Shown here: positions 1 to 64,000 of the stretch, in pieces
Layout: every line of letters starts with the position of its first letter
How positions within the stretch are numbered: the first letter of the stretch is position 1
Assembly: GCF_016406305.1 (NCBI RefSeq)
Contig: NZ_CP066369.1
Span: 2,064,501-2,128,500, forward strand
Length of the DNA stretch: 64,000 nucleotides
Origin: Shewanella putrefaciens
Lineage (GTDB): Bacteria; Pseudomonadota; Gammaproteobacteria; Enterobacterales; Shewanellaceae
Direction of reading: 5' to 3'
Position numbers and translations under genes: made by a program
The notes under the pieces: model-generated
What the model saw: only the letters and a program-made list of their open reading frames with translations
The model's database searches: none
What the model was told of the DNA's origin: nothing

Positions 1-665
1 TCGCGGCAGATAAGATCGCCGGCGGCGATATCCCAAGGCTTTAAACCGATTTCGAAGAAACCGTCTAAACGGCCAGCAGCAACATAGGCTAAATCTAATG
101 CGGCAGAACCCGCGCGACGTAAGTCAGCACATTGGCCGAAGACTTCGCCAAAAATAGCCATATAGGTTTCAGTGTGTTGGCGCGCTTTAAATGGGAAACC
201 CGTGCCGATAATGGTTGGGGTTAATTCATTCACATTAGTGACGCGGATCCTAAAATCGTTGAGTTTTGCACCCTTACCACGGATTGCGGTAAAGAGTTCT
301 TCACGGACTGGATCGTAAACAACGGCAACTTCAGTCTTGCCCTTGTATTGCAGTGCAATGGAAACCGAGAAGTGGGGAATGCCTCTAACAAAGTTGTTAG
401 TGCCATCCAGAGGATCGACTATCCAAATATAGTCTTTGTTTTCACCGCGGTTTTCACCTTTCTCTTCACCCACAATCGTATGATCTGGATAAGATTTACG
501 AATTTGGTACGTAATAGCCGCTTCTGCTTCCTTGTCTACACTGGTAACAAAATCATTGATACCTTTGGCACTGACTTCAACTCGGTCTAGTTCAGTGTAG
601 GCGCGCATAATAGTTTGGCCGGCCGCGCGGGCAGCGCGAACAGCAATCGTCAGCATCGGATGCAT
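1..665 (-). CDS. suhB: Inositol-1-monophosphatase SuhB (partial, C-terminus outside window)
   Basis: Mg2+-dependent phosphatase of the inositol monophosphatase family, which in enterobacteria also acts as a ribosome-biogenesis and antitermination factor. About 221 codons are visible, read leftwards from the ATG at 665. The N-terminus reads MHPMLTIAVRAARAAG, as in other SuhB proteins. Metal and substrate motifs follow in order: GEE, DPLDGTNNF and, near the window edge, WDIAAGD. The C-terminal end lies beyond position 1. The gene is divergent from trmJ, with about 150 bases between them for both promoters. The call rests on motif order and is secure. Confidence 0.95.
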   Translation of the reverse strand, partial: MHPMLTIAVRAARAAGQTIMRAYTELDRVEVSAKGINDFVTSVDKEAEAAITYQIRKSYPDHTIVGEEKGENRGENKDYIWIVDPLDGTNNFVRGIPHFSVSIALQYKGKTEVAVVYDPVREELFTAIRGKGAKLNDFRIRVTNVNELTPTIIGTGFPFKARQHTETYMAIFGEVFGQCADLRRAGSAALDLAYVAAGRLDGFFEIGLKPWDIAAGDLICR

Positions 666-818
666 TGCAATCCCCTGGATGTTAAAGAACGTTAAAATAG
701 CGGGCGGCATTATACTCGATTTGATTGTTATATCAAATACCGATTTTCATATAAGCATTCGCCCACGCCTGTGATAATATTCGCCCCCAGTGTTTTATGA
801 ATTAAATTAAGTTGTTTC

Positions 819-1544
819 ATGCTAAGTAATATTCGTGTGGTTTTAGTGGGGACATCGCACCCCGGCAATATAGGTTCCACCGCCAGAGCGATGAAGACTA
901 TGGGTTTATCAACCCTGTACCTTGCCGAACCTCGCTGTGAGGTTGATGGTCAATCCATTGCATTAGCCGCCGGTGCCTCGGACATTTTGAAACACTTAGT
1001 CAAAGTTGATTCTCTCGCCGAAGCTATCGCCGATTGCAGCTTGGTGATTGCCACCAGTGCGCGCAGCAGAACCTTAGATTGGCCCATGCTTGACCCGCGA
1101 GAGGCAGGGCAGAAACTGGTCAGCGAAAGCCTAAGCGGCCCCGTTGCCATAGTGTTCGGCCGCGAGAATCACGGCTTAAGCAATGAAGAACTGCAGCAAT
1201 GTACTTATCATGTTGCGATTCCCGCAAACCCAGAGTACAGCTCACTTAACCTTGCGCAAGCGGTGCAAATTATCTGTTACGAGACTCGGGTTGCCCATTT
1301 AACGCAGACAGAAACCATAGCTGAGCCTACAGAATATCCCTTAGCTGCGGATCAAGAGCGTTTCTTCGTCCACCTCGAAAGTACGCTGTTATCGACGGGT
1401 TTTATTATTAAAAATCACCCGGGACAAGTAATGACAAAACTGCGTCGATTATTCAGTCGCGCGCGGATTGAGAGTCAGGAGATGAATATTCTTCGGGGAA
1501 TATTGACCTCCATCGACAAAGTGGTCGGCAATAAACAAAAATAG
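819..1544 (+). CDS. trmJ: tRNA (cytidine/uridine-2'-O-)-methyltransferase TrmJ
   Basis: SPOUT-class methyltransferase that 2'-O-methylates nucleotide 32 of the tRNA anticodon loop. The 241 residues match the usual bacterial length. Near the N-terminus [17 protein letters not shown] is the SpoU motif 1. [13 protein letters not shown] and the later [16 protein letters not shown] form the trefoil-knot AdoMet site. The ATG at 819 gives the expected start ([11 protein letters not shown]). It is divergent from suhB and is followed 60 bases later by cysE on the same strand, so the two may be cotranscribed. The suhB-trmJ-cysE-iscR order is characteristic of this genus. Confidence 0.96.
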
Positions 1545-1604
1545 CCCAGTGCTTATCTGGCAAACTATAACTGGCAAACAATAATCAGTGCGAAGGATTG
1601 AGTG

Positions 1605-2426
1605 ATGGGTGTGATAGCTAGGCTAAAAGAAGATATTGAATCTATATATCACCGTGATCCCGCGGCGCGCAGCGCCTTTGAGATCTTAATTAACTATCCG
1701 GGGATGCATGCCATTTGGCTGCACCGGATAAGCCATAAGTTATGGAAGCGTGATTGGCGTTTAAGTGCCCGTTGTCTATCGACGTTTTCCCGTTGGTTGA
1801 CTGGGGTTGAGATCCATCCCGGGGCGACCATAGGACATAGATTCTTCATTGACCACGGTATGGGAGTGGTGATTGGTGAAACCGCTGAAATTGGCGATGA
1901 TTGCACCCTTTACCACGGCGTGACACTCGGTGGAACCACCTGGCAGGCGGGTAAACGTCACCCGACCTTAGCCAATAATGTGGTGGTCGGCGCGGGGGCA
2001 AAAATCCTCGGTCCTATTACGATGCACGATGGCGCCCGTGTGGGGTCAAATTCTGTGGTGGTCAAAGATGTGCCTAAGGACACTACCGTGGTTGGTATTC
2101 CAGGCCGCGTGGTAGCAACGCCGTCACCCCAGTCAAAGGAAAAGTCCGAACGCCGCAGTGCGATGGCGGAAAAATACGGTTTCGATGCCTACGCTGTTTC
2201 GCCCGATAATCCCGATCCCGTGGCTAATGCCATTGGGCAAATGCTGGATCATATGCATTTGATGGACTCGAAAGTGCAGGATTTATGTCAAGCTATTCAA
2301 CGTTTAGGCGGTGATGTGTGTACCGAAAAACTGCCGGAATTGGATGTGGGCGAGTTTAATGATGCCGAAAAAGCCGCCGCAGTGAAGCGTCAGAATACCC
2401 ACGATGAGTTTGATCCGGGGATCTAA
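1605..2426 (+). CDS. cysE: Serine O-acetyltransferase CysE
   Basis: Transfers acetyl from acetyl-CoA to L-serine, the first committed step of cysteine synthesis, in the cytoplasm. The 273-residue protein has an N-terminal helical domain (about residues 1-70) and a left-handed beta-helix of hexapeptide repeats containing [25 protein letters not shown] and [10 protein letters not shown] chose the ATG at 1605, which follows an AAGGA element at 1593-1597, over the GTG three bases upstream. Cysteine made here feeds IscS in the next operon, a sensible neighbour, although a 387-base gap and separate control lie between them. Confidence 0.96.
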
Positions 2427-2723
2427 TTTGTCCTTGTTTGAGCTTTAGTGACTGCACCCAAACGGAATGACTCTGCGGGTGCCCTCAACCTCAAGTCCTC
2501 AACCTCAAGTTTCGTATTTTTTTGCCGCAGCATAGACAGTGCAGTGTGCCTATATTGTGAGCGTTAGGGATGTGCATTCGGTTTTCCTGACTCTTATAGT
2601 GCGATAGATCTCGATATCGGCTTTAGTGTGCCGATTAATTGCCGCTTTGGCATTGAATCTTAGGGCAGAAAAAGGTTAAATACCCCACCAAGATGAAAGG
2701 GTATTGGTTCACAGCGCACTCAT
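2427..2723. other. Noncoding gap between cysE and the iscR promoter
   Basis: No convincing gene is seen on either strand. The only structure noticed is a 14-base tandem duplication listed separately, followed by a T-rich tract at about 2515-2522. The next bases hold the IscR operators. Confidence 0.6.
2483..2510. repeat. 14-bp perfect tandem duplication
   Basis: CCTCAACCTCAAGT occurs at 2483-2496 and again immediately at 2497-2510. This is probably a replication-slippage product just downstream of cysE. No function is apparent. Confidence 0.9.
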
Positions 2724-2773
2724 ATACCTGAGTGTTTTAGTAGGTTTTATACTTGACTGATTTACTCGGGTAT
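2724..2773 (+). promoter_or_regulatory. Two abutting type 1 IscR operators and the iscR promoter
   Basis: The E. coli type 1 IscR consensus is a 25-bp imperfect palindrome with half-sites ATASYYGACT and AGTCRRSTAT. Positions 2749-2773 match at all but one defined position, starting ATACTTGACT and ending ACTCGGGTAT. Positions 2724-2748, starting ATACCTGAGT, are a weaker copy with about four mismatches. The sites are exactly contiguous. A candidate -35, TTGACT (2753-2758), lies inside the strong site, with a possible -10, TGAAAT (2776-2781), 17 bases on. [2Fe-2S]-IscR bound here would block polymerase, giving the known feedback repression of isc. Confidence 0.85.
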
Positions 2774-2813
2774 GTTGAAATAACCCCATACCTGTTTGGG
2801 AGCTATGGTAGTT

Positions 2814-3275
2814 ATGAAACTTACATCAAAAGGTCGTTATGCAGTAACCGCTATGCTTGACGTGGCAATTCACTCGGCATCGGGACCGGTTCCCTTAGCG
2901 GATATCTCTGAAAGACAAGGGATTTCGCTTTCCTATCTGGAACAACTCTTCGCTAAGTTAAGAAAGCATGGTTTAGTCGCTAGTGTTCGCGGACCCGGTG
3001 GTGGTTATCGCTTAGGGCTAGAAGCCAACGATATTTCAGTCGGCATGGTTGTCCATGCGGTTGACGAGTCTGTCGATGCGACTCGTTGCCAAGGATTAGG
3101 CAATTGTCAGAGTGGAACTCGCTGCTTAACGCACTCGCTTTGGGGCGATTTAAGCAAACAAATTTCAGATTTTTTAAACGGTATCAGTCTTGCGGGCTTG
3201 ATGCAGAAGCGGGATGTACAGTTTATCTCACTTAAGCAAGACACTATGCAAAAGGAACAAAGAGTCAGTTTATAG
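2814..3275 (+). CDS. iscR: Fe-S cluster regulator IscR
   Basis: Rrf2-family repressor that senses Fe-S status by carrying a [2Fe-2S] cluster. The 153-residue protein opens with [18 protein letters not shown], followed by a winged helix. The cluster ligands Cys92, Cys98, Cys104 and His107 sit at the same numbers as in E. coli. In-frame starts at 2796 and 2805 are possible, but ATG 2814 gives the family N-terminus and lies 11 bases after the GGGAG element (2798-2802). It is the first gene of the isc operon and, by its operators, represses itself. Confidence 0.96.
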
Positions 3276-3353
3276 GCTCCTTGTTATACGATAAAAATTA
3301 TTTTTGTACGTTGTATGTAGCCTCGGCAGAGACTGCTCAGTACGGAGTGTGTT

Positions 3354-4568
3354 ATGAAGCTTCCTATCTATTTAGATTATGCCGCCACCACGCCTGTCGA
3401 TCCGAGAGTCGCGGAAAAGATGTTCCAATATATGACTATGGACGGCATCTTTGGCAACCCCGCCTCCCGCTCACATCGCTATGGCTGGCAAGCTGAAGAA
3501 GCGGTGGATATCGCTCGCAACCAAGTGGCTGACTTAATTAATGCCGATCACCGTGAAATCGTGTTTACGTCGGGCGCAACTGAGTCAAACAACCTAGCAA
3601 TTAAAGGCGTTGCGCATTTCTATAGTAAGAAAGGCAAGCACATTATCACCAGTAAAACCGAACACAAAGCTGTGCTCGATACCTGTCGTCAACTCGAGCG
3701 TGAAGGCTTTGAAGTGACGTATTTGGAGCCTGCGGCAAACGGCATCATTCCGATGGAACGTTTAGCTGCGGCAATGCGTGATGACACTATTCTTGTCAGC
3801 ATCATGCACGTGAACAACGAAATCGGTGTGATCCACGATATCGATGCCATCGGTGAACTATGCCGCTCAAAAGGCATTATTTTCCATATGGATGCGGCGC
3901 AAAGCGCGGGTAAACTGCCTATCGACGTGCAAGCCACTAAAGTGGATTTGATTTCAATTTCTGGCCACAAGATGTATGGCCCAAAAGGGATTGGCGCTTT
4001 GTATGTTCGCCGTAAACCCCGTATTCGCTTAGAAGCGCAAATGCACGGTGGTGGCCATGAGCGTGGTATGCGTAGCGGTACTTTGCCAACACACCAAATC
4101 GTGGGCTTAGGTGAAGCTGCAGCGATTGCCAAAGCTGAAATGGCTACCGATAACACCCGTATCGCTAAGCTGCGTGACAAGTTATGGAATGGCATCAAGC
4201 ACATCGAAGAAACCTATATCAATGGCGATATGACACAGCGTGTAAGCGGTAGTCTTAACGTCAGCTTCAACTATGTTGAAGGTGAGTCATTGATGATGGC
4301 CTTAAAAGATTTAGCGGTTTCATCGGGTTCAGCCTGTACTTCGGCGAGCTTAGAGCCTAGCTACGTATTACGTGCACTGGGTTTAAACGATGAAATGGCC
4401 CATAGCTCGATTCGTTTCTCAATCGGCCGTTTCACAACGGAAGAAGAAATCGATCACGCTATCGAAGTTATTACTCAATCTATTGATAAATTAAGAGAAA
4501 TGTCTCCATTGTGGGAGATGTTTAAAGATGGCATCGACCTGAACCAAGTTCAGTGGGCTCATCATTAA
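3354..4568 (+). CDS. iscS: Cysteine desulfurase IscS
   Basis: PLP enzyme that removes sulfur from cysteine as a persulfide for Fe-S clusters, thiolated tRNA and other acceptors. At 404 residues it has the standard length. The PLP lysine is Lys206 in [10 protein letters not shown], His104 is the acid-base residue, and Cys328 in [14 protein letters not shown] is the mobile persulfide cysteine; all three match E. coli numbering. It lies 78 bases after iscR and 37 before iscU, in the usual operon order. Nothing is unusual in the sequence. Confidence 0.98.
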
Positions 4569-4605
4569 TTCGACCATTTACGATAGATAATTTTGGAGCA
4601 GTACC

Positions 4606-4989
4606 ATGGCTTACAGTGAAAAAGTGATAGATCATTATGAGAACCCACGTAACGTTGGTTCTTTCGATAAAAACGACCCTTCAGTCGTCACTGGTATGGT
4701 GGGAGCACCTGCCTGTGGTGACGTGATGAAACTGCAGCTGAAAATCGGCGCCGACGGTATCATCGAAGATGCTAAGTTTAAAACCTACGGTTGTGGTAGT
4801 GCGATTGCCTCTAGCTCACTGGTGACCGAGTGGGTGAAAGGGAAAACAATCGAGCAAGCAGCGGCGATTAAAAACACCGATATAGCTGAGGAATTAGCCT
4901 TACCACCGGTGAAAATCCATTGTTCTATTTTGGCGGAAGATGCCATTAAAGCGGCGATAGACGAGTATAAATCGAAGCAAGCTAAGTAA
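4606..4989 (+). CDS. iscU: Fe-S cluster scaffold IscU
   Basis: Scaffold on which [2Fe-2S] clusters are built from IscS sulfur and iron, then released by HscA/HscB. The 127 residues include cluster ligands Cys37, Asp39, Cys63 and Cys106. The HscA-recognition motif LPPVK is at residues 99-103, just before Cys106. Positions equal those of the E. coli protein. An AATTTTGGAGCA leader element precedes the ATG at 4606. It sits between iscS and iscA and is surely part of the operon. Confidence 0.98.
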
Positions 4990-5003
4990 CATCTGGAGTT
5001 AAG

Positions 5004-5327
5004 ATGGCGATTACAATGACCCCAGCGGCAGCCGATCGTGTCAGATCTTTCTTAGCAAATCGAGGCAAGGGCATTGGCCTGCGCCTCGGCTTAAAGACTT
5101 CTGGCTGTTCTGGTATGGCTTATGTACTTGAGTTTGTTGATGCGCTGAATGATGACGATGAAGTCTTCGATGTGGATGGTGTCAAAATCATCATCGATGC
5201 GAAGAGCTTTATTTATCTGCAGGGTATCGAGCTGGATTTTATTAAGGAAGGCCTGAACGAAGGTTTCCAATTTAACAATCCTAACGCAAAAGGTGAGTGC
5301 GGTTGCGGTGAGAGTTTCACTGTTTAA
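5004..5327 (+). CDS. iscA: A-type Fe-S carrier IscA
   Basis: A-type carrier that accepts clusters from IscU and passes them to apoproteins, with a role in [4Fe-4S] assembly. The 107-residue protein has the three conserved cysteines Cys35 ([10 protein letters not shown]), Cys99 and Cys101 (CGCGES). The start is supported by a GGAG element 9-12 bases upstream. It is 14 bases after iscU and 15 before hscB. Confidence 0.97.
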
Positions 5328-5342
5328 TTGCCGAATTGACGC

Positions 5343-5867
5343 ATGAATTATTTCGAGCTGTTTAAATTTTCCCCCGCCTTCGATATTGACACCGCTGTGC
5401 TTGCAGAACGCTATCGCGAACTGCAACGGGCGGTGCATCCCGATAAGTTTGCCAATGATACCGAGCAGCAAAAATTACTGTCGGTGCAACGTACTGCCCA
5501 AGTGAATGACGGTTATCAAACTTTGAAAGATCCCATTCGCCGCGCCGAGCATATGCTGGCGCTGCGTGGTATCGATTTAAGTCATGAAACCACCACAGTG
5601 AAAGATACCGCCTTTTTGATGCAGCAGATGGAATGGCGTGAAGCCTTAGAAGATATTCGCCATAGTGCCGATCCCCAAGAGAGCATCGATGAGCTGTATC
5701 AATCCTTTGCACAGTATCGCGCTAAACTCACCCAGATTTTGACTCAACTGCTCCATAGCGGTAACGACGAAGATGGCTTGTTAGCGGCAGATCAAGTTCG
5801 CAAACTCAAATTTATGGCAAAATTACACGACGAGTTGACCAGAGTCGAAGACGCTCTGTTAGATTAA
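5343..5867 (+). CDS. hscB: Fe-S co-chaperone HscB
   Basis: J-domain co-chaperone that brings IscU to HscA and stimulates its ATPase. The 174 residues comprise an N-terminal J domain with the diagnostic His32-Pro33-Asp34 and a C-terminal three-helix bundle that binds IscU. The length is typical. It is followed by hscA after 66 bases, the largest gap inside this part of the operon apart from those around iscR and iscS. Confidence 0.97.
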
Positions 5868-5933
5868 TTTTCGTGTTGATGTTATTTAGCCGACTCAGGT
5901 TTAACGGAGTCGGCGTTACTAAGTTGGATAAAT

Positions 5934-7796
5934 ATGGCCCTTTTGCAGATAGCTGAGCCCGGTCAAAGTGCCGCGCCGCACCAACATAGACTTGCCGTTG
6001 GCATTGATTTAGGTACCACAAATTCGTTGGTCGCCGCAGTTCGAAGTGGCGAAACGGCAACCCTGCCGGACGAAGATGGACAGCATTCATTACCTTCCAT
6101 CGTGCGTTATACCCAAGACACAGTCGAAGTCGGCGCCCTTGCGGCCCAAAGTTCGGCGCAGGATCCGCAAAACACTATCGTTTCGGTGAAGCGTTTTATG
6201 GGTCGCAGTCTTGCGGATATCCAAGCGGGCGAACAATCATTCCCCTACGAGTTTGCCGAAAGCGAAAACGGTTTACCTTTATTTGTGACCCCCCAAGGTC
6301 AAGTCAATCCCGTGCAAGTATCGGCGGAGATTTTACGCCCGCTGATCGCCCGCGCCGAAAAAACGCTGGGCGGTGAATTGCAAGGCGTGGTGATCACTGT
6401 GCCCGCTTATTTTGATGATGCCCAGCGCCAAGGCACCAAAGATGCCGCATCTTTGCTCGGTGTTAAAGTGCTACGTCTACTCAATGAGCCGACTGCCGCC
6501 GCGATTGCCTATGGTTTAGATTCGAAGCAAGAGGGCGTGATTGCCATCTATGACTTAGGCGGTGGGACCTTCGATATTTCAATTTTGCGTTTGAATCGCG
6601 GCGTATTTGAAGTATTGGCCACCGGTGGTGATTCGGCCCTTGGCGGCGATGATTTTGACCATTTATTGCAAGCGCATATGCAACAGGTTTGGCAGCTTAG
6701 CGACATCGACTCACAATTAAGCCGTCAGCTGTTGATTGAATCACGTCGAGTCAAAGAAGCCTTAACAGATGCTGTAGAAACTGAAGCAAAAGTGATCCTT
6801 GCCGATGGCACTGAACTCACGCAAATCGTTACTAAAGCTGAATTTGATGCCATGATTTCGGCGTTGGTAAAGAAGACCATTGCTAGCTGTCGCCGTACCC
6901 TGCGTGATGCGGGCGTGACGACGGATGAAGTGCTTGAAACTGTGATGGTGGGCGGTTCAACCCGCGTGCCTTTAGTACGTGAGCAAGTTGAAGCATTTTT
7001 TGGTAAACCACCGCTGACCTCTATCGATCCCGACCGTGTTGTCGCCATTGGCGCCGCCATTCAGGCCGATATTTTAGTGGGTAACAAACCCGAATCGGAT
7101 TTGTTATTGCTCGATGTGATCCCGCTGTCCTTAGGGATTGAAACTATGGGCGGTTTAGTGGAAAAAGTGGTTTCCCGTAATACCACGATCCCGGTGGCTC
7201 GGGCGCAGGAGTTTACCACCTTTAAGGATGGTCAAACCGCGATGGCATTCCATGTGGTGCAGGGCGAGCGTGAATTGGTTGCCGATTGCCGTTCCCTTGC
7301 GCGTTTTACCTTAAAGGGTATTCCGCCATTGGCCGCAGGCGCCGCGCATATTCGGGTGACATTCCAAGTGGATGCCGATGGTTTGCTCAGCGTGACCGCG
7401 ATGGAAAAATCCACCGGAGTGCAATCGAGTATTCAAGTTAAGCCATCCTTTGGTTTATCGGATACCGAAATTGCCACTATGCTGAAGGATTCGATGAAGC
7501 ACGCTAAAGAGGACATTAGCCGTCGTATGCTGGCCGAGCAGCAAGTGGAGGCGGCGAGGGTACTCGAGTCTTTACACGCCGCGTTAGCTAAGGATGGCGA
7601 CTTGTTAAATGCCGATGAGCGTGGGCAGATTGATGCGACCATGGCCAATGTGGCACAAGTGGCCGCGGGCGATGATGCCGATGCCATTAAACTCGCGATT
7701 GAAAAACTGGATGAGCAAACCCAAGATTTTGCTGCCAGACGTATGGACAATTCTATTCGAGTGGCCTTCAAGGGCCAGTCAATTGACAACATATAG
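5934..7796 (+). CDS. hscA: Fe-S chaperone HscA (Hsp70 family)
   Basis: Specialised Hsp70 ATPase that binds the LPPVK motif of IscU and drives cluster release. At 620 residues it has the family length. Phosphate-binding motifs are [13 protein letters not shown] near residue 22, [14 protein letters not shown] in the middle of the ATPase domain and [13 protein letters not shown]. The substrate-binding domain starts at about residue 390 ([15 protein letters not shown]), and a helical lid follows. It lies directly upstream of fdx with a few bases between. Confidence 0.97.
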
Positions 7797-7804
7797 GTGA
7801 TGTG

Positions 7805-8143
7805 ATGCCCCAATTAGTCTTTCTTCCCCACGCAGAGTTGTGTCCTGACGGCGCAGTAGTGGAGGCGAATGTTGGTGAGACCATTCTTGATGTGGCGCTG
7901 CGTAATGGCATCAATATCGAGCATGCCTGTGAAAAGTCCTGTGCCTGCACGACTTGCCACTGTATCGTGCGTGAAGGGTTTGATGAGTTAGAACCCAGTG
8001 ATGAACTCGAAGATGATATGCTGGACAAGGCTTGGGGGCTTGAGCCCGAGAGCCGCTTATCCTGTCAGGCAAAAGTGGTTGACGCTGATATGGTGATTGA
8101 AATTCCTAAATACACAGTCAATATGGTTAGCGAAGGAAATTAA
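7805..8143 (+). CDS. fdx: [2Fe-2S] ferredoxin Fdx of the ISC system
   Basis: Adrenodoxin-type ferredoxin that supplies electrons for cluster assembly on IscU. The 112 residues carry ligands Cys42, Cys48, Cys51 and Cys87, the same numbers as the E. coli protein. ATG 7805 was preferred over GTG 7802 because it gives MPQLVFLP and follows AGGTGA (7795-7800). A strong hairpin lies 23 bases beyond the stop, so the isc transcript probably ends here. Confidence 0.97.
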   Translation: MPQLVFLPHAELCPDGAVVEANVGETILDVALRNGINIEHACEKSCACTTCHCIVREGFDELEPSDELEDDMLDKAWGLEPESRLSCQAKVVDADMVIEIPKYTVNMVSEGN

Positions 8144-8166
8144 TCTCCTATATCGCTGATTTTATC

Positions 8167-8199
8167 GTCAAAAACCAGTCCAAGTGACTGGTTTTTGAC
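8167..8199 (+). terminator. Hairpin terminator after fdx
   Basis: Fourteen-base arms (8167-8180 and 8186-8199) pair perfectly around the loop CAAGT. The right arm ends in GGTTTTTGAC, so the U-rich segment is inside the stem; the left arm has the matching A run and the hairpin could work in both directions. It separates the isc operon from rimK. Confidence 0.8.
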
Positions 8200-8300
8200 T
8201 TATGGTGTAGCGCAATTGCACAGACCCTAGTCGCTGTGATTGATTTATCCCGGCGCAGGCGTATTATGCGCTCAAAATGAAATGGTTGTCGGAGACCAGA

Positions 8301-9206
8301 ATGAGAATCGCGATCCTATCGCAAGGGCCTGAGCTATATTCAACTAAGCGACTCGTTGAAGCTGCGACATTAGCTGGTCATGAAGTACAAGTGATCAATC
8401 CACTTGAATGTTATATGAATATCAATATGCGCCAGTCGAGTATTCATATTGGCGGCCAAGAATTACCGCCATTCGATGCCGTGATCCCACGTATTGGCGC
8501 TTCTATTACTTTCTATGGCTCGGCAGTGTTACGCCAATTTGAAATGATGGGCGTGTATGCGCTCAATGATTCCGTTGGGATTTCGCGCTCGAGGGATAAA
8601 TTGCGCTCTATGCAGTTGATGTCCCGCCGTGGAATTGGTTTACCTATTACCGGTTTTGCCAATAAACCCAGTGATATCCCGGACTTAATCGATATGGTCG
8701 GTGGCGCGCCTCTGGTCATCAAATTACTCGAAGGCACCCAAGGTATTGGCGTGGTTCTAGCCGAGACCCGTAAAGCGGCTGAGAGTGTGATTGAGGCCTT
8801 TATGGGCCTTAAAGCTAACATTATGGTGCAGGAATATATTAAAGAAGCCAATGGCGCCGATATCCGCTGTTTTGTGCTGGGCGATAAAGTGATTGCGGCA
8901 ATGAAACGTCAAGCTATGCCCGGCGAGTTTCGTTCTAATTTGCACCGGGGCGGCACGGCAAGCTTAGTCAAACTCACACCCGAAGAGCGTTCGGTTGCGA
9001 TCCGCGCGGCAAAAACGATGGGATTGAATGTCGCAGGTGTGGATTTGCTGCGTTCTAATCATGGTCCTGTTGTTATGGAGGTCAACTCATCCCCAGGGCT
9101 TGAAGGCATTGAAGGGGCAACCACTAAAGATGTGGCGGGTGCCATCATAGAGTTTGTTGAAAAAAATGTGTCTAAAGTGAAAAAAATCACCCAAGCTCAG
9201 GGATAG
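8301..9206 (+). CDS. rimK: RimK, ATP-grasp ribosomal protein S6 glutamate ligase
   Basis: ATP-grasp ligase that adds glutamate residues to the C-terminus of ribosomal protein S6 in E. coli. The 301-residue protein starts [20 protein letters not shown], like E. coli RimK (300 residues). I chose ATG 8301 over the in-frame ATG at 8277, which would add eight residues and whose own upstream bases lack a ribosome site. Motifs include [29 protein letters not shown] and [20 protein letters not shown]. It lies between fdx and iscX, an interruption of the E. coli order, and appears cotranscribed with iscX. Confidence 0.93.
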
Positions 9207-9278
9207 GTTATTTTAGGCACTCACATTTAGGCGCTCACAGTCAGTATTAATTTGGCTCAGGTCACATAGGGGGAAACG

Positions 9279-9476
9279 ATGAAATTAAAATGGATAGACT
9301 CCTTGGATATTGCATTGGAATTACTTGAGAAACACCCCGATGTTGACCCCCATAAACTGCATTTCACTGAGTTATATGAATGGGTGTTAGCCTTAAATGA
9401 TTTTGATGATGACCCAAAGCATTGTAATGAACGTATTTTGGAAGCGATTCAACAATGTTGGATCGAAGAGAAGTAG
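9279..9476 (+). CDS. iscX: IscX (YfhJ), small acidic ISC accessory protein
   Basis: Acidic 65-residue protein that binds IscS and iron and tunes cluster assembly. It has the family pattern: KWIDSLDIALELLEKHPDVD, then LHFTELYEWVLAL, DFDDDP and an NERILEAIQQCWIEE ending. A GGGGGAAACG element precedes the ATG. In E. coli iscX directly follows fdx; here rimK and a terminator intervene, so it may be expressed apart from the other isc genes. Confidence 0.93.
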   Translation: MKLKWIDSLDIALELLEKHPDVDPHKLHFTELYEWVLALNDFDDDPKHCNERILEAIQQCWIEEK

Positions 9477-9571
9477 CGCAGTCCCGATCAAGCCATCTTG
9501 TCCAAGGGTCAATACAAGAGAGTGATTCATGTCACGTTTTGGGTTGATCGAAATGAGATTTTTGCGAGAGT

Positions 9572-9585
9572 TTGATCGTTATCAA
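9572..9585 (+). promoter_or_regulatory. FNR/EtrA-type binding site
   Basis: TTGATCGTTATCAA is a perfect TTGAT-N4-ATCAA palindrome, the FNR consensus (EtrA in Shewanella). A degraded copy, TTGATCGAAATGAG, lies at 9544-9557. The site is about 98 bases upstream of the start of the small membrane-protein gene at 9676 and downstream of iscX. Confidence 0.75.
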
Positions 9586-9675
9586 ATTCATTTCGAGTGA
9601 ATAACGTACCTTGTTGCATATGGGTTAAGTTTATTTATTACTTAACTTATTTTTCGCTACCGCAAGGATGTTCAC

Positions 9676-9843
9676 ATGAAACTTTTGCTTGTATTGCTAT
9701 TTACCCTATTACCTACAATGGCTTGGGCACATCCGGGGCATGGCGGCGTAGGTTTATTTCATCACCTACTCGATTTTGCACCTGCAATTATTTTAGTTGC
9801 ACTGTTGGCATGGGCCGGTGTGTGGGCTAAAAACAGAAAGTAA
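9676..9843 (+). CDS. Small secreted or membrane protein, 55 residues, His-rich N-terminus
   Basis: I do not recognise a named family. The reading frame starts at ATG 9676 after GCAAGGATGTTCAC and ends TAA at 9841-9843. Residues 1-18 look like a signal peptide (MKLLLVLLFTLLPTMAWA). The mature part would start HPGHGGVGLFHHLLDF, with four histidines that could bind metal or heme. Residues 35-50 form one membrane segment and the end is basic (AKNRK). It would be a tiny inner-membrane protein with a periplasmic histidine-rich N-terminus. The FNR-type site upstream suggests anaerobic control. A longer overlapping frame from 9597 has no such features. The histidine pattern faintly recalls short AHPGH-type membrane proteins, but this is only a resemblance. 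Confidence 0.75.
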   Translation: MKLLLVLLFTLLPTMAWAHPGHGGVGLFHHLLDFAPAIILVALLAWAGVWAKNRK

Positions 9844-10047
9844 TCTTCTCGTTATTTATTAGGTTATTTTTATAGCACCAGCATAGACTTAGGTTTACGC
9901 TGGTGTTTTTCGTGCGATCAAGCTGATTACAAATCCAGCCAATGTGCGCAATATCTCAGACTTATTTGCTATAAAGATAGGATTTAGTTTTTAAATTTCG
10001 TATAATCCGCGCGAATTTTTCAAACTTGCTGACAAAGGAAGCTAGTT

Positions 10048-10479
10048 ATGGCGATCGAACGCACATTTTCTATTATCAAGCCTGATGCTGTTGCAAAAAA
10101 CCACATTGGTGCTATCTACAATCGTTTTGAAACTGCTGGTCTTAAGATCGTTGCAGCTAAAATGTTACACCTGACTAAAGAACAAGCCGAAGGTTTCTAT
10201 GCTGAGCATAGCGAGCGCGGTTTCTTCGGTGCCCTGGTTGCATTTATGACTTCTGGCCCAATCATGGTTCAAGTCTTAGAAGGCGAAAACGCTGTTTTAG
10301 CTCACCGTGAAATTTTAGGTGCGACTAACCCAGCTCAAGCGGCACCTGGTACTATCCGTGCCGATTTCGCTGAAAGCATCGACGAAAACGCAGCACACGG
10401 TTCAGACGCTGTTGAATCTGCAGCCCGTGAAATTGCTTATTTCTTCAGTGCTGAAGAACTGTGTCCACGTACTCGTTAA
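10048..10479 (+). CDS. ndk: Nucleoside diphosphate kinase
   Basis: Transfers gamma-phosphate between nucleoside tri- and diphosphates through a phosphohistidine. The 143 residues equal the E. coli length, with the catalytic His117 in [27 protein letters not shown] hexamer at 10001-10006 is a likely -10 element. The ATG follows AAAGGAAGCTAGTT. A clear intrinsic terminator lies 24 bases after the stop, so the gene is probably a single unit. Confidence 0.98.
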
Positions 10480-10502
10480 TCTGAGTACTAAGACTAAAGA
10501 AG

Positions 10503-10524
10503 GGAGCCTTATGGCTCCTTTTTT
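10503..10524 (+). terminator. Intrinsic terminator of ndk
   Basis: GGAGCC (10503-10508), loop TTAT, GGCTCC (10513-10518), then six T residues. This is the classic rho-independent form. Confidence 0.92.
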
Positions 10525-10649
10525 ATTGCCTTGAGAAAGTTGCTGGCAATCGGCCGCTACCGACCCAGATAGCGTTAATTTTAGTGTGAATTATAATATT
10601 TTGATTTTGTTGTGACTTTTTGTGACGCGCAAAAAAATTTGTCATCTGA

Positions 10650-10677
10650 CTTGAAATTCTACCTCCTGTCCTTATAT
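10650..10677 (+). promoter_or_regulatory. Heat-shock (sigma-32) promoter of ibpA
   Basis: CTTGAAA (10650-10656), a 13-base spacer and CCTTATAT (10670-10677) match the sigma-32 consensus CTTGAAA-N(12-14)-CCCCATNT well. Transcription would start near 10684, leaving an untranslated leader of about 140 bases. Confidence 0.8.
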
Positions 10678-10684
10678 CTGTTTT

Positions 10685-10823
10685 GGGATCGCTCGATGAG
10701 GCTCCCGATGTGAATTCTGTGCCGTAAGGACAGAAAGAGTAACAGGGCGAGACAGTATAAAAGTGTTTTCATTGTGAAAACCGTCCGCCGAATTTCCATA
10801 TTGCTTAAGACAAGGATATGAAT
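10685..10823 (+). promoter_or_regulatory. Probable ROSE-type RNA thermometer in the ibpA leader
   Basis: The long leader contains hairpins, such as GTTTTCA (10765-10771) pairing with TGAAAAC (10775-10781) and TTCTGT with ACAGAA near 10720. Its last part has TTGCT (10801-10805), seven bases, then AGGA (10813-10816). U(U/C)GCU facing the ribosome site is the hallmark of ROSE thermometers, which mask the start at low temperature and melt on heating. The start ATG at 10824 is seven bases after this AGGA. Confidence 0.7.
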
Positions 10824-11267
10824 ATGCGTAGCTATGATTTAACTCCACTTTACCGCAGTGCCATTGGTTTCGATCGTTTAGCACAGTTAGCGGAACATGC
10901 CGCAGCGAATAATGGTAACTCAGGTTATCCTCCCTATAACATTGAACTCCTTGGCGAAAATCGCTATCGGATCACTATGGCTGTCGCAGGGTTTTCGATG
11001 GAAGAACTTGAGATCAGCAGTGAAGGCGAAAAGTTATTGGTAAAAGGCAATAAAGCCGAAAGCCAAACCGAGCGTAAATACCTGTATCAAGGTATTGCCG
11101 AACGTGGGTTTGAGCGCACTTTCCAGTTAGCAGACTATGTTACTGTGCTGGGCGCAAGTTTAGAAAATGGTTTGCTGAACATTGACTTAGTGCGTGAGAT
11201 CCCTGAAGCATTAAAACCACGCAAGATTGAGATCACTTCATCACGTTTATTAGATAACCAATCTTAA
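10824..11267 (+). CDS. ibpA: Small heat-shock protein IbpA (Hsp20 family)
   Basis: Holdase chaperone that coats aggregated proteins and keeps them ready for refolding. The 147-residue product starts [19 protein letters not shown], as in E. coli IbpA. The alpha-crystallin core runs from about residue 35 to 130, with [19 protein letters not shown] and [13 protein letters not shown], and a short tail ends near KIEITSS. ATG 10824 was chosen over ATG 10818 because only the former has correct spacing from AAGGA. The upstream sigma-32 promoter and ROSE-like leader give double heat control. Confidence 0.95.
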
Positions 11268-11291
11268 TCACCCGCTGATGGTTAATATGAA

Positions 11292-11314
11292 AAGGGGAGC
11301 TTAATGCTCCCCTT
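11292..11314. terminator. Hairpin between convergent ibpA and ilvH
   Basis: AAGGGGAGC (11292-11300), loop TTAAT, GCTCCCCTT (11306-11314). The arms carry A and T at their ends, so the hairpin can stop transcription from both sides. Confidence 0.88.
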
Positions 11315-11334
11315 AATTTATGTTGATGTTAACC

Positions 11335-11829
11335 TTAGGCTTTCATGGCTTTCTCGCCGCGTGCAAGGCCCACAACCCCCGAGCGTGATACTTCGACCAC
11401 TTTAGTCACTTCACCCATGGCATGGATAAAGGCATCGAGCTTTTCGGTGGTGCCCACCAATTGTATGGTATAGAGATTGGCGGTGACATCGACGATTTGG
11501 CCACGGAAGATATCGGCGGTGCGCTTAATTTCCTCCCTAAACTCACCTTGGGCCCGCACCTTCACGAGGGCGAGTTCTCGCTCTATGTAGGCCGACTCTG
11601 TGATGTTGGATACCTTGAGCACATCGATCAGCTTGTGCAGTTGTTTCTCGATTTGCTCGAGGACCATTTCATCGGCGACCACGGTAATATTGAGGCGCGA
11701 CAGCGTATTATCATCGGTTGGGGCGACCGTCAGACTTTCGATGTTATAGCCACGTTGTGAAAACAGTCCGACAACACGTGAAAGGGCGCCGGATTGGTTT
11801 TCTAATAAAACAGATATAATTCGACGCAT
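11335..11829 (-). CDS. ilvH: Acetolactate synthase III small regulatory subunit IlvH
   Basis: Regulatory subunit giving valine feedback inhibition to acetohydroxyacid synthase. The 164 residues hold an N-terminal ACT domain ([23 protein letters not shown]) and a C-terminal ACT-like domain. The start ATG at 11829 overlaps the stop of ilvI by one base (TAATG), which signals translational coupling; a longer in-frame start at 11856 would lie inside ilvI and is rejected. Confidence 0.96.
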   Translation of the reverse strand: MRRIISVLLENQSGALSRVVGLFSQRGYNIESLTVAPTDDNTLSRLNITVVADEMVLEQIEKQLHKLIDVLKVSNITESAYIERELALVKVRAQGEFREEIKRTADIFRGQIVDVTANLYTIQLVGTTEKLDAFIHAMGEVTKVVEVSRSGVVGLARGEKAMKA

Positions 11830-13547
11830 TAGCATTTCTCCGTTTTGCTGAGCCACATTTCATTCATCGCGCCACCACGGATCAACATGGGGTACACGTG
11901 CTCTGTTTCATCTACCATGATGTCGATAAACACCAGTCTGTTCTTCATGGCGAGGGCTTCGGCCATCTTAGATTCAAGCTCGGCGGGATCGCTAATCGTC
12001 ATGCCAACATGGCCATAGGCTTCGGCAATTTTGGCAAAATTAGGCACTGAATCCATATAGGAATGGGAGTGACGGCCAGAGTAAATCATGTCCTGCCACT
12101 GCTTTACCATCCCGAGGAAACGGTTGTTTAAGTTGATAATTTTAACCGGAATATCGTATTGCAGAGCGGTCGATAGCTCTTGAATATTCATCTGGATTGA
12201 GCCATCCCCCGTGACACAGACTACGGTTTCATCGGGCATGGCAAATTTTACGCCCATTGCCGCAGGCAAACCAAAGCCCATGGTGCCTAACCCCCCCGAA
12301 TTTATCCAGCGGCGCGGCTTATCGAAGGGATAGTAGAGCGCGGCAAACATTTGATGCTGGCCCACATCTGAGGCGACATAGGCATCGCCATTGGTGAGCT
12401 TGTATAAGGTTTCAATTACTTGTTGCGGCTTAATACGACCACTGTCTTTGTCATAGGCTAAAGATTGACGAGCACGCCACTGGGCGATTTCCTGCCACCA
12501 TTGGTTCAATGCTTCGGTGTCATTATGCTCATCGGATTCATCAAGGAGGGCTAACATGCTGTCGAGCACGCTGTCTGCTGAGCCGACAATGGGGATATCC
12601 ACCCGTACGGTTTTTGAAATCGAAGACGGATCGATATCTATATGTAAAATAGTGGCGTTAGGGCAATATTTCTCGACATTATTGGTGGTTCTGTCATCGA
12701 AACGCACGCCAATTCCAAAGATTAAGTCGCAGTTATGCATGGTCATATTGGCTTCATATCGACCGTGCATGCCAAGCATACCTAAGCTGTTTTTGTGGGT
12801 GCTAGGAAAAGCGCCAAGCCCCATTAAGGTACTGACGACGGGGATGTTCAGTCTTTCTGCCAACTTAAGGATTTGTTTATCACAGCCAGAGATAATGGCG
12901 CCACCACCGACATAGAGTACGGGCTTTTTCGCGGCAAGTAGGGCCTGTAACCCTCGGCGGATCTGGCCTTTATGCCCGGATGTGGTCGGATTATAGGAGC
13001 GCATTTTGACGCTCTCTGGGTAAATATATTCGTGTAGCAGGGCCGGATTTAAACAATCCTTGGGCAGATCGACAACCACAGGACCAGGGCGGCCAGTGGA
13101 TGCAATATAAAACGCTTTTTTAATGATCTCAGGGATTTGAGTCGGATCTTGTACTAAAAAGCTGTGTTTCACCACCGGGCGGGAGATACCTATCATATCG
13201 CATTCTTGGAAGGCATCATTACCGATCAAATTGCTTGGGACCTGGCCAGACAAGACAACCAGTGGGATGGAATCCATATAAGCGGTGGCAATACCCGTAA
13301 TGGCATTGGTGGCACCCGGACCTGAGGTGACTAATACCACGCCCACTTTACCCGTGGCGCGGGCATAGCCATCGGCCATATGTACGGCTGCTTGTTCATG
13401 GCGAACGAGTATGTGTTCAATACCGGGGATAAGGTGCAGGGCGTCGTAGATATCTAACACTGAGCCGCCAGGATAACCAAATATGTGCTTTACACCCTCG
13501 TCGATCAAGGATCGCACTATCATACTGGCGCCGGATAACTTTTCCAT
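11829..13547 (-). CDS. ilvI: Acetolactate synthase III large catalytic subunit IlvI
   Basis: Thiamine-diphosphate enzyme that condenses pyruvate to acetolactate or with 2-oxobutyrate, the first shared step of branched-chain amino acid synthesis. The 572 residues show [15 protein letters not shown], the active-site Glu in [20 protein letters not shown] and the TPP/Mg2+ site [18 protein letters not shown]-binding and C-terminal TPP domains are intact. It forms an operon with ilvH. The 340 bases upstream (13548-13888) contain no gene and probably hold its promoter, but I cannot identify a leader peptide or operator. Confidence 0.97.
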
Positions 13548-13888
13548 GTGGAAACTCCTATTGCTATAGTACCGTTACGGTAAACAGTATTGTGTTACAG
13601 CGACGGTAATCGCTCTAAAAATAAGCCTGAAGGGTAATTCAGACTCCGATTGCTGAACTTAGGCCATAAAGCGCTAAGTGACTCATCCCTTTGGATGCAG
13701 CAGCTGTTGCAATGAACAGATTTTCATCATATTCAAAAAAAACAACATATCAAGCCTTTTATGTAAAAAATAACCAACTTGAAACTTTTTCATCTTTGCA
13801 TGGCGAGGAATGGGCATAATGCGCTAGATAATTTAGAATGCTTTATTATCGAAGTTTATATTTTTCATAGTGTTAGGTGAGTAAATAA
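13548..13888. other. Noncoding region upstream of ilvI
   Basis: AT-rich, with no convincing frame. It must carry the minus-strand ilvI promoter. No attenuator or leader peptide rich in branched-chain codons could be found by eye. Confidence 0.5.
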
Positions 13889-13917
13889 CAAAAACGGCAC
13901 TATAAGTGCCGTTTTTG
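13889..13917 (-). terminator. Intrinsic terminator after the Bcr/CflA gene
   Basis: Thirteen-base arms (13889-13901 and 13905-13917) pair perfectly around ATA; the core is ACGGCACT/AGTGCCGT flanked by A and T runs. It lies 47 bases past the stop of the minus-strand exporter gene and could also work on the opposite strand. Confidence 0.9.
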
Positions 13918-13963
13918 TGTGGGATGTTAGATAAGCAGATGCTTAAGTAATTGCGGATTGAGG

Positions 13964-15205
13964 TTACTTATTTGCAACATCCTTTGGCTGTCTTTGGTGT
14001 TTTGGGCGATTAAACTGGCAAATTCCAACTAAGAGCACCGCGCCTAACATCAATGCAGAGAAGGGCACTGCGGTACCGTTATAAAATACGGCGAGTAAGG
14101 GGCCCGCAAGTGCGCCAAAGCCAAATCTTAGGGTTCCGATAACGGCGGTTGCTGTGCCTGTCTCTTGCTTAAACTTCATTAACACTATGGCATCGGCATT
14201 GACCGACATGATCCCTAGGCTTCCCATCAGGGGTATGAGCATAAGCACAGTAAAGTGATAACTCATATCCAGTAGATTCACCGAGAGTAAACCAATCCCT
14301 GCAAGTGCGCCGAAAAAAGTCGAGACGTGCAACATTCGCAGCGAACCATAGCGACTGACAATGCGGGTATTGATAATATTGGCTAGCATCAGGGCGCCGA
14401 CATTGATGCTGAATAAAATGGCAAATAAGGACTTGTCTAAGGAGAACACTTCCATATAAACAAAGGGGGAGGCGGTGAGATAACAGAAAAATGCGAAGGA
14501 GGTTAACACTCCGCTGGCAATGTTGAGTTTAACGCCGGGGCGTGAAAACACTGTGGCATAGGCCCCAAGAAAGGACTTTTGGCTGCGGGTATTGAGATCT
14601 TTATCACTGGGCATTTTCAGCAGAATTAGCACCAAAAATAATAGCAGCAAGGCATAGGCCGATTGAATGAAAAAAATCAGGTGCCATTCACCTAACTCTA
14701 AAATCAGGCTGCCAATACTCGGTGCGAGTAATGGGGCTAACATCATGATAAGGCTGACGTAAGACATGCCCTTAGCCGTGTTATCGCCATAAACTTCTTT
14801 GATATAACCAGGCACAACGACTGTCGCAGCGGCACCGATAAAGGCCTGTAAAAAGCGCAGTACCAGAAATACTTCAACCTCCTGCGCTAATCCAATCAAT
14901 AGGCTTATCAACATAAAGCCTGTCAGGCCCATAATGACCATAGGCCGGCGTCCAATACGGTCGGCTAGTGGTCCAAAACACAACATACCTAGGGCATAAC
15001 CGCCTAAATAGAGGCTTAAGGATTGCTGCACTGTCGTGATATCGGTGTGAAAACTTTGCGCCAATGTCGCCATGGCGGGTAAATACATGTCGATAGCCAA
15101 AGGCGTGATCGCCACTATGGCGGCGAGCATAGGAATAAGCAGCGCGAGATGGGGAATAGATCTGTTGCTAGTCGCAGAATGTGTTGGTTGTGATTGTGGG
15201 TCCAC
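13964..15205 (-). CDS. Bcr/CflA-family multidrug efflux MFS transporter
   Basis: Twelve-helix drug:proton antiporter of the inner membrane, 413 residues, of the bicyclomycin/chloramphenicol resistance family. The first helix is followed by TPLAIDMYLPAMATLAQSF, a hallmark of the Bcr group, and then by GYALGMLCFGPLADRIGRRPMVIMG, the MFS motif A between helices 2 and 3. VVPGYIKEVYGDNTAKGMSY is the family loop after helix 4. It is transcribed alone, with its own terminator. The substrate cannot be told from sequence. Confidence 0.9.
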   Translation of the reverse strand: MDPQSQPTHSATSNRSIPHLALLIPMLAAIVAITPLAIDMYLPAMATLAQSFHTDITTVQQSLSLYLGGYALGMLCFGPLADRIGRRPMVIMGLTGFMLISLLIGLAQEVEVFLVLRFLQAFIGAAATVVVPGYIKEVYGDNTAKGMSYVSLIMMLAPLLAPSIGSLILELGEWHLIFFIQSAYALLLLFLVLILLKMPSDKDLNTRSQKSFLGAYATVFSRPGVKLNIASGVLTSFAFFCYLTASPFVYMEVFSLDKSLFAILFSINVGALMLANIINTRIVSRYGSLRMLHVSTFFGALAGIGLLSVNLLDMSYHFTVLMLIPLMGSLGIMSVNADAIVLMKFKQETGTATAVIGTLRFGFGALAGPLLAVFYNGTAVPFSALMLGAVLLVGICQFNRPKHQRQPKDVANK

Positions 15206-15600
15206 TGTTACCTCGGGTGGCGAAAGAATTGAAAGAGCCTGCTCTGTGTTGCGCCTTGTGTTCCAAATTGTACTAGGACAATCTACTCAATAGTCCATCC
15301 CCTTAAATAATTTGAATTTGCAATCCTTATGACATTGCAAAGGGGTATTGGGATGGGGTTGAGTTCAAAGAGGTGACTACTTCGATCAATATGTTGTGCA
15401 TATTGCTAATGTATAACTAGCACATATCACAAACGCATATCACGAAAGAGCTTAGGCAATAGCATAGTAAAGTGCTCGGACAAATAAACCAATCTTGATG
15501 ACGGGATCTTTACACTTAAATTGTAACGAAAATGAATTTCGAGCTTTATGCCTGAATTACAGCGCCGCCAGCATCGTCTTGTCAGTCATTCGTTTGATGT
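15206..15600. other. Noncoding region between the Bcr exporter and the Pho box
   Basis: About 395 bases between divergent genes with no supported frame. It contains two copies of CATATCAC near 15424 and 15436 but no further recognisable signal; the exporter promoter must be on the minus strand near its left end. Confidence 0.5.
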
Positions 15601-15630
15601 TGTCACTCTAGTGTCATATCCATGTCATCT
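15601..15630 (+). promoter_or_regulatory. Pho box (PhoB binding repeats)
   Basis: TGTCA occurs at 15601, 15612 and 15623, exactly 11 bases apart, in the contexts TGTCACT, TGTCATA and TGTCATC. PhoB binds CTGTCAT direct repeats with an 11-base period, so this is three consecutive half-sites. The box ends about 75 bases before the lipoprotein start and overlaps the long version of that frame, which argues against a start at 15622. Confidence 0.8.
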
Positions 15631-15705
15631 CACCGTCTTGAATGCGGATTAGTGTTACGGGATTTATTTTACCCGACGAATAACAATACATTCAGGAATG
15701 ATGCA

Positions 15706-17580
15706 ATGAACATAAAACGACTGCCACTTGCTGGCGCTATAGTGGCGAGCCTATTACTTGGAGCCTGTAGCGGTGATGATGGTACTAATGGCGAGCAGGG
15801 GGATAACGGCTTAAATGCGTTGGTTAAAGTGACGCCCTTATCTATAGGTGATACCCATTGTCCCGCCGGTGGTCAGCGTATCGACACGGGTTTAGATGCT
15901 AACGCCAATGGTCAATTGGAAGACACAGAGATTGATGCCGCGCAAACACAGTTTATCTGCCAACCTCAGTCGGCGACGGTTAGTGCTGAGCTAATTGGTC
16001 GCCATCAAACGGGGGTTTATGGCTTAAGTGCGGCGGAAATTGTTGAATACTATAGTGCTGGCCAACGTATTTTTGTGGTCAATGCGATCAGCGGGAAAGT
16101 CGACATCATTGATGCAAGTTTATTGGCGAGCGCACCTAAGGCCTCTGAACCATTAGCCTTGAATAATCTTGATAAGTTAGGCGAGCTGGATGTCGCTAAA
16201 GATATTGGCCTAAGTTTTATGGGCAGTGTTAACAGTGTCAGTATTTCGGGCAATTTATTAGCGGCGGCAATTGAGCGGGGTGATGCTGCGGGTAATAAGA
16301 CTCAAGCCAATGGTTTTGTCGCGTTTTATCAGTTAAATGGCACTGAAGTACCCCAGTTTATCAGTGCGGTTGAAGTCGGCGCTTTACCGGATAATGTGGT
16401 TTTTAGTCACGATGGTCAAACCCTGTTGGTCGCCAATGAAGGTGAACCTAATCAAGACTATAGTATTGATCCTGAAGGCAGTGTTGCCATGATTAAACTG
16501 GTGGATGGCAAGCCTGCAACCACTGCAACCTTAGTCGGCTTTAGTGAGTTTAATCAGGGCGGGACCCGCAATAATGAAATCACTAAGGCGATCAAGATTA
16601 ATGGGCCAATGGCGAGTGTTGCCCAGGATTTAGAGCCTGAATATATCAGTATCAGTCCGGATAACAGCCGTGCCTTTGTAAGCCTACAGGAAAACAATGC
16701 CATCGCCGTAATCGATATCGCTACTGCCAAAGTGGATAAGATTTTACCCTTGGGCTTAAAGGATTACGGTCTTGATGTGAATAAAATTGATGCGAGTGAC
16801 AAGGATGATATGGCCAATCTGCAGGCCTATGCGGGTGTCTATGGCATGTATCAAGCCGATACTCTCGCGAGCTATCGCTGGAATAATACCGACTTTATTG
16901 TGACGGCTAATGAAGGGGATTCCCGTGATTATGCTGGCTTTTCTGAAGAAGCCCGCGCTGGGGATTTAGTCCTCGACCCCAACCATCCGCAATTTGCCGC
17001 CGCTAAGGATAAGACCCAATTAGCCCGTCTTAAAGTGACAAAGAGTATGGGGGATGATGACAATGATGGCGATTACGACAAAATCGTCAGTTTTGGCGCT
17101 CGCTCCTTTTCAATTTGGACGGCCGACGGTCAACAGGTTTTCGACAGTGGCAATGATTTTGAACGGATCACCGCCGCGTTACTCAATGGTAATTTCAACA
17201 ATAACAATGAAGAAAACAAAGGCGATAGCCGCAGCGACGATAAAGGTCCAGAGCCAGAGGCTCTAGTTCTTGGCAAAATTGGCCAAAAACACTATGCCTT
17301 TATCGGCCTAGAGCGCACCTCGGGTTTTATGATTTACGACGTGACCAATCCCTTCAATGTGCAGTTTGTTGACTATGTGGTCAACCGTGACTTTGAGGCG
17401 GACTTCACCATAGATACCGAAACTGGTGAAGTGAAAGGTGATGCGAGTTTAGCGGGGGATTTAGGCCCCGAAGGAATGAAGTTTGTGAGTGCAGATAAGA
17501 GTCCGAATGGCCAGCCATTATTAATCATTGGTAATGAAGTCAGCGGCACAACCAGTGTCTACCAGATTAAAGTGCAGTGA
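15706..17580 (+). CDS. Choice-of-anchor I lipoprotein with beta-propeller, probable phosphate-starvation gene
   Basis: Predicted lipoprotein of 624 residues. The signal peptide ends in LLLGAC, a lipobox with the lipid-bearing Cys near residue 21. A short DUF7151-like module follows (GLDANANGQLEDTEIDAAQT). The rest looks like a beta-propeller of the choice-of-anchor I / esterase-like phytase type, with LVANEGEPNQDYSIDPEGSV, VTANEGDSRDYAGFSEEARA and KGPEPEALVLGKIGQKHYAF; such proteins are sometimes labelled alkaline phosphatase. I chose ATG 15706, seven bases after AGGAA, because it begins the signal peptide. The Pho box upstream implies induction when phosphate is scarce and fits a role in organic-phosphate use, but that role is inference. 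Confidence 0.82.
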   Translation: MNIKRLPLAGAIVASLLLGACSGDDGTNGEQGDNGLNALVKVTPLSIGDTHCPAGGQRIDTGLDANANGQLEDTEIDAAQTQFICQPQSATVSAELIGRHQTGVYGLSAAEIVEYYSAGQRIFVVNAISGKVDIIDASLLASAPKASEPLALNNLDKLGELDVAKDIGLSFMGSVNSVSISGNLLAAAIERGDAAGNKTQANGFVAFYQLNGTEVPQFISAVEVGALPDNVVFSHDGQTLLVANEGEPNQDYSIDPEGSVAMIKLVDGKPATTATLVGFSEFNQGGTRNNEITKAIKINGPMASVAQDLEPEYISISPDNSRAFVSLQENNAIAVIDIATAKVDKILPLGLKDYGLDVNKIDASDKDDMANLQAYAGVYGMYQADTLASYRWNNTDFIVTANEGDSRDYAGFSEEARAGDLVLDPNHPQFAAAKDKTQLARLKVTKSMGDDDNDGDYDKIVSFGARSFSIWTADGQQVFDSGNDFERITAALLNGNFNNNNEENKGDSRSDDKGPEPEALVLGKIGQKHYAFIGLERTSGFMIYDVTNPFNVQFVDYVVNRDFEADFTIDTETGEVKGDASLAGDLGPEGMKFVSADKSPNGQPLLIIGNEVSGTTSVYQIKVQ

Positions 17581-17669
17581 TCGTAAATTCAAAACGGCTA
17601 TAGATGCGGATTTCATAAGGTATGAGGTGCTGTAGTTTACCTGTATCTAACCGCGATTAGTGTAAAACC

Positions 17670-17699
17670 AACGCCAGAGCACTTCTCTGGCGTTTTTAT
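17670..17699. terminator. Terminator between convergent lipoprotein and MocR genes
   Basis: AACGCCAGAG (17670-17679), loop CACTT, CTCTGGCGTT (17685-17694), then a T-rich run. The position between convergent genes suggests two-way use. Confidence 0.9.
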
Positions 17700-17727
17700 T
17701 GGTTTGAAACTGGTTGATCGCTAAAAA

Positions 17728-19086
17728 TTACACCACTGAATAGGCATTTTGCATTAGGGTCTGGCAAGTCGATTCGATGCAATCTAATGCGTGTTGAAAT
17801 TGGGCTTCATTTTCGGCGCCCCCTAGGCTTAAGCGAATAAAATTATCGTGGCAGTTAAAGTCATCACCGTTGCGGATCAGCACGCCTTTGGCCGCAAGTG
17901 CAGTCACTAAATGATGGGCTTTAAGATCTTCAGGTAATTGCAACCAACCATTTAAGCCACGCCATCTCTGTGTTAACCCAAGGCGTTGCCCCATGGCGAT
18001 ACAAAGGTTTTGCCGCTGACGCACTATGGCATCCCTATTGGCGGTGATCTGTCCTTTTTTAATCAACAGGCAGGCAATTTCCACATTAAGGGGCGACACC
18101 ATCCAGCACTGGCTGTGGATAGCCAATCGAATGGGGGCAATGAGGGCTTCTGGGACTAACATAAATCCTTGCCTTAAGCCTCCAGAAAACAACTTAGAGA
18201 GGCTTGAAATATAAATCACCCTTGGGATGCCTAAGTCCTTTGCCAATTGCCACAGCGGGGGATGCCATTCCTCGGGTAAGCAATAATTGACATCATCTTC
18301 AATAATATAAAATTGATATTGCTGGGCAAGCTCTAGGAGTTTTAGCCTCTGTTCATCACTGTACTGGATGCAGGTCGGATTTTGATTATTGAGGGTGAGA
18401 TACACTAGCTTGGGCTGGTGAATTTGCACTAAAGCTTCAAAACGTGCCAGTTCTAGGCCGTCAGTTGTGAGGGGGACGCCAATGCTATTTACCCCTAATT
18501 GCTTCGCACAAATGCGCACACCGGGATAACTATATTGCTCGTGCAACAGCATATCGCCCTTAGATAACAAGGCGTTCAAGCAGGCGAAGATAGCCTGTTG
18601 ACCGCCGTGGGTGAAGACTAGCTGCTCCACACTCTGCTCGATTCCCCGTTGATTGAGCCATTGGTGAAAAACCTGCTGGTGTTGATCTAATGGATTGGTG
18701 CGATAACCCAACAATTGGCTCAATTTAGTGGGATCTTTCGCTAATTGGCTGAGGCAATCACTTAGGGTACTGATTTGATCCGTAAGTGGTTGTTGGCAGG
18801 TCGCCATATTGAGTTGTGCATGGCCAGGCTCTGGGACGGGGGAGGCATTGACATAGGTGCCATCGCCAATCCTCGCCTCTACATAACCCCGTTGCTCCGC
18901 GAGTGCGTAGGCGCGGGTGACAGTGCCAATCGTCATACCTAATGCATCGGCTAAGCGGCGTTGCGACGGTAATTTGCAGCCGTGGGGCAAGTCTTTCTGC
19001 AAGATCCCTTGTTCTATCGCACTGACTAAGCGCTGATATTTGGGACCTGAAAACACAGTTAGATCGGGCGTCCAAATTGTATCCAT
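17728..19086 (-). CDS. MocR-type regulator (GntR HTH fused to PLP aminotransferase)
   Basis: Chimeric transcription factor of 452 residues. Residues 10-80 are a GntR winged helix (LPSQRRLADALGMTIGTVTRAYALAE); the remainder has the fold type I aminotransferase domain with the PLP lysine in ISSLSKLFSGGLRQGF. MocR proteins use PLP or an amino-compound aldimine as a signal. The start at 19086 was chosen over 19149 because a strong promoter lies at 19121-19149, within the longer frame. It is divergent from a LysE exporter, so it probably controls amino-acid export and itself. The ligand is unknown. Confidence 0.88.
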   Translation of the reverse strand: MDTIWTPDLTVFSGPKYQRLVSAIEQGILQKDLPHGCKLPSQRRLADALGMTIGTVTRAYALAEQRGYVEARIGDGTYVNASPVPEPGHAQLNMATCQQPLTDQISTLSDCLSQLAKDPTKLSQLLGYRTNPLDQHQQVFHQWLNQRGIEQSVEQLVFTHGGQQAIFACLNALLSKGDMLLHEQYSYPGVRICAKQLGVNSIGVPLTTDGLELARFEALVQIHQPKLVYLTLNNQNPTCIQYSDEQRLKLLELAQQYQFYIIEDDVNYCLPEEWHPPLWQLAKDLGIPRVIYISSLSKLFSGGLRQGFMLVPEALIAPIRLAIHSQCWMVSPLNVEIACLLIKKGQITANRDAIVRQRQNLCIAMGQRLGLTQRWRGLNGWLQLPEDLKAHHLVTALAAKGVLIRNGDDFNCHDNFIRLSLGGAENEAQFQHALDCIESTCQTLMQNAYSVV

Positions 19087-19120
19087 GACAATAAATCCAT
19101 TGATCTCTAATATTCGCAGC

Positions 19121-19149
19121 ATATTATTCATTGCATCGTTTTGTGTCAA
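19121..19149 (-). promoter_or_regulatory. Promoter of the MocR gene
   Basis: On the minus strand TTGACA (19149-19144), 17 bases, TAATAT (19126-19121). This near-consensus sigma-70 promoter would start RNA near 19113 and sets the coding start at 19086. Confidence 0.8.
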
Positions 19150-19153
19150 TCAA

Positions 19154-19165
19154 TGTATGCATACA
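19154..19165. promoter_or_regulatory. Palindromic operator between mocR and lysE
   Basis: TGTATGCATACA is a perfect 12-base palindrome. It lies just upstream of the mocR -35 element and 15 bases before the lysE start codon, well placed to control both genes. It is the natural candidate for the MocR site. Confidence 0.6.
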
Positions 19166-19180
19166 ATTTTAAGGGTGACT

Positions 19181-19807
19181 ATGGATTTTCAACTTTTATA
19201 CCAAGCACAGCTCTGGACGTTAATGGCTTCTGCGGCATTGTTTTGCGCCACTATGACGATGACACCTGGGCCAAATAATATTTTGCTGGCCAGTTCAGGG
19301 GCGCATTTTGGTGTGCTGCGAACCGTGCCCCATATTGCGGGGATCCGCTTAGGTTCAACCTCGTTGCATTTAGCCGTGCTCCTCGGGCTTGGTGCGCTGT
19401 TTGAGGCTTTACCCGTTTTACATCAAGTGCTTAAATATTTCGCCTTGGTTTATTTATTGTATTTAGCCTACCGCCTAGTGACATCTCCGGTGAGCGCAGC
19501 CCATGTAGATGAGGGCCGCAAGCCGATGACCTTGATAGAAGCGGCCTTATTTCAATGGATTAACCCTAAGTCTTGGATGTCGACTATTACTCTTTGCAGC
19601 GCATTCACATTAGGTGGCGATGGTTTTTGGTTGAGTGCATTACTTGGCGTCGTAGTGTTTAACTTGGTTGGGTTTCCCGCTTCCTTTACATGGGTGTTTG
19701 TGGGCGCTGCGATCAGCAAAAAGCTGAATACAGATAAACGTCGTCGAGGTTTTAATTGGTTTATGGGGAGTTTATTGCTCGTGTCTTTACCGATGATTTT
19801 GCGTTAG
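19181..19807 (+). CDS. LysE-family amino acid exporter
   Basis: Inner-membrane exporter of 208 residues with about six membrane helices. The N-terminal family motif is clear: TMTMTPGPNNILLASSGAHFG, and a second conserved loop reads QWINPKSWM. ATG 19181 follows AAGGGTGACT and gives the usual N-terminus; the longer frame from 19040 would run through the divergent promoter. Cargo cannot be told from sequence; homologues export basic, branched or sulfur amino acids. Its regulator is probably the neighbouring MocR protein. Confidence 0.88.
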   Translation: MDFQLLYQAQLWTLMASAALFCATMTMTPGPNNILLASSGAHFGVLRTVPHIAGIRLGSTSLHLAVLLGLGALFEALPVLHQVLKYFALVYLLYLAYRLVTSPVSAAHVDEGRKPMTLIEAALFQWINPKSWMSTITLCSAFTLGGDGFWLSALLGVVVFNLVGFPASFTWVFVGAAISKKLNTDKRRRGFNWFMGSLLLVSLPMILR

Positions 19808-19942
19808 GAGGGCGCTAACACCCTAAAAATATTATCGGAAACGGACTCGCGTAATGATTGGCTTTATGTCATAACCAACATAATATTGGTGGCTTTTTTA
19901 CATGTTGGCCCTTAGGGTCTTCATTGTAGTGGTTATTGATAC

Positions 19943-19967
19943 CCCCGAGGCTGGTTTTTCCTCGGGG
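19943..19967 (+). promoter_or_regulatory. GC-rich leader hairpin before the SulP gene
   Basis: CCCCGAGG (19943-19950) pairs perfectly with CCTCGGGG (19960-19967) around a nine-base loop. No U run follows; the SulP ribosome site begins 11 bases later at 19978. It could be an mRNA 5' stabiliser or a translation-control element. Confidence 0.55.
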
Positions 19968-19989
19968 CGAAGTATATGGAGGTTACCGC

Positions 19990-21747
19990 GTGAAGTTTCC
20001 CAGTTTAGACTCGGTCATGCCAGGTTTGGCGCAGATGCTGCAGTATGATAAGCAATGGCTTAGGGATGATGTGCGAGCGGGCTTATCGGTTGCCGCTGTG
20101 GCCTTGCCAGTGGCTATTGCCTATGCCCAATTAACGGGAGTGAATGCGGCGGTCGGACTCTATTCCTGTGTATTACCTATGCTGATATATGCCCTTTTTG
20201 GGACTTCTAAGCAGTTGATTGTGGGCCCTGATGCGGCGACCTGTGCCGTGATCGCCGCCGTTGTAACACCGCTTGCCGCTGGCGACAGTATGAAGCACTG
20301 GCAACTCGTGATGACCATGACGGCGATGACGGGGTTTTGGTGTTTAATTGCGAGCCGTTTTAGGCTCGGTGTGTTAGCCGATTTTCTCTCTAAGCCGATT
20401 CTGATGGGGCTGCTCAATGGGGTTGCGATCACTATTATTGTGGGGCAATTTTCTAAAATCTTTGGTTTTACCTTTGATGAGCGCTACCTGATTGAGCGTC
20501 TTAGCGGCGCACCTTCGTATCTGACTCAAACCCATTGGCCGACACTATTGATGGGAGGGGTCACCCTATTAACCTATGGGTTAGTGAAGCGCTATCGCCC
20601 CCTATGGCCCGCTTCTATGTGTGCGATGGCGATGGCGGCATTACTCGTATGGGGATTTAATCTTACGGCTTTTGATATCAATGTGGTGGGTGAGGTTCGC
20701 TCCGGCCTGCCATCGTTTCAAGCACCTGTGTTTGATTTAGGGATCACCCGTGAGCTTGTCGTGCCTGCGCTTAACTTAGCTATGGTGAGCTTTGTCAGCA
20801 TGATGCTGACGGCGCGGAGTTTTGCGGCTAAAAATGGCTATGATATCGATGCGGATAAAGAATTTAGAGCGCTCGGACTTGCCAATATTGCCTCGGCGTT
20901 ATCCCAAGGTTTTGCGATCAGTGGCGCGGATTCGCGCACCGCTGTTAACGATGCAAATGGGGGTAAAAGCCAGTTGGTATCCATTATTGCAGCGGTCTTA
21001 ATTGGGTTAGTGGCCTTATTTTTTACTGCTCCTTTGAAATATATTCCAAGCTCCGCCTTAGGCGTAGTGCTGGTTATTGCCTCAATCTCACTTATCGATA
21101 TAAAAGCACTGTGGAATCTTAGGGTTCGGGACCGTTCAGCGTTTTTATTGGCTTGTACTACCTTGTTTTCAGTGCTGTTTATTGGGGTTATCCCTGGTAT
21201 TACCTTAGCTGTACTATTGGGGTTATTTCAGTTTTTAGCGACGGTTATGCGTCCAACGGATCAAGTGCTTGGCTTAGATAATAAGGGGGTTATTCGCAGT
21301 GTCGACGATTCGGGTAAGGCTAAATCTGTTTCAGGAGTGTTTATCTATCGATTTAATTCACCATTAACCTACTTTAATGCGACCTACTTTAAACGGCGTT
21401 TATTGGAAAGGTTTATCCGTGAACCTGAGCCTGTCGATTGCATTATTATCGATGCGGTGCCTTGCTTTACCCACCTCGACTTGAGCGTGATGGCGATGTT
21501 GGCGGATTTACATCAACTGCTTAAAAAACGCGGCGTGCGTTTAGTGCTCGCAGGGCGAAAGCGCCAGATGCTAGGCTGGTTTGAACAGGCGGGGATGCAA
21601 TCGGGTGAAGGGGGAATTTTAATCCGGCCCGATTTATATTTAGCCCTTAAAATGAACCAAAGCTATAAGCAAGCGTTAGCCGAAGGACAGGCGCCGGTGA
21701 TACAAAAAGTCCCCGACGATTCAGTGTTATTACACAGCCATTTATAG
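19990..21747 (+). CDS. SulP-family inorganic anion transporter with STAS domain
   Basis: SLC26/SulP permease of 585 residues for sulfate, bicarbonate or another anion. Residues 30-430 hold the membrane domain, with LSVAAVALPVAIAYAQLTGV and the SGADSRTAVNDANGGKSQL motif. Residues 440-560 form the cytoplasmic STAS domain (YRFNSPLTYFNATYFKRRLL, and DAVPCFTHLDLSVMAML). GTG 19990 lies six bases after GGAGGT (19978-19983); the ATG at 19936 would put the leader hairpin inside the protein and add a non-conserved tail. The exact anion is unknown. Confidence 0.9.
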   Translation: MKFPSLDSVMPGLAQMLQYDKQWLRDDVRAGLSVAAVALPVAIAYAQLTGVNAAVGLYSCVLPMLIYALFGTSKQLIVGPDAATCAVIAAVVTPLAAGDSMKHWQLVMTMTAMTGFWCLIASRFRLGVLADFLSKPILMGLLNGVAITIIVGQFSKIFGFTFDERYLIERLSGAPSYLTQTHWPTLLMGGVTLLTYGLVKRYRPLWPASMCAMAMAALLVWGFNLTAFDINVVGEVRSGLPSFQAPVFDLGITRELVVPALNLAMVSFVSMMLTARSFAAKNGYDIDADKEFRALGLANIASALSQGFAISGADSRTAVNDANGGKSQLVSIIAAVLIGLVALFFTAPLKYIPSSALGVVLVIASISLIDIKALWNLRVRDRSAFLLACTTLFSVLFIGVIPGITLAVLLGLFQFLATVMRPTDQVLGLDNKGVIRSVDDSGKAKSVSGVFIYRFNSPLTYFNATYFKRRLLERFIREPEPVDCIIIDAVPCFTHLDLSVMAMLADLHQLLKKRGVRLVLAGRKRQMLGWFEQAGMQSGEGGILIRPDLYLALKMNQSYKQALAEGQAPVIQKVPDDSVLLHSHL

Positions 21748-21767
21748 GGTTGTCTTTGGCACAATTG

Positions 21768-21793
21768 CGCGCAGCTTAAGCTGCGCGTTTTTA
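21768..21793 (+). terminator. Intrinsic terminator of the SulP gene
   Basis: CGCGCAGC, TTAA, GCTGCGCG (21768-21787), then TTTTTAT. The hairpin begins 21 bases after the stop codon. Confidence 0.93.
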
Positions 21794-21812
21794 TTGCAAA
21801 ACAATAATAGTA

Positions 21813-22019
21813 TTAATCTTTTTGCAGTTTATCTAAGGGGATAAGGCCATGGTAGCTGTAATAACCAAGGGGGCCTAAAAATAAGCTGAGTAGGCACCAG
21901 ACACATTTTTTGCTAGTGCTGAGTCGTGCAGGGCTCTTAAAGGCTCTCAGTGCAAATAAACAGTGCAGAATGAGTAAACCAATGAGCATGGCTGTGATGT
22001 TAATATCCATATTATCCAA
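21813..22019 (-). CDS. Small membrane protein, hypothetical
   Basis: Not recognised. The 68-residue product has two probable membrane helices (ITAMLIGLLILHCLFALRAF and WCLLSLFLGPLGYYSY) with a basic loop between them, and a KKCVWC cysteine pair. An internal ATG at 22010 could also serve as start. It is convergent with the SulP gene and stands alone upstream of the glutathione S-transferase gene, which lies on the same strand. A phospholipase D N-terminal-like two-helix fold is possible but unproven. Confidence 0.6.
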   Translation of the reverse strand: MDNMDINITAMLIGLLILHCLFALRAFKSPARLSTSKKCVWCLLSLFLGPLGYYSYHGLIPLDKLQKD

Positions 22020-22169
22020 CAGATTTATCCCTATGACCCATGACCTATGATTTAACCCTGTGTGATCTGGTTGCGGCTATTTTACCCAGAATGTCCGCTT
22101 CTAAATAACTCACCTTACGCGATTATTTTACCGATTGCTACTGGGTAAAATAAAAATACCCGTTAAAAC

Positions 22170-22847
22170 TTATTCACTTACATTACTACCTAACAAGCTT
22201 ATCTGTGGTTGCCCAGCGTCCCAGATCACATATTTGTTCATTGCCTGGGTAAATATTGCGCTGCTGGTGAGTTCATGTAACCAAGCCATAAGCCGCGGGT
22301 AACTGAGGTTCAGATCCCGCTTGGGATCCACGGCATTAAACTGGCGAATAAAAGGGACAATCGCATAATCCGCGAGACTCAACTGATCATTTATTAAGTA
22401 CCTATGCCGATTAAGATGAGTTTCAAGGGTGTTCAAAAACACACCCGCAGACAGGAAATAATCAGTCTGCGATTGTGCAGGGTAACGGTCTGCATATTTA
22501 TATTTATCGAGCCAAGGTTTGAACTCGTGATCATTTTGATGGATAAGGTGTGCGATTAGCGTTTGTTCATTCGCTGTTTGCCCAAGTAGAGGCGGGCAGG
22601 CATCTGCCTGTGGGTGGGGTGATGACAGTGCCCAGCGCATGATCTCTAGGCTTTCGCTGATCACTTGGCCATCGGTGAGCACAAGAACAGGGACTGTTCC
22701 CTTAGGAGACGCCTGAAGCAGAGCGTCGGGTTTGGCTTTCAGGGTAATTTCTCTGATCTCCACATTCCGTTGCCCCAGCAATAATCCTAAGCGGGCTCGC
22801 ATAGCATAGGGACAACGGCGAAAAGTGTATAAGATTGGTAAGGGCAT
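22170..22847 (-). CDS. Glutathione S-transferase family protein
   Basis: Cytosolic thioredoxin-fold protein of 225 residues. The N-terminal domain starts with a glutaredoxin-2-like motif, RRCPYAMRARLGLLL, with a possible active cysteine; SPKGTVPVLVLTDG and VISESLEIMRWAL are the glutathione-binding cis-Pro loop and Ser motif. The C-terminal helical domain includes LSLADYAIVPFIRQF. It may reduce mixed disulfides or conjugate glutathione. No operon partner is seen. Confidence 0.87.
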   Translation of the reverse strand: MPLPILYTFRRCPYAMRARLGLLLGQRNVEIREITLKAKPDALLQASPKGTVPVLVLTDGQVISESLEIMRWALSSPHPQADACPPLLGQTANEQTLIAHLIHQNDHEFKPWLDKYKYADRYPAQSQTDYFLSAGVFLNTLETHLNRHRYLINDQLSLADYAIVPFIRQFNAVDPKRDLNLSYPRLMAWLHELTSSAIFTQAMNKYVIWDAGQPQISLLGSNVSE

Positions 22848-23113
22848 AGGTAAGGCTCGTATCGGTAAGCAACGCCATATTATGGGGCTAATGCCTGTAA
22901 TAGTAACGGCTTAGGGCGTGAAATGCTGCGAATAACAAGGATTTTTAGTTTGTGCCTAGTGGTAAAAACATAATGACCTTAATTTTTTTCAGTGTTTATT
23001 CGTCTGTGACTCAGGTAGAATTTCGCGCGATTTTGCGACCTAAAGCAAAGCTTGTGGGTCATTCATAGATTTATGCACTGGAAATTAAGTTCCAGCCAGC
23101 AGATGAGGGTGTT

Positions 23114-24118
23114 ATGTCTAAGGTTGTTGTGTGTGCGTTATATAAATTTGTTGCGCTGCCGCAGTTTGAAACGATCAGAGAGCCATTATTGGCCATGATG
23201 GAACAGGCGGAAATTAAAGGAACGTTACTGCTGGCCAGCGAAGGCATTAATGGCACAGTGGCGGGCTCACAGGCCGCCATCGAGGCGTTGCTTGCATGGC
23301 TCAATAGCCAAAATGGCTTAGACAACATTGTTTACAAGTTATCCTTCGACGATGAAATGCCCTTTTACCGCACTAAGGTCAAATTAAAAAAAGAAATCGT
23401 CACTATGGGTGTTGAAGGTATCGATCCCCTGAAAGTGGTGGGCACCTATGTCAAGCCAAAGGATTGGAATGCCTTGATTTCCGATCCCGAGGTGATCTTA
23501 GTCGATACCCGCAATGATTATGAAGTGCAAATTGGCACCTTTAAAAACGCCATTAACCCTGTGACCGAAACCTTCAGGGAATTTCCTGAATACGTGAAGC
23601 AGAACTTAGATCCGGCTAAACATAAAAAGGTGGCCATGTTCTGTACTGGTGGTATTCGTTGTGAAAAATCAACTGCTTACCTAAAGGAGCAAGGTTTCGA
23701 AGAGGTGTATCACCTCGAGGGCGGGATCCTTAAATATCTTGAAGAAGTGCAGCAGGAAGAAAGCCTGTGGGAAGGCGAGTGCTTCGTGTTTGATAACCGT
23801 GTTGCCGTCGATCATGATTTAAAGAAAGGGCAATACGATCAATGTAATGCTTGCCGCATGCCCATCACTGAAGCTGAAAAACAGAGCCCAGCCTATGTAC
23901 AGGGCGTGAGTTGCCCACATTGCATCGACAAGATTTCCGATGAGCAGCGCAAGCGTTTTGTGGAGCGTGAACGTCAAGTCAATCTGGCTAAATCGCGTAA
24001 CGAAGCGCATATAGGTAGCGATGTGAATCAAGTGATTGAAGCACGCCGTGAGCAGAAAGAGGCGCAGCGACAACTCGCCGCCCAAAAGAATAAAATGAAA
24101 CAAGCCGGTACTGTGTAA
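23114..24118 (+). CDS. trhO: tRNA uridine(34) hydroxylase TrhO (YceA, rhodanese family)
   Basis: Oxygen-dependent hydroxylase that makes 5-hydroxyuridine at tRNA position 34, a precursor of cmo5U. The 334 residues include an N-terminal acylphosphatase-like part ([16 protein letters not shown]), a rhodanese domain at about 115-215 with Cys177 in [11 protein letters not shown], and a C-terminal cysteine-bearing module (CNACRMP, SCPHC). The ATG at 23114 is the family start. A strong terminator lies 94 bases after the stop. The gene forms the left border of the arsenic island. Confidence 0.95.
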
Positions 24119-24211
24119 CGGCGACACGACCTAAGGTGCTCTCACCCAAGACGCGACAATCTCAGGCTTTGTCACTTTAAAAACGCGTGTCTGTGATTTA
24201 TTGATAAAAAT

Positions 24212-24236
24212 GGCCCGACTTGCTCGGGCCTTTTTT
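24212..24236 (+). terminator. Intrinsic terminator downstream of trhO
   Basis: GGCCCGA (24212-24218), five-base loop, TCGGGCC (24224-24230), six T residues. Confidence 0.93.
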
Positions 24237-24408
24237 ATATCGGTTTTATACCTTTAGCTTAAATTTATGATAACTTTCAGCGCTGAGTGGTGTGAAACAT
24301 CAGGGAGCTATTTAGTGCAAGGTAGGCCAAACCTATGAGTGTTACGATTAATTGCTTTATAATCACAACCCATTCATTTGCGTGTTCTCTTGTAGCTGGT
24401 AGGGGAAA

Positions 24409-24717
24409 ATGAAACAACGAATCAAAGCAAAAGCGATTATTTTTAAGGCACTTGGCCATCCAACGCGATTATGGATTGTCGAGCAACTTGCCGATGGTGA
24501 GAAATGTGTTTGTGAATTTGTTGAAGCTGTAGATGTTGACTTTTCTACTATTTCTAAGCACTTGTCTGTACTGCGCCACGCTGGAATTGTAGATATGGAG
24601 AAACGGGGTAAACAGATTTTTTATAAACTAACCCTGCCTTGCCTACTTAACTCGTTAAGTTGCATTGATACTTTGTTGGATAACCAAATTCAGAAGCAGA
24701 TCGCATTAATAGAGTAA
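24409..24717 (+). CDS. ArsR-family regulator, first of three
   Basis: Winged-helix repressor of 102 residues. LGHPTRLWIVEQLADGEKC starts the DNA-binding domain; KCVCEFVEAV resembles the As(III)-binding ELCVCDL helix, with two cysteines, and STISKHLSVLRHAGIV is the recognition helix. It begins a plus-strand group with a thioredoxin-like protein, ArsF and ArsG. A palindrome 13 bases after its stop may be its operator. By its motif it probably senses arsenite or a related soft metal. Confidence 0.88.
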   Translation: MKQRIKAKAIIFKALGHPTRLWIVEQLADGEKCVCEFVEAVDVDFSTISKHLSVLRHAGIVDMEKRGKQIFYKLTLPCLLNSLSCIDTLLDNQIQKQIALIE

Positions 24718-24729
24718 TTTTGCACTTAT

Positions 24730-24743
24730 CATTTGGTCAAATG
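24730..24743. promoter_or_regulatory. Possible operator before the thioredoxin-arsF-arsG genes
   Basis: CATTTG-GT-CAAATG is an inverted repeat between the arsR stop and the next start. It differs from the ATATG-type operators further right, in line with a different ArsR. Confidence 0.4.
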
Positions 24744-24773
24744 GCAAAATGACAAATTAAGAGGAAAAATACT

Positions 24774-25028
24774 ATGCTTAAAATCAATATATTGGGGACG
24801 GGTTGTACAAAATGTCACACTCTCGCGGAAGCGACCGTGACGGCGGCCGATGCCCTTAATCTTGACTATCAATTAACGAAAATCACCGATATTGAACAAA
24901 TCATGGCTTACGGCGTTATGTCTACTCCCGCCTTGGTGATCGATGGGCAAGTTAAGTTAACTGGTCGCATTCCCAGCCAAGCCGAGATAAAGGATTTACT
25001 TAGCGCACACCTCAAGTCTTCAGTGTAG
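24774..25028 (+). CDS. Small thioredoxin-like protein (redox-active disulfide protein 2 type)
   Basis: Thioredoxin-fold protein of 84 residues with the active site TGCTKCHT and cis-proline segment VMSTPALVIDG. No signal peptide is present, so it works in the cytoplasm. It is three bases upstream of arsF. A paralogue lies at 33244 beside the second ArsP. In this setting it may reduce arsenic species or give electrons to the CcdA-like ArsG; both are inference. Confidence 0.87.
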   Translation: MLKINILGTGCTKCHTLAEATVTAADALNLDYQLTKITDIEQIMAYGVMSTPALVIDGQVKLTGRIPSQAEIKDLLSAHLKSSV

Positions 25029-25031
25029 GTA

Positions 25032-25517
25032 ATGGCTATGAATATAAAGAAAATTGTCAGTTTGCTACTGCTTGGCATTATTGGCTTAGGGATAGCGCTA
25101 GTAGGCTATCAAGAGTTTGTGACCTCGCCTGAGCAAACTCTCCCCCCTCAGGCGGCTGTCACTCCTCAACTCAAAAATGGGGTGGAAATTTATTACTTCC
25201 ATGGTAATCAGCGCTGTACTACCTGTATTCGCATGGAAAAATTTACTCAGGCTGCGGTGATGAACCACTTTTTTAAGGATGTGCGCGATGGGAACATGCG
25301 GTTAAGTTTAGTTAACGTGGATTTAGCGGAAAACGAACATTACATCGATGATTATCAACTCGTGTTTAGAACCGTGGTGATTGTCAATTTCCAAGATGGC
25401 GTGCAAACCGACTGGCGTCGCTTAGATAAGATTTGGGAGTTGGCCAATAATGAGGCCGCTTTTGAGCAATATGTTACCGATGAGATCGGGGCGATGCTAA
25501 GGTTGCGTCATGGATGA
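25032..25517 (+). CDS. arsF: ArsF-family membrane-anchored thioredoxin-like protein
   Basis: A 161-residue protein with one N-terminal membrane helix (residues 8-25) and a periplasmic domain carrying a CxxC, YFHGNQRCTTCIRMEKFT, as in ArsF proteins (labelled nitrophenyl compound nitroreductase subunit in databases). It ends eight bases inside the next gene, so the two are translationally coupled. ArsF and ArsG occur together in arsenic operons. The CxxC and the anchoring suggest a periplasmic redox partner of ArsG. Confidence 0.82.
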   Translation: MAMNIKKIVSLLLLGIIGLGIALVGYQEFVTSPEQTLPPQAAVTPQLKNGVEIYYFHGNQRCTTCIRMEKFTQAAVMNHFFKDVRDGNMRLSLVNVDLAENEHYIDDYQLVFRTVVIVNFQDGVQTDWRRLDKIWELANNEAAFEQYVTDEIGAMLRLRHG

Positions 25518-26214
25518 GTGGTCGGTTTTATTAATGTCAGCCTTTTGGTTTGGCATTTTAACCTCTATAAGTCCCTGTCCTTTGGCCACCAATGTGGCGG
25601 CCATTTCCTATATCAGTAAAGGGATACAATCGCCCTATCGGGTTGTGGGTACAGGGCTTGCTTACACTATAGGGCGCATGCTGAGTTATTTGGTGATTGG
25701 TGTGATATTGGTAGGCAGTTTGCTCTCGACAATGACATTATCAGTCGCGCTTCAGAAATATATGAACCTACTATTAGGTCCGATTTTGATATTGGTAGGG
25801 ATGTTTTTGCTGGAGTTATTGACGTTGCGTCTACCGGGTGATGGTGTCTTAATCGAAAAATTAAAGTCTAAAATTAACCCTCAGGGATATGTAGGAGCTT
25901 TACTGCTAGGGGTGTTATTTGCGCTGTCATTTTGTCCGACTTCTGCCGCGCTCTTCTTTGGTTCGCTGCTGCCGCTTGCACTAGAGTCACAATCGAGTAT
26001 TGCATTGCCAGCGATTTATGGCTTAGCGACTGGGTTGCCGGTTTTAGTCTTCGCCATTTTACTTGGGGTTAGCGCGCGTCGTGTCGCTAAAGCTTATAAC
26101 CATATTTTGGCATTTGAGCATTGGGCCAGAAAAATCACTGGCCTAGTGTTTATCATCATCGGTGGCTATTACGCTTGGGTGAATATTTTTAGTCCATTTA
26201 TGGGTGGAAATTAA
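25510..26214 (+). CDS. arsG: ArsG-family CcdA/DsbD-like membrane protein
   Basis: Polytopic inner-membrane protein of 234 residues with about six helices. It has the two CcdA-type cysteines, one in helix 1 (SISPCPLATNVAAI) and one in the fourth segment (ALSFCPTSAALFFG). Databases name the family an aromatic arsenical efflux permease. Its fold also fits the beta domain of DsbD, which moves reducing power across the membrane. It overlaps arsF by eight bases. Transport and electron transfer both remain possible. Confidence 0.83.
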   Translation: MDEWSVLLMSAFWFGILTSISPCPLATNVAAISYISKGIQSPYRVVGTGLAYTIGRMLSYLVIGVILVGSLLSTMTLSVALQKYMNLLLGPILILVGMFLLELLTLRLPGDGVLIEKLKSKINPQGYVGALLLGVLFALSFCPTSAALFFGSLLPLALESQSSIALPAIYGLATGLPVLVFAILLGVSARRVAKAYNHILAFEHWARKITGLVFIIIGGYYAWVNIFSPFMGGN

Positions 26215-26243
26215 GGACTATAACAGTATTGAGTCCTTGTATA

Positions 26244-26276
26244 TCAGGCCTCGAGGTGAGATTACTCGAGGCCTGA
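26244..26276. terminator. Hairpin between convergent arsG and arsC
   Basis: TCAGGCCTCGAG (26244-26255) pairs perfectly with CTCGAGGCCTGA (26265-26276) around nine bases; GCTTTTCTTG follows. Likely two-way terminator. Confidence 0.85.
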
Positions 26277-26294
26277 GCTTTTCTTGTAAATCCT

Positions 26295-26738
26295 CTATTT
26301 TTTAACTCTCTGCCCATTAGCATCAATCACCACTTCACCGTCTTCCTTGGTAAAAGCGCCCAGTTGGGGATTAGGTAACATATCCAAAACGCTTTCTGAT
26401 GGACGGCATAGGCGGGTGCCCAATGGTGTAACGACGATGGGACGATTGATTAGGATGGGGTACTCGAGCATAAAATCGATTAATTCGCTGTCGCTAAACT
26501 TATCTTCACTTAAGCCTAATGCTGCAAAGGGTTCGACATTTTGCCGCAGTAAACTGCGCACCGAAATCCCCATATCCGCAATCAGTTGTAACAGCGTTTG
26601 GCGATTTGGCGGCGTCTCAAGGTAGAGGATAATAGTCGGTTCAACCCCTGTATTGCGGATAAGGCCTAAGGTGTTACGCGAGGTGCCACAGGCCGGATTA
26701 TGGTAAATCCTAATGCTGTCATCAATCATATTAGTCAT
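26295..26738 (-). CDS. arsC: Arsenate reductase ArsC, glutaredoxin-dependent
   Basis: Reduces arsenate to arsenite with glutathione and glutaredoxin. The 147 residues closely follow the E. coli plasmid-type ArsC: IYHNPACGTSRNTLGLIRN with the active-site Cys near residue 17, then PILINRPIVVTPLGTRLCRP containing the arsenate-binding arginines. The start could also be ATG 26729 (MIDDSIRIYHNP). It follows arsB on the minus strand after a hairpin-containing 80-base gap. The eukaryotic-type glutathione synthetase encoded upstream could supply its cosubstrate. Confidence 0.96.
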   Translation of the reverse strand: MTNMIDDSIRIYHNPACGTSRNTLGLIRNTGVEPTIILYLETPPNRQTLLQLIADMGISVRSLLRQNVEPFAALGLSEDKFSDSELIDFMLEYPILINRPIVVTPLGTRLCRPSESVLDMLPNPQLGAFTKEDGEVVIDANGQRVKK

Positions 26739-26780
26739 AACATGCCTCTGAAAAAGTATCTCTTATAAAAAATAGTCCGT

Positions 26781-26808
26781 AGGCACTTAAAATTACTCTT
26801 AAGTGCCT
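26781..26808 (-). terminator. Hairpin between arsB and arsC
   Basis: AGGCACTTAA (26781-26790) and TTAAGTGCCT (26799-26808) form a stem; on the minus strand a T-rich stretch follows after a few bases. It may lower expression of arsC relative to arsB or end part of the transcripts. Confidence 0.65.
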
Positions 26809-26818
26809 CGCGAATAGA

Positions 26819-28102
26819 TCAGAAGGAGAGGCGCAGCGCCAGTGCCGCTAGGGTGACAAACAGCACTGGTACTGTCATCACTATGCCGACGCGGAAATAG
26901 TAACCCCAGGTTATATTGATATTTTTCTGCGCCAGTACATGCAGCCATAGCAGGGTTGCTAAACTGCCGATAGGCGTGATTTTAGGGCCTAAATCGCTGC
27001 CTATCACGTTAGCGTAGATCATGGCTTCTTTAATCACGCCGGTTGCATTGCTACCGTCTATCGACAGGGCGCCGACTAACACGGTTGGCATGTTGTTCAT
27101 GATGGAGGATAAAAAGGCGACTAAAAACCCTGTGCCCATAGTGGCAACCCAAAGCCCCTGTGCTGCCAAGCTGTCCAACACGTGAGATAGATAATCCGTT
27201 AAGCCGGCGTTACGCAGACCATAAACCACCAGATACATACCCAGTGAAAAGATCACTATTTGCCATGGCGCGCCGCGCAGTACCTTAGTGGTATCTATCC
27301 CATGGCCTTTCTTGGCGACCACAAACAGGATAAGCGCGCCCACGGCAGCAACTAAACTCACTGGCACGCCTAGGGGTTCTAGGCCAAAAAAGCCCACCAA
27401 GAGTAAGACTAATACGCCCCAACCGGTTTTAAAGGTGTTGAGGTCGCGAATGGCGGCCTTAGGTTCGCGTAGTTTTTGCAAGTCGTAGGTCGCGGGAATA
27501 TCTTTGCGAAAAAACAGATGCAGCATCACTAATGTGGCGCTAATCGCGGCAATATCGACGGGCACCATTACAGCGGCATATTCGTTAAAGCCTATCTTGA
27601 AAAAGTCCGCCGAAACGATATTCACTAAGTTAGAGACGATTAACGGCAAACTTGCGGTATCGGCAATAAAACCAGCGGCCATTACAAAGGCTAAGGTGGC
27701 TCCGGCGCTAAAGCCCAGTGCCAGTAACATCGCAATCACTATGGGGGTGAGGATCAGCGCCGCGCCATCATTCGCGAATAAGGCGGCAACGGTAGCACCG
27801 AGTAACACTATGTAAGTAAAGAGTAAACGGCCACGACCTTTACCCCAGCGGGCCACATGCAGCGCGGCCCATTCGAAAAATCCTGACTCATCCAATAATA
27901 AACTGATGATGATCACGGCGATAAAGGTGGCGGTCGCATTCCAGACAATATTCCACACCACGGGAATATCCCCTAACTGCACTACGCCTAATAGCAAGGC
28001 CAATACGGCGCCCAAGGTGGCACTCCAACCTATGCCTAATCCCTTAGGCTGCCAAATCACTAACACTATGGTGAGAACAAAAATCGCCCCTGCCAACCAC
28101 AT
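26819..28102 (-). CDS. arsB: Arsenite efflux permease ArsB
   Basis: Arsenite/antimonite:proton antiporter with about 12 helices, 427 residues against 429 in E. coli. Long segments are nearly the same as the E. coli plasmid R773 protein, for example [15 protein letters not shown] and [17 protein letters not shown]. The start at 28102 follows AGGAGG at good spacing; the frame from 28144 adds 14 residues without support. No arsA is present, so it acts as a secondary transporter. An ArsR-type inverted repeat lies about 105 bases upstream. The very high resemblance to enterobacterial ArsB fits a mobile origin. Confidence 0.97.
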
Positions 28103-28205
28103 AAAACCTCCTACAAGGACAGAGGCTTGCCTGCCCTTAACCAAAAAATGCCAATAACGCGGTATGAATATCGTTTGTTTCTTGGCTCAGTCGAATTATA
28201 TTAAC

Positions 28206-28221
28206 ATATGAATTTTCATAT
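28206..28221. promoter_or_regulatory. ArsR-type operator A (arsBC promoter)
   Basis: ATATGA-ATTT-TCATAT, a 16-base inverted repeat inside a larger AACATATG...TATGTT context. It has the same arm and spacing as sites at 31572 and 32175, and lies between the glutathione synthetase gene and the arsB start. Confidence 0.75.
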
Positions 28222-28277
28222 ATGTTACCGTGAAAAAAACACGAGTCAAACAACAACTGGATGTTTATCGCTAATAC

Positions 28278-29762
28278 TTAAGTTTCGTCACAAACCCTAA
28301 GGTATTGATCACTAAACATCAGCGAATCTAATACCCCTTGGCCGCTGTGAACACCGCCCTCTGTGACTTTGGCGGATTTGCTGCGAATTAAATACCCCGC
28401 ATAGCTGGGACTCTCTGCATGGGTTTTATCATTGACGGCGGCTATGCCATCATAGTGGACGCTGAACATGCCAATTTCAGGGATCAAGTCATCGATGATG
28501 TGTATTTCGCCGTCGCGTACCACTAAAGCCTGGGTTGCTCTCGGCCTTGGGTGTAAGCGACGCATTAAGGACCATACTGGATATTGTGCGGGCTCAAGCT
28601 CGGCTAATTTGGGGAGAATATCGGCGCCAAAAATACAATGACCGCCGCCTTCCCCTTGATTTTTCAATACCCAAGTATCTATTGGGGACTCGGCAATTAA
28701 CTGGGGGCTCTGTGCGGTGACAGGGCGCATTTCACCGAGGAGTGACTTGACCATGCTGGCTTCTGGCTGAGTTAATCCAAACTGAGTTAAGCTCTGTTCA
28801 TCCATAGTCGAGAGCAGCATTTGCATTCGTTTACTGGTTGCCAACTGCTGGCCTAAGGTCGCATTGAGGGCGATGCGATGTTGTTCAAGCAACACCCGGA
28901 TCTCCATCAGGGCTTGGTAATCCCTGTTGCCATTGATGTCGACGGTTGCATAATCGGCAAATTGATAACCTGTACGCAGATAAACGGTATCAATGGTCCC
29001 CACGCCGTCGAGTATTAGCCTTTGCTGTGCGCCGGTGGTGAGTTGCCCTTGCAGTTCACTCAAGGTCCTGCGTAGGGTCTGTATTCCTTTTTGCTGCAGC
29101 GCGAGTTCGAGTAAATGCTGATCAAACACATTGTCTTCATCTTCTTGCACTAGCATCAAAAATCTTGCCGGTCCTGAATCTTCAAATTCCTGTTTTATCT
29201 TAAAGGTTGCTGTTGCTATGCCGACGGATAATTGTTCAATAGCATGATTCTCAACCAGTACCCCCTTAGGTTGTATAGACCATTGCTGCTGTAAATAGCG
29301 ATGAAGTTGATGGGCCCGCTGACCAAAGGGGCCCATGCCAGCCGCTATGCCATTAAACTCCACCAGTTTGGGTCCTAAGTCCCGATCGTCCATAAAGTCG
29401 CTACGCATAATAAGCAGTGGCATTCTTGGGGCTGGGGTGCCAGAGCTATTTGTAGAGCTATGTGCAGAGCCATGCAACTGTTGATGCGCTTTCAATAGCG
29501 CGGCAAAGAAGGGATCGCTTGCTGTAATAGGTTGAATAGCATCAACTAAAAAGGCATGTGCTTCAGACACATAATGGATAAGTTTACCCAGTGGCTCCAC
29601 CGCACTTTTGAGATATTGATAGTGTGCTTTACTGATTAAACTGGGCGTTAGGGTAAATGGGGTGTGGCGGACAGAATACGCGGTTTCTTTAAAGGCCATC
29701 CCATGGGTTAGCGCCCATTCTATGGCATCATCTTTGGCTGCTAGTGGCACAGTTAAACTCAT
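28278..29762 (-). CDS. Eukaryotic-type glutathione synthetase
   Basis: ATP-grasp ligase of 494 residues of the eukaryotic glutathione synthetase (GSS) family, unlike the bacterial GshB. Motifs: RSDFMDD...KLVEFNGIAAGMGPFG (about 120-147), YLRTGYQFADY (261-271), the ATP-binding VLKNQGEGGGHCIFG (365-379), LMRRLHPRP (399-407), EIGMFSVHY (429-437) and the Gly-rich lid GGVHSGQGVLDS (469-480). It would join gamma-glutamylcysteine and glycine. The start at 29762 gives MSLTVPLAAKDD and has an AAGAGA element; the frame from 29867 has no such support. It lies between arsP1 and arsB on the same strand. Other thiol ligase products are possible. Confidence 0.85.
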   Translation of the reverse strand: MSLTVPLAAKDDAIEWALTHGMAFKETAYSVRHTPFTLTPSLISKAHYQYLKSAVEPLGKLIHYVSEAHAFLVDAIQPITASDPFFAALLKAHQQLHGSAHSSTNSSGTPAPRMPLLIMRSDFMDDRDLGPKLVEFNGIAAGMGPFGQRAHQLHRYLQQQWSIQPKGVLVENHAIEQLSVGIATATFKIKQEFEDSGPARFLMLVQEDEDNVFDQHLLELALQQKGIQTLRRTLSELQGQLTTGAQQRLILDGVGTIDTVYLRTGYQFADYATVDINGNRDYQALMEIRVLLEQHRIALNATLGQQLATSKRMQMLLSTMDEQSLTQFGLTQPEASMVKSLLGEMRPVTAQSPQLIAESPIDTWVLKNQGEGGGHCIFGADILPKLAELEPAQYPVWSLMRRLHPRPRATQALVVRDGEIHIIDDLIPEIGMFSVHYDGIAAVNDKTHAESPSYAGYLIRSKSAKVTEGGVHSGQGVLDSLMFSDQYLRVCDET

Positions 29763-29883
29763 GTTGATTCTCTTAAACTGACAGCGTTTATTGGCAATAC
29801 CTGTCTTTGCATTTGTAGGGGGTAGCCCTAAGGCACTCACTTTAAGGGCATATAGTGAGTGCCACATCGAACTAGATCATTAT

Positions 29884-29932
29884 TTTGTGTATTAGCTAAA
29901 GAGATAGGTTTGTGTATTAGCTAAAGAGATAG
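29884..29932. repeat. 25-bp-period tandem duplication across the arsP1 stop codon
   Basis: A 24-base unit starting TTTGTGTATTAGC is present at 29884-29907 and 29909-29932. The right copy encodes the last five codons and stop of arsP1; the left copy repeats them downstream. It is probably a slippage duplication. Confidence 0.9.
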
Positions 29933-30993
29933 CTATACAGAAACCCTGCGCCCACAGCCATGCCTAAAATAACGCTGAGAAATGCGGCAATCATCTGACC
30001 TTTAAAAATGGCTTTAAGTAATATGACTTCGGTCAAACTTGCTCCGGCACTCCCTATGATCAATGCCATTACTGAGCCCATCGCCATGCCTTTTTGGATT
30101 AACGCAGCGCTGAGTGGGATAACCGCTTCTGCGCGAATATAGAGTGGGATCCCAATTAATGCGGCAATGGGGATCGCATACCATGTGGCTTCTCCAGCAT
30201 ACTGAACGATTAACTCCGTTGGCATAAATCCGTAGATCATTGAACCCAATAGCACACCGATAAACAGATAGGGCTGCACTTGTTTGAAGTCCTTCCAAGT
30301 GGCGCGCCAAACCTTTACCCAGCGGCTCTGAGGTTTGTTTTGCGGCGCGGTTTGGGAAGGGCAACACGAAGTTGCAATAGGCTCAGCTTGAGTAGCGCAA
30401 CACAAGGTCACCGCGGGGGCGGTTTTACTATCACAACATGCGCTGACAATGGGTGCGGGGTTTACCTCGCAACCGCTACTCGCGGTCGGTGACGGTTTAG
30501 TATCGCAACATGAAGCAGCTGTGGCTGTATCTGCCTGAGCATAGGCCTCCTGACGTACATATTGTTCAAATCCGAGTTTTTCCAGCAAGTAACCTGCTAT
30601 TACGGATACGCCCAGAGCGACCGTAAAATAAAATAGCGCGACCTTAAACCCAAAGGTGACCACAAAAAGCCCGATAATCACCGGATTAAGTAATGGGCTG
30701 GCAAATAGGAATACCATCATAGGGCCAAATCCCGCACGGGCCCTGAGTAAACCTTTTAAGAATGGAATAGTGGAGCAGGAGCAAAAGGGGGTGATAGACC
30801 CAAGCAAGGCGGCCACTATATAGCCTCGACCATGGCGGGAACTTAATATGGATTGCACTTTTTGCGGGGTGATAAATTCTTGCAGCATACCGACGAGGTA
30901 GCTTATGGCAAGAAATAACAAGGTTAGCTCAAATGCAAGAAAGACGAACATATTGACCGTTTCTTTCAGCATAGTGATAGTTTCGGGAGTCAT
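29917..30993 (-). CDS. arsP: ArsP-type permease with repeated Cys-Cys loop
   Basis: Inner-membrane permease of 358 residues, family of ArsP organoarsenical exporters. The hallmark TPFCSCSTIPF is at 68-78, followed by ASPLLNPVIIGLF; the second half has GIPLYIRAEAVIPLSAALI. Between the halves, residues about 150-228 form a cytoplasmic loop with cysteines at 162-163, 175, 186-187, 198-199 and 210-211, a strict 12-residue period. Such a loop could bind trivalent arsenic or another soft metal before export. The gene is divergent from a second arsR and is followed by the glutathione synthetase gene. Confidence 0.88.
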   Translation of the reverse strand: MTPETITMLKETVNMFVFLAFELTLLFLAISYLVGMLQEFITPQKVQSILSSRHGRGYIVAALLGSITPFCSCSTIPFLKGLLRARAGFGPMMVFLFASPLLNPVIIGLFVVTFGFKVALFYFTVALGVSVIAGYLLEKLGFEQYVRQEAYAQADTATAASCCDTKPSPTASSGCEVNPAPIVSACCDSKTAPAVTLCCATQAEPIATSCCPSQTAPQNKPQSRWVKVWRATWKDFKQVQPYLFIGVLLGSMIYGFMPTELIVQYAGEATWYAIPIAALIGIPLYIRAEAVIPLSAALIQKGMAMGSVMALIIGSAGASLTEVILLKAIFKGQMIAAFLSVILGMAVGAGFLYSYLFS

Positions 30994-31019
30994 TTTTTAT
31001 CTCTCTTGAATTCATTTCG

Positions 31020-31035
31020 ATTATTCCGGAATAAT
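31020..31035. promoter_or_regulatory. Operator-like palindrome between arsP1 and arsR2
   Basis: ATTATTCCGGAATAAT is a perfect 16-base palindrome 27 bases upstream of the arsP1 start. A partial relative, TATTATCGAATAAC, lies near 31192 close to the divergent arsR start. These are probable sites of the ArsR at 31238. Confidence 0.6.
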
Positions 31036-31237
31036 AGTGATTGAGTGGGATTATTTCAACACTTAATTTCTGGAAATGTGGAAATATTTAGAATGGGATT
31101 AAACGTGATCCTCAGTAAGCCCTGTAGGCTAAGTTCTTCCCTAGGCTGTTTGCCCTTCATTTTGACGTCGCTCGGGAATAGATATTTCTGGTATTATCGA
31201 ATAACTTAACAAAGGACTCTGAAATCACAGTACCGAT

Positions 31238-31525
31238 ATGAATACAGAAAATGCAGCTAAAGTATTGAAGGAGCTAGGGCATCCCACTCGTCTTGCCCTA
31301 TTCAGAATATTGGTAAAAGGCGGCTATGGGGGCGTTGCCGTGGGGCAATTACAGGAAGCATTACAGATCCCAGGTTCAACACTCTCGCACCATATTAGCG
31401 CCTTAATGTCGGCCGGCATTATCTCCCAGCGGCGTGAGGGCAGAGTGTTATATTGCGTGCCTGACTATGAATTATTACAGGGACTGGTGCATTTTTTACA
31501 GGATCAATGTTGTAGTGAACAATGA
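31238..31525 (+). CDS. ArsR-family regulator, second of three
   Basis: Winged-helix repressor of 95 residues: KELGHPTRLALFRILVKGG, recognition helix GSTLSHHISALMSAGI, wing RREGRVLYCVPDY. It lacks the CVC motif of the other two ArsR proteins; its cysteines are in LYCV and the C-terminal DQCCSEQ, so the metal site must differ. It is divergent from arsP1, which it probably controls. Confidence 0.87.
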   Translation: MNTENAAKVLKELGHPTRLALFRILVKGGYGGVAVGQLQEALQIPGSTLSHHISALMSAGIISQRREGRVLYCVPDYELLQGLVHFLQDQCCSEQ

Positions 31526-31571
31526 GACGTTTGTTAGGGGATGATAAATCCTTTGATATGGATATTTACAT

Positions 31572-31587
31572 ATATGATAATTCATAT
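31572..31587. promoter_or_regulatory. ArsR-type operator B (upstream of arsR3)
   Basis: ATATGA-TAAT-TCATAT, the same 16-base form as sites A and C, about 210 bases before the third arsR. It may lie in the promoter of that gene. Confidence 0.7.
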
Positions 31588-31740
31588 ATAGTGACTATAT
31601 CTTGATGAAGGCCGATATCTTGATAAAGGCCCGATACACTGAAATCACGCGTGCGGTTTCCCTGTGTTGGGAGCTTGGCTCGTTCCACTAGCTTACACCT
31701 TGTTAAGTAAGGCGTTTAGTGCAGGGCGCAGGGCGTAACC

Positions 31741-31766
31741 AAAGCCGATAGCCAAAGCCGATAGCC
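31741..31766. repeat. 13-bp tandem duplication before arsR3
   Basis: AAAGCCGATAGCC is repeated directly at 31741-31753 and 31754-31766, shortly upstream of the ribosome site of arsR3. No role is evident. Confidence 0.9.
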
Positions 31767-31795
31767 GTACGAATCTTTGCATTCTAAGGACTTTA

Positions 31796-32143
31796 ATGAT
31801 TAATCCTACGCAGTTTTTTAAATGTTTAGCCGACGAAACGCGCCTGCGTTGTTTGATGCTTATTCAGCACGAGGGTGAGCTTTGCGTCTGTGAATTGACC
31901 GAAGCCTTGCAGGAAATTCAGCCCAAGATCTCACGGCATTTGGCCCAATTACGTAAATGCGGATTATTAGTCGATCGCCGTCAGGGACAATGGATTTTTT
32001 ACCGGATCAGTAATGACTTACCCGAATGGAGTCAGTTAGTTTTGAGCGAAGTCACCAGCAAAAATACGGCATTCCTTGAAGAAAATATGCACAATCTGTG
32101 TAAGATGGGCGGCCGTCCCGAGCGCGCTAAAGCCTGCTGTTAA
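31796..32143 (+). CDS. arsR: ArsR-family arsenite-responsive repressor, third of three
   Basis: Classical ArsR of 115 residues. ELCVCELTEAL is the As(III)-binding helix, PKISRHLAQLRKCGLL the recognition helix, RRQGQWIFYRIS the wing, and the end carries KACC. ATG 31796 follows AAGGA (31786-31790). Similar inverted repeats before arsB, before this gene and before arsP2 make it the likely master repressor of most of the island. Confidence 0.93.
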   Translation: MINPTQFFKCLADETRLRCLMLIQHEGELCVCELTEALQEIQPKISRHLAQLRKCGLLVDRRQGQWIFYRISNDLPEWSQLVLSEVTSKNTAFLEENMHNLCKMGGRPERAKACC

Positions 32144-32174
32144 CCGATTAACAGCAAAAAATTTAATCTAAAAC

Positions 32175-32190
32175 ATATGTTTTTTCATAT
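32175..32190. promoter_or_regulatory. ArsR-type operator C (arsP2 operon)
   Basis: ATATGT-TTTT-TCATAT within the perfect AACATATG-N6-CATATGTT inverted repeat (32172-32193). It lies 42 bases before the arsP2 start and just after arsR3. Confidence 0.78.
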
Positions 32191-32234
32191 GTTTGTGCAT
32201 TCAAGGTACTTGCCGATAATAGGGTGGTGGGGTC

Positions 32235-33233
32235 ATGTTGCAACTATTTTCCGATTTAGCGAGCTGGTTAACCTTTGGGGTGATGGGCCTAGATCCCAAT
32301 ACTAAGCTTGCCGATGCGGTACATTTTTTTATTGAAGATACCACTAAGATTTTTGCACTCCTGTTGCTGATGATTTATGCCATCGCCTTGGTGCGGGCAT
32401 CGCTCAATGTTGAGCGGGTGCGGGATTACTTAGCGGGTAAAAATCGCTTTATTGGGTATTTTATGGGCTCTGGCTTCGGCGCTGTGACCCCATTCTGCTC
32501 ATGTTCGAGCATTCCGGTATTTTTAGGTTTTACCTCCGCGGGGATCCCTGTGGGGATCACTATGGCGTTTTTGATCACGTCACCGTTAATTAATGAAGTG
32601 GCCGTTCTGCTGCTGGTAAGTCTGCTGGGCTGGAAGTTCACAGTGATATACGTGTTGGTCGGTATGTCGGTGGGGATACTCGCTGGCGCCTTTTTAGACA
32701 CGATCCGCGCCGAACGTTGGTTGCAGTCCTTTGCCGCCAAAGCACTAGAGCAAGGTCAGGCGCAGGCGAGCCAAGATAATAGTGAGGGTATGACATCAAC
32801 ATCCATGACTTTAACCGAGCGACATAAGTTTGCAAAAGGCGAGACCCTAGAGATTTTTGGTCGAGTGTGGAAATGGGTCATTATCGGGGTAGGGCTTGGC
32901 GCCGCGCTTCATGGTTTTGTCCCCGATGGTTGGATTGAAGCACACCTTGGCGATGGTCAGTGGTGGTCGGTTCCTGCGGCGGTATTGATTGGTATTCCCT
33001 TGTATTCCAATGCGACAGGTGTCATCCCAATTATGGAAAGCCTTATTACTAACGGCCTTCCCATAGGCACGACATTGGCATTTTGTATGTCGACGGTGGC
33101 AGCGAGTTTCCCCGAATTTATCTTACTAAAGCAGGTGATGCAATGGCGCTTACTGGCCATCGTTTTTGCCATTTTGTTGATTGCATTCACCCTGATAGGG
33201 TGGATATTTAACGCTATCAGTCCCATGTTATGA
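32235..33233 (+). CDS. arsP: ArsP-type permease, second copy
   Basis: Permease of 332 residues, related to the one at 29917 but without its cysteine-rich loop. Motifs: TPFCSCSSIPVFLGF in the first half, TSPLINEVAVLL next, and GIPLYSNATGVIPIMESLI in the second. ArsP members export trivalent organoarsenicals such as methylarsenite in characterised cases. The loop here is short and acidic to polar (about 175-200). It starts an operon with a thioredoxin-like protein, a phosphatase, GAPDH and ArsJ. Confidence 0.88.
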   Translation: MLQLFSDLASWLTFGVMGLDPNTKLADAVHFFIEDTTKIFALLLLMIYAIALVRASLNVERVRDYLAGKNRFIGYFMGSGFGAVTPFCSCSSIPVFLGFTSAGIPVGITMAFLITSPLINEVAVLLLVSLLGWKFTVIYVLVGMSVGILAGAFLDTIRAERWLQSFAAKALEQGQAQASQDNSEGMTSTSMTLTERHKFAKGETLEIFGRVWKWVIIGVGLGAALHGFVPDGWIEAHLGDGQWWSVPAAVLIGIPLYSNATGVIPIMESLITNGLPIGTTLAFCMSTVAASFPEFILLKQVMQWRLLAIVFAILLIAFTLIGWIFNAISPML

Positions 33234-33243
33234 GGATTATAAA

Positions 33244-33480
33244 ATGTTAAACATCAAAGTATTAGGTAGTGGTTGCACTAAATGCACTAAAACCGCTGAG
33301 ATCATTACCGCCATTGCCAATGAGAAGGGCATCAGTATAGCTCTGGTGAAAGAAACTAACCCCGAAGTCATTATGGGTTATAAGGTGATGAGTACACCCG
33401 CCGTGGTGATTGATGAGAAGCTCGTGCATTGGGGCTCAATTCCCCATAGAGACAAGATTGAATCCTGGTTGGTGGGATAA
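33244..33480 (+). CDS. Small thioredoxin-like protein, second copy
   Basis: Seventy-eight residues with SGCTKCTK as active site and VMSTPAVVIDEK as the cis-Pro segment. It is a paralogue of the protein at 24774. It follows arsP2 by 10 bases and precedes the phosphatase gene by six. A permease plus this protein type recurs in many arsenic loci, which suggests a shared task such as handing over a reduced substrate. Confidence 0.87.
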   Translation: MLNIKVLGSGCTKCTKTAEIITAIANEKGISIALVKETNPEVIMGYKVMSTPAVVIDEKLVHWGSIPHRDKIESWLVG

Positions 33481-33486
33481 CGCTTA

Positions 33487-33978
33487 ATGTCACATCCAGT
33501 TGATATTTTGTCTTTAGACAGTGGTGCTCGCTTAATTTTCACCCCTTGTCCTGGGACTAAATCTGCCCCTGTAGCAGAGGCGGTGGCGACACTTAAAGCG
33601 GCGGGGACTGAAGTTATCATCACCCTGATGCCGCTTGGTGAATTGCACACCTTTGGCGCCACCTCATTACCTGATATTTGCCGTGAAACGGGGATCCGTT
33701 GGCTGCATTTACCTATAGAAGACGATGCGTCGCCCGCAGAGGAGTTTGAGTTAGCCTTTGCAAAGCACAGGGCAGAGCTACTTGCCTTGATGCAAAACAA
33801 AGCGACGATTGCGATTCATTGCCGTGGTGGTTCAGGGCGCACGGGATTAATGGCGGCAATTCTGTTGTTACTAGCGGGAGGCTCCTTGAGTGAAGTGATT
33901 ACCCAAGTGCAATCGATTCGTCCTAACGCCTTAACTAATGCGCATCAGCGCGGCTATATCGACCAGTTAACGCTTTAG
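33487..33978 (+). CDS. HCX5R protein-tyrosine-phosphatase-like protein
   Basis: Cysteine phosphatase of 163 residues related to CDKN3-type dual-specificity phosphatases. The P-loop IHCRGGSGRTG has nucleophile Cys112 and Arg118; the general-acid region is probably LPIEDDASP (75-83). It has no signal peptide. In this operon it may act on an arsenate or phosphate ester, or on a protein; the natural substrate is not known. It stands between the thioredoxin-like gene and the GAPDH gene. Confidence 0.8.
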   Translation: MSHPVDILSLDSGARLIFTPCPGTKSAPVAEAVATLKAAGTEVIITLMPLGELHTFGATSLPDICRETGIRWLHLPIEDDASPAEEFELAFAKHRAELLALMQNKATIAIHCRGGSGRTGLMAAILLLLAGGSLSEVITQVQSIRPNALTNAHQRGYIDQLTL

Positions 33979-34053
33979 CATAAGAGTAACGCTTTAATCT
34001 TAAACAAATAATATCAAAAAGATACGATAAAACTGAGTGTGAAGGAAACAGGT

Positions 34054-35064
34054 ATGACAATCAAAATTGGGATCAATGGCTTTGGCCGTATGGGACGTTT
34101 AGCGCTGCGCGCCGCTTGGGGCTGGAATGACGTCGAATTTGTGCAAATTAACGATCCCGCAGGGGATGCACCGACCTTAGCCCATCTGCTGACATTCGAT
34201 TCTGTGCATGGCCGTTGGCAGCATGAGGCGAACAGTGAGTGTGATGACATCATTATCGATGGCAAGCGGATTCGTTGTACGCGCAATAAAACCATCGCCG
34301 AAACCGATTGGTCCGCCTGCGATGTGGTGATTGAAGCTTCGGGTAAGATGAAAACCAAAGCTGTGCTGCAAGCTTATTTAGATCAAGGTGTTAAACGCGT
34401 TGTGGTCACGGCGCCCGTTAAGGAAGAGGGTGTGTTAAACGTTGTCATGGGGGTGAATCATCAGCTCTATGATAAAGCCATTCATCCGATTGTGACGGCG
34501 GCTTCCTGTACCACTAACTGTTTGGCGCCAATTGTTAAAGTCATCCATGAAAACCTCGGCATAGTGCATGGTTCCATGACGACCATTCACGATATTACCA
34601 ACACTCAAACGATTTTAGATGCACCGCACAAAGATCTTCGCCGTGCGCGGGCCTGTGGTTTAAGCCTCATCCCCACGACGACGGGCTCAGCGACGGCCAT
34701 TACTCATATTTTCCCTGAACTCAAAGGCAAGCTAAACGGCCATGCGGTGCGTGTACCGCTGGCAAATGCATCTTTAACCGACTGTGTATTTGAGGTGAGT
34801 CGTAAAACCACCGAGGCAGAGGTCAATCGCCTGTTAAAAGAGGCCGCAGAAGGGCCATTAAAAGGCATTTTAGGTTATGAGGAACGGCCGTTAGTGTCGG
34901 TGGATTATAAAACCGATCCCCGTTCGAGCATTATTGATGCACTATCGACCATGATCATCAATGGCACTCAGGTCAAACTCTACGCTTGGTATGATAATGA
35001 GTGGGGTTATGCTAACCGTGCGGCCGAGCTTGCCCGTATGGTCGGTCTGATGGATAAGGCATAA
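34054..35064 (+). CDS. ArsJ-associated glyceraldehyde-3-phosphate dehydrogenase
   Basis: GAPDH paralogue of 336 residues that uses arsenate in place of phosphate, making 1-arseno-3-phosphoglycerate for export by Ars[17 protein letters not shown] is the NAD-binding motif; Cys152 in [11 protein letters not shown] and His179 are catalytic. ATG 34054 lies seven bases after AAGGA; the ATG at 34039 is rejected. It is followed by arsJ after 23 bases. This is a second arsenate defence besides ArsC/ArsB. Confidence 0.93.
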
Positions 35065-35087
35065 GCTTTGATATTTAAAGGGATACT

Positions 35088-36332
35088 ATGGCTAACCTGA
35101 CAGGGTTCTTGTCCAACTTATCACCCGAAATTCGCCAGTATTTAATGATCACTGGCAATTATTGGGCCTTCACGCTTACCGACGGCGCACTGCGTATGTT
35201 AGTGGTGCTCCATTTTCATGGCTTAGGTTATAGCCCGCTGCAAATTGCGATGTTATTCCTTTTTTATGAAGTGTTCGGGGTGGTTACAAACTTAGTCGGT
35301 GGTTGGCTCGGGGCGCGTCTAGGCTTAAATAAGACCATGAATATTGGTCTGTTTATGCAGATTGTCGCCCTTAGCATGCTGCTCGTGCCTAGCGGTATGC
35401 TCACGGTTGCTTGGGTGATGGCGGCGCAGGCCTTGTCGGGTATTGCTAAAGATCTCAATAAAATGAGCGCCAAAAGCAGTATTAAGTTGTTGGTGCCTAA
35501 GGATGCCCAGGGGGAGTTGTATAAGTGGGTTGCTATGCTCACCGGATCCAAAAATGCCCTAAAGGGTGCGGGGTTCTTCTTGGGCGGTGCCTTGCTGACG
35601 ATGTTTGGTTTTCAACAGGCTGTGCTAGGCATGGCGATGGGTCTATTGCTGGTGTGGATTTTTAGTCTGTTAAGTTTGCGGCGCGACTTAGGCAAGGCCA
35701 AAAACAAACCTAAGTTTACCGAAATTTTCTCTAAGAGTTCGGCGGTAAACACGCTTTCAGCCGCGCGCATGTTTTTATTTGGCGCGCGGGATGTCTGGTT
35801 TGTGGTGGCTTTACCTGTGTATTTGGCCTCGACCTTTGCTTGGGATCACTGGTATGTCGGCGGTTTTCTCGCACTCTGGGTGATAGGCTACGGTATAGTG
35901 CAAGCCTTTGCGCCCCGATTGACGGGAACAAAGTCTGTGGGCAGAAACAAGGTTCCCGATGGACGTAGCGCCTTAGGTTGGGCGGCGATATTGAGCATAG
36001 TGCCTGTATTGATTGCCTTAGCGCTAACCTATGATTTCCATGCCGCTAACGTGTTGGTGTGGGGATTAATGCTCTTTGGCGCCTTATTTGCCATCAACTC
36101 CTCATTACACAGCTATCTTATCGTCAGTTATGCCGATGAAGATGGCGTGTCCTTGGATGTCGGCTTCTATTACATGGCCAATGCCATGGGGCGCTTGATT
36201 GGCACTGTGCTGTCTGGCTGGGTATATCAAGTGCATGGCATGGCGGCGTGCCTGTGGATTTCGGCGGCATTTATTGGGTTAGCGGCACTTATCTCCATTA
36301 AACTGCCAAGGCACTCTGTGGCTGGCACTTAG
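35088..36332 (+). CDS. arsJ: ArsJ, organoarsenical (1-arseno-3-phosphoglycerate) exporter
   Basis: MFS transporter of 414 residues with about 11-12 helices that exports the arsenoester made by the upstream GAPDH; the ester then breaks down outside and releases arsenate. The N-terminal part reads YLMITGNYWAFTLTDGALRML, and SGIAKDLNKMSAKSSIK is a conserved loop after helix 4. It is the last gene of the operon; an intrinsic terminator begins 53 bases downstream. With the two genes' pairing the assignment is strong. Confidence 0.94.
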   Translation: MANLTGFLSNLSPEIRQYLMITGNYWAFTLTDGALRMLVVLHFHGLGYSPLQIAMLFLFYEVFGVVTNLVGGWLGARLGLNKTMNIGLFMQIVALSMLLVPSGMLTVAWVMAAQALSGIAKDLNKMSAKSSIKLLVPKDAQGELYKWVAMLTGSKNALKGAGFFLGGALLTMFGFQQAVLGMAMGLLLVWIFSLLSLRRDLGKAKNKPKFTEIFSKSSAVNTLSAARMFLFGARDVWFVVALPVYLASTFAWDHWYVGGFLALWVIGYGIVQAFAPRLTGTKSVGRNKVPDGRSALGWAAILSIVPVLIALALTYDFHAANVLVWGLMLFGALFAINSSLHSYLIVSYADEDGVSLDVGFYYMANAMGRLIGTVLSGWVYQVHGMAACLWISAAFIGLAALISIKLPRHSVAGT

Positions 36333-36385
36333 AGTCAGTGTTTAGAGTCTGTGCTTAGTTCCGATAACAGGTTATTTTATCTAAT

Positions 36386-36411
36386 AAAAAAGACGCATTA
36401 GCGTCTTTTTT
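36386..36411. terminator. Terminator after arsJ
   Basis: AAAAAAGACGC (36386-36396), loop ATTA, GCGTCTTTTTT (36401-36411). Symmetric A and T runs let it also stop minus-strand transcripts. Confidence 0.93.
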
Positions 36412-36433
36412 CATTGCATGGGCAGACTTGGCT

Positions 36434-36463
36434 GAATGATGTATACCTAGGTATACATCATTC
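36434..36463. repeat. Perfect 30-bp palindrome
   Basis: GAATGATGTATACCT (36434-36448) is followed directly by its exact reverse complement (36449-36463), with no loop. The right end overlaps the last codons of the minus-strand small gene. No T run adjoins it on either side. Confidence 0.95.
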
Positions 36464-36703
36464 CTTATGCTGAGTTTTGTTGTCGCTAGGGGACTGGACT
36501 GTTGACGATGGGGCTTGATTGGACTCATCGTCAACCTTGTCCTGCGCACTAGGCTGAGTCTCGCCTGTCTTAAGCAGCTTGTTTTTGTCGTGTTGACCAA
36601 ATTGTGGCAGCTTAAATTTTGCACTGTATTTCAATGCTGCAAGATTGCTGGCGATGACACCTAAGATCAAAATAATGATGATCCACACTTCTAAGGTTGA
36701 CAT
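36458..36703 (-). CDS. Small membrane protein of the DUF2897 type
   Basis: A protein of 81 residues with one N-terminal helix (VWIIIILILGVIASNLAAL) and a hydrophilic tail rich in Gln, Ser and Lys. It looks like the short DUF2897 family of Shewanella. Function is unknown. It follows kdsB by 33 bases on the same strand and is the last gene of that unit. Confidence 0.75.
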   Translation of the reverse strand: MSTLEVWIIIILILGVIASNLAALKYSAKFKLPQFGQHDKNKLLKTGETQPSAQDKVDDESNQAPSSTVQSPSDNKTQHKE

Positions 36704-36736
36704 ATACAGCTCCTGTATTGAAAAACGGATTAAAGA

Positions 36737-37474
36737 TTAATCAACCGCTAAACGCTGTTCACATTTACGGATATCTTCTGGGGTATCAACTTCGATAGAG
36801 TCGAAGGCACTGATGGCGATTTTGATCCTGTGGCCATACTCTAACGCCCGTAGTTGTTCGAGCTTTTCTAGATCTTCGAGGCGGCCTAAGGGCAGGGCTG
36901 CAAAGGTCTGCACGAATTTACGGGTATAAGCATAAACCCCTAAATGCTTGTAAACAGGGTAGTCTTGGGTGTCGCGACCAAAGGGAATACGGGCGCGGGA
37001 GAAATACAGCGCGTAATTGTTATTATCGAACACCATCTTCACATGCATAGGGTCGTCAAGCTCGGCCTTGTTGACGATTTCAAAGCCTAAGGTCGCCATT
37101 TCAAACTCACCTGGGTGACGCTCGAACAGGCTGATAACTTGCTCGATGGAGGTGGGGTCGATAAGGGGTTGATCGCCCTGTAGGTTGATCACTAAGTCAT
37201 CATCCTTAAGCCCTAGCTGGGTAATGGCATCATTGATACGATCAGTGCCCGATGCCGCTTCTGGGCTGGTCATCACCACTTTGCCGCCAAAACCTTCAAC
37301 GGCGGCTTTAATGCGGTCGTCATCGGTTGCAACATAGATGTTCGTCAGGCCTTTTGCTAGGGAGGCACGCTCATACACATGTTGGATCATTGGCTTGCCG
37401 TTAATCGGGGCCAGAGGCTTGCCCGGGAAGCGGCTTGAACCGTAACGAGCCGGGATTAACAGAGTCACATTCAT
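36737..37474 (-). CDS. kdsB: KdsB, CMP-Kdo8N (8-amino-3,8-dideoxy-octulosonate) cytidylyltransferase
   Basis: Activates the acidic sugar of the lipopolysaccharide core with CTP. The 245 residues show [32 protein letters not shown] and the C-terminal EVDTPEDI motifs of CMP-Kdo synthetases. Next to kdnA and kdnB, which make 8-amino-Kdo, the Shewanella enzyme prefers Kdo8N. A hairpin separates it from kdnB, so it may also have its own promoter. Confidence 0.93.
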
Positions 37475-37510
37475 CGCATTTTCCTATTTTTCAATGGGTC
37501 AGTATAAAGA

Positions 37511-37536
37511 AAAAGGGCTCGCAAGAGAGCCCTTTT
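37511..37536 (-). terminator. Hairpin between kdnB and kdsB
   Basis: AAAAGGGCTC (37511-37520), six-base loop, GAGCCCTTTT (37527-37536). Read on the minus strand it ends in a T run, so some kdnAB transcripts should stop here. Confidence 0.82.
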
Positions 37537-37551
37537 CATCTGCATCAGCAC

Positions 37552-39873
<2,322 letters not shown>

Positions 39874-39945
39874 TTAACTGGCGGATTATAACTGGGCTCA
39901 TTAACCCTTGCGATGTTTTATTGATGAAAATTAATGGGGAAAAAG

Positions 39946-39972
39946 AAAAACCTACAGCCAGTGTAGGTTTTT
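39946..39972 (-). terminator. Intrinsic terminator after carbonic anhydrase gene
   Basis: AAAAACCTACA (39946-39956), loop GCCAG, TGTAGGTTTTT (39962-39972); reading leftwards it ends in T residues, suiting the minus-strand gene that stops at 40021. Confidence 0.9.
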
Positions 39973-40020
39973 ACGGGACGGAATAGCGGCTTTGCTCGAA
40001 TAATCAGCGACAAAAGGGGA

Positions 40021-40638
40021 TTAACGCTTATTCGCTAATCCTTGGCTGCGATCGACGGTCACGTCTAAATCCGTTAACAAACCATTATCTATACCGTAGA
40101 TCCAACCATGGACGGCGACTTCTTGGCCACGATCCCACGCCTCTTGCACTATGGTAGAACTGGTCACATTGGCGACCTGTTCAATCACGTTTAACTCGCA
40201 CAGGCGATCAAAACGTTTTGCCTCATCCATCTGCAGTAATTCGTCTTGGTAGATCCGATAGATATCCCGCAAATGCCCTAACCAGTTATCGATGAGCCCA
40301 AGGCGTTGTTGGCTCATGGCGGCGCGCACACCACCACAACCATAATGGCCAACGACCATAATGTGTTTGACTTTGAGCACATCGACGGCGTATTGCAGGA
40401 CGGATAAACAGTTGAGATCTGTGTGGATCACCATGTTGGCAATATTGCGGTGAACGAAAACTTCGCCGGGCATGAGATCGATAATTTGGTTGGAGGGGAC
40501 GCGGCTATCGGAGCAACCAATCCACAGGTATTCGGGGGATTGCTGTTTGGCCAATTGTTCAAAAAAATCGGGATTCTCTTGGCGTATACGTCCGGCCCAG
40601 CGGCGGTTGTTGTCGAATAAAGGTTTGAGTAATTTCAT
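40021..40638 (-). CDS. can: Beta-class carbonic anhydrase
   Basis: Zinc enzyme that interconverts CO2 and bicarbonate in the cytoplasm. The 205 residues hold the zinc ligands Cys42, His98 and Cys101 and the Asp44-Arg46 dyad (CSDSRVPSNQI; VGHYGCGGV). The length and motifs match E. coli Can. It is a single gene with its own terminator. Confidence 0.96.
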   Translation of the reverse strand: MKLLKPLFDNNRRWAGRIRQENPDFFEQLAKQQSPEYLWIGCSDSRVPSNQIIDLMPGEVFVHRNIANMVIHTDLNCLSVLQYAVDVLKVKHIMVVGHYGCGGVRAAMSQQRLGLIDNWLGHLRDIYRIYQDELLQMDEAKRFDRLCELNVIEQVANVTSSTIVQEAWDRGQEVAVHGWIYGIDNGLLTDLDVTVDRSQGLANKR

Positions 40639-40804
40639 TTTAACCTATTGTTTTGTTAGCGTATTTTAAACTTTTGATGATACAGGTTACACACGTTAAG
40701 TAAGAGTATACCAGCAAATTTCCCCCTGCTGGTCTATCCAATGTGCAGCCTGTAACGCCTACCCAACTGACTCTTTTAGGTTAAGCCAAACGGGTGATGA
40801 TTTT

Positions 40805-41635
40805 TTAGAGGACCCTTGCCAGAAATTGGCTTAAATGTTGGTTGATAACATCAGCTTGTTCTAGGGTCGAGATATGCCCCGCATTGGGAATATGCACTAG
40901 CTCACTGCCATCGATAGCATCGTGCATTAAGTAACTCTCTAGTACGCTGCGGGCCTTATCTTCAACGCCGACCATAATCAAACAGGGGAGAGTGAATTGC
41001 TCGGCAAAGTCCATAGTATCGCGGCGACCAAAAATCATTCGTCCAAGCGAGACTATGGTGGGGATAACATCAGGGGTCAGTGAGGCCAAATACCGTTCAA
41101 ACTTCGCCACCAGTTCTGGGGATCGACTGCTGGCATCGTTGGCGAAAAAGAGTGGGGAGATGGCGCTGATCAGGGGGGCGGGAATGGCCCCAGCCTGTGA
41201 AATCATATCTAGCATGCCAAAGTATTTTGCGCGGGTCACCTCGGGTTCGAAACCGATAAAGCTGTCGAGCATGATCAGTGCTTGTACTCGGCTTGGCGCC
41301 TTAAGCACCAGTTCAGCCCCCCACATGGCGCCGACCGAGAGTCCAACAAGGCTAAAATGCGCAATTTGCAGGGTATCCATTAAGGTGAGCATATGATCGG
41401 CAATATCGAGCAGGCTATGGCAATTCTCGGGTAAATTTCCCGATTGGCCATGTCCCCACAGTTCCGGCACTATGCAGCGATACTGACGACTCAACAGCGC
41501 AATCTGTGGCGCCCACATGTCGCTATCCCAAAGATAACTGTGTCCAAATAACAGCACAGGGCCTGTGCCAATATCGAGGTAACTTAAGCTGCTACCCGCG
41601 ATGTCTAATTGATGACGATGTGAAGAAAAATCCAT
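40805..41635 (-). CDS. Alpha/beta hydrolase
   Basis: Cytosolic hydrolase of 276 residues. Ser100 in LVGLSVGAMWG is the nucleophile elbow, GHGQSGNLP follows an oxyanion motif, and the catalytic His lies in NAGHISTLEQ near residue 255. The substrate is not known; similar proteins are called 3-oxoadipate enol-lactonase-like or esterases. It lies 43 bases after the M15 peptidase gene on the same strand, so it may join that operon. Confidence 0.86.
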   Translation of the reverse strand: MDFSSHRHQLDIAGSSLSYLDIGTGPVLLFGHSYLWDSDMWAPQIALLSRQYRCIVPELWGHGQSGNLPENCHSLLDIADHMLTLMDTLQIAHFSLVGLSVGAMWGAELVLKAPSRVQALIMLDSFIGFEPEVTRAKYFGMLDMISQAGAIPAPLISAISPLFFANDASSRSPELVAKFERYLASLTPDVIPTIVSLGRMIFGRRDTMDFAEQFTLPCLIMVGVEDKARSVLESYLMHDAIDGSELVHIPNAGHISTLEQADVINQHLSQFLARVL

Positions 41636-41677
41636 AAAACCTACTTAAATCAAAGAGTATCTTTAGATCAGCTAATG

Positions 41678-43886
<2,209 letters not shown>

Positions 43887-44168
43887 AATGATGCTCCAGT
43901 GTTTATGGACGCTTGGCATACAAGCTTTGATTTTGCTCGCATTGTGGCATTGTGAGCCAGATGTCACAAGTAGGATCTCGTTCTGCCTTAGCGGGAAAAG
44001 GCATAGATAGCAGTGAATAGAATGGGCTGATTGTTTACCTTAACATAGCGTAAAGAATGACATTTTTGGCATCGAGTCAACACTCAATTAGCGCAATCGA
44101 TATTTATCACTTACCTTGGGCGAGATTTTGACTAGACTCAAAGCGTAGGGCTAATTAAGGGGAACACT

Positions 44169-44585
44169 ATGGACTCAATAAAAATTCGCGATCATATGGA
44201 CCGTCAACCCGTATTGTTGCGTGCAAATATGTCGCTTGCTACCGCCGTCGAAAAACTCTTAGATCACAATAAAATGGGCGCCGCCGTGGTCGATGATAAT
44301 GGCAACCTGGTCGGTTTTTTATCCCAACAGGATTGCTTGGCCGTGATGCTAAAAAGCAGCTATCACTGCGATATGACTTCCGTCGTGAAAGATTGTATGC
44401 GCACAGAGGTGCTCTTTGTGGGGCCTGATGACAGCATTTTGCAGTTAGCTGAGCAGATGCTGGGGCCAAAACCTAAAATTTATCCCGTAGTAGAGCAGGG
44501 GAAAGTGATTGGTACTATCAATCGCACTAATGTGTTAAAGGCAATGAACGTCTATATGCAGCAGTGTTACCTTGCGCCAGCCTAG
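44169..44585 (+). CDS. CBS-domain protein
   Basis: Stand-alone pair of CBS domains, 138 residues. The first reads MSLATAVEKLLDHNKMGAAVVDDNGNLVGFLS in outline, the second DSILQLAEQMLGPKPKIYPVV. CBS pairs bind adenosine nucleotides and regulate partner proteins, but no partner is visible. A GGGGAAC element precedes the ATG. It lies in its own short unit upstream of hrpA. Confidence 0.88.
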   Translation: MDSIKIRDHMDRQPVLLRANMSLATAVEKLLDHNKMGAAVVDDNGNLVGFLSQQDCLAVMLKSSYHCDMTSVVKDCMRTEVLFVGPDDSILQLAEQMLGPKPKIYPVVEQGKVIGTINRTNVLKAMNVYMQQCYLAPA

Positions 44586-44720
44586 GCAATGCTCCTCTGT
44601 GGTTTTCGGGTTAGTTTACGCCTGAAATTGCAGGGTTTAAGGCGCATCTTAGGTAAATTATCCATACCAATGCGCCACGTTCCTTGCTAGGATCGCCGTT
44701 TTTGATGCTAGCAATGGAAT

Positions 44721-47700
44721 TTGGTTTTGAACTCTGACAAACATCCGCTATCGAACGCCTTTCTTAATCTTTGCTATCAGAGCGACGCGTCGCGGATCCG
44801 TCGTCGTTTATTTAAGCTCAATAAAGAAGCCGACTCAGATAAAAAGACTCAAATATTAGCCCAACTGACTGAGCAAGCTAAGGCCGCCTTCGATAAGGCT
44901 GAGCAGCGTCGTAACGCTCGGCCAAAGATCCAATACCCAGAAAACCTGCCCGTGTCGCTAATGCGCGACGAGATTGCCCATGCGATTGCCGGCAATCAGG
45001 TAGTGATCATCGCCGGTGAAACGGGCTCGGGTAAAACGACTCAATTACCTAAAATTTGTTTGGAATTAGGCCTAGGCTGCCGCGGTATGATTGGCCACAC
45101 CCAACCGCGTCGTTTAGCGGCCCGCAGTGTCGCCAGCCGAATTGCCGAGGAATTACAAAGCCCGCTTGGTGAAGTGGTTGGTTTTAAGGTGCGCTTTGCC
45201 GATGCGCTTAAGAGTGAGTCCTATATCAAGTTGATGACCGACGGTATTTTACTGGCGGAATTAACTTCAGATCGCTATTTAGATCAATACGATACTATTA
45301 TTATCGACGAGGCCCACGAGCGTAGCCTCAACATCGATTTTATCTTGGGTTACCTCAAGCAAATTCTGAAAAAACGCCCCGACTTAAAGGTCATCATCAC
45401 CTCGGCCACCATAGATGTGGAGCGTTTTTCTAAGCATTTCAACAATGCGCCTATTATCGAAGTCTCAGGCCGCACCTTTCCGGTAGAAACCCGCTACCGC
45501 CCCTTAGTGCAGGATACTGACGCCGATCTGGATCAAATCGAAGGCATTTTTGCCGCCGTCGATGAGCTGGTGGCCGAAGGTCTGGGTGATATTCTGATCT
45601 TTATGAACGGTGAGCGGGAAATCCGTGATACCGCCGAGCAATTAAGCCGCCGTAATTACCGTGATACCGAAATTTTGCCGCTGTATGCGCGGCTTTCCTA
45701 TGGCGAGCAGTCTAAAGTTTTCAGTAGTCACAGAGGTCGGCGGATTGTATTAGCCACCAACGTCGCCGAAACCTCGTTAACTGTGCCCGGCATTCGCTAT
45801 GTGATTGACCCAGGTACGGCGCGCATCAGTCGTTACAGTTATCGCACTAAGGTGCAGCGCCTGCCGATTGAGCCTATTTCACAGGCGAGCGCTAATCAAC
45901 GTCAAGGGCGTTGTGGCCGCGTGGGGCCGGGGATTTGCATTCGGTTATACGATGAGGCGGATTTTAATAATCGTCCCGCCTTTACCGATCCCGAAATTCT
46001 GCGCACTAACTTAGCCTCGGTCATTTTGCAGATGCTCGCCATCGGCCTTGGGGATATTGCTGCATTTCCCTTTATCGAGCCGCCCGATCCACGCCATATC
46101 CGCGATGGTTTCTTACTGCTCGAGGAATTACAAGCGGTCGCGAACAAACACGGCAAGCTGGTGCTTACACCACTGGGGCGCAATTTAGCGCAAATTCCGG
46201 TGGATCCGCGTTTAGCGCGTATGGTGGTCGAGAGTCAGCAGTTAGATTGTTTAAATGAAGTGCTCATTGTTGCCGCGGGTTTATCTATTCAAGATCCCCG
46301 CGAACGGCCCATGGATAAGAAGCAAGCCAGCGATGAGGCCCACCGCCGTTTTGCCGATCCACATTCTGATTTTGTCAGTTGGATAAACCTGTGGCAGCAC
46401 TTAAAAGATCAACAAAAAGAGTTATCTGCTAGTCAGTTCCGTAAAAAGTGCCGCGATGAATATTTGGCCTATTTGCGCGTTCGCGAGTGGCAGGATCTGT
46501 ACGCCCAGCTTAAGCAAGCCGTGCACGATTTAAAGTGGCGTTTAAACGATACCCCCGCCAGTTACGATGCCCTGCACCGGGCGCTGCTATCGGGCCTGCT
46601 AAGTCATATCGGTTTTAAAGATAACAATAACGAGTACTTAGGTGCCCGTAATCGTAAGTTTTTTGTATTCCCGGGGTCGCCACTCGCCAAAAAGGGCCCT
46701 AAGTGGATTATGGCGGCCGAGCTGACCGAAACCTCGCGCCTGTTCGCCCGCTGCTGCGCCAAAATCGAACCCGAATGGCTAGAGCCCTTAGCCGCGCATT
46801 TGATCAAAAAAAGCTATGTCGAGCCGCATTTTGAGGCAAAGCCCGGCAGCGTTATCGCCCTTGAGAATCAAGTGCTCTACGGTTTGACGGTTGTGCATCG
46901 CCGCAAGGTGCAGTATGGCCCTATCGATCCCGTTGAAGCGCGGGAGATTTTTATCCGCAGCGCCTTGGCTGAAGGGCAACTGCAAACCCAAGAAGCGTTT
47001 TTTGTCGCGAATCAGAAGCTACTCGAAGACATTGAATCGTTGGAGCATAAATCCCGCCGCCGCGATATTTTAGTGGATGAGCAAGTGCTGGTGGATTTTT
47101 ACGAGCCGCGTATTCCCCAAGGCATTTATAACGCCCAGTTGTTCTTTGGTTGGTGGAATAAGACTAAGCGTGAGCAGCCGGATTTACTGGATTTTAATAA
47201 AGCCCTGTTAATGCAGCGCAGCGCCGATCATATCTCGGCCTTGGATTTTCCCGATACCTGGCATAAGGACAATTTACGCCTCAAGCTCAGTTATCATTTT
47301 GAGCCCAGTGCCGCGGACGATGGCGTGTCGGTGCACATTCCGGTGGCATTGCTCAACCAAATCGATGATACGGATTTTGATTGGCTGGTGGCCGGGTTAA
47401 GGGAAGAAAAATGTATTGCCCTGATCAAATCTCTGCCTAAGAGTTTACGACGTAACTTTGTGCCGGCGCCGGATTATGCCCGCGCCTGTGTGCAGGCGAT
47501 GCAACCCTTTAGCGCTAGCTTGCTCGAGGCCATGTGCAAGCAGTTATTGCGTATGAGTGGCACACGTATATCCCCAGAAGACTTTGATTTAACGCAGATC
47601 CCTGTGCATCTGCAGATGAATTTTAAAATCGAGGATGATAAAAACAACTTAGTGGCCGAAGGTCGTGTGCTCGATACCTTAAAAGCCGAGTTGCAGGGCG

Positions 47701-48602
47701 TGGTCGCTAAGGCCATTCGTCAGGTGGCGGATAAGGGTATAGAACAAGAAGCGTTAACCGAGTGGTCCTTTGGCGAGTTGCCTAAGCAATATCAGCAGCA
47801 GAAGGGCAATTATCAGGTTCGGGCATTTCCTGCGCTGATCGATAATAAAGACAGTGTTGCGATCAAATTATTTGATGATGAATTTGAGGCACAGGATGCC
47901 CACCGTCAGGGTCTGCGGCGTTTACTGCTGCTTAATATCCCGTCGCCGGTGAAGCATTTACAGCAAGCCTTGCCTAACAAAGCAAAATTAGCCATGTATT
48001 TCAATCCCTTTGGTCAAGTGCAAATCTTGATTGATGATATTATTGCCGCCGCAGTGCAGCAGTTGTTGGATGAAAAGCAGCTGGATGTCCGGGACAAACA
48101 CCAGTTTGAGCAAGCAAAGGATTGGGTTCGCCAAGAACTTAACCCGACCGCCGAGCAAATTGCCCTAAAAGTTGAGCAAATTCTGACCCTTTATCAGGGC
48201 ATCAAAAAGCGCCTCAAGGGTAAAATTAGCCTAGATATCGCCTTTGCTATGAGTGATATTCAAAGCCAATTAGACAAGCTAGTGTTTAAGGGATTTGTCG
48301 AAGCCTGTGGCTGGAACCGTTTAGCCGATGTGGCCCGTTATCTAAAGGCGATTGAAACCCGTATCGATAAATTACCCGTCGACCCGACCCGCGACCGTTT
48401 GCATATGCAAAGCATCAACAAAGTGCAGGATGCCTTAGCGGCGCAGTTAGCTAAAGTGCCGCGATCGCAGCCAACGCCGCCTGCATTAATCGAGGCGCGC
48501 TGGATGATTGAGGAATATCGAGTGTCGTGCTTTGCACAGGTGCTCGGCACCGCCTATCCGATATCTGAAAAGCGGATTTTAAATCATATACAACAGATTT
48601 AA
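44721..48602 (+). CDS. hrpA: ATP-dependent RNA helicase HrpA
   Basis: DEAH-box helicase of 1293 residues that acts on mRNA and stalled ribosomes. Walker A GETGSGKTTQLPK is at about 99-111; DEAHERSLN is the Walker B, SATID motif III, and QRQGRCGRVGPG motif VI. The OB-fold and long C-terminal DUF3418-type region follow, as usual for HrpA. No in-frame ATG fits; the first codon is TTG 44721, or TTG 44727, after a GGAA element, so the start is uncertain by a few residues. Confidence 0.93.
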   Translation: MVLNSDKHPLSNAFLNLCYQSDASRIRRRLFKLNKEADSDKKTQILAQLTEQAKAAFDKAEQRRNARPKIQYPENLPVSLMRDEIAHAIAGNQVVIIAGETGSGKTTQLPKICLELGLGCRGMIGHTQPRRLAARSVASRIAEELQSPLGEVVGFKVRFADALKSESYIKLMTDGILLAELTSDRYLDQYDTIIIDEAHERSLNIDFILGYLKQILKKRPDLKVIITSATIDVERFSKHFNNAPIIEVSGRTFPVETRYRPLVQDTDADLDQIEGIFAAVDELVAEGLGDILIFMNGEREIRDTAEQLSRRNYRDTEILPLYARLSYGEQSKVFSSHRGRRIVLATNVAETSLTVPGIRYVIDPGTARISRYSYRTKVQRLPIEPISQASANQRQGRCGRVGPGICIRLYDEADFNNRPAFTDPEILRTNLASVILQMLAIGLGDIAAFPFIEPPDPRHIRDGFLLLEELQAVANKHGKLVLTPLGRNLAQIPVDPRLARMVVESQQLDCLNEVLIVAAGLSIQDPRERPMDKKQASDEAHRRFADPHSDFVSWINLWQHLKDQQKELSASQFRKKCRDEYLAYLRVREWQDLYAQLKQAVHDLKWRLNDTPASYDALHRALLSGLLSHIGFKDNNNEYLGARNRKFFVFPGSPLAKKGPKWIMAAELTETSRLFARCCAKIEPEWLEPLAAHLIKKSYVEPHFEAKPGSVIALENQVLYGLTVVHRRKVQYGPIDPVEAREIFIRSALAEGQLQTQEAFFVANQKLLEDIESLEHKSRRRDILVDEQVLVDFYEPRIPQGIYNAQLFFGWWNKTKREQPDLLDFNKALLMQRSADHISALDFPDTWHKDNLRLKLSYHFEPSAADDGVSVHIPVALLNQIDDTDFDWLVAGLREEKCIALIKSLPKSLRRNFVPAPDYARACVQAMQPFSASLLEAMCKQLLRMSGTRISPEDFDLTQIPVHLQMNFKIEDDKNNLVAEGRVLDTLKAELQGVVAKAIRQVADKGIEQEALTEWSFGELPKQYQQQKGNYQVRAFPALIDNKDSVAIKLFDDEFEAQDAHRQGLRRLLLLNIPSPVKHLQQALPNKAKLAMYFNPFGQVQILIDDIIAAAVQQLLDEKQLDVRDKHQFEQAKDWVRQELNPTAEQIALKVEQILTLYQGIKKRLKGKISLDIAFAMSDIQSQLDKLVFKGFVEACGWNRLADVARYLKAIETRIDKLPVDPTRDRLHMQSINKVQDALAAQLAKVPRSQPTPPALIEARWMIEEYRVSCFAQVLGTAYPISEKRILNHIQQI

Positions 48603-48641
48603 TTGCCTCGCCGTGATCTTGAGGCCGTTAAAAAGCCTAAC

Positions 48642-48681
48642 GTTTTCCTCAAAATAGGAACCTCTCTATTTTGAGGAAAAC
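48642..48681. terminator. Long hairpin downstream of hrpA
   Basis: A 16-base stem, GTTTTCCTCAAAATAG (48642-48657) with its exact complement at 48666-48681, around eight bases. It sits 40 bases after the hrpA stop. No terminal T run follows on the plus strand, but a stem of this length should stop or protect RNA. Confidence 0.7.
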
Positions 48682-48692
48682 AGCCATTTTGC

Positions 48693-48726
48693 TTGTAGGC
48701 ACACAGCATATACCGTGTGCCTACAA
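48693..48726. terminator. Second hairpin, downstream of narK
   Basis: TTGTAGGCACAC (48693-48704) and GTGTGCCTACAA (48715-48726) form a perfect 12-base stem with a ten-base loop. It lies 16 bases past the narK stop on the minus strand and is likely an end-of-operon hairpin. Confidence 0.7.
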
Positions 48727-48741
48727 TGAGTTAGCTAACGT

Positions 48742-51405
48742 TTAGCAACTGATCTCCGCACGGGGGCGGGCGTAAAACCACCAAGTTATCGCCACACAAC
48801 TGGCGTAAAAGACAATGAATCCATAGAGGGCGGTGTCTACCGCGCCAGTTATACTCATCGATGTGCCATAGGCCTTAGGGATAAAAAATCCGCCATAGGC
48901 TGCTATTGCTGAAATAAATCCGAGTACCGCGGCAGACTCCCGGTTTCCTTCGATTTCTGCCTGTCTTTCCATGCCTTTACCGAGTGCTCTTTGCCTTAGG
49001 GTCAAGAACATCACTGGCACCATGCGGAAGGTTGAGCCATTGCCTATGCCTGTGGTGATAAATAACAGCACAAACATGGCGAAGAAGCCGAAGAAATTAC
49101 CACTTTCACCCGAGTTGGGTAGGAAAAATAATACGCCACAGACCCCAATCGCCATAAAGAGAAAGTTGACTAAGGTTACCCTAGCGCCGCCGAAGATATC
49201 CGCCAGTTTACCGCCGACGGGTCTTGCCAGTGCGCCGGCAAGTGGGCCAATAAAGGCAAATTTAACAGGATCTACCTCAGGGAATAACATCCCAGAGAGT
49301 AAGGGGAAGCCCGCCGCAAAACCGATGAAACTGCCAAAGGTGCCCATATATAACCAGCACATAAGCCATGTATGTCGACGCTTAAATACCACGGCCTGTT
49401 CTTTAAAGGAGGATTTGGCATCGGTAATATCATTCATGCCAAACCAAGCGGCGATAGTGCAGATAATAATCAGCGGTACCCAAACAAAGGCCGCGTTTTG
49501 CAGCCAAATGGCCTGATTTTCACCATTAGCCATGACTTGTGTCAGCGGCGCTCCCTCTAGGCCACCAAAGACGCTGGCAGAAATCACTAACGGGGCAAAG
49601 AGTTGCATGCCCGAAACCCCTAAATTCCCCAGCCCAGCGTTCAGACCCAATGCCGTCCCTTTTTCCGCCTTAGGATAAAAGAAACTGATATTCGCCATAC
49701 TGGAGGAGAAGTTTCCGCCCCCTAAGCCACAGAGCAAGGCTAAGATCAGCATGATAAGGTAGGGCGTTTCGGTATTTTGGAGTGCAAAGCCCATCCATAA
49801 ACAGGGGATCAATAATGAGGCTGTTGACAGTGCTGTCCAGCGGCGACCACCGAATATAGGCACCATAAAGCCATAGAAAATGCGCAGGGTGGCGCCCGAT
49901 AGGGCAGGCAACGCCGCAAGCCAGAACAATTCATTCGGACTGTAGCTAAATCCGAGTTTGGGCATTTTGACGACCATAATGCTCCAAATAGACCAGACCG
50001 CGAAGGCGAGAAATAAGTTAGGAATAGAGATCCACAGATTACGTCTGGCGATTTTTTTCCCTTTGTTTTCCCAAAAGTCTTTATTCTCCGGTTGCCAATC
50101 GTGTAGCACAAAGGCATCGGGCGTGGCCATTTCAGGTAGGTTTTTAACGGTTTGGCCACTGGCCCACTCCATTTTCTCCGCTTTACGGATAGCAAAATGC
50201 ATCCACGCAAGGGAGATGGCGCAGATGACGAACAGCAGCATAAAGCAGCTTTGCCAAATGCCAATCACATCATTGAGCATACCGAAGGTCAGCGGCAGTA
50301 AGAAACCTCCTATGCCACCCACCATACTTACCAGACCACCGACTACGCCGACGTTACCCGGAAAATAAGTAGGTATGTGCTTGAATACTGCGGCTTTACC
50401 TAAGGACATAAAAAAACCTAGGGTAAAGATAAAGAGCACAAAGACAGGTAAAGAAATGTGAAAATTAAATTCAAAAACCTGGTTCACCCCTGTGACGTTG
50501 TAGTGGGTTGGCGGGTAACTGAGTAGAAAAGTGCACAGGGTACTGACCCCGAGCGTCCAATACATGATCCGGCGAGCGCCGTATTTATCCGACCAAAATC
50601 CCCCTAAAATCCTAAACAGTGAACCTGGAATAATATAAAGCGAGGTGAGGATACCCGCAGTGACCAGTGAAACGTCATACACATTGATCAGGTAATGGGG
50701 CAGCCAGAGGGCGAGGGCAACAAAGGCACCAAAAACGAAAAAGTAATATAAAGCAAAGCGCCAGATGCGAATATCATGCAGTAATGCCAATTGTTCACTG
50801 AATTTGGGCGGGGTGAAATTGCCTAGGCGACGGGGCTCGGTTTTTGAGAAAACGAAATAAAGGGTGGCAAAGATGGCAAGGATCACACCATAGATTTGCG
50901 CCGTTTCTTGCCAGCTAAAATGGCCCAATAAAAAGGGCGCGCCAAAGGTTGTTAACGCTGCGCCCACATTACCCGCACCAAATATGCCGAGGGCTGCGCC
51001 CTGTTTTTGGCTTTCGAACCAGGCGGCGACGTAGGTCGCACCGACGATAAAGCCTCCCCCAGCAAGCCCGATCCCAACCCCTGCGATAAGCAGCATATTG
51101 TAGCTATCTGCGATGCTGAGCCAGTAAGCGGATATGGCGGCAAGGTACATTATGGTACTAAAAACAATCCGTCCTCCCCATCGCTCGGTAAACATCCCGA
51201 GCAGAATGCGGCTGAGGGAACCACTCAATATGGGAATGGCCATTAACAGCGCCATTTGTGTTTCTGTTAACGATAACTCTGCTTTAATTTGGATCCCTAA
51301 AATGGAGAAAATGGTCCAAATGGCAAAACAGAGTGTAAAGGCAATGGTCGTAAGCCATAGGGCCCGGTATTGCCCATTCCTTACGTTTAGTGCTTGACTA
51401 CTCAT
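48742..51405 (-). CDS. narK: Double-domain nitrate/nitrite transporter NarK (NarK1-NarK2 fusion)
   Basis: An 887-residue fusion of two full MFS transporters, about 24 helices. The first half (1-405) has GIGLAGGGFIVGATYVAAWF and resembles NarK1-type nitrate/proton symporters. A hydrophilic linker covers about 408-455. The second half has LLCGLGGGNFSSSMANISFF and a GLNAGLGNLGVSGMQ motif, like NarK2-type nitrate/nitrite exchangers. Paracoccus has a similar fusion. It is the last gene of the nar operon and brings nitrate in for NarG, whose active site faces the cytoplasm. Confidence 0.93.
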   Translation of the reverse strand: MSSQALNVRNGQYRALWLTTIAFTLCFAIWTIFSILGIQIKAELSLTETQMALLMAIPILSGSLSRILLGMFTERWGGRIVFSTIMYLAAISAYWLSIADSYNMLLIAGVGIGLAGGGFIVGATYVAAWFESQKQGAALGIFGAGNVGAALTTFGAPFLLGHFSWQETAQIYGVILAIFATLYFVFSKTEPRRLGNFTPPKFSEQLALLHDIRIWRFALYYFFVFGAFVALALWLPHYLINVYDVSLVTAGILTSLYIIPGSLFRILGGFWSDKYGARRIMYWTLGVSTLCTFLLSYPPTHYNVTGVNQVFEFNFHISLPVFVLFIFTLGFFMSLGKAAVFKHIPTYFPGNVGVVGGLVSMVGGIGGFLLPLTFGMLNDVIGIWQSCFMLLFVICAISLAWMHFAIRKAEKMEWASGQTVKNLPEMATPDAFVLHDWQPENKDFWENKGKKIARRNLWISIPNLFLAFAVWSIWSIMVVKMPKLGFSYSPNELFWLAALPALSGATLRIFYGFMVPIFGGRRWTALSTASLLIPCLWMGFALQNTETPYLIMLILALLCGLGGGNFSSSMANISFFYPKAEKGTALGLNAGLGNLGVSGMQLFAPLVISASVFGGLEGAPLTQVMANGENQAIWLQNAAFVWVPLIIICTIAAWFGMNDITDAKSSFKEQAVVFKRRHTWLMCWLYMGTFGSFIGFAAGFPLLSGMLFPEVDPVKFAFIGPLAGALARPVGGKLADIFGGARVTLVNFLFMAIGVCGVLFFLPNSGESGNFFGFFAMFVLLFITTGIGNGSTFRMVPVMFLTLRQRALGKGMERQAEIEGNRESAAVLGFISAIAAYGGFFIPKAYGTSMSITGAVDTALYGFIVFYASCVAITWWFYARPRAEISC

Positions 51406-51459
51406 TTGAATACTCCGACATGACTAGCATTGTATTAAGTGTCTAATTTTATTGTTTTA

Positions 51460-52221
51460 TTAGAGAAGTGATTGTCGATTTGTGTCGAAGTCATAGCCAT
51501 CAATCGTGGCGGCATCGATCAGGGTTTGAATATATTGGGCAATCGCTTTTTGACGGACTTTCTCATTCAGATATTGACTAATTTTGGCTTTAACCGCTTC
51601 GATAGGTAGGGGTAATCCATCAATTTTATTTTTTATATCAACAACATGAAATCCATAACGGCTTTCAATCGGATAGGGCTGTAGGCCCGTTGTCGCACTG
51701 AGCAGTTGTCGTTCAAATTCTGGGACCGTTTGGCCGCGGCTGAGTTGGCCTAAATTTCCCCCCATAGTTTTTGACGGGCAGGCAGAAAACTGCTGGGCGA
51801 GTGTGGCAAAATCGGCCTGCTGTTTGAGTTGCTCTATGATTTGTTCGGCTAACAGCTTAGCTTCTACTCTGGCCTTGGCATCGTCGGTTGCGGCGGCAAT
51901 CAAGATATGATTGGCTTCGATCAGGGGAGATGTTTTAAAACGCTGTGGATTTTGGTGGAAATACTGCAGACATTCCTCATCACTCGCCTGTGGAATGATG
52001 ACTTCACGTTCAATGAGTTGCTCGAGATAATCTTCCTTACCACTGGTTTCGTCGAGGGATAAGGGCAGGGAGAGTGCCGCTGCACGTTGGCGTAATAACT
52101 CGCCAATCACTAAGCTTTGGGCCGCATCTAACATGGCTTGTCTTTGGGTTGCTGCGGGGAAATATTGCATTTCCATCAGGACTTGTTCTTCGGTGATATC
52201 GGTGTGGTTGACTCGGATCAT
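51460..52221 (-). CDS. Parvulin-type peptidyl-prolyl isomerase of the nar operon
   Basis: Peptidyl-prolyl isomerase of 253 residues related to PpiC and NifM. The parvulin domain is at about 100-200: ANHILIAA, SACPSKTMGGNLGQLSRGQTVPEFE in outline, and ESRYGFHVVDI. The N-terminal part is helical, without a signal peptide, so it works in the cytoplasm. Similar isomerase genes sit in narK1K2GHJI operons of Pseudomonas, where they are thought to help fold or mature NarGHI. A hairpin lies between it and narI. Confidence 0.87.
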   Translation of the reverse strand: MIRVNHTDITEEQVLMEMQYFPAATQRQAMLDAAQSLVIGELLRQRAAALSLPLSLDETSGKEDYLEQLIEREVIIPQASDEECLQYFHQNPQRFKTSPLIEANHILIAAATDDAKARVEAKLLAEQIIEQLKQQADFATLAQQFSACPSKTMGGNLGQLSRGQTVPEFERQLLSATTGLQPYPIESRYGFHVVDIKNKIDGLPLPIEAVKAKISQYLNEKVRQKAIAQYIQTLIDAATIDGYDFDTNRQSLL

Positions 52222-52260
52222 AGTGTTGTTCTCTACTTATGCAGATTCAGGCAAGGCGCT

Positions 52261-52288
52261 GTACCCTGGCATTGGGATGCCAGGGTAC
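52261..52288 (-). promoter_or_regulatory. Intercistronic hairpin between narI and the parvulin gene
   Basis: GTACCCTGGCAT (52261-52272), loop TGGG, ATGCCAGGGTAC (52277-52288). No T run adjoins on the minus strand, so it looks more like an RNA-stabilising or processing element than a terminator. Confidence 0.65.
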
Positions 52289-52296
52289 GTATTGAG

Positions 52297-52986
52297 TTAG
52301 CGACTCACTTTACGACGAACGATTTGGTGCTGACGGCCAAGATACTGCAGTGGTGCGCTGAGCATGTGCACCAGGCGGCTAAATGGGAAGACAACAAAGA
52401 GTGTCATGCCAAGTATCACGTGCAGTTTAAAGATGATGTTGACATCATCAATCGCTTCAACCGCAGCCATGCTATTGAATATCATGATGTTTTGAGCCCA
52501 CGACATTAATTTAAGCATTTCGGCGCCATCGAGGTGACCGCTTGACACCAGAATTGAAATCAGCCCCAGGATAAGCTGCGCATATAACATCAATAAAATG
52601 ATGATATCCATAGGCTTACTGGTCGCACGTATTCTTGGGTTATATAAACGGCGGCGGATCAGTATGGTTAATCCCGCAAAGCAAATTAACCCAAACAGAC
52701 CACCAGCGCCCATAGCAAGGAGTTGTTTAAACTCAGTGCTCACGCCGAGGACATGCCAGACTGCCTTTGGGGTTAATAGGCCCACAAAGTGGCCGAAGAA
52801 GATGCCGATAACCCCCAGATGAAACAACACACTGCCAAGGTGGAGTTGTCGTTTTTCCAGTAATTGACTCGAACTCGTCTTCCAAGTGTATTGCTCACGG
52901 TCGTAGCGTATCCAACTGCCGATAAACATCACTGCCATGGCGATATAGGGATAGATCCCAAAGGCAAAGATTGAAAAGTGACTCAT
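52297..52986 (-). CDS. narI: Respiratory nitrate reductase gamma subunit NarI
   Basis: Membrane cytochrome b of 229 residues with five helices that takes electrons from quinol to NarH. Heme ligand histidines lie in VLFHLGVIGIFFGHFVGLL and in KLHVILGMTLFVVFPFSRLVHML. The length equals other NarI proteins. It starts 11 bases after narJ. Confidence 0.96.
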   Translation of the reverse strand: MSHFSIFAFGIYPYIAMAVMFIGSWIRYDREQYTWKTSSSQLLEKRQLHLGSVLFHLGVIGIFFGHFVGLLTPKAVWHVLGVSTEFKQLLAMGAGGLFGLICFAGLTILIRRRLYNPRIRATSKPMDIIILLMLYAQLILGLISILVSSGHLDGAEMLKLMSWAQNIMIFNSMAAVEAIDDVNIIFKLHVILGMTLFVVFPFSRLVHMLSAPLQYLGRQHQIVRRKVSR

Positions 52987-52997
52987 TGATGCGCTCC

Positions 52998-53717
52998 TTA
53001 CAGTCGTTCACTATTGCCGCTTGGGCGCAATAGCTCTGTGTTCAGTGGAATATGTTGATCCCGTCGTTGGGTTTCGGTCGGGCGCTGGGTGGCGCAGCTG
53101 TTTTGGGCGTTATCCATAAAGTTGACCATTTCTTCTTCCCAGACCTTATCGAGCTCTTTAGGGGTGTTATCGGGCTTTTCGTCAACAATTTGCTCACGTA
53201 AGTCATCAAGATCTAAAGGGATCTCGGTTAAACTCAGCAGGGCATGGAATAAATCCGCGTAGCTCGATTGGTGTTTTTCGAGCCGGCATGCCAACAGCGC
53301 AAAAATATGAGCCACCTCTTCCAATCCATAACGACCATTTTCGCGGCCTTGGGTCGACATAAACTCAAGGTATAAGGGAATATAGTCGGGCAATTCTTTG
53401 GCACTAATATCCAGTCCAGCCTGGTGATATTGGGCTAGCAGATTGACCATAGCTTGGCCCCTATCCCGGGACTCGCCATGGATGTGCTCAAATAACAGCA
53501 TGGATAGGGAACGACCCCGTTCAAATAAACCGTCATATTCTGCTTGCCAGTCCATCAGGTCGCTGCTGAAGCGTTGCTCAATAAATTGATTAACCGCGGC
53601 TTTATGCTGTGCATTTAGCTGTGATTGGTCGATGATCCGCGCGAGCTCGGCCCGAGCCTCAATCAGCTCGGGCTGCGGGTAATCGAGTAACATTGAAATG
53701 ACACTTAATATTTTCAT
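52998..53717 (-). CDS. narJ: Nitrate reductase assembly chaperone NarJ
   Basis: System-specific chaperone (TorD/DmsD family) of 239 residues that helps insert the molybdenum cofactor into NarG. It reads MKILSVISMLLDYPQPELIEA, then DWQAEYDGLFERGRSLSMLLFEHIHGESRDRGQAM in outline, the typical NarJ core, and PLYLEFMS. It begins two bases after the narH stop, suggesting coupled translation. Confidence 0.95.
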   Translation of the reverse strand: MKILSVISMLLDYPQPELIEARAELARIIDQSQLNAQHKAAVNQFIEQRFSSDLMDWQAEYDGLFERGRSLSMLLFEHIHGESRDRGQAMVNLLAQYHQAGLDISAKELPDYIPLYLEFMSTQGRENGRYGLEEVAHIFALLACRLEKHQSSYADLFHALLSLTEIPLDLDDLREQIVDEKPDNTPKELDKVWEEEMVNFMDNAQNSCATQRPTETQRRDQHIPLNTELLRPSGNSERL

Positions 53718-53719
53718 GT

Positions 53720-55255
53720 TTACTTCTCCAGTGTCACAGGGATAACTTGGCGTACGCTTGCCGCTTTGGCGCCAAATAAGTTGACCCCATTGTTGCCATC
53801 GCCACAGCCATTACCGAAGCTAAAGCCACAGCTGCTCTTCATATCGTAGGCATTTTCGGCATAGACTTTATGGCTGCTTGGCACGACAAATCTGTCTTCA
53901 TAATTGGCAATCGCCATGTAGCGATACATTTCTTCAACTTGCACAGGCGTGAGGCCGACTTGTTTTAACACCTCTAAGTCTTCCACTTTGTCGACCTGTT
54001 GTGCGCGTTTAAAGGCGCGCATGGCTAGCATACGTTCGAGCGCCACCACTACCGGCTTTTCATCACCCGCCGTTAATAGATTGGCGAGATAACGCAGTGG
54101 GATCCGCAGGGATTTCAGATCGGGGATTTCGCCATTCATACCGATATGCCCAGCCTCAGCCGCCGTTTGTATTGGTGACAATGGTGGCACATACCACACC
54201 ATTGGAAGGGTGCGATACTCAGGGTGTAACGGCAGTGCGACCTTCCAATCGATCGCCATTTTGTAGACGGGCGAGCGCTGGGCGGCGTTGATCCAATTAT
54301 CACTGATCCCTTCCTTACGGGCGGCTTCAATCACCTTAGGATCGTTAGGATCTAAGAAGATATCTAATTGTGCTTTATAGAGATCTTTATCGTTTGGCGT
54401 GTTAGCTGCGGCTTCGATTTTATCGGCGTCGTAGAGCAATACCCCAAGATAACGAATACGGCCTACACAGGTCTCAGAACATACGGTTGGCTGCCCAGCT
54501 TCGATACGTGGGAAGCAGAAAGTACATTTTTCTGATTTGCCTGATTTCCAATTGAAGTAGATTTTTTTGTAGGGGCAGGCGGAGACACACATGCGCCAGC
54601 CACGACACTTATCTTGGTCAATGAGCACTATGCCATCTTCTTCACGCTTATAAATCGAGCCCGAAGGGCACGAGGCGACGCACGCTGGGTTTAAGCAGTG
54701 TTCGCACAGGCGTGGCAAGTACATCATGAAGGTTTTTTCAAATTGACCGTAGATGTCTTTTTGCAGCACATTGTCAAAGTTTTTGTCTTTCTTACGTTTT
54801 TCAAACTCAGTGCCGAGAATTTCTTCCCAGTTTGGACCCCAATCAATTTTTTCCATCCGCTGACCTGTGATCAGTGAACGTGGTCTGGCAACGGGTTGAT
54901 GTTGGCTATCGGGCGCCGTGTGCAAATATTGGTAGTCAAAATCGAATGGCTCATAGTAGTCATCGATTTCCGGCAGATCTGGATTGGCGAAGATCTTGGC
55001 CAATAATCGGACTTTTCCGCCGATTTTGAGTTCTAACTTACCTGCCGAGTTACGCTTCCAGCCGCCATTCCATTTATCTTGGTTTTCCCATTCTTTAGGG
55101 AAACCAATACCAGGTTTGGTTTCGACGTTATTAAACCAAGCGTATTCAACCCCTTCGCGGGAGGTCCAAACGTTTTTACAGGTAATGGAGCAAGTGTGGC
55201 AACCGATACATTTATCGAGATTGAGTACCATGCCTATTTGGGCTCTAACTTTCAT
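53720..55255 (-). CDS. narH: Respiratory nitrate reductase beta subunit NarH
   Basis: Iron-sulfur subunit of 511 residues (E. coli 512) that carries electrons from NarI to NarG. Four cysteine groups are seen: CIGCHTCSITC (Cys16, 19, 22, 26), CEHCLNPACVASCP, CRGWRMCVSACP, in which a Trp takes the place of a Cys and gives the [3Fe-4S] cluster, and CTFCFPR with CSETCVG. This is the known NarH layout. Confidence 0.97.
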   Translation of the reverse strand: MKVRAQIGMVLNLDKCIGCHTCSITCKNVWTSREGVEYAWFNNVETKPGIGFPKEWENQDKWNGGWKRNSAGKLELKIGGKVRLLAKIFANPDLPEIDDYYEPFDFDYQYLHTAPDSQHQPVARPRSLITGQRMEKIDWGPNWEEILGTEFEKRKKDKNFDNVLQKDIYGQFEKTFMMYLPRLCEHCLNPACVASCPSGSIYKREEDGIVLIDQDKCRGWRMCVSACPYKKIYFNWKSGKSEKCTFCFPRIEAGQPTVCSETCVGRIRYLGVLLYDADKIEAAANTPNDKDLYKAQLDIFLDPNDPKVIEAARKEGISDNWINAAQRSPVYKMAIDWKVALPLHPEYRTLPMVWYVPPLSPIQTAAEAGHIGMNGEIPDLKSLRIPLRYLANLLTAGDEKPVVVALERMLAMRAFKRAQQVDKVEDLEVLKQVGLTPVQVEEMYRYMAIANYEDRFVVPSSHKVYAENAYDMKSSCGFSFGNGCGDGNNGVNLFGAKAASVRQVIPVTLEK

Positions 55256-55276
55256 AACTTATTCCTTGCTCAAATC

Positions 55277-58200
55277 TTATTTAGTGTCTAACCAGTCGAC
55301 GTTGTGCATCTTACGTACAACAACAAATTCGTCGCGGTTACAACCGACAGTACCGTAGTAGTTAAAGCCATAGGCTTGTTGGGCATAGCCACCAATCATA
55401 TGGGTAGGTTTCATCACGGCGCGGGTGACTGAGTTGTGGATCCCGCCACGGGTGCCGGTCATTTCTGAACCTGGTACGTTTACGATACGTTCTTGGGCGT
55501 GGTACATCATGCTCATGCCTTCGGGGACTCGCTGGGAGACCACGGCGCGGCAAGCAATCGCCCCGTTAACGTTGAAGACTTCAATCCAGTCGTTATCTTC
55601 GATACCGGCAATTTTGGCGTCGGTTTCACTCATCCAGACGATAGGGCCACCGCGGGACAGGGTCAGCATCAACAGGTTGTCCGAATAGGTGCTGTGGATA
55701 CCCCATTTTTGGTGTGGCGTGATCCAGTTGAGGACGATTTCTTTATTGCCGTTAGGCTTTTTGTTTAGTACTGGAGCAACGGTTTTTAAGTTGATCGGCG
55801 GCTTATAGGTACAGAGCTGCTCACCAAAATCACGCATCCATTGGTGATCTTGATAAAACTGCTGGCGGCCAGTAATAGTGCGCCAAGGGATTTGCTCATG
55901 TACGTTGGTGTAGCCCGCGTTATAGGACACATGCTCATCCTCTAGGCCAGACCAAGTAGGCGAGGAGATGATTTTCCGTGGTTGGGCAACAATGTCGCGC
56001 CAACGAATTTTCTCTTCTTCCTTAGGCTTGGCTAAGTGGGTGTGATCTAAACCGGTAAATTCACCTAGGGCTTCCCAGGCCTTCACTGCAACATGGCCGT
56101 TGGTTTCTGGGGCGAGTGCGAGGATCATTTCACAGGCATCAATGGCGGTATCTAACTTAGCTAAACCTTTATTAACGCCTTCATCCGTATGGGTATAATT
56201 GAGTTGACGTAGGAGTTTGACTTCATCCTTAGTATCCCAACTAATGCCTTTTCCGCCGTTACCTATGTTTTCCAGTAGTGGTCCTATGGAGGTAAAACGG
56301 GCATAGGTATTGGGATAATCACGCTCAACCATAGTCAAGTGCGGCATGGTTTTGCCCGGAACAGGTTCACATTCACCTTTCCACCAGGCTTTCACATCGT
56401 AGGGTTGTGCCAGTTCACCTGGGGTATCGTGGTGCATTGGAATGGTGACAAGATCTTGCTCTACACCTAAGTGGCCTTTACAGGCCTTAGAAAATGCCTT
56501 GGCAATACCCTTGAAGATGTCCCAATCCGAGCGAGCTTCCCACACAGGGTCAATAGCGGCCGAAAGAGGGTGAATAAAGGGATGCATATCCGAGGTATTC
56601 ATATCATCTTTTTCGTACCAAGTTGCGGTTGGTAAGACAATATCTGAATATAAACAAGTCGTTGACATACGGAAATCTAAGGTTACCCACAGATCAACCT
56701 TGCCTTCAGCCCCTTGTTCTTTCCATTCAACGTCTTCAGGCTTATTACCGCCAAAATCCCCCAGATCTTTACCGAGTAAACCATGCTTAGTGCCGAGGAA
56801 ATGGCGCAGCATATATTCATGGCCTTTGCCGGAGGAGCCCAGCAGGTTAGAGCGCCAAATGAACATATTGCGTGGGAAGTTTTTCGGATCGTCGGGTTGC
56901 TCACAGGCAAATTTCAGATCGCCCGTTTTAAGCTGGGATACGACATATTGTTCAACCGTCTGGTTTGCCGCTTTTGCGCTGGCAGTTAGGTGCAGTGGGT
57001 TAGTCCCTAACTGTGGCGCAGAAGGTAACCAGCCCATGCGCTCGGCGCGGCTGTTGAAATCGATAATGCTACCAGTCCAGTTTTCTTTAGGCGCGAGTGG
57101 CGAAATGATTTCAGACATATTCAATTTTTCGTAGCGCCACTGGCTAGAGTGGTTGTAGAAAAACGAAGTGCCGTTCATATGGCGAGGAGGACGTTGCCAA
57201 TCGAGAGCAAAGGCCAGTGGTGTCCAACCCGTTTGTGGGCGAAGTTTTTCTTGGCCGACATAATGGGCCCAACCGCCGCCGGATTGACCGACACAGCCAC
57301 ACATCATCAGCATGTTGATCAGGCCGCGGTAGTTCATGTCCATGTGGTACCAGTGGTTAAGCGCGGCACCCACGATAACCATTGAACGTCCCTGCGTTTT
57401 ATCGGCATTTCGAGCAAACTCAGTAGCGACACGGATCACATCGGCACGTTTCACGCCTGTGATTACTTCCTGCCACGCGGGAGTGTAGGGCACATTGTCA
57501 TCGTATGAGCTGGCGCGCTGGTCATCACCAATACCGTTATCTACGCCATAGTGGGCCAACATAAGATCATATACTGTGGCCACTTTGGCTTGGCTGCCAT
57601 TCGCCAGTTGTACCGTTTTAACGGGCACTTTGCGTAACTGGATGTCGCTGTGTTCAGTGTGTTGGAAATATTGATACTCGTGGGGCGCGCCGCCGAAGTA
57701 GGGGAAGGCAACTTGAGCAAATTCATCGCTTTGATCCTTAAGGGTCAATAGCACATCAATATCGCCATGGCGATCTTTCTGCTCTAAATTCCATTTGCCT
57801 TTTTCGCCCCAGCGATAGCCGATAGAACCATTAGGGCTGGTCATTTTTCCCTGGCTATCAATTGCAATAGTTTTCCAATCAGGATTGTTTGTTTCGCCAA
57901 GATTATCAACAAGATCGGCGGCTCGCAGGAAGCGGCCACTGGTGAGGTGCCCATTGCTTTCTTCAAGCATGACCAAGATGGGCATATCGGTGTAATGTTT
58001 AACGTAATCAGTGAAATAGGTGCTTGGGTTATTCACATGAAATTCTTGCAAAATCACATGGCCAAATGCCATCGCCAGCGCGGCATCTGTGCCTTGGCGT
58101 GGTGCTAGCCAAGTATCACCGAACTTAGAGGCTTCGGAATAATCCGAGGTGATAACGCAGGTTTTGGTGCCCTTGTAACGCACTTCACTCAGAAAGTGAG

Positions 58201-58993
58201 CATCGGGGGTACGGGTTTGAGGCACGTTTGAGCCCCAAACTATGATGTAGTTGGAGTTATACCAGTCGGCGGATTCTGGAACGTCAGTCTGCTCGCCCCA
58301 AACCTGCGGTGATGCTGGGGGTAAATCGCAATACCAATCATAGAAACTGAGGCAGTTCGCGCCGATTAAGGACAGGTAACGAGCACCCGCAGCATAGGAC
58401 ACCATAGACATCGCCGGAATGGGCGAGAAGCCTGCGATACGATCCGGACCATAGGCCTTAGTGGTGTACACGTTAGAGGCGGCAATGATCTCATTGACTT
58501 CATCCCAACTGGCACGAATAAATCCCCCTAAACCGCGGCGCTCTTTGTAGCTTTTTGCCTTAACTGGGTCATTAACAATCGAAGCCCAAGCATCGACGGG
58601 ATCGGCATAGCGCTGCTTTGCCTCCCGCCAAAGTTTCATCAGTTGTTGGCGGATTTTTGGGTATTTCAGTCGGTTAGCGCTATAAATGTACCAAGAATAA
58701 CTCGCGCCTCTTGGGCAGCCACGGGGCTCATGGTTGGGTAAATCGGGACGGGTGCGGGGGTAATCGGTTTGTTGGGTTTCCCAGGTGACTAAGCCATTTT
58801 TGACATAGATTTTCCAGCTACAGGAACCAGTACAGTTAACGCCGTGGGTGGATCTCACAATTTTATCGTGCTGCCAGCGTTGTCGGTAACCCTGCTCCCA
58901 AGTTCTGTCTTGCTCAGTCGTAACGCCATGGCCGTTGGCAAACGGTTCCTGACGGGTCTTAAAAAAACGCAATTTATCGAGTAAGTGACTCAT
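55277..58993 (-). CDS. narG: Respiratory nitrate reductase alpha subunit NarG
   Basis: Catalytic molybdenum subunit of 1238 residues (E. coli 1247), facing the cytoplasm, that reduces nitrate to nitrite. FS0 ligands are His50, Cys54, Cys58 and Cys93; the Mo-ligating Asp is in SFYDWYCDLP. The N-terminal MSHLLDKLRFFKTRQEPFAN is a vestigial twin-arginine-like leader as in other NarG. Start: ATG 58993 after AGGAG; the longer frame to 59029 begins with TTG and lacks conservation. It is the first gene of narGHJI-parvulin-narK, with an FNR site 200 bases upstream. Confidence 0.97.
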   Translation of the reverse strand: MSHLLDKLRFFKTRQEPFANGHGVTTEQDRTWEQGYRQRWQHDKIVRSTHGVNCTGSCSWKIYVKNGLVTWETQQTDYPRTRPDLPNHEPRGCPRGASYSWYIYSANRLKYPKIRQQLMKLWREAKQRYADPVDAWASIVNDPVKAKSYKERRGLGGFIRASWDEVNEIIAASNVYTTKAYGPDRIAGFSPIPAMSMVSYAAGARYLSLIGANCLSFYDWYCDLPPASPQVWGEQTDVPESADWYNSNYIIVWGSNVPQTRTPDAHFLSEVRYKGTKTCVITSDYSEASKFGDTWLAPRQGTDAALAMAFGHVILQEFHVNNPSTYFTDYVKHYTDMPILVMLEESNGHLTSGRFLRAADLVDNLGETNNPDWKTIAIDSQGKMTSPNGSIGYRWGEKGKWNLEQKDRHGDIDVLLTLKDQSDEFAQVAFPYFGGAPHEYQYFQHTEHSDIQLRKVPVKTVQLANGSQAKVATVYDLMLAHYGVDNGIGDDQRASSYDDNVPYTPAWQEVITGVKRADVIRVATEFARNADKTQGRSMVIVGAALNHWYHMDMNYRGLINMLMMCGCVGQSGGGWAHYVGQEKLRPQTGWTPLAFALDWQRPPRHMNGTSFFYNHSSQWRYEKLNMSEIISPLAPKENWTGSIIDFNSRAERMGWLPSAPQLGTNPLHLTASAKAANQTVEQYVVSQLKTGDLKFACEQPDDPKNFPRNMFIWRSNLLGSSGKGHEYMLRHFLGTKHGLLGKDLGDFGGNKPEDVEWKEQGAEGKVDLWVTLDFRMSTTCLYSDIVLPTATWYEKDDMNTSDMHPFIHPLSAAIDPVWEARSDWDIFKGIAKAFSKACKGHLGVEQDLVTIPMHHDTPGELAQPYDVKAWWKGECEPVPGKTMPHLTMVERDYPNTYARFTSIGPLLENIGNGGKGISWDTKDEVKLLRQLNYTHTDEGVNKGLAKLDTAIDACEMILALAPETNGHVAVKAWEALGEFTGLDHTHLAKPKEEEKIRWRDIVAQPRKIISSPTWSGLEDEHVSYNAGYTNVHEQIPWRTITGRQQFYQDHQWMRDFGEQLCTYKPPINLKTVAPVLNKKPNGNKEIVLNWITPHQKWGIHSTYSDNLLMLTLSRGGPIVWMSETDAKIAGIEDNDWIEVFNVNGAIACRAVVSQRVPEGMSMMYHAQERIVNVPGSEMTGTRGGIHNSVTRAVMKPTHMIGGYAQQAYGFNYYGTVGCNRDEFVVVRKMHNVDWLDTK

Positions 58994-59192
58994 TTTATTA
59001 ATAAACTCCTGATGCGATACTGCTCTCAACAGAGAATGCTAATTGACGCAAAAGCAATACTCGTTGCCTGACTCTATGGATAGATTTGGTGTTGGTTAGA
59101 AACCATTTCTAATTGTTTAATTTTTGTGTTTTTTATGGATGATTTTGGTTGGATTTGTGCGCAAAGTCTGACGCTAGTCACATGGCTGAATG
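58994..59192. other. Noncoding region upstream of narG
   Basis: No gene is seen. It should hold the narG promoter and leader. If the FNR site is centred at -41.5, transcription would begin near 59158 with a weak -10 (CAGACT). I could not make out a sure NarL/NarP heptamer array. Confidence 0.5.
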
Positions 59193-59206
59193 TTGATCGC
59201 GATCAA
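59193..59206. promoter_or_regulatory. FNR/EtrA site between nar and nap
   Basis: TTGATCGCGATCAA is a perfect TTGAT-N4-ATCAA site. It lies 200 bases upstream of narG and 415 upstream of napE; narG is the better target by distance. Confidence 0.8.
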
Positions 59207-59386
59207 TAAATAATTGTTTTTGTGAAGAATATCCCTTTGTGAGTACCTAGGGGTTGCGCCATATCCATAGCGCAATTTCAGTGACTTAGAAGGCTTGGAT
59301 ATCGGTACTTGTATAGATATTAATCATGGCCTTAATCGGTTGCTGGGTAGGGCGTGAGCGAGGTGGCTTTGTGTGAATGCCGTTTG
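59207..59386. other. Central nar-nap intergenic stretch
   Basis: No gene is seen. An inverted repeat, TTGCGC (59254-59259) and GCGCAA (59270-59275), is the only structure noted. Confidence 0.45.
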
Positions 59387-59400
59387 TGGATCGAGATCAC
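59387..59400 (+). promoter_or_regulatory. Imperfect FNR/EtrA-like site upstream of napE
   Basis: TGGATCGAGATCAC fits TTGAT-N4-ATCAA at eight of ten defined positions. It is 221 bases upstream of the napE start; a TATGAT hexamer at 59453-59458 could be the -10. Confidence 0.5.
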
Positions 59401-59620
59401 GCTTATAGGCAAATACCTACTTAGAGGAAGAGGCTTTTCACCTAAAGTCTCCTATGATGATAAAAGCTAAAACAATGTGACAAAAATGTGTTTGATTTTG
59501 TGCTTCAAAATTGGCTCGTGTTACATCGATTTTAAGGGGGATTTACGGTGGAACGAGACAGTTAAGTGGATCGCAGCCGCGTGGATAACAGCATGTTTAT
59601 GCAGAAATTTGGGAGAGATT

Positions 59621-59791
59621 ATGACAACTCAAACCAGTGATGAAGCAAGTGATAGTAAGCGCTTAGAATTAAAAATTTTCCTCTTTTTAACCGTGCTATT
59701 AGCACCGATATTGTCCGTATTACTGGTCAGTGGCCTAGGTTTTGCGATTTGGTTCAGCCAAATTCTTACTGGCCCACCGGGTGCTGGCTAA
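59621..59791 (+). CDS. napE: NapE, small membrane protein of periplasmic nitrate reductase
   Basis: Single-helix membrane protein of 56 residues found at the start of some nap operons. It has an acidic N-terminus (TSDEASDSKRLE) followed by FLFLTVLLAPILSVLLVSG and FAIWFSQIL, the family pattern, and ends GPPGAG. ATG 59621 follows GGGAGAGA; the longer frame from 59477 is not conserved. Its role in nitrate reduction is not settled. Confidence 0.9.
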   Translation: MTTQTSDEASDSKRLELKIFLFLTVLLAPILSVLLVSGLGFAIWFSQILTGPPGAG

Positions 59792-59835
59792 GCTAAAAAC
59801 AACAATAACAACAATGCAATAGAGTGGAATGTCGG

Positions 59836-60093
59836 ATGAGCAAAGAACTTCATATCACCAGTTTAGTGGTGCAAGTATTGCCGCAGAAAATGGCAGACGT
59901 TAGGCAACACATAATGACGATTGAAAACGCCGAACTTTCCGTAAATAACGATGTGAAATTGGTCGTTGTACTTGAAGGCGATTCCCAACGCGCCTTGATG
60001 GACGGCATAGAAAAGATCAATGCCATTCCTGGCGTCCTATCCGCCACTATGGTTTACCACCAGAGTGAAACGCTCGAAGAGGGTGAAGAATGA
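59836..60093 (+). CDS. napD: NapD, chaperone for NapA
   Basis: Cytoplasmic chaperone of 85 residues that binds the twin-arginine signal of NapA before export. It has the NapD ferredoxin-like fold pattern: [34 protein letters not shown] and [21 protein letters not shown] 59836 was chosen over GTG 59824. Its last codons overlap the napA start in ATGA, so the two are coupled. Confidence 0.93.
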
Positions 60094-62585
60094 ACATGAA
60101 CAGACGCGATTTTATTAAAGCCAACGCGGTGATCGCCGCGGCCGGTGCCGCAGGCTTAGCCTTGCCCGCGGGCGCAAGCAACTTAATTACCAGCTCAGAA
60201 CAAACTAAACTCGAATGGAACAAAGCGCCTTGCCGTTTCTGCGGCACGGGTTGTTCCGTGATTGTCGCCACCCGCGATGGCAAAGTCGTGGCCACCCACG
60301 GCGATGCCAACAGTGAAGTCAACCGTGGCTTGAACTGTATCAAGGGTTATTTCCTGTCGAAAATCATGTACGGCAGCGATCGTCTGACTACGCCTATGCT
60401 GCGAATGACCGATGGCAAATACGATAAGCACGGCGAATTCTCACCTATCAGTTGGGACAGCGCCTTTGACATCATGGCGCAAAAGTGGAAAGAAACCATC
60501 AAAGCCAAGGGACCAACCGCAGTCGGCATGTTCGGCTCGGGCCAGTGGACAGTATGGGAGGGTTACGCCGCCGTTAAGTTGATGAAAGCGGGCTTTGGCT
60601 CGAACAATATCGATCCTAATGCGCGCCACTGCATGGCGTCGGCTGTGGTCGGTTTTATGCGTACCTTCGGTATCGATGAGCCTATGGGTTGCTATGACGA
60701 TATGGAAGCGGCCGATGCATTCGTGCTGTGGGGCTCGAATATGGCCGAAATGCACCCTATCCTCTGGAGCCGAGTGACAGATCGTCGTTTGAGTGCACCC
60801 CATGTGAAAGTGGCTGTGTTGTCCACCTTCGAACATAGATCCTTCGATTTAGCCGATTTGCCGATCGTGTTCACCCCGCAAACCGACTTAGCCGTGTTGA
60901 ACTTTATCGCTAACTATATTATTCAGAACGATAAAGTGAATTGGGACTTCGTTAAAAAGCACGTTAACTTCCGCCAGGGCACGACAGACATAGGCTACGG
61001 TTTACGTCCAACCCATCCGCTTGAACAGAAAGCCAAAAACGTCAAAACGGCGGGGGATTCAACCCCAATTGATTTTGATACATTCAAGGCGTTTGTGGCC
61101 GATTATACGGTTGAAAAAGTCAGTAAACTGTCCGGTGTTCCAGAGGATAAGTTAATCGAACTGGCGAAGCTCTATGCCGATCCAAATACGAAAGTCACTT
61201 CGTTCTGGACCATGGGCTTTAACCAACATACCCGCGGTGTATGGTGTAACAACCTGATTTATAACATCCACTTACTGACGGGTAAAATTTCTACCCCGGG
61301 TAACAGCCCATTCTCATTGACGGGTCAACCGTCAGCCTGTGGTACGGCCCGTGAAGTGGGCACTTTCTCCCATCGTTTACCCGCCGATATGGTGGTCACT
61401 AACCCTGAGCACAGAAAACACGCCGAACACATTTGGAAGATCCCTAGCGGTATCATTCCACCTAAACCCGGTTACCACGCCGTCGAGCAAAACCGCCGCT
61501 TAAAAGATGGCGACTTGAACTGTTATTGGGTGCAAGTGAATAACAATATGCAGGCCGGTCCTAATATCAATGAAGAAGGGCTACCAGGCTATCGCAACCC
61601 AGCCAACTTTATTGTGGTATCGGATGCCTATCCAACGGTCACTACCCAGGCGGCGGATCTGATCCTGCCAACGGCGATGTGGGTCGAGAAAGAGGGCGCC
61701 TATGGTAATGCCGAGCGTCGTACCCAGTTCTGGCACCAAATGGTGCAGGCACCGGGTGAGTCCCATTCGGATCTGTGGCAATTGATGGAATTTTCCAAGC
61801 GTTTTACCACGGACGAAGTCTGGCCGAAGGACGTGCTTGCCGCTAACCCTGAGTTTAAGGGTAAAACCCTGTTCGAAGTGCTGTATCAAAACGGCAATGT
61901 TGACAAGTTCCCACTGACGGATACCGATCCTAAGTATCTGAACAACGAAGCGAAACACTTTGGTTTTTATGTTCAGAAGGGTTTATTCGAAGAATACGCC
62001 ACCTTTGGCCGTGGCCATGGTCACGACTTAGCGCCCTTTGAGGCTTACCACGAAGCCCATGGATTACGTTGGCCCGTGGTCGATGGTAAAGAAACTAAGT
62101 GGCGTTTCCGCGAGGGAGCCGATCCCTATGTTAAAGCGGGTAAAGGCTTTGAGTTTTATGGACATGCCGATGGCCGCGCGGTGATTTTTGCGCTGCCCTA
62201 TGAGCCAACCGCCGAGTCTCCGGATGAAGAATATGATATTTGGTTATCCACGGGTCGTGTGCTTGAGCACTGGCATTCGGGTTCTATGACCCAACGTGTG
62301 CCCGAGCTTTACCGCGCCTTCCCGGATGCCGTGTGTTTTATGCACCCAGAGGATGCCAAAAAACGTGGCCTTCGCCGTGGCGATGAAGTGCGAGTGGTGT
62401 CACGCCGTGGGGAGATCAAGACGCGAGTCGAAACCCGTGGCCGTAATAAACCGCCCGTTGGCCTGGTGTTTGTACCTTGGTTTGATGCTAGCCAGCTCAT
62501 TAATAAAGTCACCTTAGATGCGACAGATCCCTTGTCAAAACAAACTGACTTTAAGAAATGTGCGGTGAAGATCGTCAAGGTATAA
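60090..62585 (+). CDS. napA: Periplasmic nitrate reductase catalytic subunit NapA
   Basis: Molybdoprotein of 831 residues that reduces nitrate to nitrite in the periplasm. The signal starts [10 protein letters not shown], a twin-arginine type; the cleavage site lies near residue 29. The [4Fe-4S] cluster ligands are Cys48, Cys51, Cys55 and Cys83; Cys181 in [13 protein letters not shown] is the Mo ligand. Electrons come from NapB. It overlaps napD by four bases. Confidence 0.97.
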
Positions 62586-62595
62586 GGAGTACAGG

Positions 62596-63081
62596 ATGAA
62601 AACATTCAAATTAGTCTCAACATTGGGCTTACTCGCACAGGGCTTAGTCTTTATTGGCAGCGTCTCGGCAGCCAGTGTTCCCGATGAGAAAATCGATACC
62701 CTGCGTCAGGCGCCGATCGATGTCGAGCTTACGCCACCGGCGATGCAAACGGTACGCAACACAGATGTTAAAGAAGTGCGTAATTACCCGATGCAGCCGC
62801 CAGTGATCCCCCATAAAATTGATGGTTATCAATTGGATCTTAAAGTGAATAAATGTATGGCCTGCCATGCGAGAAGCCGCACCGGTGACTCCCAAGCGCC
62901 TATGGTCAGCGTGACACACTATATGGATCGGGATAATAACTTTTTAGCCGAGCTTTCTCCGCGTCGTTATTTCTGTACTCAATGCCATGTGCCGCAGTTA
63001 GATGCCAAACTCCTAGTCGAAAACAACTTTGTGGATATGGAACATCTTATTAAAGCCAACACTGAGCAGAAAAAACACTAG
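62596..63081 (+). CDS. napB: NapB, diheme cytochrome c
   Basis: Periplasmic electron-transfer subunit of 161 residues. The signal peptide ends near residue 26 (GSVSAA). Two heme c sites are present: CMACH (87-91) and CTQCH (127-131). The distal heme-ligand histidines probably include His73 and His108. It passes electrons from NapC to NapA. It follows napA by 10 bases. Confidence 0.96.
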
Positions 63082-63089
63082 GAGTCAGC

Positions 63090-63677
63090 ATGTTAGATAA
63101 ACTGAAAAAAATCTGGCAAGTACTCAATCGCCCGAGTGTGCACTACAGTCTAGGTTTTTTAACCTTAGGTGGTTTCGTGGCGGGGGTGATTTTTTGGGGG
63201 GGCTTTAACACCGCGCTTGAAGCCACTAACCAAGAAGCTTTCTGTATCGGTTGCCACGAAATGGAAAATAACGTCTACCAAGAGTTACAGACGACTATCC
63301 ATTTCACTAACCGCAGTGGTGTGCGTGCGACTTGTCCCGATTGCCATGTGCCACACAATTGGACCGATAAGATCGCCCGCAAGATGCAGGCATCCAAGGA
63401 AGTGTGGGGCAAAGTGTTTGGTACTATTAATACCCGTGAGAAGTTTGAAAGCAAACGTCGTGAACTGGCGGAGCACGAGTGGGAAAGGTTAAAGGCAAAC
63501 GACTCTTTAGAGTGTCGAAACTGCCATAACTTTACCTATATGGACTTTACTCGCCAATCACCTCGGGCGGCGCAGATGCACTCCACCTCGCTGGCGAGCG
63601 GAGAAAAAACCTGTATCGACTGCCATAAGGGCATTGCCCACCACCTCCCTGATATGAAAGGGGTGGAAGGCTTCTAA
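63090..63677 (+). CDS. napC: NapC, tetraheme quinol dehydrogenase
   Basis: Membrane-anchored cytochrome of the NapC/NirT family, 195 residues. One helix (about 20-40) is followed by four heme motifs: CIGCH (52-56), CPDCH (82-86), CRNCH (142-146) and CIDCH (175-179). It takes electrons from quinol to NapB. CymA can do this job in Shewanella, so NapC may be partly redundant. It ends the napEDABC operon, without NapG, NapH or NapF. Confidence 0.96.
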
Positions 63678-63701
63678 CCTTGCCATATTGATCATCGCCC
63701 T

Positions 63702-63733
63702 AAGGCCAAGTGCATTCCACACTTGGCCTTTTT
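63702..63733 (+). terminator. Intrinsic terminator of the nap operon
   Basis: AAGGCCAAGTG (63702-63712), seven-base loop, CACTTGGCCTT (63720-63730), then T residues. It begins 24 bases after the napC stop. Confidence 0.93.
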
Positions 63734-63848
63734 ATTGGGTCACGGTTATCAAAGGACTTAACACTTTGTTGATCCCATCGAGCTTTCTCCCCTTAGGTTC
63801 CTGTTAGCATTCATCATTATCAATTCCAGTTTTGTCCGTGAGTAATCC

Positions 63849-64000
63849 ATGCAACTCGATATTAACGGTTTAACCCCCGCAGCGTTCTTAGCCCAGTATT
63901 GGCAGAAAAAGCCACTGGTGATCCGTCAAGGATTTAAGCATTTTCAAGATTTAGTGTCCCCGGAAGAATTAGCGGGCTTAGCAATGGATGAGTTAGTCGA
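63849..64000 (+). CDS. roxA: RoxA/YcfD-type ribosomal oxygenase (partial, N-terminus only)
   Basis: Only about 50 residues are in the window, from ATG 63849. WQKKPLVIRQGFKHF followed by SPEELAGLAMDE matches the N-terminus of YcfD/RoxA, the JmjC 2-oxoglutarate oxygenase that hydroxylates an arginine of ribosomal protein L16. The iron-binding residues lie outside the window. The gene starts after the nap terminator and is unrelated to nitrate reduction. Confidence 0.82.
   Translation, partial: MQLDINGLTPAAFLAQYWQKKPLVIRQGFKHFQDLVSPEELAGLAMDELV

Follow-up and report, generated by a model that had tools for sequence, protein, structure and literature searches.

Why does an arsenic island of Shewanella putrefaciens, whose genome holds the bacterial glutathione synthetase GshB elsewhere, carry a gene for a glutathione synthetase of eukaryotic type (GSS), and does the encoded enzyme make glutathione? 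The question was raised by an earlier note on a 64,000-nucleotide stretch of contig NZ_CP066369.1 (the window; all coordinates refer to it unless a locus is named), which proposed that this additional, transferred enzyme raises thiol supply under arsenic stress or makes a variant thiol. A neighbourhood of GSS and ars genes had been seen previously, as a figure legend in a 2019 paper (PMC6429310) marks by colour a gene called "glutathione synthetase" in arr/ars modules, those of pSheB, ANA-3 and Aeromonas O23A among them. Multidrug-resistance plasmids carry genes of the same kind, annotated as "glutathione synthase", and we found no described role for them.

An intact gene of the eukaryotic GSS family

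The GSS-like gene occupies 28278-29762 of the minus strand and is an uninterrupted open reading frame of 494 aa (ATG to TAA). Another in-frame ATG further upstream, at 29867, would give a protein of 529 aa, but the start is placed at 29762 because the aligned methionine there is the start in relatives. The gene is under purifying selection (dN/dS 0.10-0.21), and the four motifs quoted in the earlier note as those of a GSS are all found in the protein in the correct order.

A Pfam search of the protein gave matches to PF03917 (1e-52, residues 11-482, score 179.6, cut-off 25) and PF03199 (1e-18, score 68.2, cut-off 20.9) alone, with PF02955 of GshB unmatched, and among PDB sequences its strong matches belong without exception to eukaryotic GSS or GSS-like proteins (human, 1.6e-34). 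An AlphaFold2 model built with 55 relatives (mean pLDDT 90.7) matches the human, soybean, yeast and potato enzymes over the whole length with Z scores of 42.5-44 (human GSS: 43.8 for 8FBZ, and 42.5 for 2HGS over 444 residues with an rmsd of 2.3), as against 9.2 over 208 aligned residues for E. coli GshB (1GSA). Domains, PDB matches and predicted fold thus agree in placing the protein in the eukaryotic-type GSS family and not with GshB, as had been read from its motifs. Against the TIGR01986 "glutathione synthase" equivalog model it scores 204 bits, below the cut-off of 329.8; it lies inside the GSS superfamily without certified membership of that equivalog, and the shortfall is a first hint of a separate GSS subfamily.

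Conserved substrate contacts and an altered acceptor loop

Active-site residues were compared across 105 bacterial sequences, the window's included, with human, potato and soybean rows from PDB alignments. The numbering of the ATP, Mg and gamma-Glu-Cys contacts was taken from the human enzyme. Residues R125, E144, N146, E214, N216, Q220, R267, Y270, K305, K364, E368, M398, E425, R450 and K452 are invariant in all 105 bacterial sequences, and Q211 is kept in 104. Since these contact residues are conserved, the enzyme presumably uses ATP, Mg2+ and gamma-Glu-Cys.

Other positions distinguish the subfamily. At the human ISAS (148-151) of the gamma-Glu-Cys pocket the window protein has IAAGM (residues 139-143; 29334-29348, minus strand), and the two pocket serines, S149 and S151, are replaced by A and G in 104-105 of the 105 sequences. 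The ATP-binding G-loop WVLKNQGEGGGHC (residues 364-376; 28635-28673, minus strand) carries the changes P365N, R367G and NN372-373HC in human numbering, which are almost uniform across the subfamily. These subfamily-wide changes near the pocket would suit a ligase that has left gamma-Glu-Cys for another substrate, as the nematode GSS-like effectors have done, a precedent for the repurposing of a GSS (PMC5919673). However, the glutamate contacts that those effectors have lost (R, E, two Q, N and Y, listed with two backbone-contacting serines in PMC5919673) are intact here, and in Vibrionaceae the GSS gene stands in one operon with a glutamate-cysteine ligase, so that we consider such a switch of substrate very improbable.

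A further change concerns the acceptor-specificity loop, residues 469-474 (28341-28358, minus strand), which reads GGVHSG in the window protein, GGVAAG in the human enzyme and GGVLPG in soybean homoglutathione synthetase (hGS). In the bacterial subfamily human A462 is replaced by His in 104 and A463 by Ser in 102 of the 105 sequences; neither the Ala-Ala of the human and potato glutathione synthetases nor the Leu-Pro of hGS is present in the window protein. In soybean hGS these two loop positions contribute to acceptor specificity (PMC5919673), and the rice GSS homologue OsGS2 prefers serine and yields hydroxymethyl-glutathione (PMC6508825), so that a change of acceptor in the family has precedent beyond soybean. 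With a subfamily-specific His-Ser in place of Ala-Ala at the acceptor site, the product may be a gamma-Glu-Cys-X other than glutathione, and the variant-thiol branch of the earlier interpretation gains support from a change that runs through the whole subfamily. Nevertheless, nematode GSS are variable at both positions of the loop and keep their preference for glycine (PMC5919673), so His-Ser is no proof of another acceptor.

The same nematode enzymes lend weight to the main idea of the earlier note, a plain second glutathione synthetase, inducible by arsenic, that boosts the supply of glutathione. All gamma-Glu-Cys and ATP residues are kept, as it would require, and the ArsC encoded in the island belongs to the glutathione/glutaredoxin type. 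Against it, the cell already has GshB, the protein falls far under the TIGR01986 cut-off, and the His-Ser loop stays fixed even where identity drops to about 46%, a sign that the difference has been selected. We regard this explanation as a serious possibility, though not the favoured one.

The distribution of gshB bears on the same point. In the window genome, genes for GshA (564.5 bits) and for GshB (270.5 bits; G000:C1:785973-786491) both lie away from the island, which makes the GSS an extra enzyme, as had been supposed, and gshB is kept in all eight tested genomes with a His-type enzyme (seven with a His-Ser loop and one, G022, with His-Lys). Among the bacterial sequences compared, just one has a near-canonical pocket (IASSF/GGIMAG), and its genome (L082/G245) gave no gshB match. 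This pattern fits a takeover of GshB's role by a canonical GSS in one case, with the His-type enzyme serving another function. The gammaproteobacterial gene concerned (L082, 1311-2627) is itself a possible case of GshB replacement by a eukaryotic-type enzyme. Some Shewanella have a second, weaker GshB homologue of about 195 bits (G498:C20:73014-73559 and G014:C29:59641-60186).

The arsenic island and its predicted control

The genes arsP1, GSS, arsB and arsC follow one another in this order on the minus strand, so that GSS lies between arsP1 and arsB on the same strand, as first described. Directly upstream of GSS, arsP1 (29917-30993, minus strand) encodes a PF03773 permease with a Cys-rich loop insert, whose best NCBIfam model, SO_0444 (NF033936), scores 119.9 bits, below the cut-off of 300. 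Downstream are the arsenite efflux pump gene arsB (26819-28144, minus strand; TIGR00935, 761.6 bits) and arsC (26295-26738, minus strand), the product of which exceeds the cut-offs of the glutaredoxin-dependent arsenate reductase models NF007456 (245.7, cut-off 242) and TIGR00014 (129, cut-off 106.05), in keeping with the glutathione-dependent type assigned to it earlier. A gene for an ArsR/SmtB-family regulator (31238-31525, plus strand; NF033788, 64 bits, cut-off 55) diverges from arsP1-GSS. The plus strand further holds arsE-arsF-arsG of the organoarsenical reduction/efflux type (24774-26214) and an ArsJ-associated GAPDH gene with arsJ (34057-36332), both recognized by profile matches, and a second ArsR gene with the arsP2 permease gene (31796-33233), recognized by Pfam.

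The Cys-rich loop of ArsP1 contains the repeated CC motifs SCCDTKP, ACCDSK, LCCATQ and SCCPSQ; it differs between relatives and perhaps serves in metal(loid) binding.

Upstream of arsP1 there is a sigma-70-like promoter, TTGAAA-17-TATTAT (31031-31059, minus strand; a match to the consensus only). The perfect palindrome ATTATTCCGGAATAAT (31020-31035) overlaps its -10 element and is a candidate ArsR operator, called by pattern match; it occurs as a single copy in the window and is conserved, with one change, in Shewanella sp. ANA-3 (L084). The gap between arsP1 and GSS showed no terminator-like site. Two perfect tandem 24-nt copies (29884-29932) lie one over the end of arsP1 and one in this gap. 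The promoter upstream of arsP1, with its candidate ArsR operator, would also serve GSS, so that the gene would be expressed once arsenite releases ArsR.

We therefore think it probable, on the strength of the conserved residues, the acceptor loop and the gene order, that the window GSS acts as a second gamma-Glu-Cys:amino-acid ligase, for which glycine need not be the acceptor, and that it is wired to arsenite stress. The predicted enzyme would be an extra cytoplasmic ATP-grasp ligase with the eukaryotic GSS fold, to which the housekeeping GshA would supply gamma-Glu-Cys; GSS would activate its Cys carboxylate and join it to an amino acid. The resulting thiol may bind As(III), or the glutaredoxin-dependent ArsC may draw on it, and ArsP1 or ArsB may export the complex or the freed arsenical. 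The product, the regulation and the export route of this system are what we infer from such features.

Distribution of relatives and carriage on plasmids

PF03917 was found in 42 of 129 genomes drawn from the genus and 28 of 197 from the order, and by even draw in 2 of 369 from the class and 10 of 398 from the phylum. A scan of the genomes of 84,980 species gave 164 coding matches, of which the best 80 were fetched, so the locus counts lean towards the window's kin. These best 80 of 164 are almost all from Gammaproteobacteria, in the genera Shewanella, Aeromonas, Vibrio, Aliivibrio, Photobacterium, Enterovibrio, Ferrimonas, Endozoicomonas, Marinobacter and others, and the window GSS belongs to a gammaproteobacterial subfamily with members in Shewanella, Vibrio, Photobacterium, Aeromonas and Endozoicomonas.

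A homologue of 62-64% identity occurs on several hundred plasmids, with matches in 352 plasmid records, mostly from E. coli and Salmonella. At an identity of at least 99% it is present in 174 of 5,426 complete E. coli genomes (3%), and 194 of its 199 places there are plasmid-borne. In the plasmid records examined the gene is intact and adjoins IS26 or IS5075/IS4321 elements on resistance plasmids that are rich in IS26; intact copies of WP_000105383.1 lie at L036 8974-10410, L037 7974-9410 and L038 8974-10410. A search for carriage by phages gave no match, and nothing relevant on GSS in oqxAB/IS26 plasmids was found in the part of the literature covered.

The claim that the enzyme had been transferred thus stands as far as mobility between bacteria is concerned, given the plasmids and the several genera and loci. 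A eukaryotic donor does not follow from our tree, a quick build with long outgroup branches and three eukaryotic rows, in which the long branches meet and make the root unsafe. The transfer of glutathione genes has reportedly been treated by Copley and Dhillon.

Arsenic genes beside GSS in other genomes

If the gene were merely a passenger of arsenic islands and plasmids, with no role in arsenic resistance, the link would come from shared mobile elements, as might be suspected from the relative on an IS26-flanked segment of a resistance plasmid without adjoining ars genes and from the many chromosomal copies that stand alone. A survey of other genomes argues otherwise. Within four genes of GSS at 107 distinct loci we counted ArsP 23 times, ArsR 22, ECF sigma factors of the SigZ cluster 29, an ABC transporter cluster 24, GshA 14 and PatB 9. 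ArsP or ArsR lies at most three genes from GSS in 27 of 105 rows, a distribution that needs nine changes on the tree and covers both main clades. An arsP1-type permease gene adjoins GSS in Shewanella (in both main clades), Colwellia, Psychromonas, Motiliproteus and Endozoicomonas, and an arsP2-type gene in Aeromonas and Vibrio. Shewanella genomes have two to four PF03773 genes each, from which we estimate a chance adjacency of GSS and ArsP at well below 1% per genome. A relative of 29% identity (L058) stands directly behind ArsR/ArsP, and Aeromonas allosaccharophila (L089) has arsA, acr3 and arsC, then a SigZ-cluster sigma-factor gene, followed by GSS and arsP2. In some relatives GSS and the adjoining permease gene are on opposite strands. 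This recurrence in unrelated lineages with different flanks, the 29%-identical L058 among them, together with the dN/dS of 0.10-0.21 noted above, makes a mere passenger unlikely, and the proposed tie between GSS and arsenic or metal genes appears in several lineages.

The GSS family is nevertheless not mainly an arsenic gene. Most relatives are found in other settings, many of them in a SigZ-linked thiol operon, and many clade members, a large Shewanella group included, are located away from arsenic genes. In one Shewanella group the neighbours are, by our own reading of the sequences, an AI-2E-type permease, an FtsZ-like and a WYL-type gene, which we attribute to a fixed chromosomal site and not to function. 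A YcaO gene after GSS in L058 is a single case and was taken as chance.

A SigZ-linked thiol operon in Vibrionaceae

Aliivibrio, Photobacterium and Vibrio show the order sigZ, gshA2, two SmdAB-like ABC exporter genes and GSS (L141 1939-9419; also L126, L133, L147, L150, L155, L156 and L161), and A. fischeri has a second, higher-scoring gshA elsewhere in its genome. A two-box promoter, TTGCGTCTTT-N13-CGTCTTA, stands typically 30-50 bp upstream of sigZ, gshA2, GSS or patB; before the first ABC gene its distance to the called start is 80-230 bp. Called by pattern match, like the ArsR operator, the best two-box motif is present in 17 of 48 upstream regions and in at most 5 in shuffled sets. These loci are candidates for a SigZ thiol regulon and would form a dedicated thiol module; in the part of the literature covered we found neither a link between SigZ and glutathione synthesis nor a treatment of this GSS subfamily. 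Many of the SigZ proteins end with a Cys-Cys...Cys tail. Perfect SigZ-type promoters also precede genes for SDF-family symporters beside the GSS operon (L134 9539-10939; L146 2099-3304), which are possible importers of amino acids or cystine.

Control of the window GSS by SigZ was considered and rejected: a search of the window genome found no SigZ above the cut-off (best score 70.6 bits, cut-off 168.65) and no TTGCGTCTTT-N13-CGTCTTA promoter. With both missing from the genome, the window GSS appears to have moved to ArsR-type control.

More tentatively, marine gammaproteobacteria and their mobile arsenic islands might use a dedicated second low-molecular-weight thiol, gamma-Glu-Cys-X with X other than glycine, to detoxify metal(loid)s or electrophiles beside glutathione. 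Its maker would be this ligase of eukaryotic fold, accompanied in Vibrionaceae by a GshA of its own, a pair of ABC exporters and a SigZ regulon. If the acceptor is not glycine, the product would be an undescribed thiol for which pathway enzymes, a candidate exporter and regulators are in hand. Even if the product is glutathione, a cell with GshB would be keeping an additional synthetase, wired to stress, in a mobile island. The readings overlap in part: with glycine as acceptor, the best reading becomes that of a plain second glutathione synthetase, and the passenger reading concerns the role and not the chemistry. From the interpretation that the earlier note had given, the GSS family, the additional enzyme, the bacterial mobility and the arsenic ties are retained.

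Comparison with known systems

The Shewanella arr/ars modules (PMC6429310) are drawn with a "glutathione synthetase" gene, and the passages found in that paper do not go into the gene or its family, nor into the acceptor loop or the wider SigZ context. In Shewanella sp. ANA-3 (L084) GSS has arsP1 on one side and, immediately on the other, the genes of the arsenate respiratory reductase, arrB-arrA (L084 9529-12818); this sequenced strain offers the gene beside those of arsenate respiration.

SO_0444 of S. oneidensis, which mutant fitness identifies as a Cu/Zn efflux protein (PMC3219624), represents the best-scoring model for the island's arsP1, although the score is below its cut-off. The regulators paired with arsP1 here are of the ArsR and not the ZntR type.

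Bacterial GshB (PF02955, 1GSA) shares with the window GSS the ATP-grasp and the pathway step, but only 208 residues align (Z 9.2) and it is encoded by a separate gene. The eukaryotic GSS (human 2HGS, yeast 1M0W, potato 5OES) are similar in the predicted whole-length fold (Z 42.5-43.8) and in the ATP/Mg and gamma-Glu-Cys residues; they differ in overall sequence (about 25% identity), in the G-loop, where the window protein has N and HC, and in the acceptor loop, GGVAAG as opposed to GGVHSG. Soybean homoglutathione synthetase (3KAJ/3KAK/3KAL; Z 43.5-44) has the same fold and likewise altered acceptor-loop alanines, in its case to Leu-Pro where the window protein has His-Ser.

Follow-up and report, generated by a model that had tools for sequence, protein, structure and literature searches.

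In a cytosol rich in glutathione, toxic metal(loid)s are scarce, and how exporters find them is an open question. An ars island of Shewanella putrefaciens gives this question a specific form. A permease gene of the ArsP_1 family (ArsP1; 29917-30993, minus strand, 358 amino acids, PF03773) encodes a cysteine-rich linker that joins the two membrane halves of the protein (30313-30540, minus strand, residues 152-227), and the cysteine region of this loop extends over 30361-30510 on the minus strand. All positions refer to the window, which is the whole stretch of 64,000 nucleotides of contig NZ_CP066369.1 that was analyzed. A preliminary description of this DNA had read the loop as a tandem-repeat, metal-binding tether that could collect As(III) or another soft metal. 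What, then, would such a loop do in an ArsP permease, and which substrate would it serve?

Family Assignment and Predicted Structure of ArsP1

ArsP1 belongs to the ArsP_1 family, as it scores 191 bits against PF03773 (Pfam gathering cut-off 32.3) and its first membrane half contains the C(S/T)C motif in the form TPFCSCS. The two cysteines of this CSC motif (30775-30783, minus strand, residues 71-73), C71 and C73, are unchanged in all 41 aligned ArsP proteins. At a finer level, ArsP1 remains below every equivalog and subfamily cut-off of NCBIfam that was tried, including those of the SaoE efflux transporter (NF040736; 95.8 versus 325), an arsenic efflux protein (NF037962; 36.9 versus 100), and the SO_0444 family (NF033936; 119.9 bits versus 300). 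Judged by its sequence, ArsP1 probably is a membrane exporter with organic arsenic as substrate.

An AlphaFold2 model based on 41 sequences is confident for the membrane halves (mean pLDDT 78.7, pTM 0.73) and locates C71 and C73 at a helix break at residues 67-72. At residues 156-215, which make up the cysteine region, pLDDT is below 50, and the loop is predicted to be disordered between two four-helix halves. No solved structure related to ArsP1 by sequence or fold was found. Positive charges lie beside the loop at residues 220-237 (K220, R224, K227, R230, K234, and K237); further positive charges are on loops of uncertain membrane side. Taken by themselves, the flanking charges favor a cytoplasmic position of the loop according to the positive-inside rule.

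ArsP1 shares the four-helix repeats and the C(S/T)C motif with the ArsP family at large (PF03773, TC 2.A.119), including ArsP of Campylobacter jejuni. For this family, excerpts of two papers describe the C(S/T)C motif and a layout of two four-helix repeats, which are connected by a hydrophilic loop that differs in size between proteins (PMC7176098, PMC4435449). In contrast to what is seen in ArsP1, these excerpts contain no mention of a cysteine-rich linker. A published account of such an ArsP loop was not found in the literature searched, which misses most subscription journals, and the feature looks undescribed for the ArsP family.

The Cysteine Repeat of ArsP1

The cysteines of ArsP1 are residues 71, 73, 162, 163, 175, 186, 187, 198, 199, 210, and 211. 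The last nine fall into five units of exactly 12 residues each, all encoded on the minus strand: CCDTKPSPTASS (30475-30510, residues 162-173), GCEVNPAPIVSA (30439-30474, residues 174-185), CCDSKTAPAVTL (30403-30438, residues 186-197), CCATQAEPIATS (30367-30402, residues 198-209), and CCPSQTAPQNKP (30331-30366, residues 210-221). The second cysteine of each unit (163, 175, 187, 199, and 211) recurs at a spacing of exactly 12, and unit 2 has GC in place of CC. Six Cys-Cys coincidences were counted at lag 12. A count of six at any lag between 6 and 24 was reached once in 50,000 free shuffles and 46 times in 50,000 shuffles with intact CC pairs. The 12-residue periodicity with one GC unit, as reported in the preliminary description, is thus confirmed at the residues given and exceeds chance. 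Histidine is absent from the loop.

In the nucleotide sequence, the repeat has decayed. TRF detected no tandem array within the loop DNA, which contains 15-nt core repeats at distances of 36, 36, and 72 nt. In a whole-genome pattern search, three TGYTGY words at 36-nt spacing were found in the ArsP1 loop only; this search is informative for the home genome alone, because most matches in other genomes are out-of-frame repeats of the CTG/GCT type. A perfect 25-bp tandem duplication is located at 29884-29932, across the stop codon of the permease gene. The second ArsP (32235-33233, plus strand), which was used for comparison, had been said to lack the loop. This was incorrect, as about 50 amino acids, with zero cysteines, form a central linker in this protein.

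Variation of the Loop among Homologs

The homolog sample consisted of the 80 nearest homologous loci (65-98% identity) in one-per-species genomes of Shewanella, Vibrio, Photobacterium, Enterovibrio, Ferrimonas, Psychromonas, and Marinobacterium. All 80 encode a cysteine-rich loop, which comprises 53-113 amino acids with 5-14 cysteines and 0-7 CC pairs. Over the whole sample, cysteine accounts for 10% of the loop residues, and 73 of the 80 loops have no histidine. The best cysteine lag ranges from 6 to 23, with 13 being the commonest value. The lag of 12 is common to an eight-row Shewanella clade that includes the window gene (SH-aLRT 99%), and recurs in G534, a distant relative with 56% core identity whose sister genomes show lags of 15-16 or none. 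A family-wide 12-residue period is therefore rejected: the strict period is clade-specific, and the conserved trait is the richness in cysteine. The preliminary description had made its proposal depend on a cysteine period conserved among homologs; measured against these loci the period fails, and the cysteines pass.

The number of repeat units, which had been suggested as a point of comparison, does vary. L010 encodes seven CC pairs and L122 four, with nearly identical membrane cores. A 36-bp array is visible in L170 (the L010 locus from another genome set), and the loop of Ferrimonas aestuarii is built from a different unit, 42 bp long and present in four copies. The best explanation of the 12-residue spacing is that it represents the footprint of the latest duplications and no structural requirement.

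Other relatives have short loops of 28-42 amino acids with typically 2-3 cysteines (one has a single cysteine), usually in a CGxxCG arrangement, and their dithiol form is CxxxC. In quick trees with SH-aLRT support values, one branch (SH-aLRT 99) divides long from short loops in the main set, and a plasmid clade and G534 are additional, separate long-loop lineages. Among ArsP_1 proteins sampled across the phylum outside the ArsP1 group and SO_0444, the large majority has no cysteine in the linker.

Selection on the Loop Cysteines

The loop cysteines are under purifying selection. At the residue level, 22 disjoint close pairs of loops kept 167 of 184 cysteine columns and 1298 of 1563 other columns (p = 0.006); permutation within pairs gave an expectation of 152.8 kept cysteine columns (sd 4.4). 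At the codon level, counted over 21 of these pairs, with equal loop lengths and uncorrected for transition bias, loop cysteine codons had undergone 11 replacement and 30 silent changes, as compared to 130 replacement and 41 silent changes at the other two-fold residues of the loops (odds ratio 0.12, p = 1.2e-8). The pair L025/L140 was omitted from this codon test, as the alignment looked unreliable despite loops of equal length. It follows from the codon contrast that selection keeps cysteine within an otherwise drifting loop.

Partner Regulator and Putative Substrate

Divergent from the permease gene lies a gene for an ArsR-type repressor (ArsR1; 31238-31525, plus strand). Its product contains the motif C-x17-CC, with CC at residues 91-92, and the C-terminal SEQ is free of cysteine. 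According to secondary accounts, SpArsR of S. putrefaciens 200 is specific for MAs(III), has Cys101/102, and lacks the third cysteine of AfArsR (PMC13236881, PMC11868830). Compared by way of this published description, ArsR1 equals SpArsR in having C-x17-CC and no third cysteine. A vicinal cysteine pair suits a two-coordinate arsenical such as MAs(III), which requires just two ligands according to PMC11868830. The ArsR1 cluster adjoins only 43 of the 80 homologous permease loci, and all 47 paired ArsRs (43 beside these loci, one in the window, and three on plasmids) share C-x17-CC. The ArsR ortholog beside L007 has 105 residues and cysteines 83, 101, and 102, which are the residue numbers of SpArsR as known from its description. 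Chen, Nadar and Rosen (2017) reportedly named Cys83 and Cys101, and are said to have linked SpArsR orthologs to arsP.

An SpArsR-like partner favors methylarsenite over inorganic As(III), and trivalent organoarsenicals such as methylarsenite are, as far as the sequences indicate, the most likely substrate of ArsP1. In 32 of the 47 ArsRs, including many Vibrio copies, an additional cysteine follows the CC pair, and hence the inducer may be broader or different there, for example in Vibrio. A 16-bp perfect palindrome, ATTATTCCGGAATAAT, is located near the permease start (31020-31035), and palindromes similar to TATTTCGATATTTATCGAAATA occur upstream of many Vibrio copies; these are candidate ArsR operators.

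Genomic Neighborhood and Mobile Copies

Directly downstream of the permease gene, a eukaryotic-type glutathione synthase is encoded (PF03917, PF03199; 28278-29867, minus strand). A homolog adjoins the permease gene in 7 of the 80 loci, in Shewanella, Psychromonas, and Vibrio, and a role of this neighbor in thiol supply is possible. The same island contains arsE, arsF, and arsG (24774-26214, plus strand; NCBIfam matches), a set named for aromatic arsenicals. A GAPDH gene followed by a gene for an MFS transporter is found at 34039-36332 on the plus strand, an order that presumably corresponds to the arrangement of the GAPDH-ArsJ pair for arsenate detoxification. Between arsP2 and the GAPDH gene lies a gene for a protein resembling dual-specificity phosphatases (33487-33978, plus strand), which is conserved in L006-L008. 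In about 22 loci within L019-L082, mostly from Vibrio, a sigma-factor-like gene is situated beside arsR and upstream of the permease gene.

The pair of ArsR and a permease with a cysteine-rich loop also occurs on plasmids, where it adjoins an ISL3-family transposase gene (L116, L117, and L121). The hosts are E. coli, Salmonella, and Klebsiella, and the isolate sources include poultry and swine. At least 80% of the three-gene unit of L117 was found in 109 plasmid records, and a Shewanella genome carries a near-identical copy of the plasmid ArsR-permease pair (L167). With such ISL3-type copies on plasmids of poultry and swine isolates, the substrate range is also of practical interest.

Possible Function of the Loop

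Since cysteine is kept while the rest of the loop reshuffles, the most likely role of the loop is to bind soft metals and feed them to the pump. In the reading toward which we lean, if only slightly beyond an even balance, it is a thiol tether, tuned by its repeats, by which soft metal(loid)s are captured for the CSC site. The linker would offer closely spaced dithiols, as CC or, in the short-loop relatives, as CxxxC. These dithiols would catch the substrate on the presumed cytoplasmic side, thiol exchange might hand it over to the intramembrane CSC site, and the substrate, possibly methylarsenite, would be exported from there. Selection would then target the number of thiols and the presence of dithiols and not their exact position, so that spacers drift and tandem duplication adds or removes units. 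The metal-binding tether of the preliminary description, for a soft metal, is favored by the selected cysteines, the predicted disorder, and the SpArsR-like partner. Its choice of ligand needs correction in one respect, in that ArsR1 points to methylarsenite more than to inorganic As(III).

Related solutions are known from other proteins. The closest functional parallel appears to be the His-loop between TM4 and TM5 of ZnT transporters, which varies in length and histidine number and recruits zinc to the membrane site (PMC10932157). The likeness would be functional only, because ArsP1 is an ArsP_1 protein by Pfam and its loop is devoid of histidine; the ZnT/CDF transporters are an unrelated family, handle other metals, and use histidine instead of cysteine. 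The metallochaperone ArsD also is an arsenic-handling protein with vicinal cysteine pairs (PMC4562236). It differs from ArsP1 in being a soluble chaperone and repressor, and no homology is claimed.

The main rival to capture is that the loop acts as a sensor or gate, where cysteine-bound metal would alter the transport rate or protein turnover and no substrate would be delivered. By analogy, this gains from the His-loop of plant MTP1, which titles cited in PMC10932157 report to be a cytosolic zinc sensor whose deletion stimulated transport, and the variable loop length and cysteine positions would suit a graded sensor. Short-loop orthologs with 2-3 cysteines are widely retained, however, and a working pump therefore does not need the long loop; gating is still compatible with this, and we regard it as unlikely, though deserving serious attention. 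A little less probable, in our judgment, is the export of Cu(I), Zn(II), or Cd(II), with a loop that binds these metals. Such a role is suggested by the third ArsP_1 protein of the genome, which is a member of SO_0444 (525 bits versus the cut-off of 300, 506 amino acids). It has six CC pairs in its linker and an adjacent ZntR gene, and mutants in SO_0444 were sensitive to zinc and copper in fitness data (PMC3219624). SO_0444 proteins share with ArsP1 the Pfam fold family and a long central linker, which has repeated SCC units in copies from Shewanella and other Alteromonadales; other sampled SO_0444-like copies contain 2-5 CC pairs. Yet ArsP1 and SO_0444 have 30% identity, ArsP1 falls far short of the SO_0444 cut-off, and it is linked not to ZntR but to a regulator of the ArsR type with the SpArsR signature, within an ars island. 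As CC loops also occur in SO_0444, the metal cannot be read from a thiol loop by itself, and such loops are not arsenic-specific. Considering also the cysteine-free linkers of most other ArsP_1 proteins, the loop tracks the export of thiophilic metals in general.

The two remaining explanations dispense with metal capture altogether. Disulfides, or another structural or redox role of the loop cysteines, possibly in the periplasm, would agree with the even cysteine numbers that are common among the loops, and the topology is a predicted one. The positive charges flanking the loop argue against this, and cysteine positions and numbers that vary freely among relatives are a poor fit to a defined set of disulfides, so that we consider it very improbable. 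Least credible of all is that the loop is neutral low-complexity sequence, generated by replication slippage and functionless. Tandem arrays are indeed visible in relatives, and the loop evolves faster than the core: compared to ANA-3, 4 of 82 loop residues and 2 of 276 core residues differ in the window gene. Nevertheless, the cysteine codons are strongly constrained and their neighbors are not, cysteine richness is retained across species whose loops cannot be aligned, and the neutral origin is rejected by the codon test.

If capture by the loop is indeed its function, the principle may extend beyond ArsP1. Bacterial metal(loid) exporters of the ArsP superfamily might carry disordered "thiol antennae" of cysteine pairs, with unit numbers adjusted through tandem duplication, which would have arisen several times and would set the capture of the substrate; we advance this tentatively, with confidence somewhat short of an even balance. 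The same tentative reading would place the origins in the marine ArsP clade, the plasmid ISL3 clade, an Aeromonas-like lineage, and the SO_0444 family, and would let capture capacity be set independently of the membrane pore. As a capturing tether, the loop of ArsP1 would be a cysteine counterpart to the histidine loops of zinc transporters, and the natural variants with 1-14 cysteines on a nearly identical core would provide a ready series for studying capture, selectivity, and tuning by repeat number.
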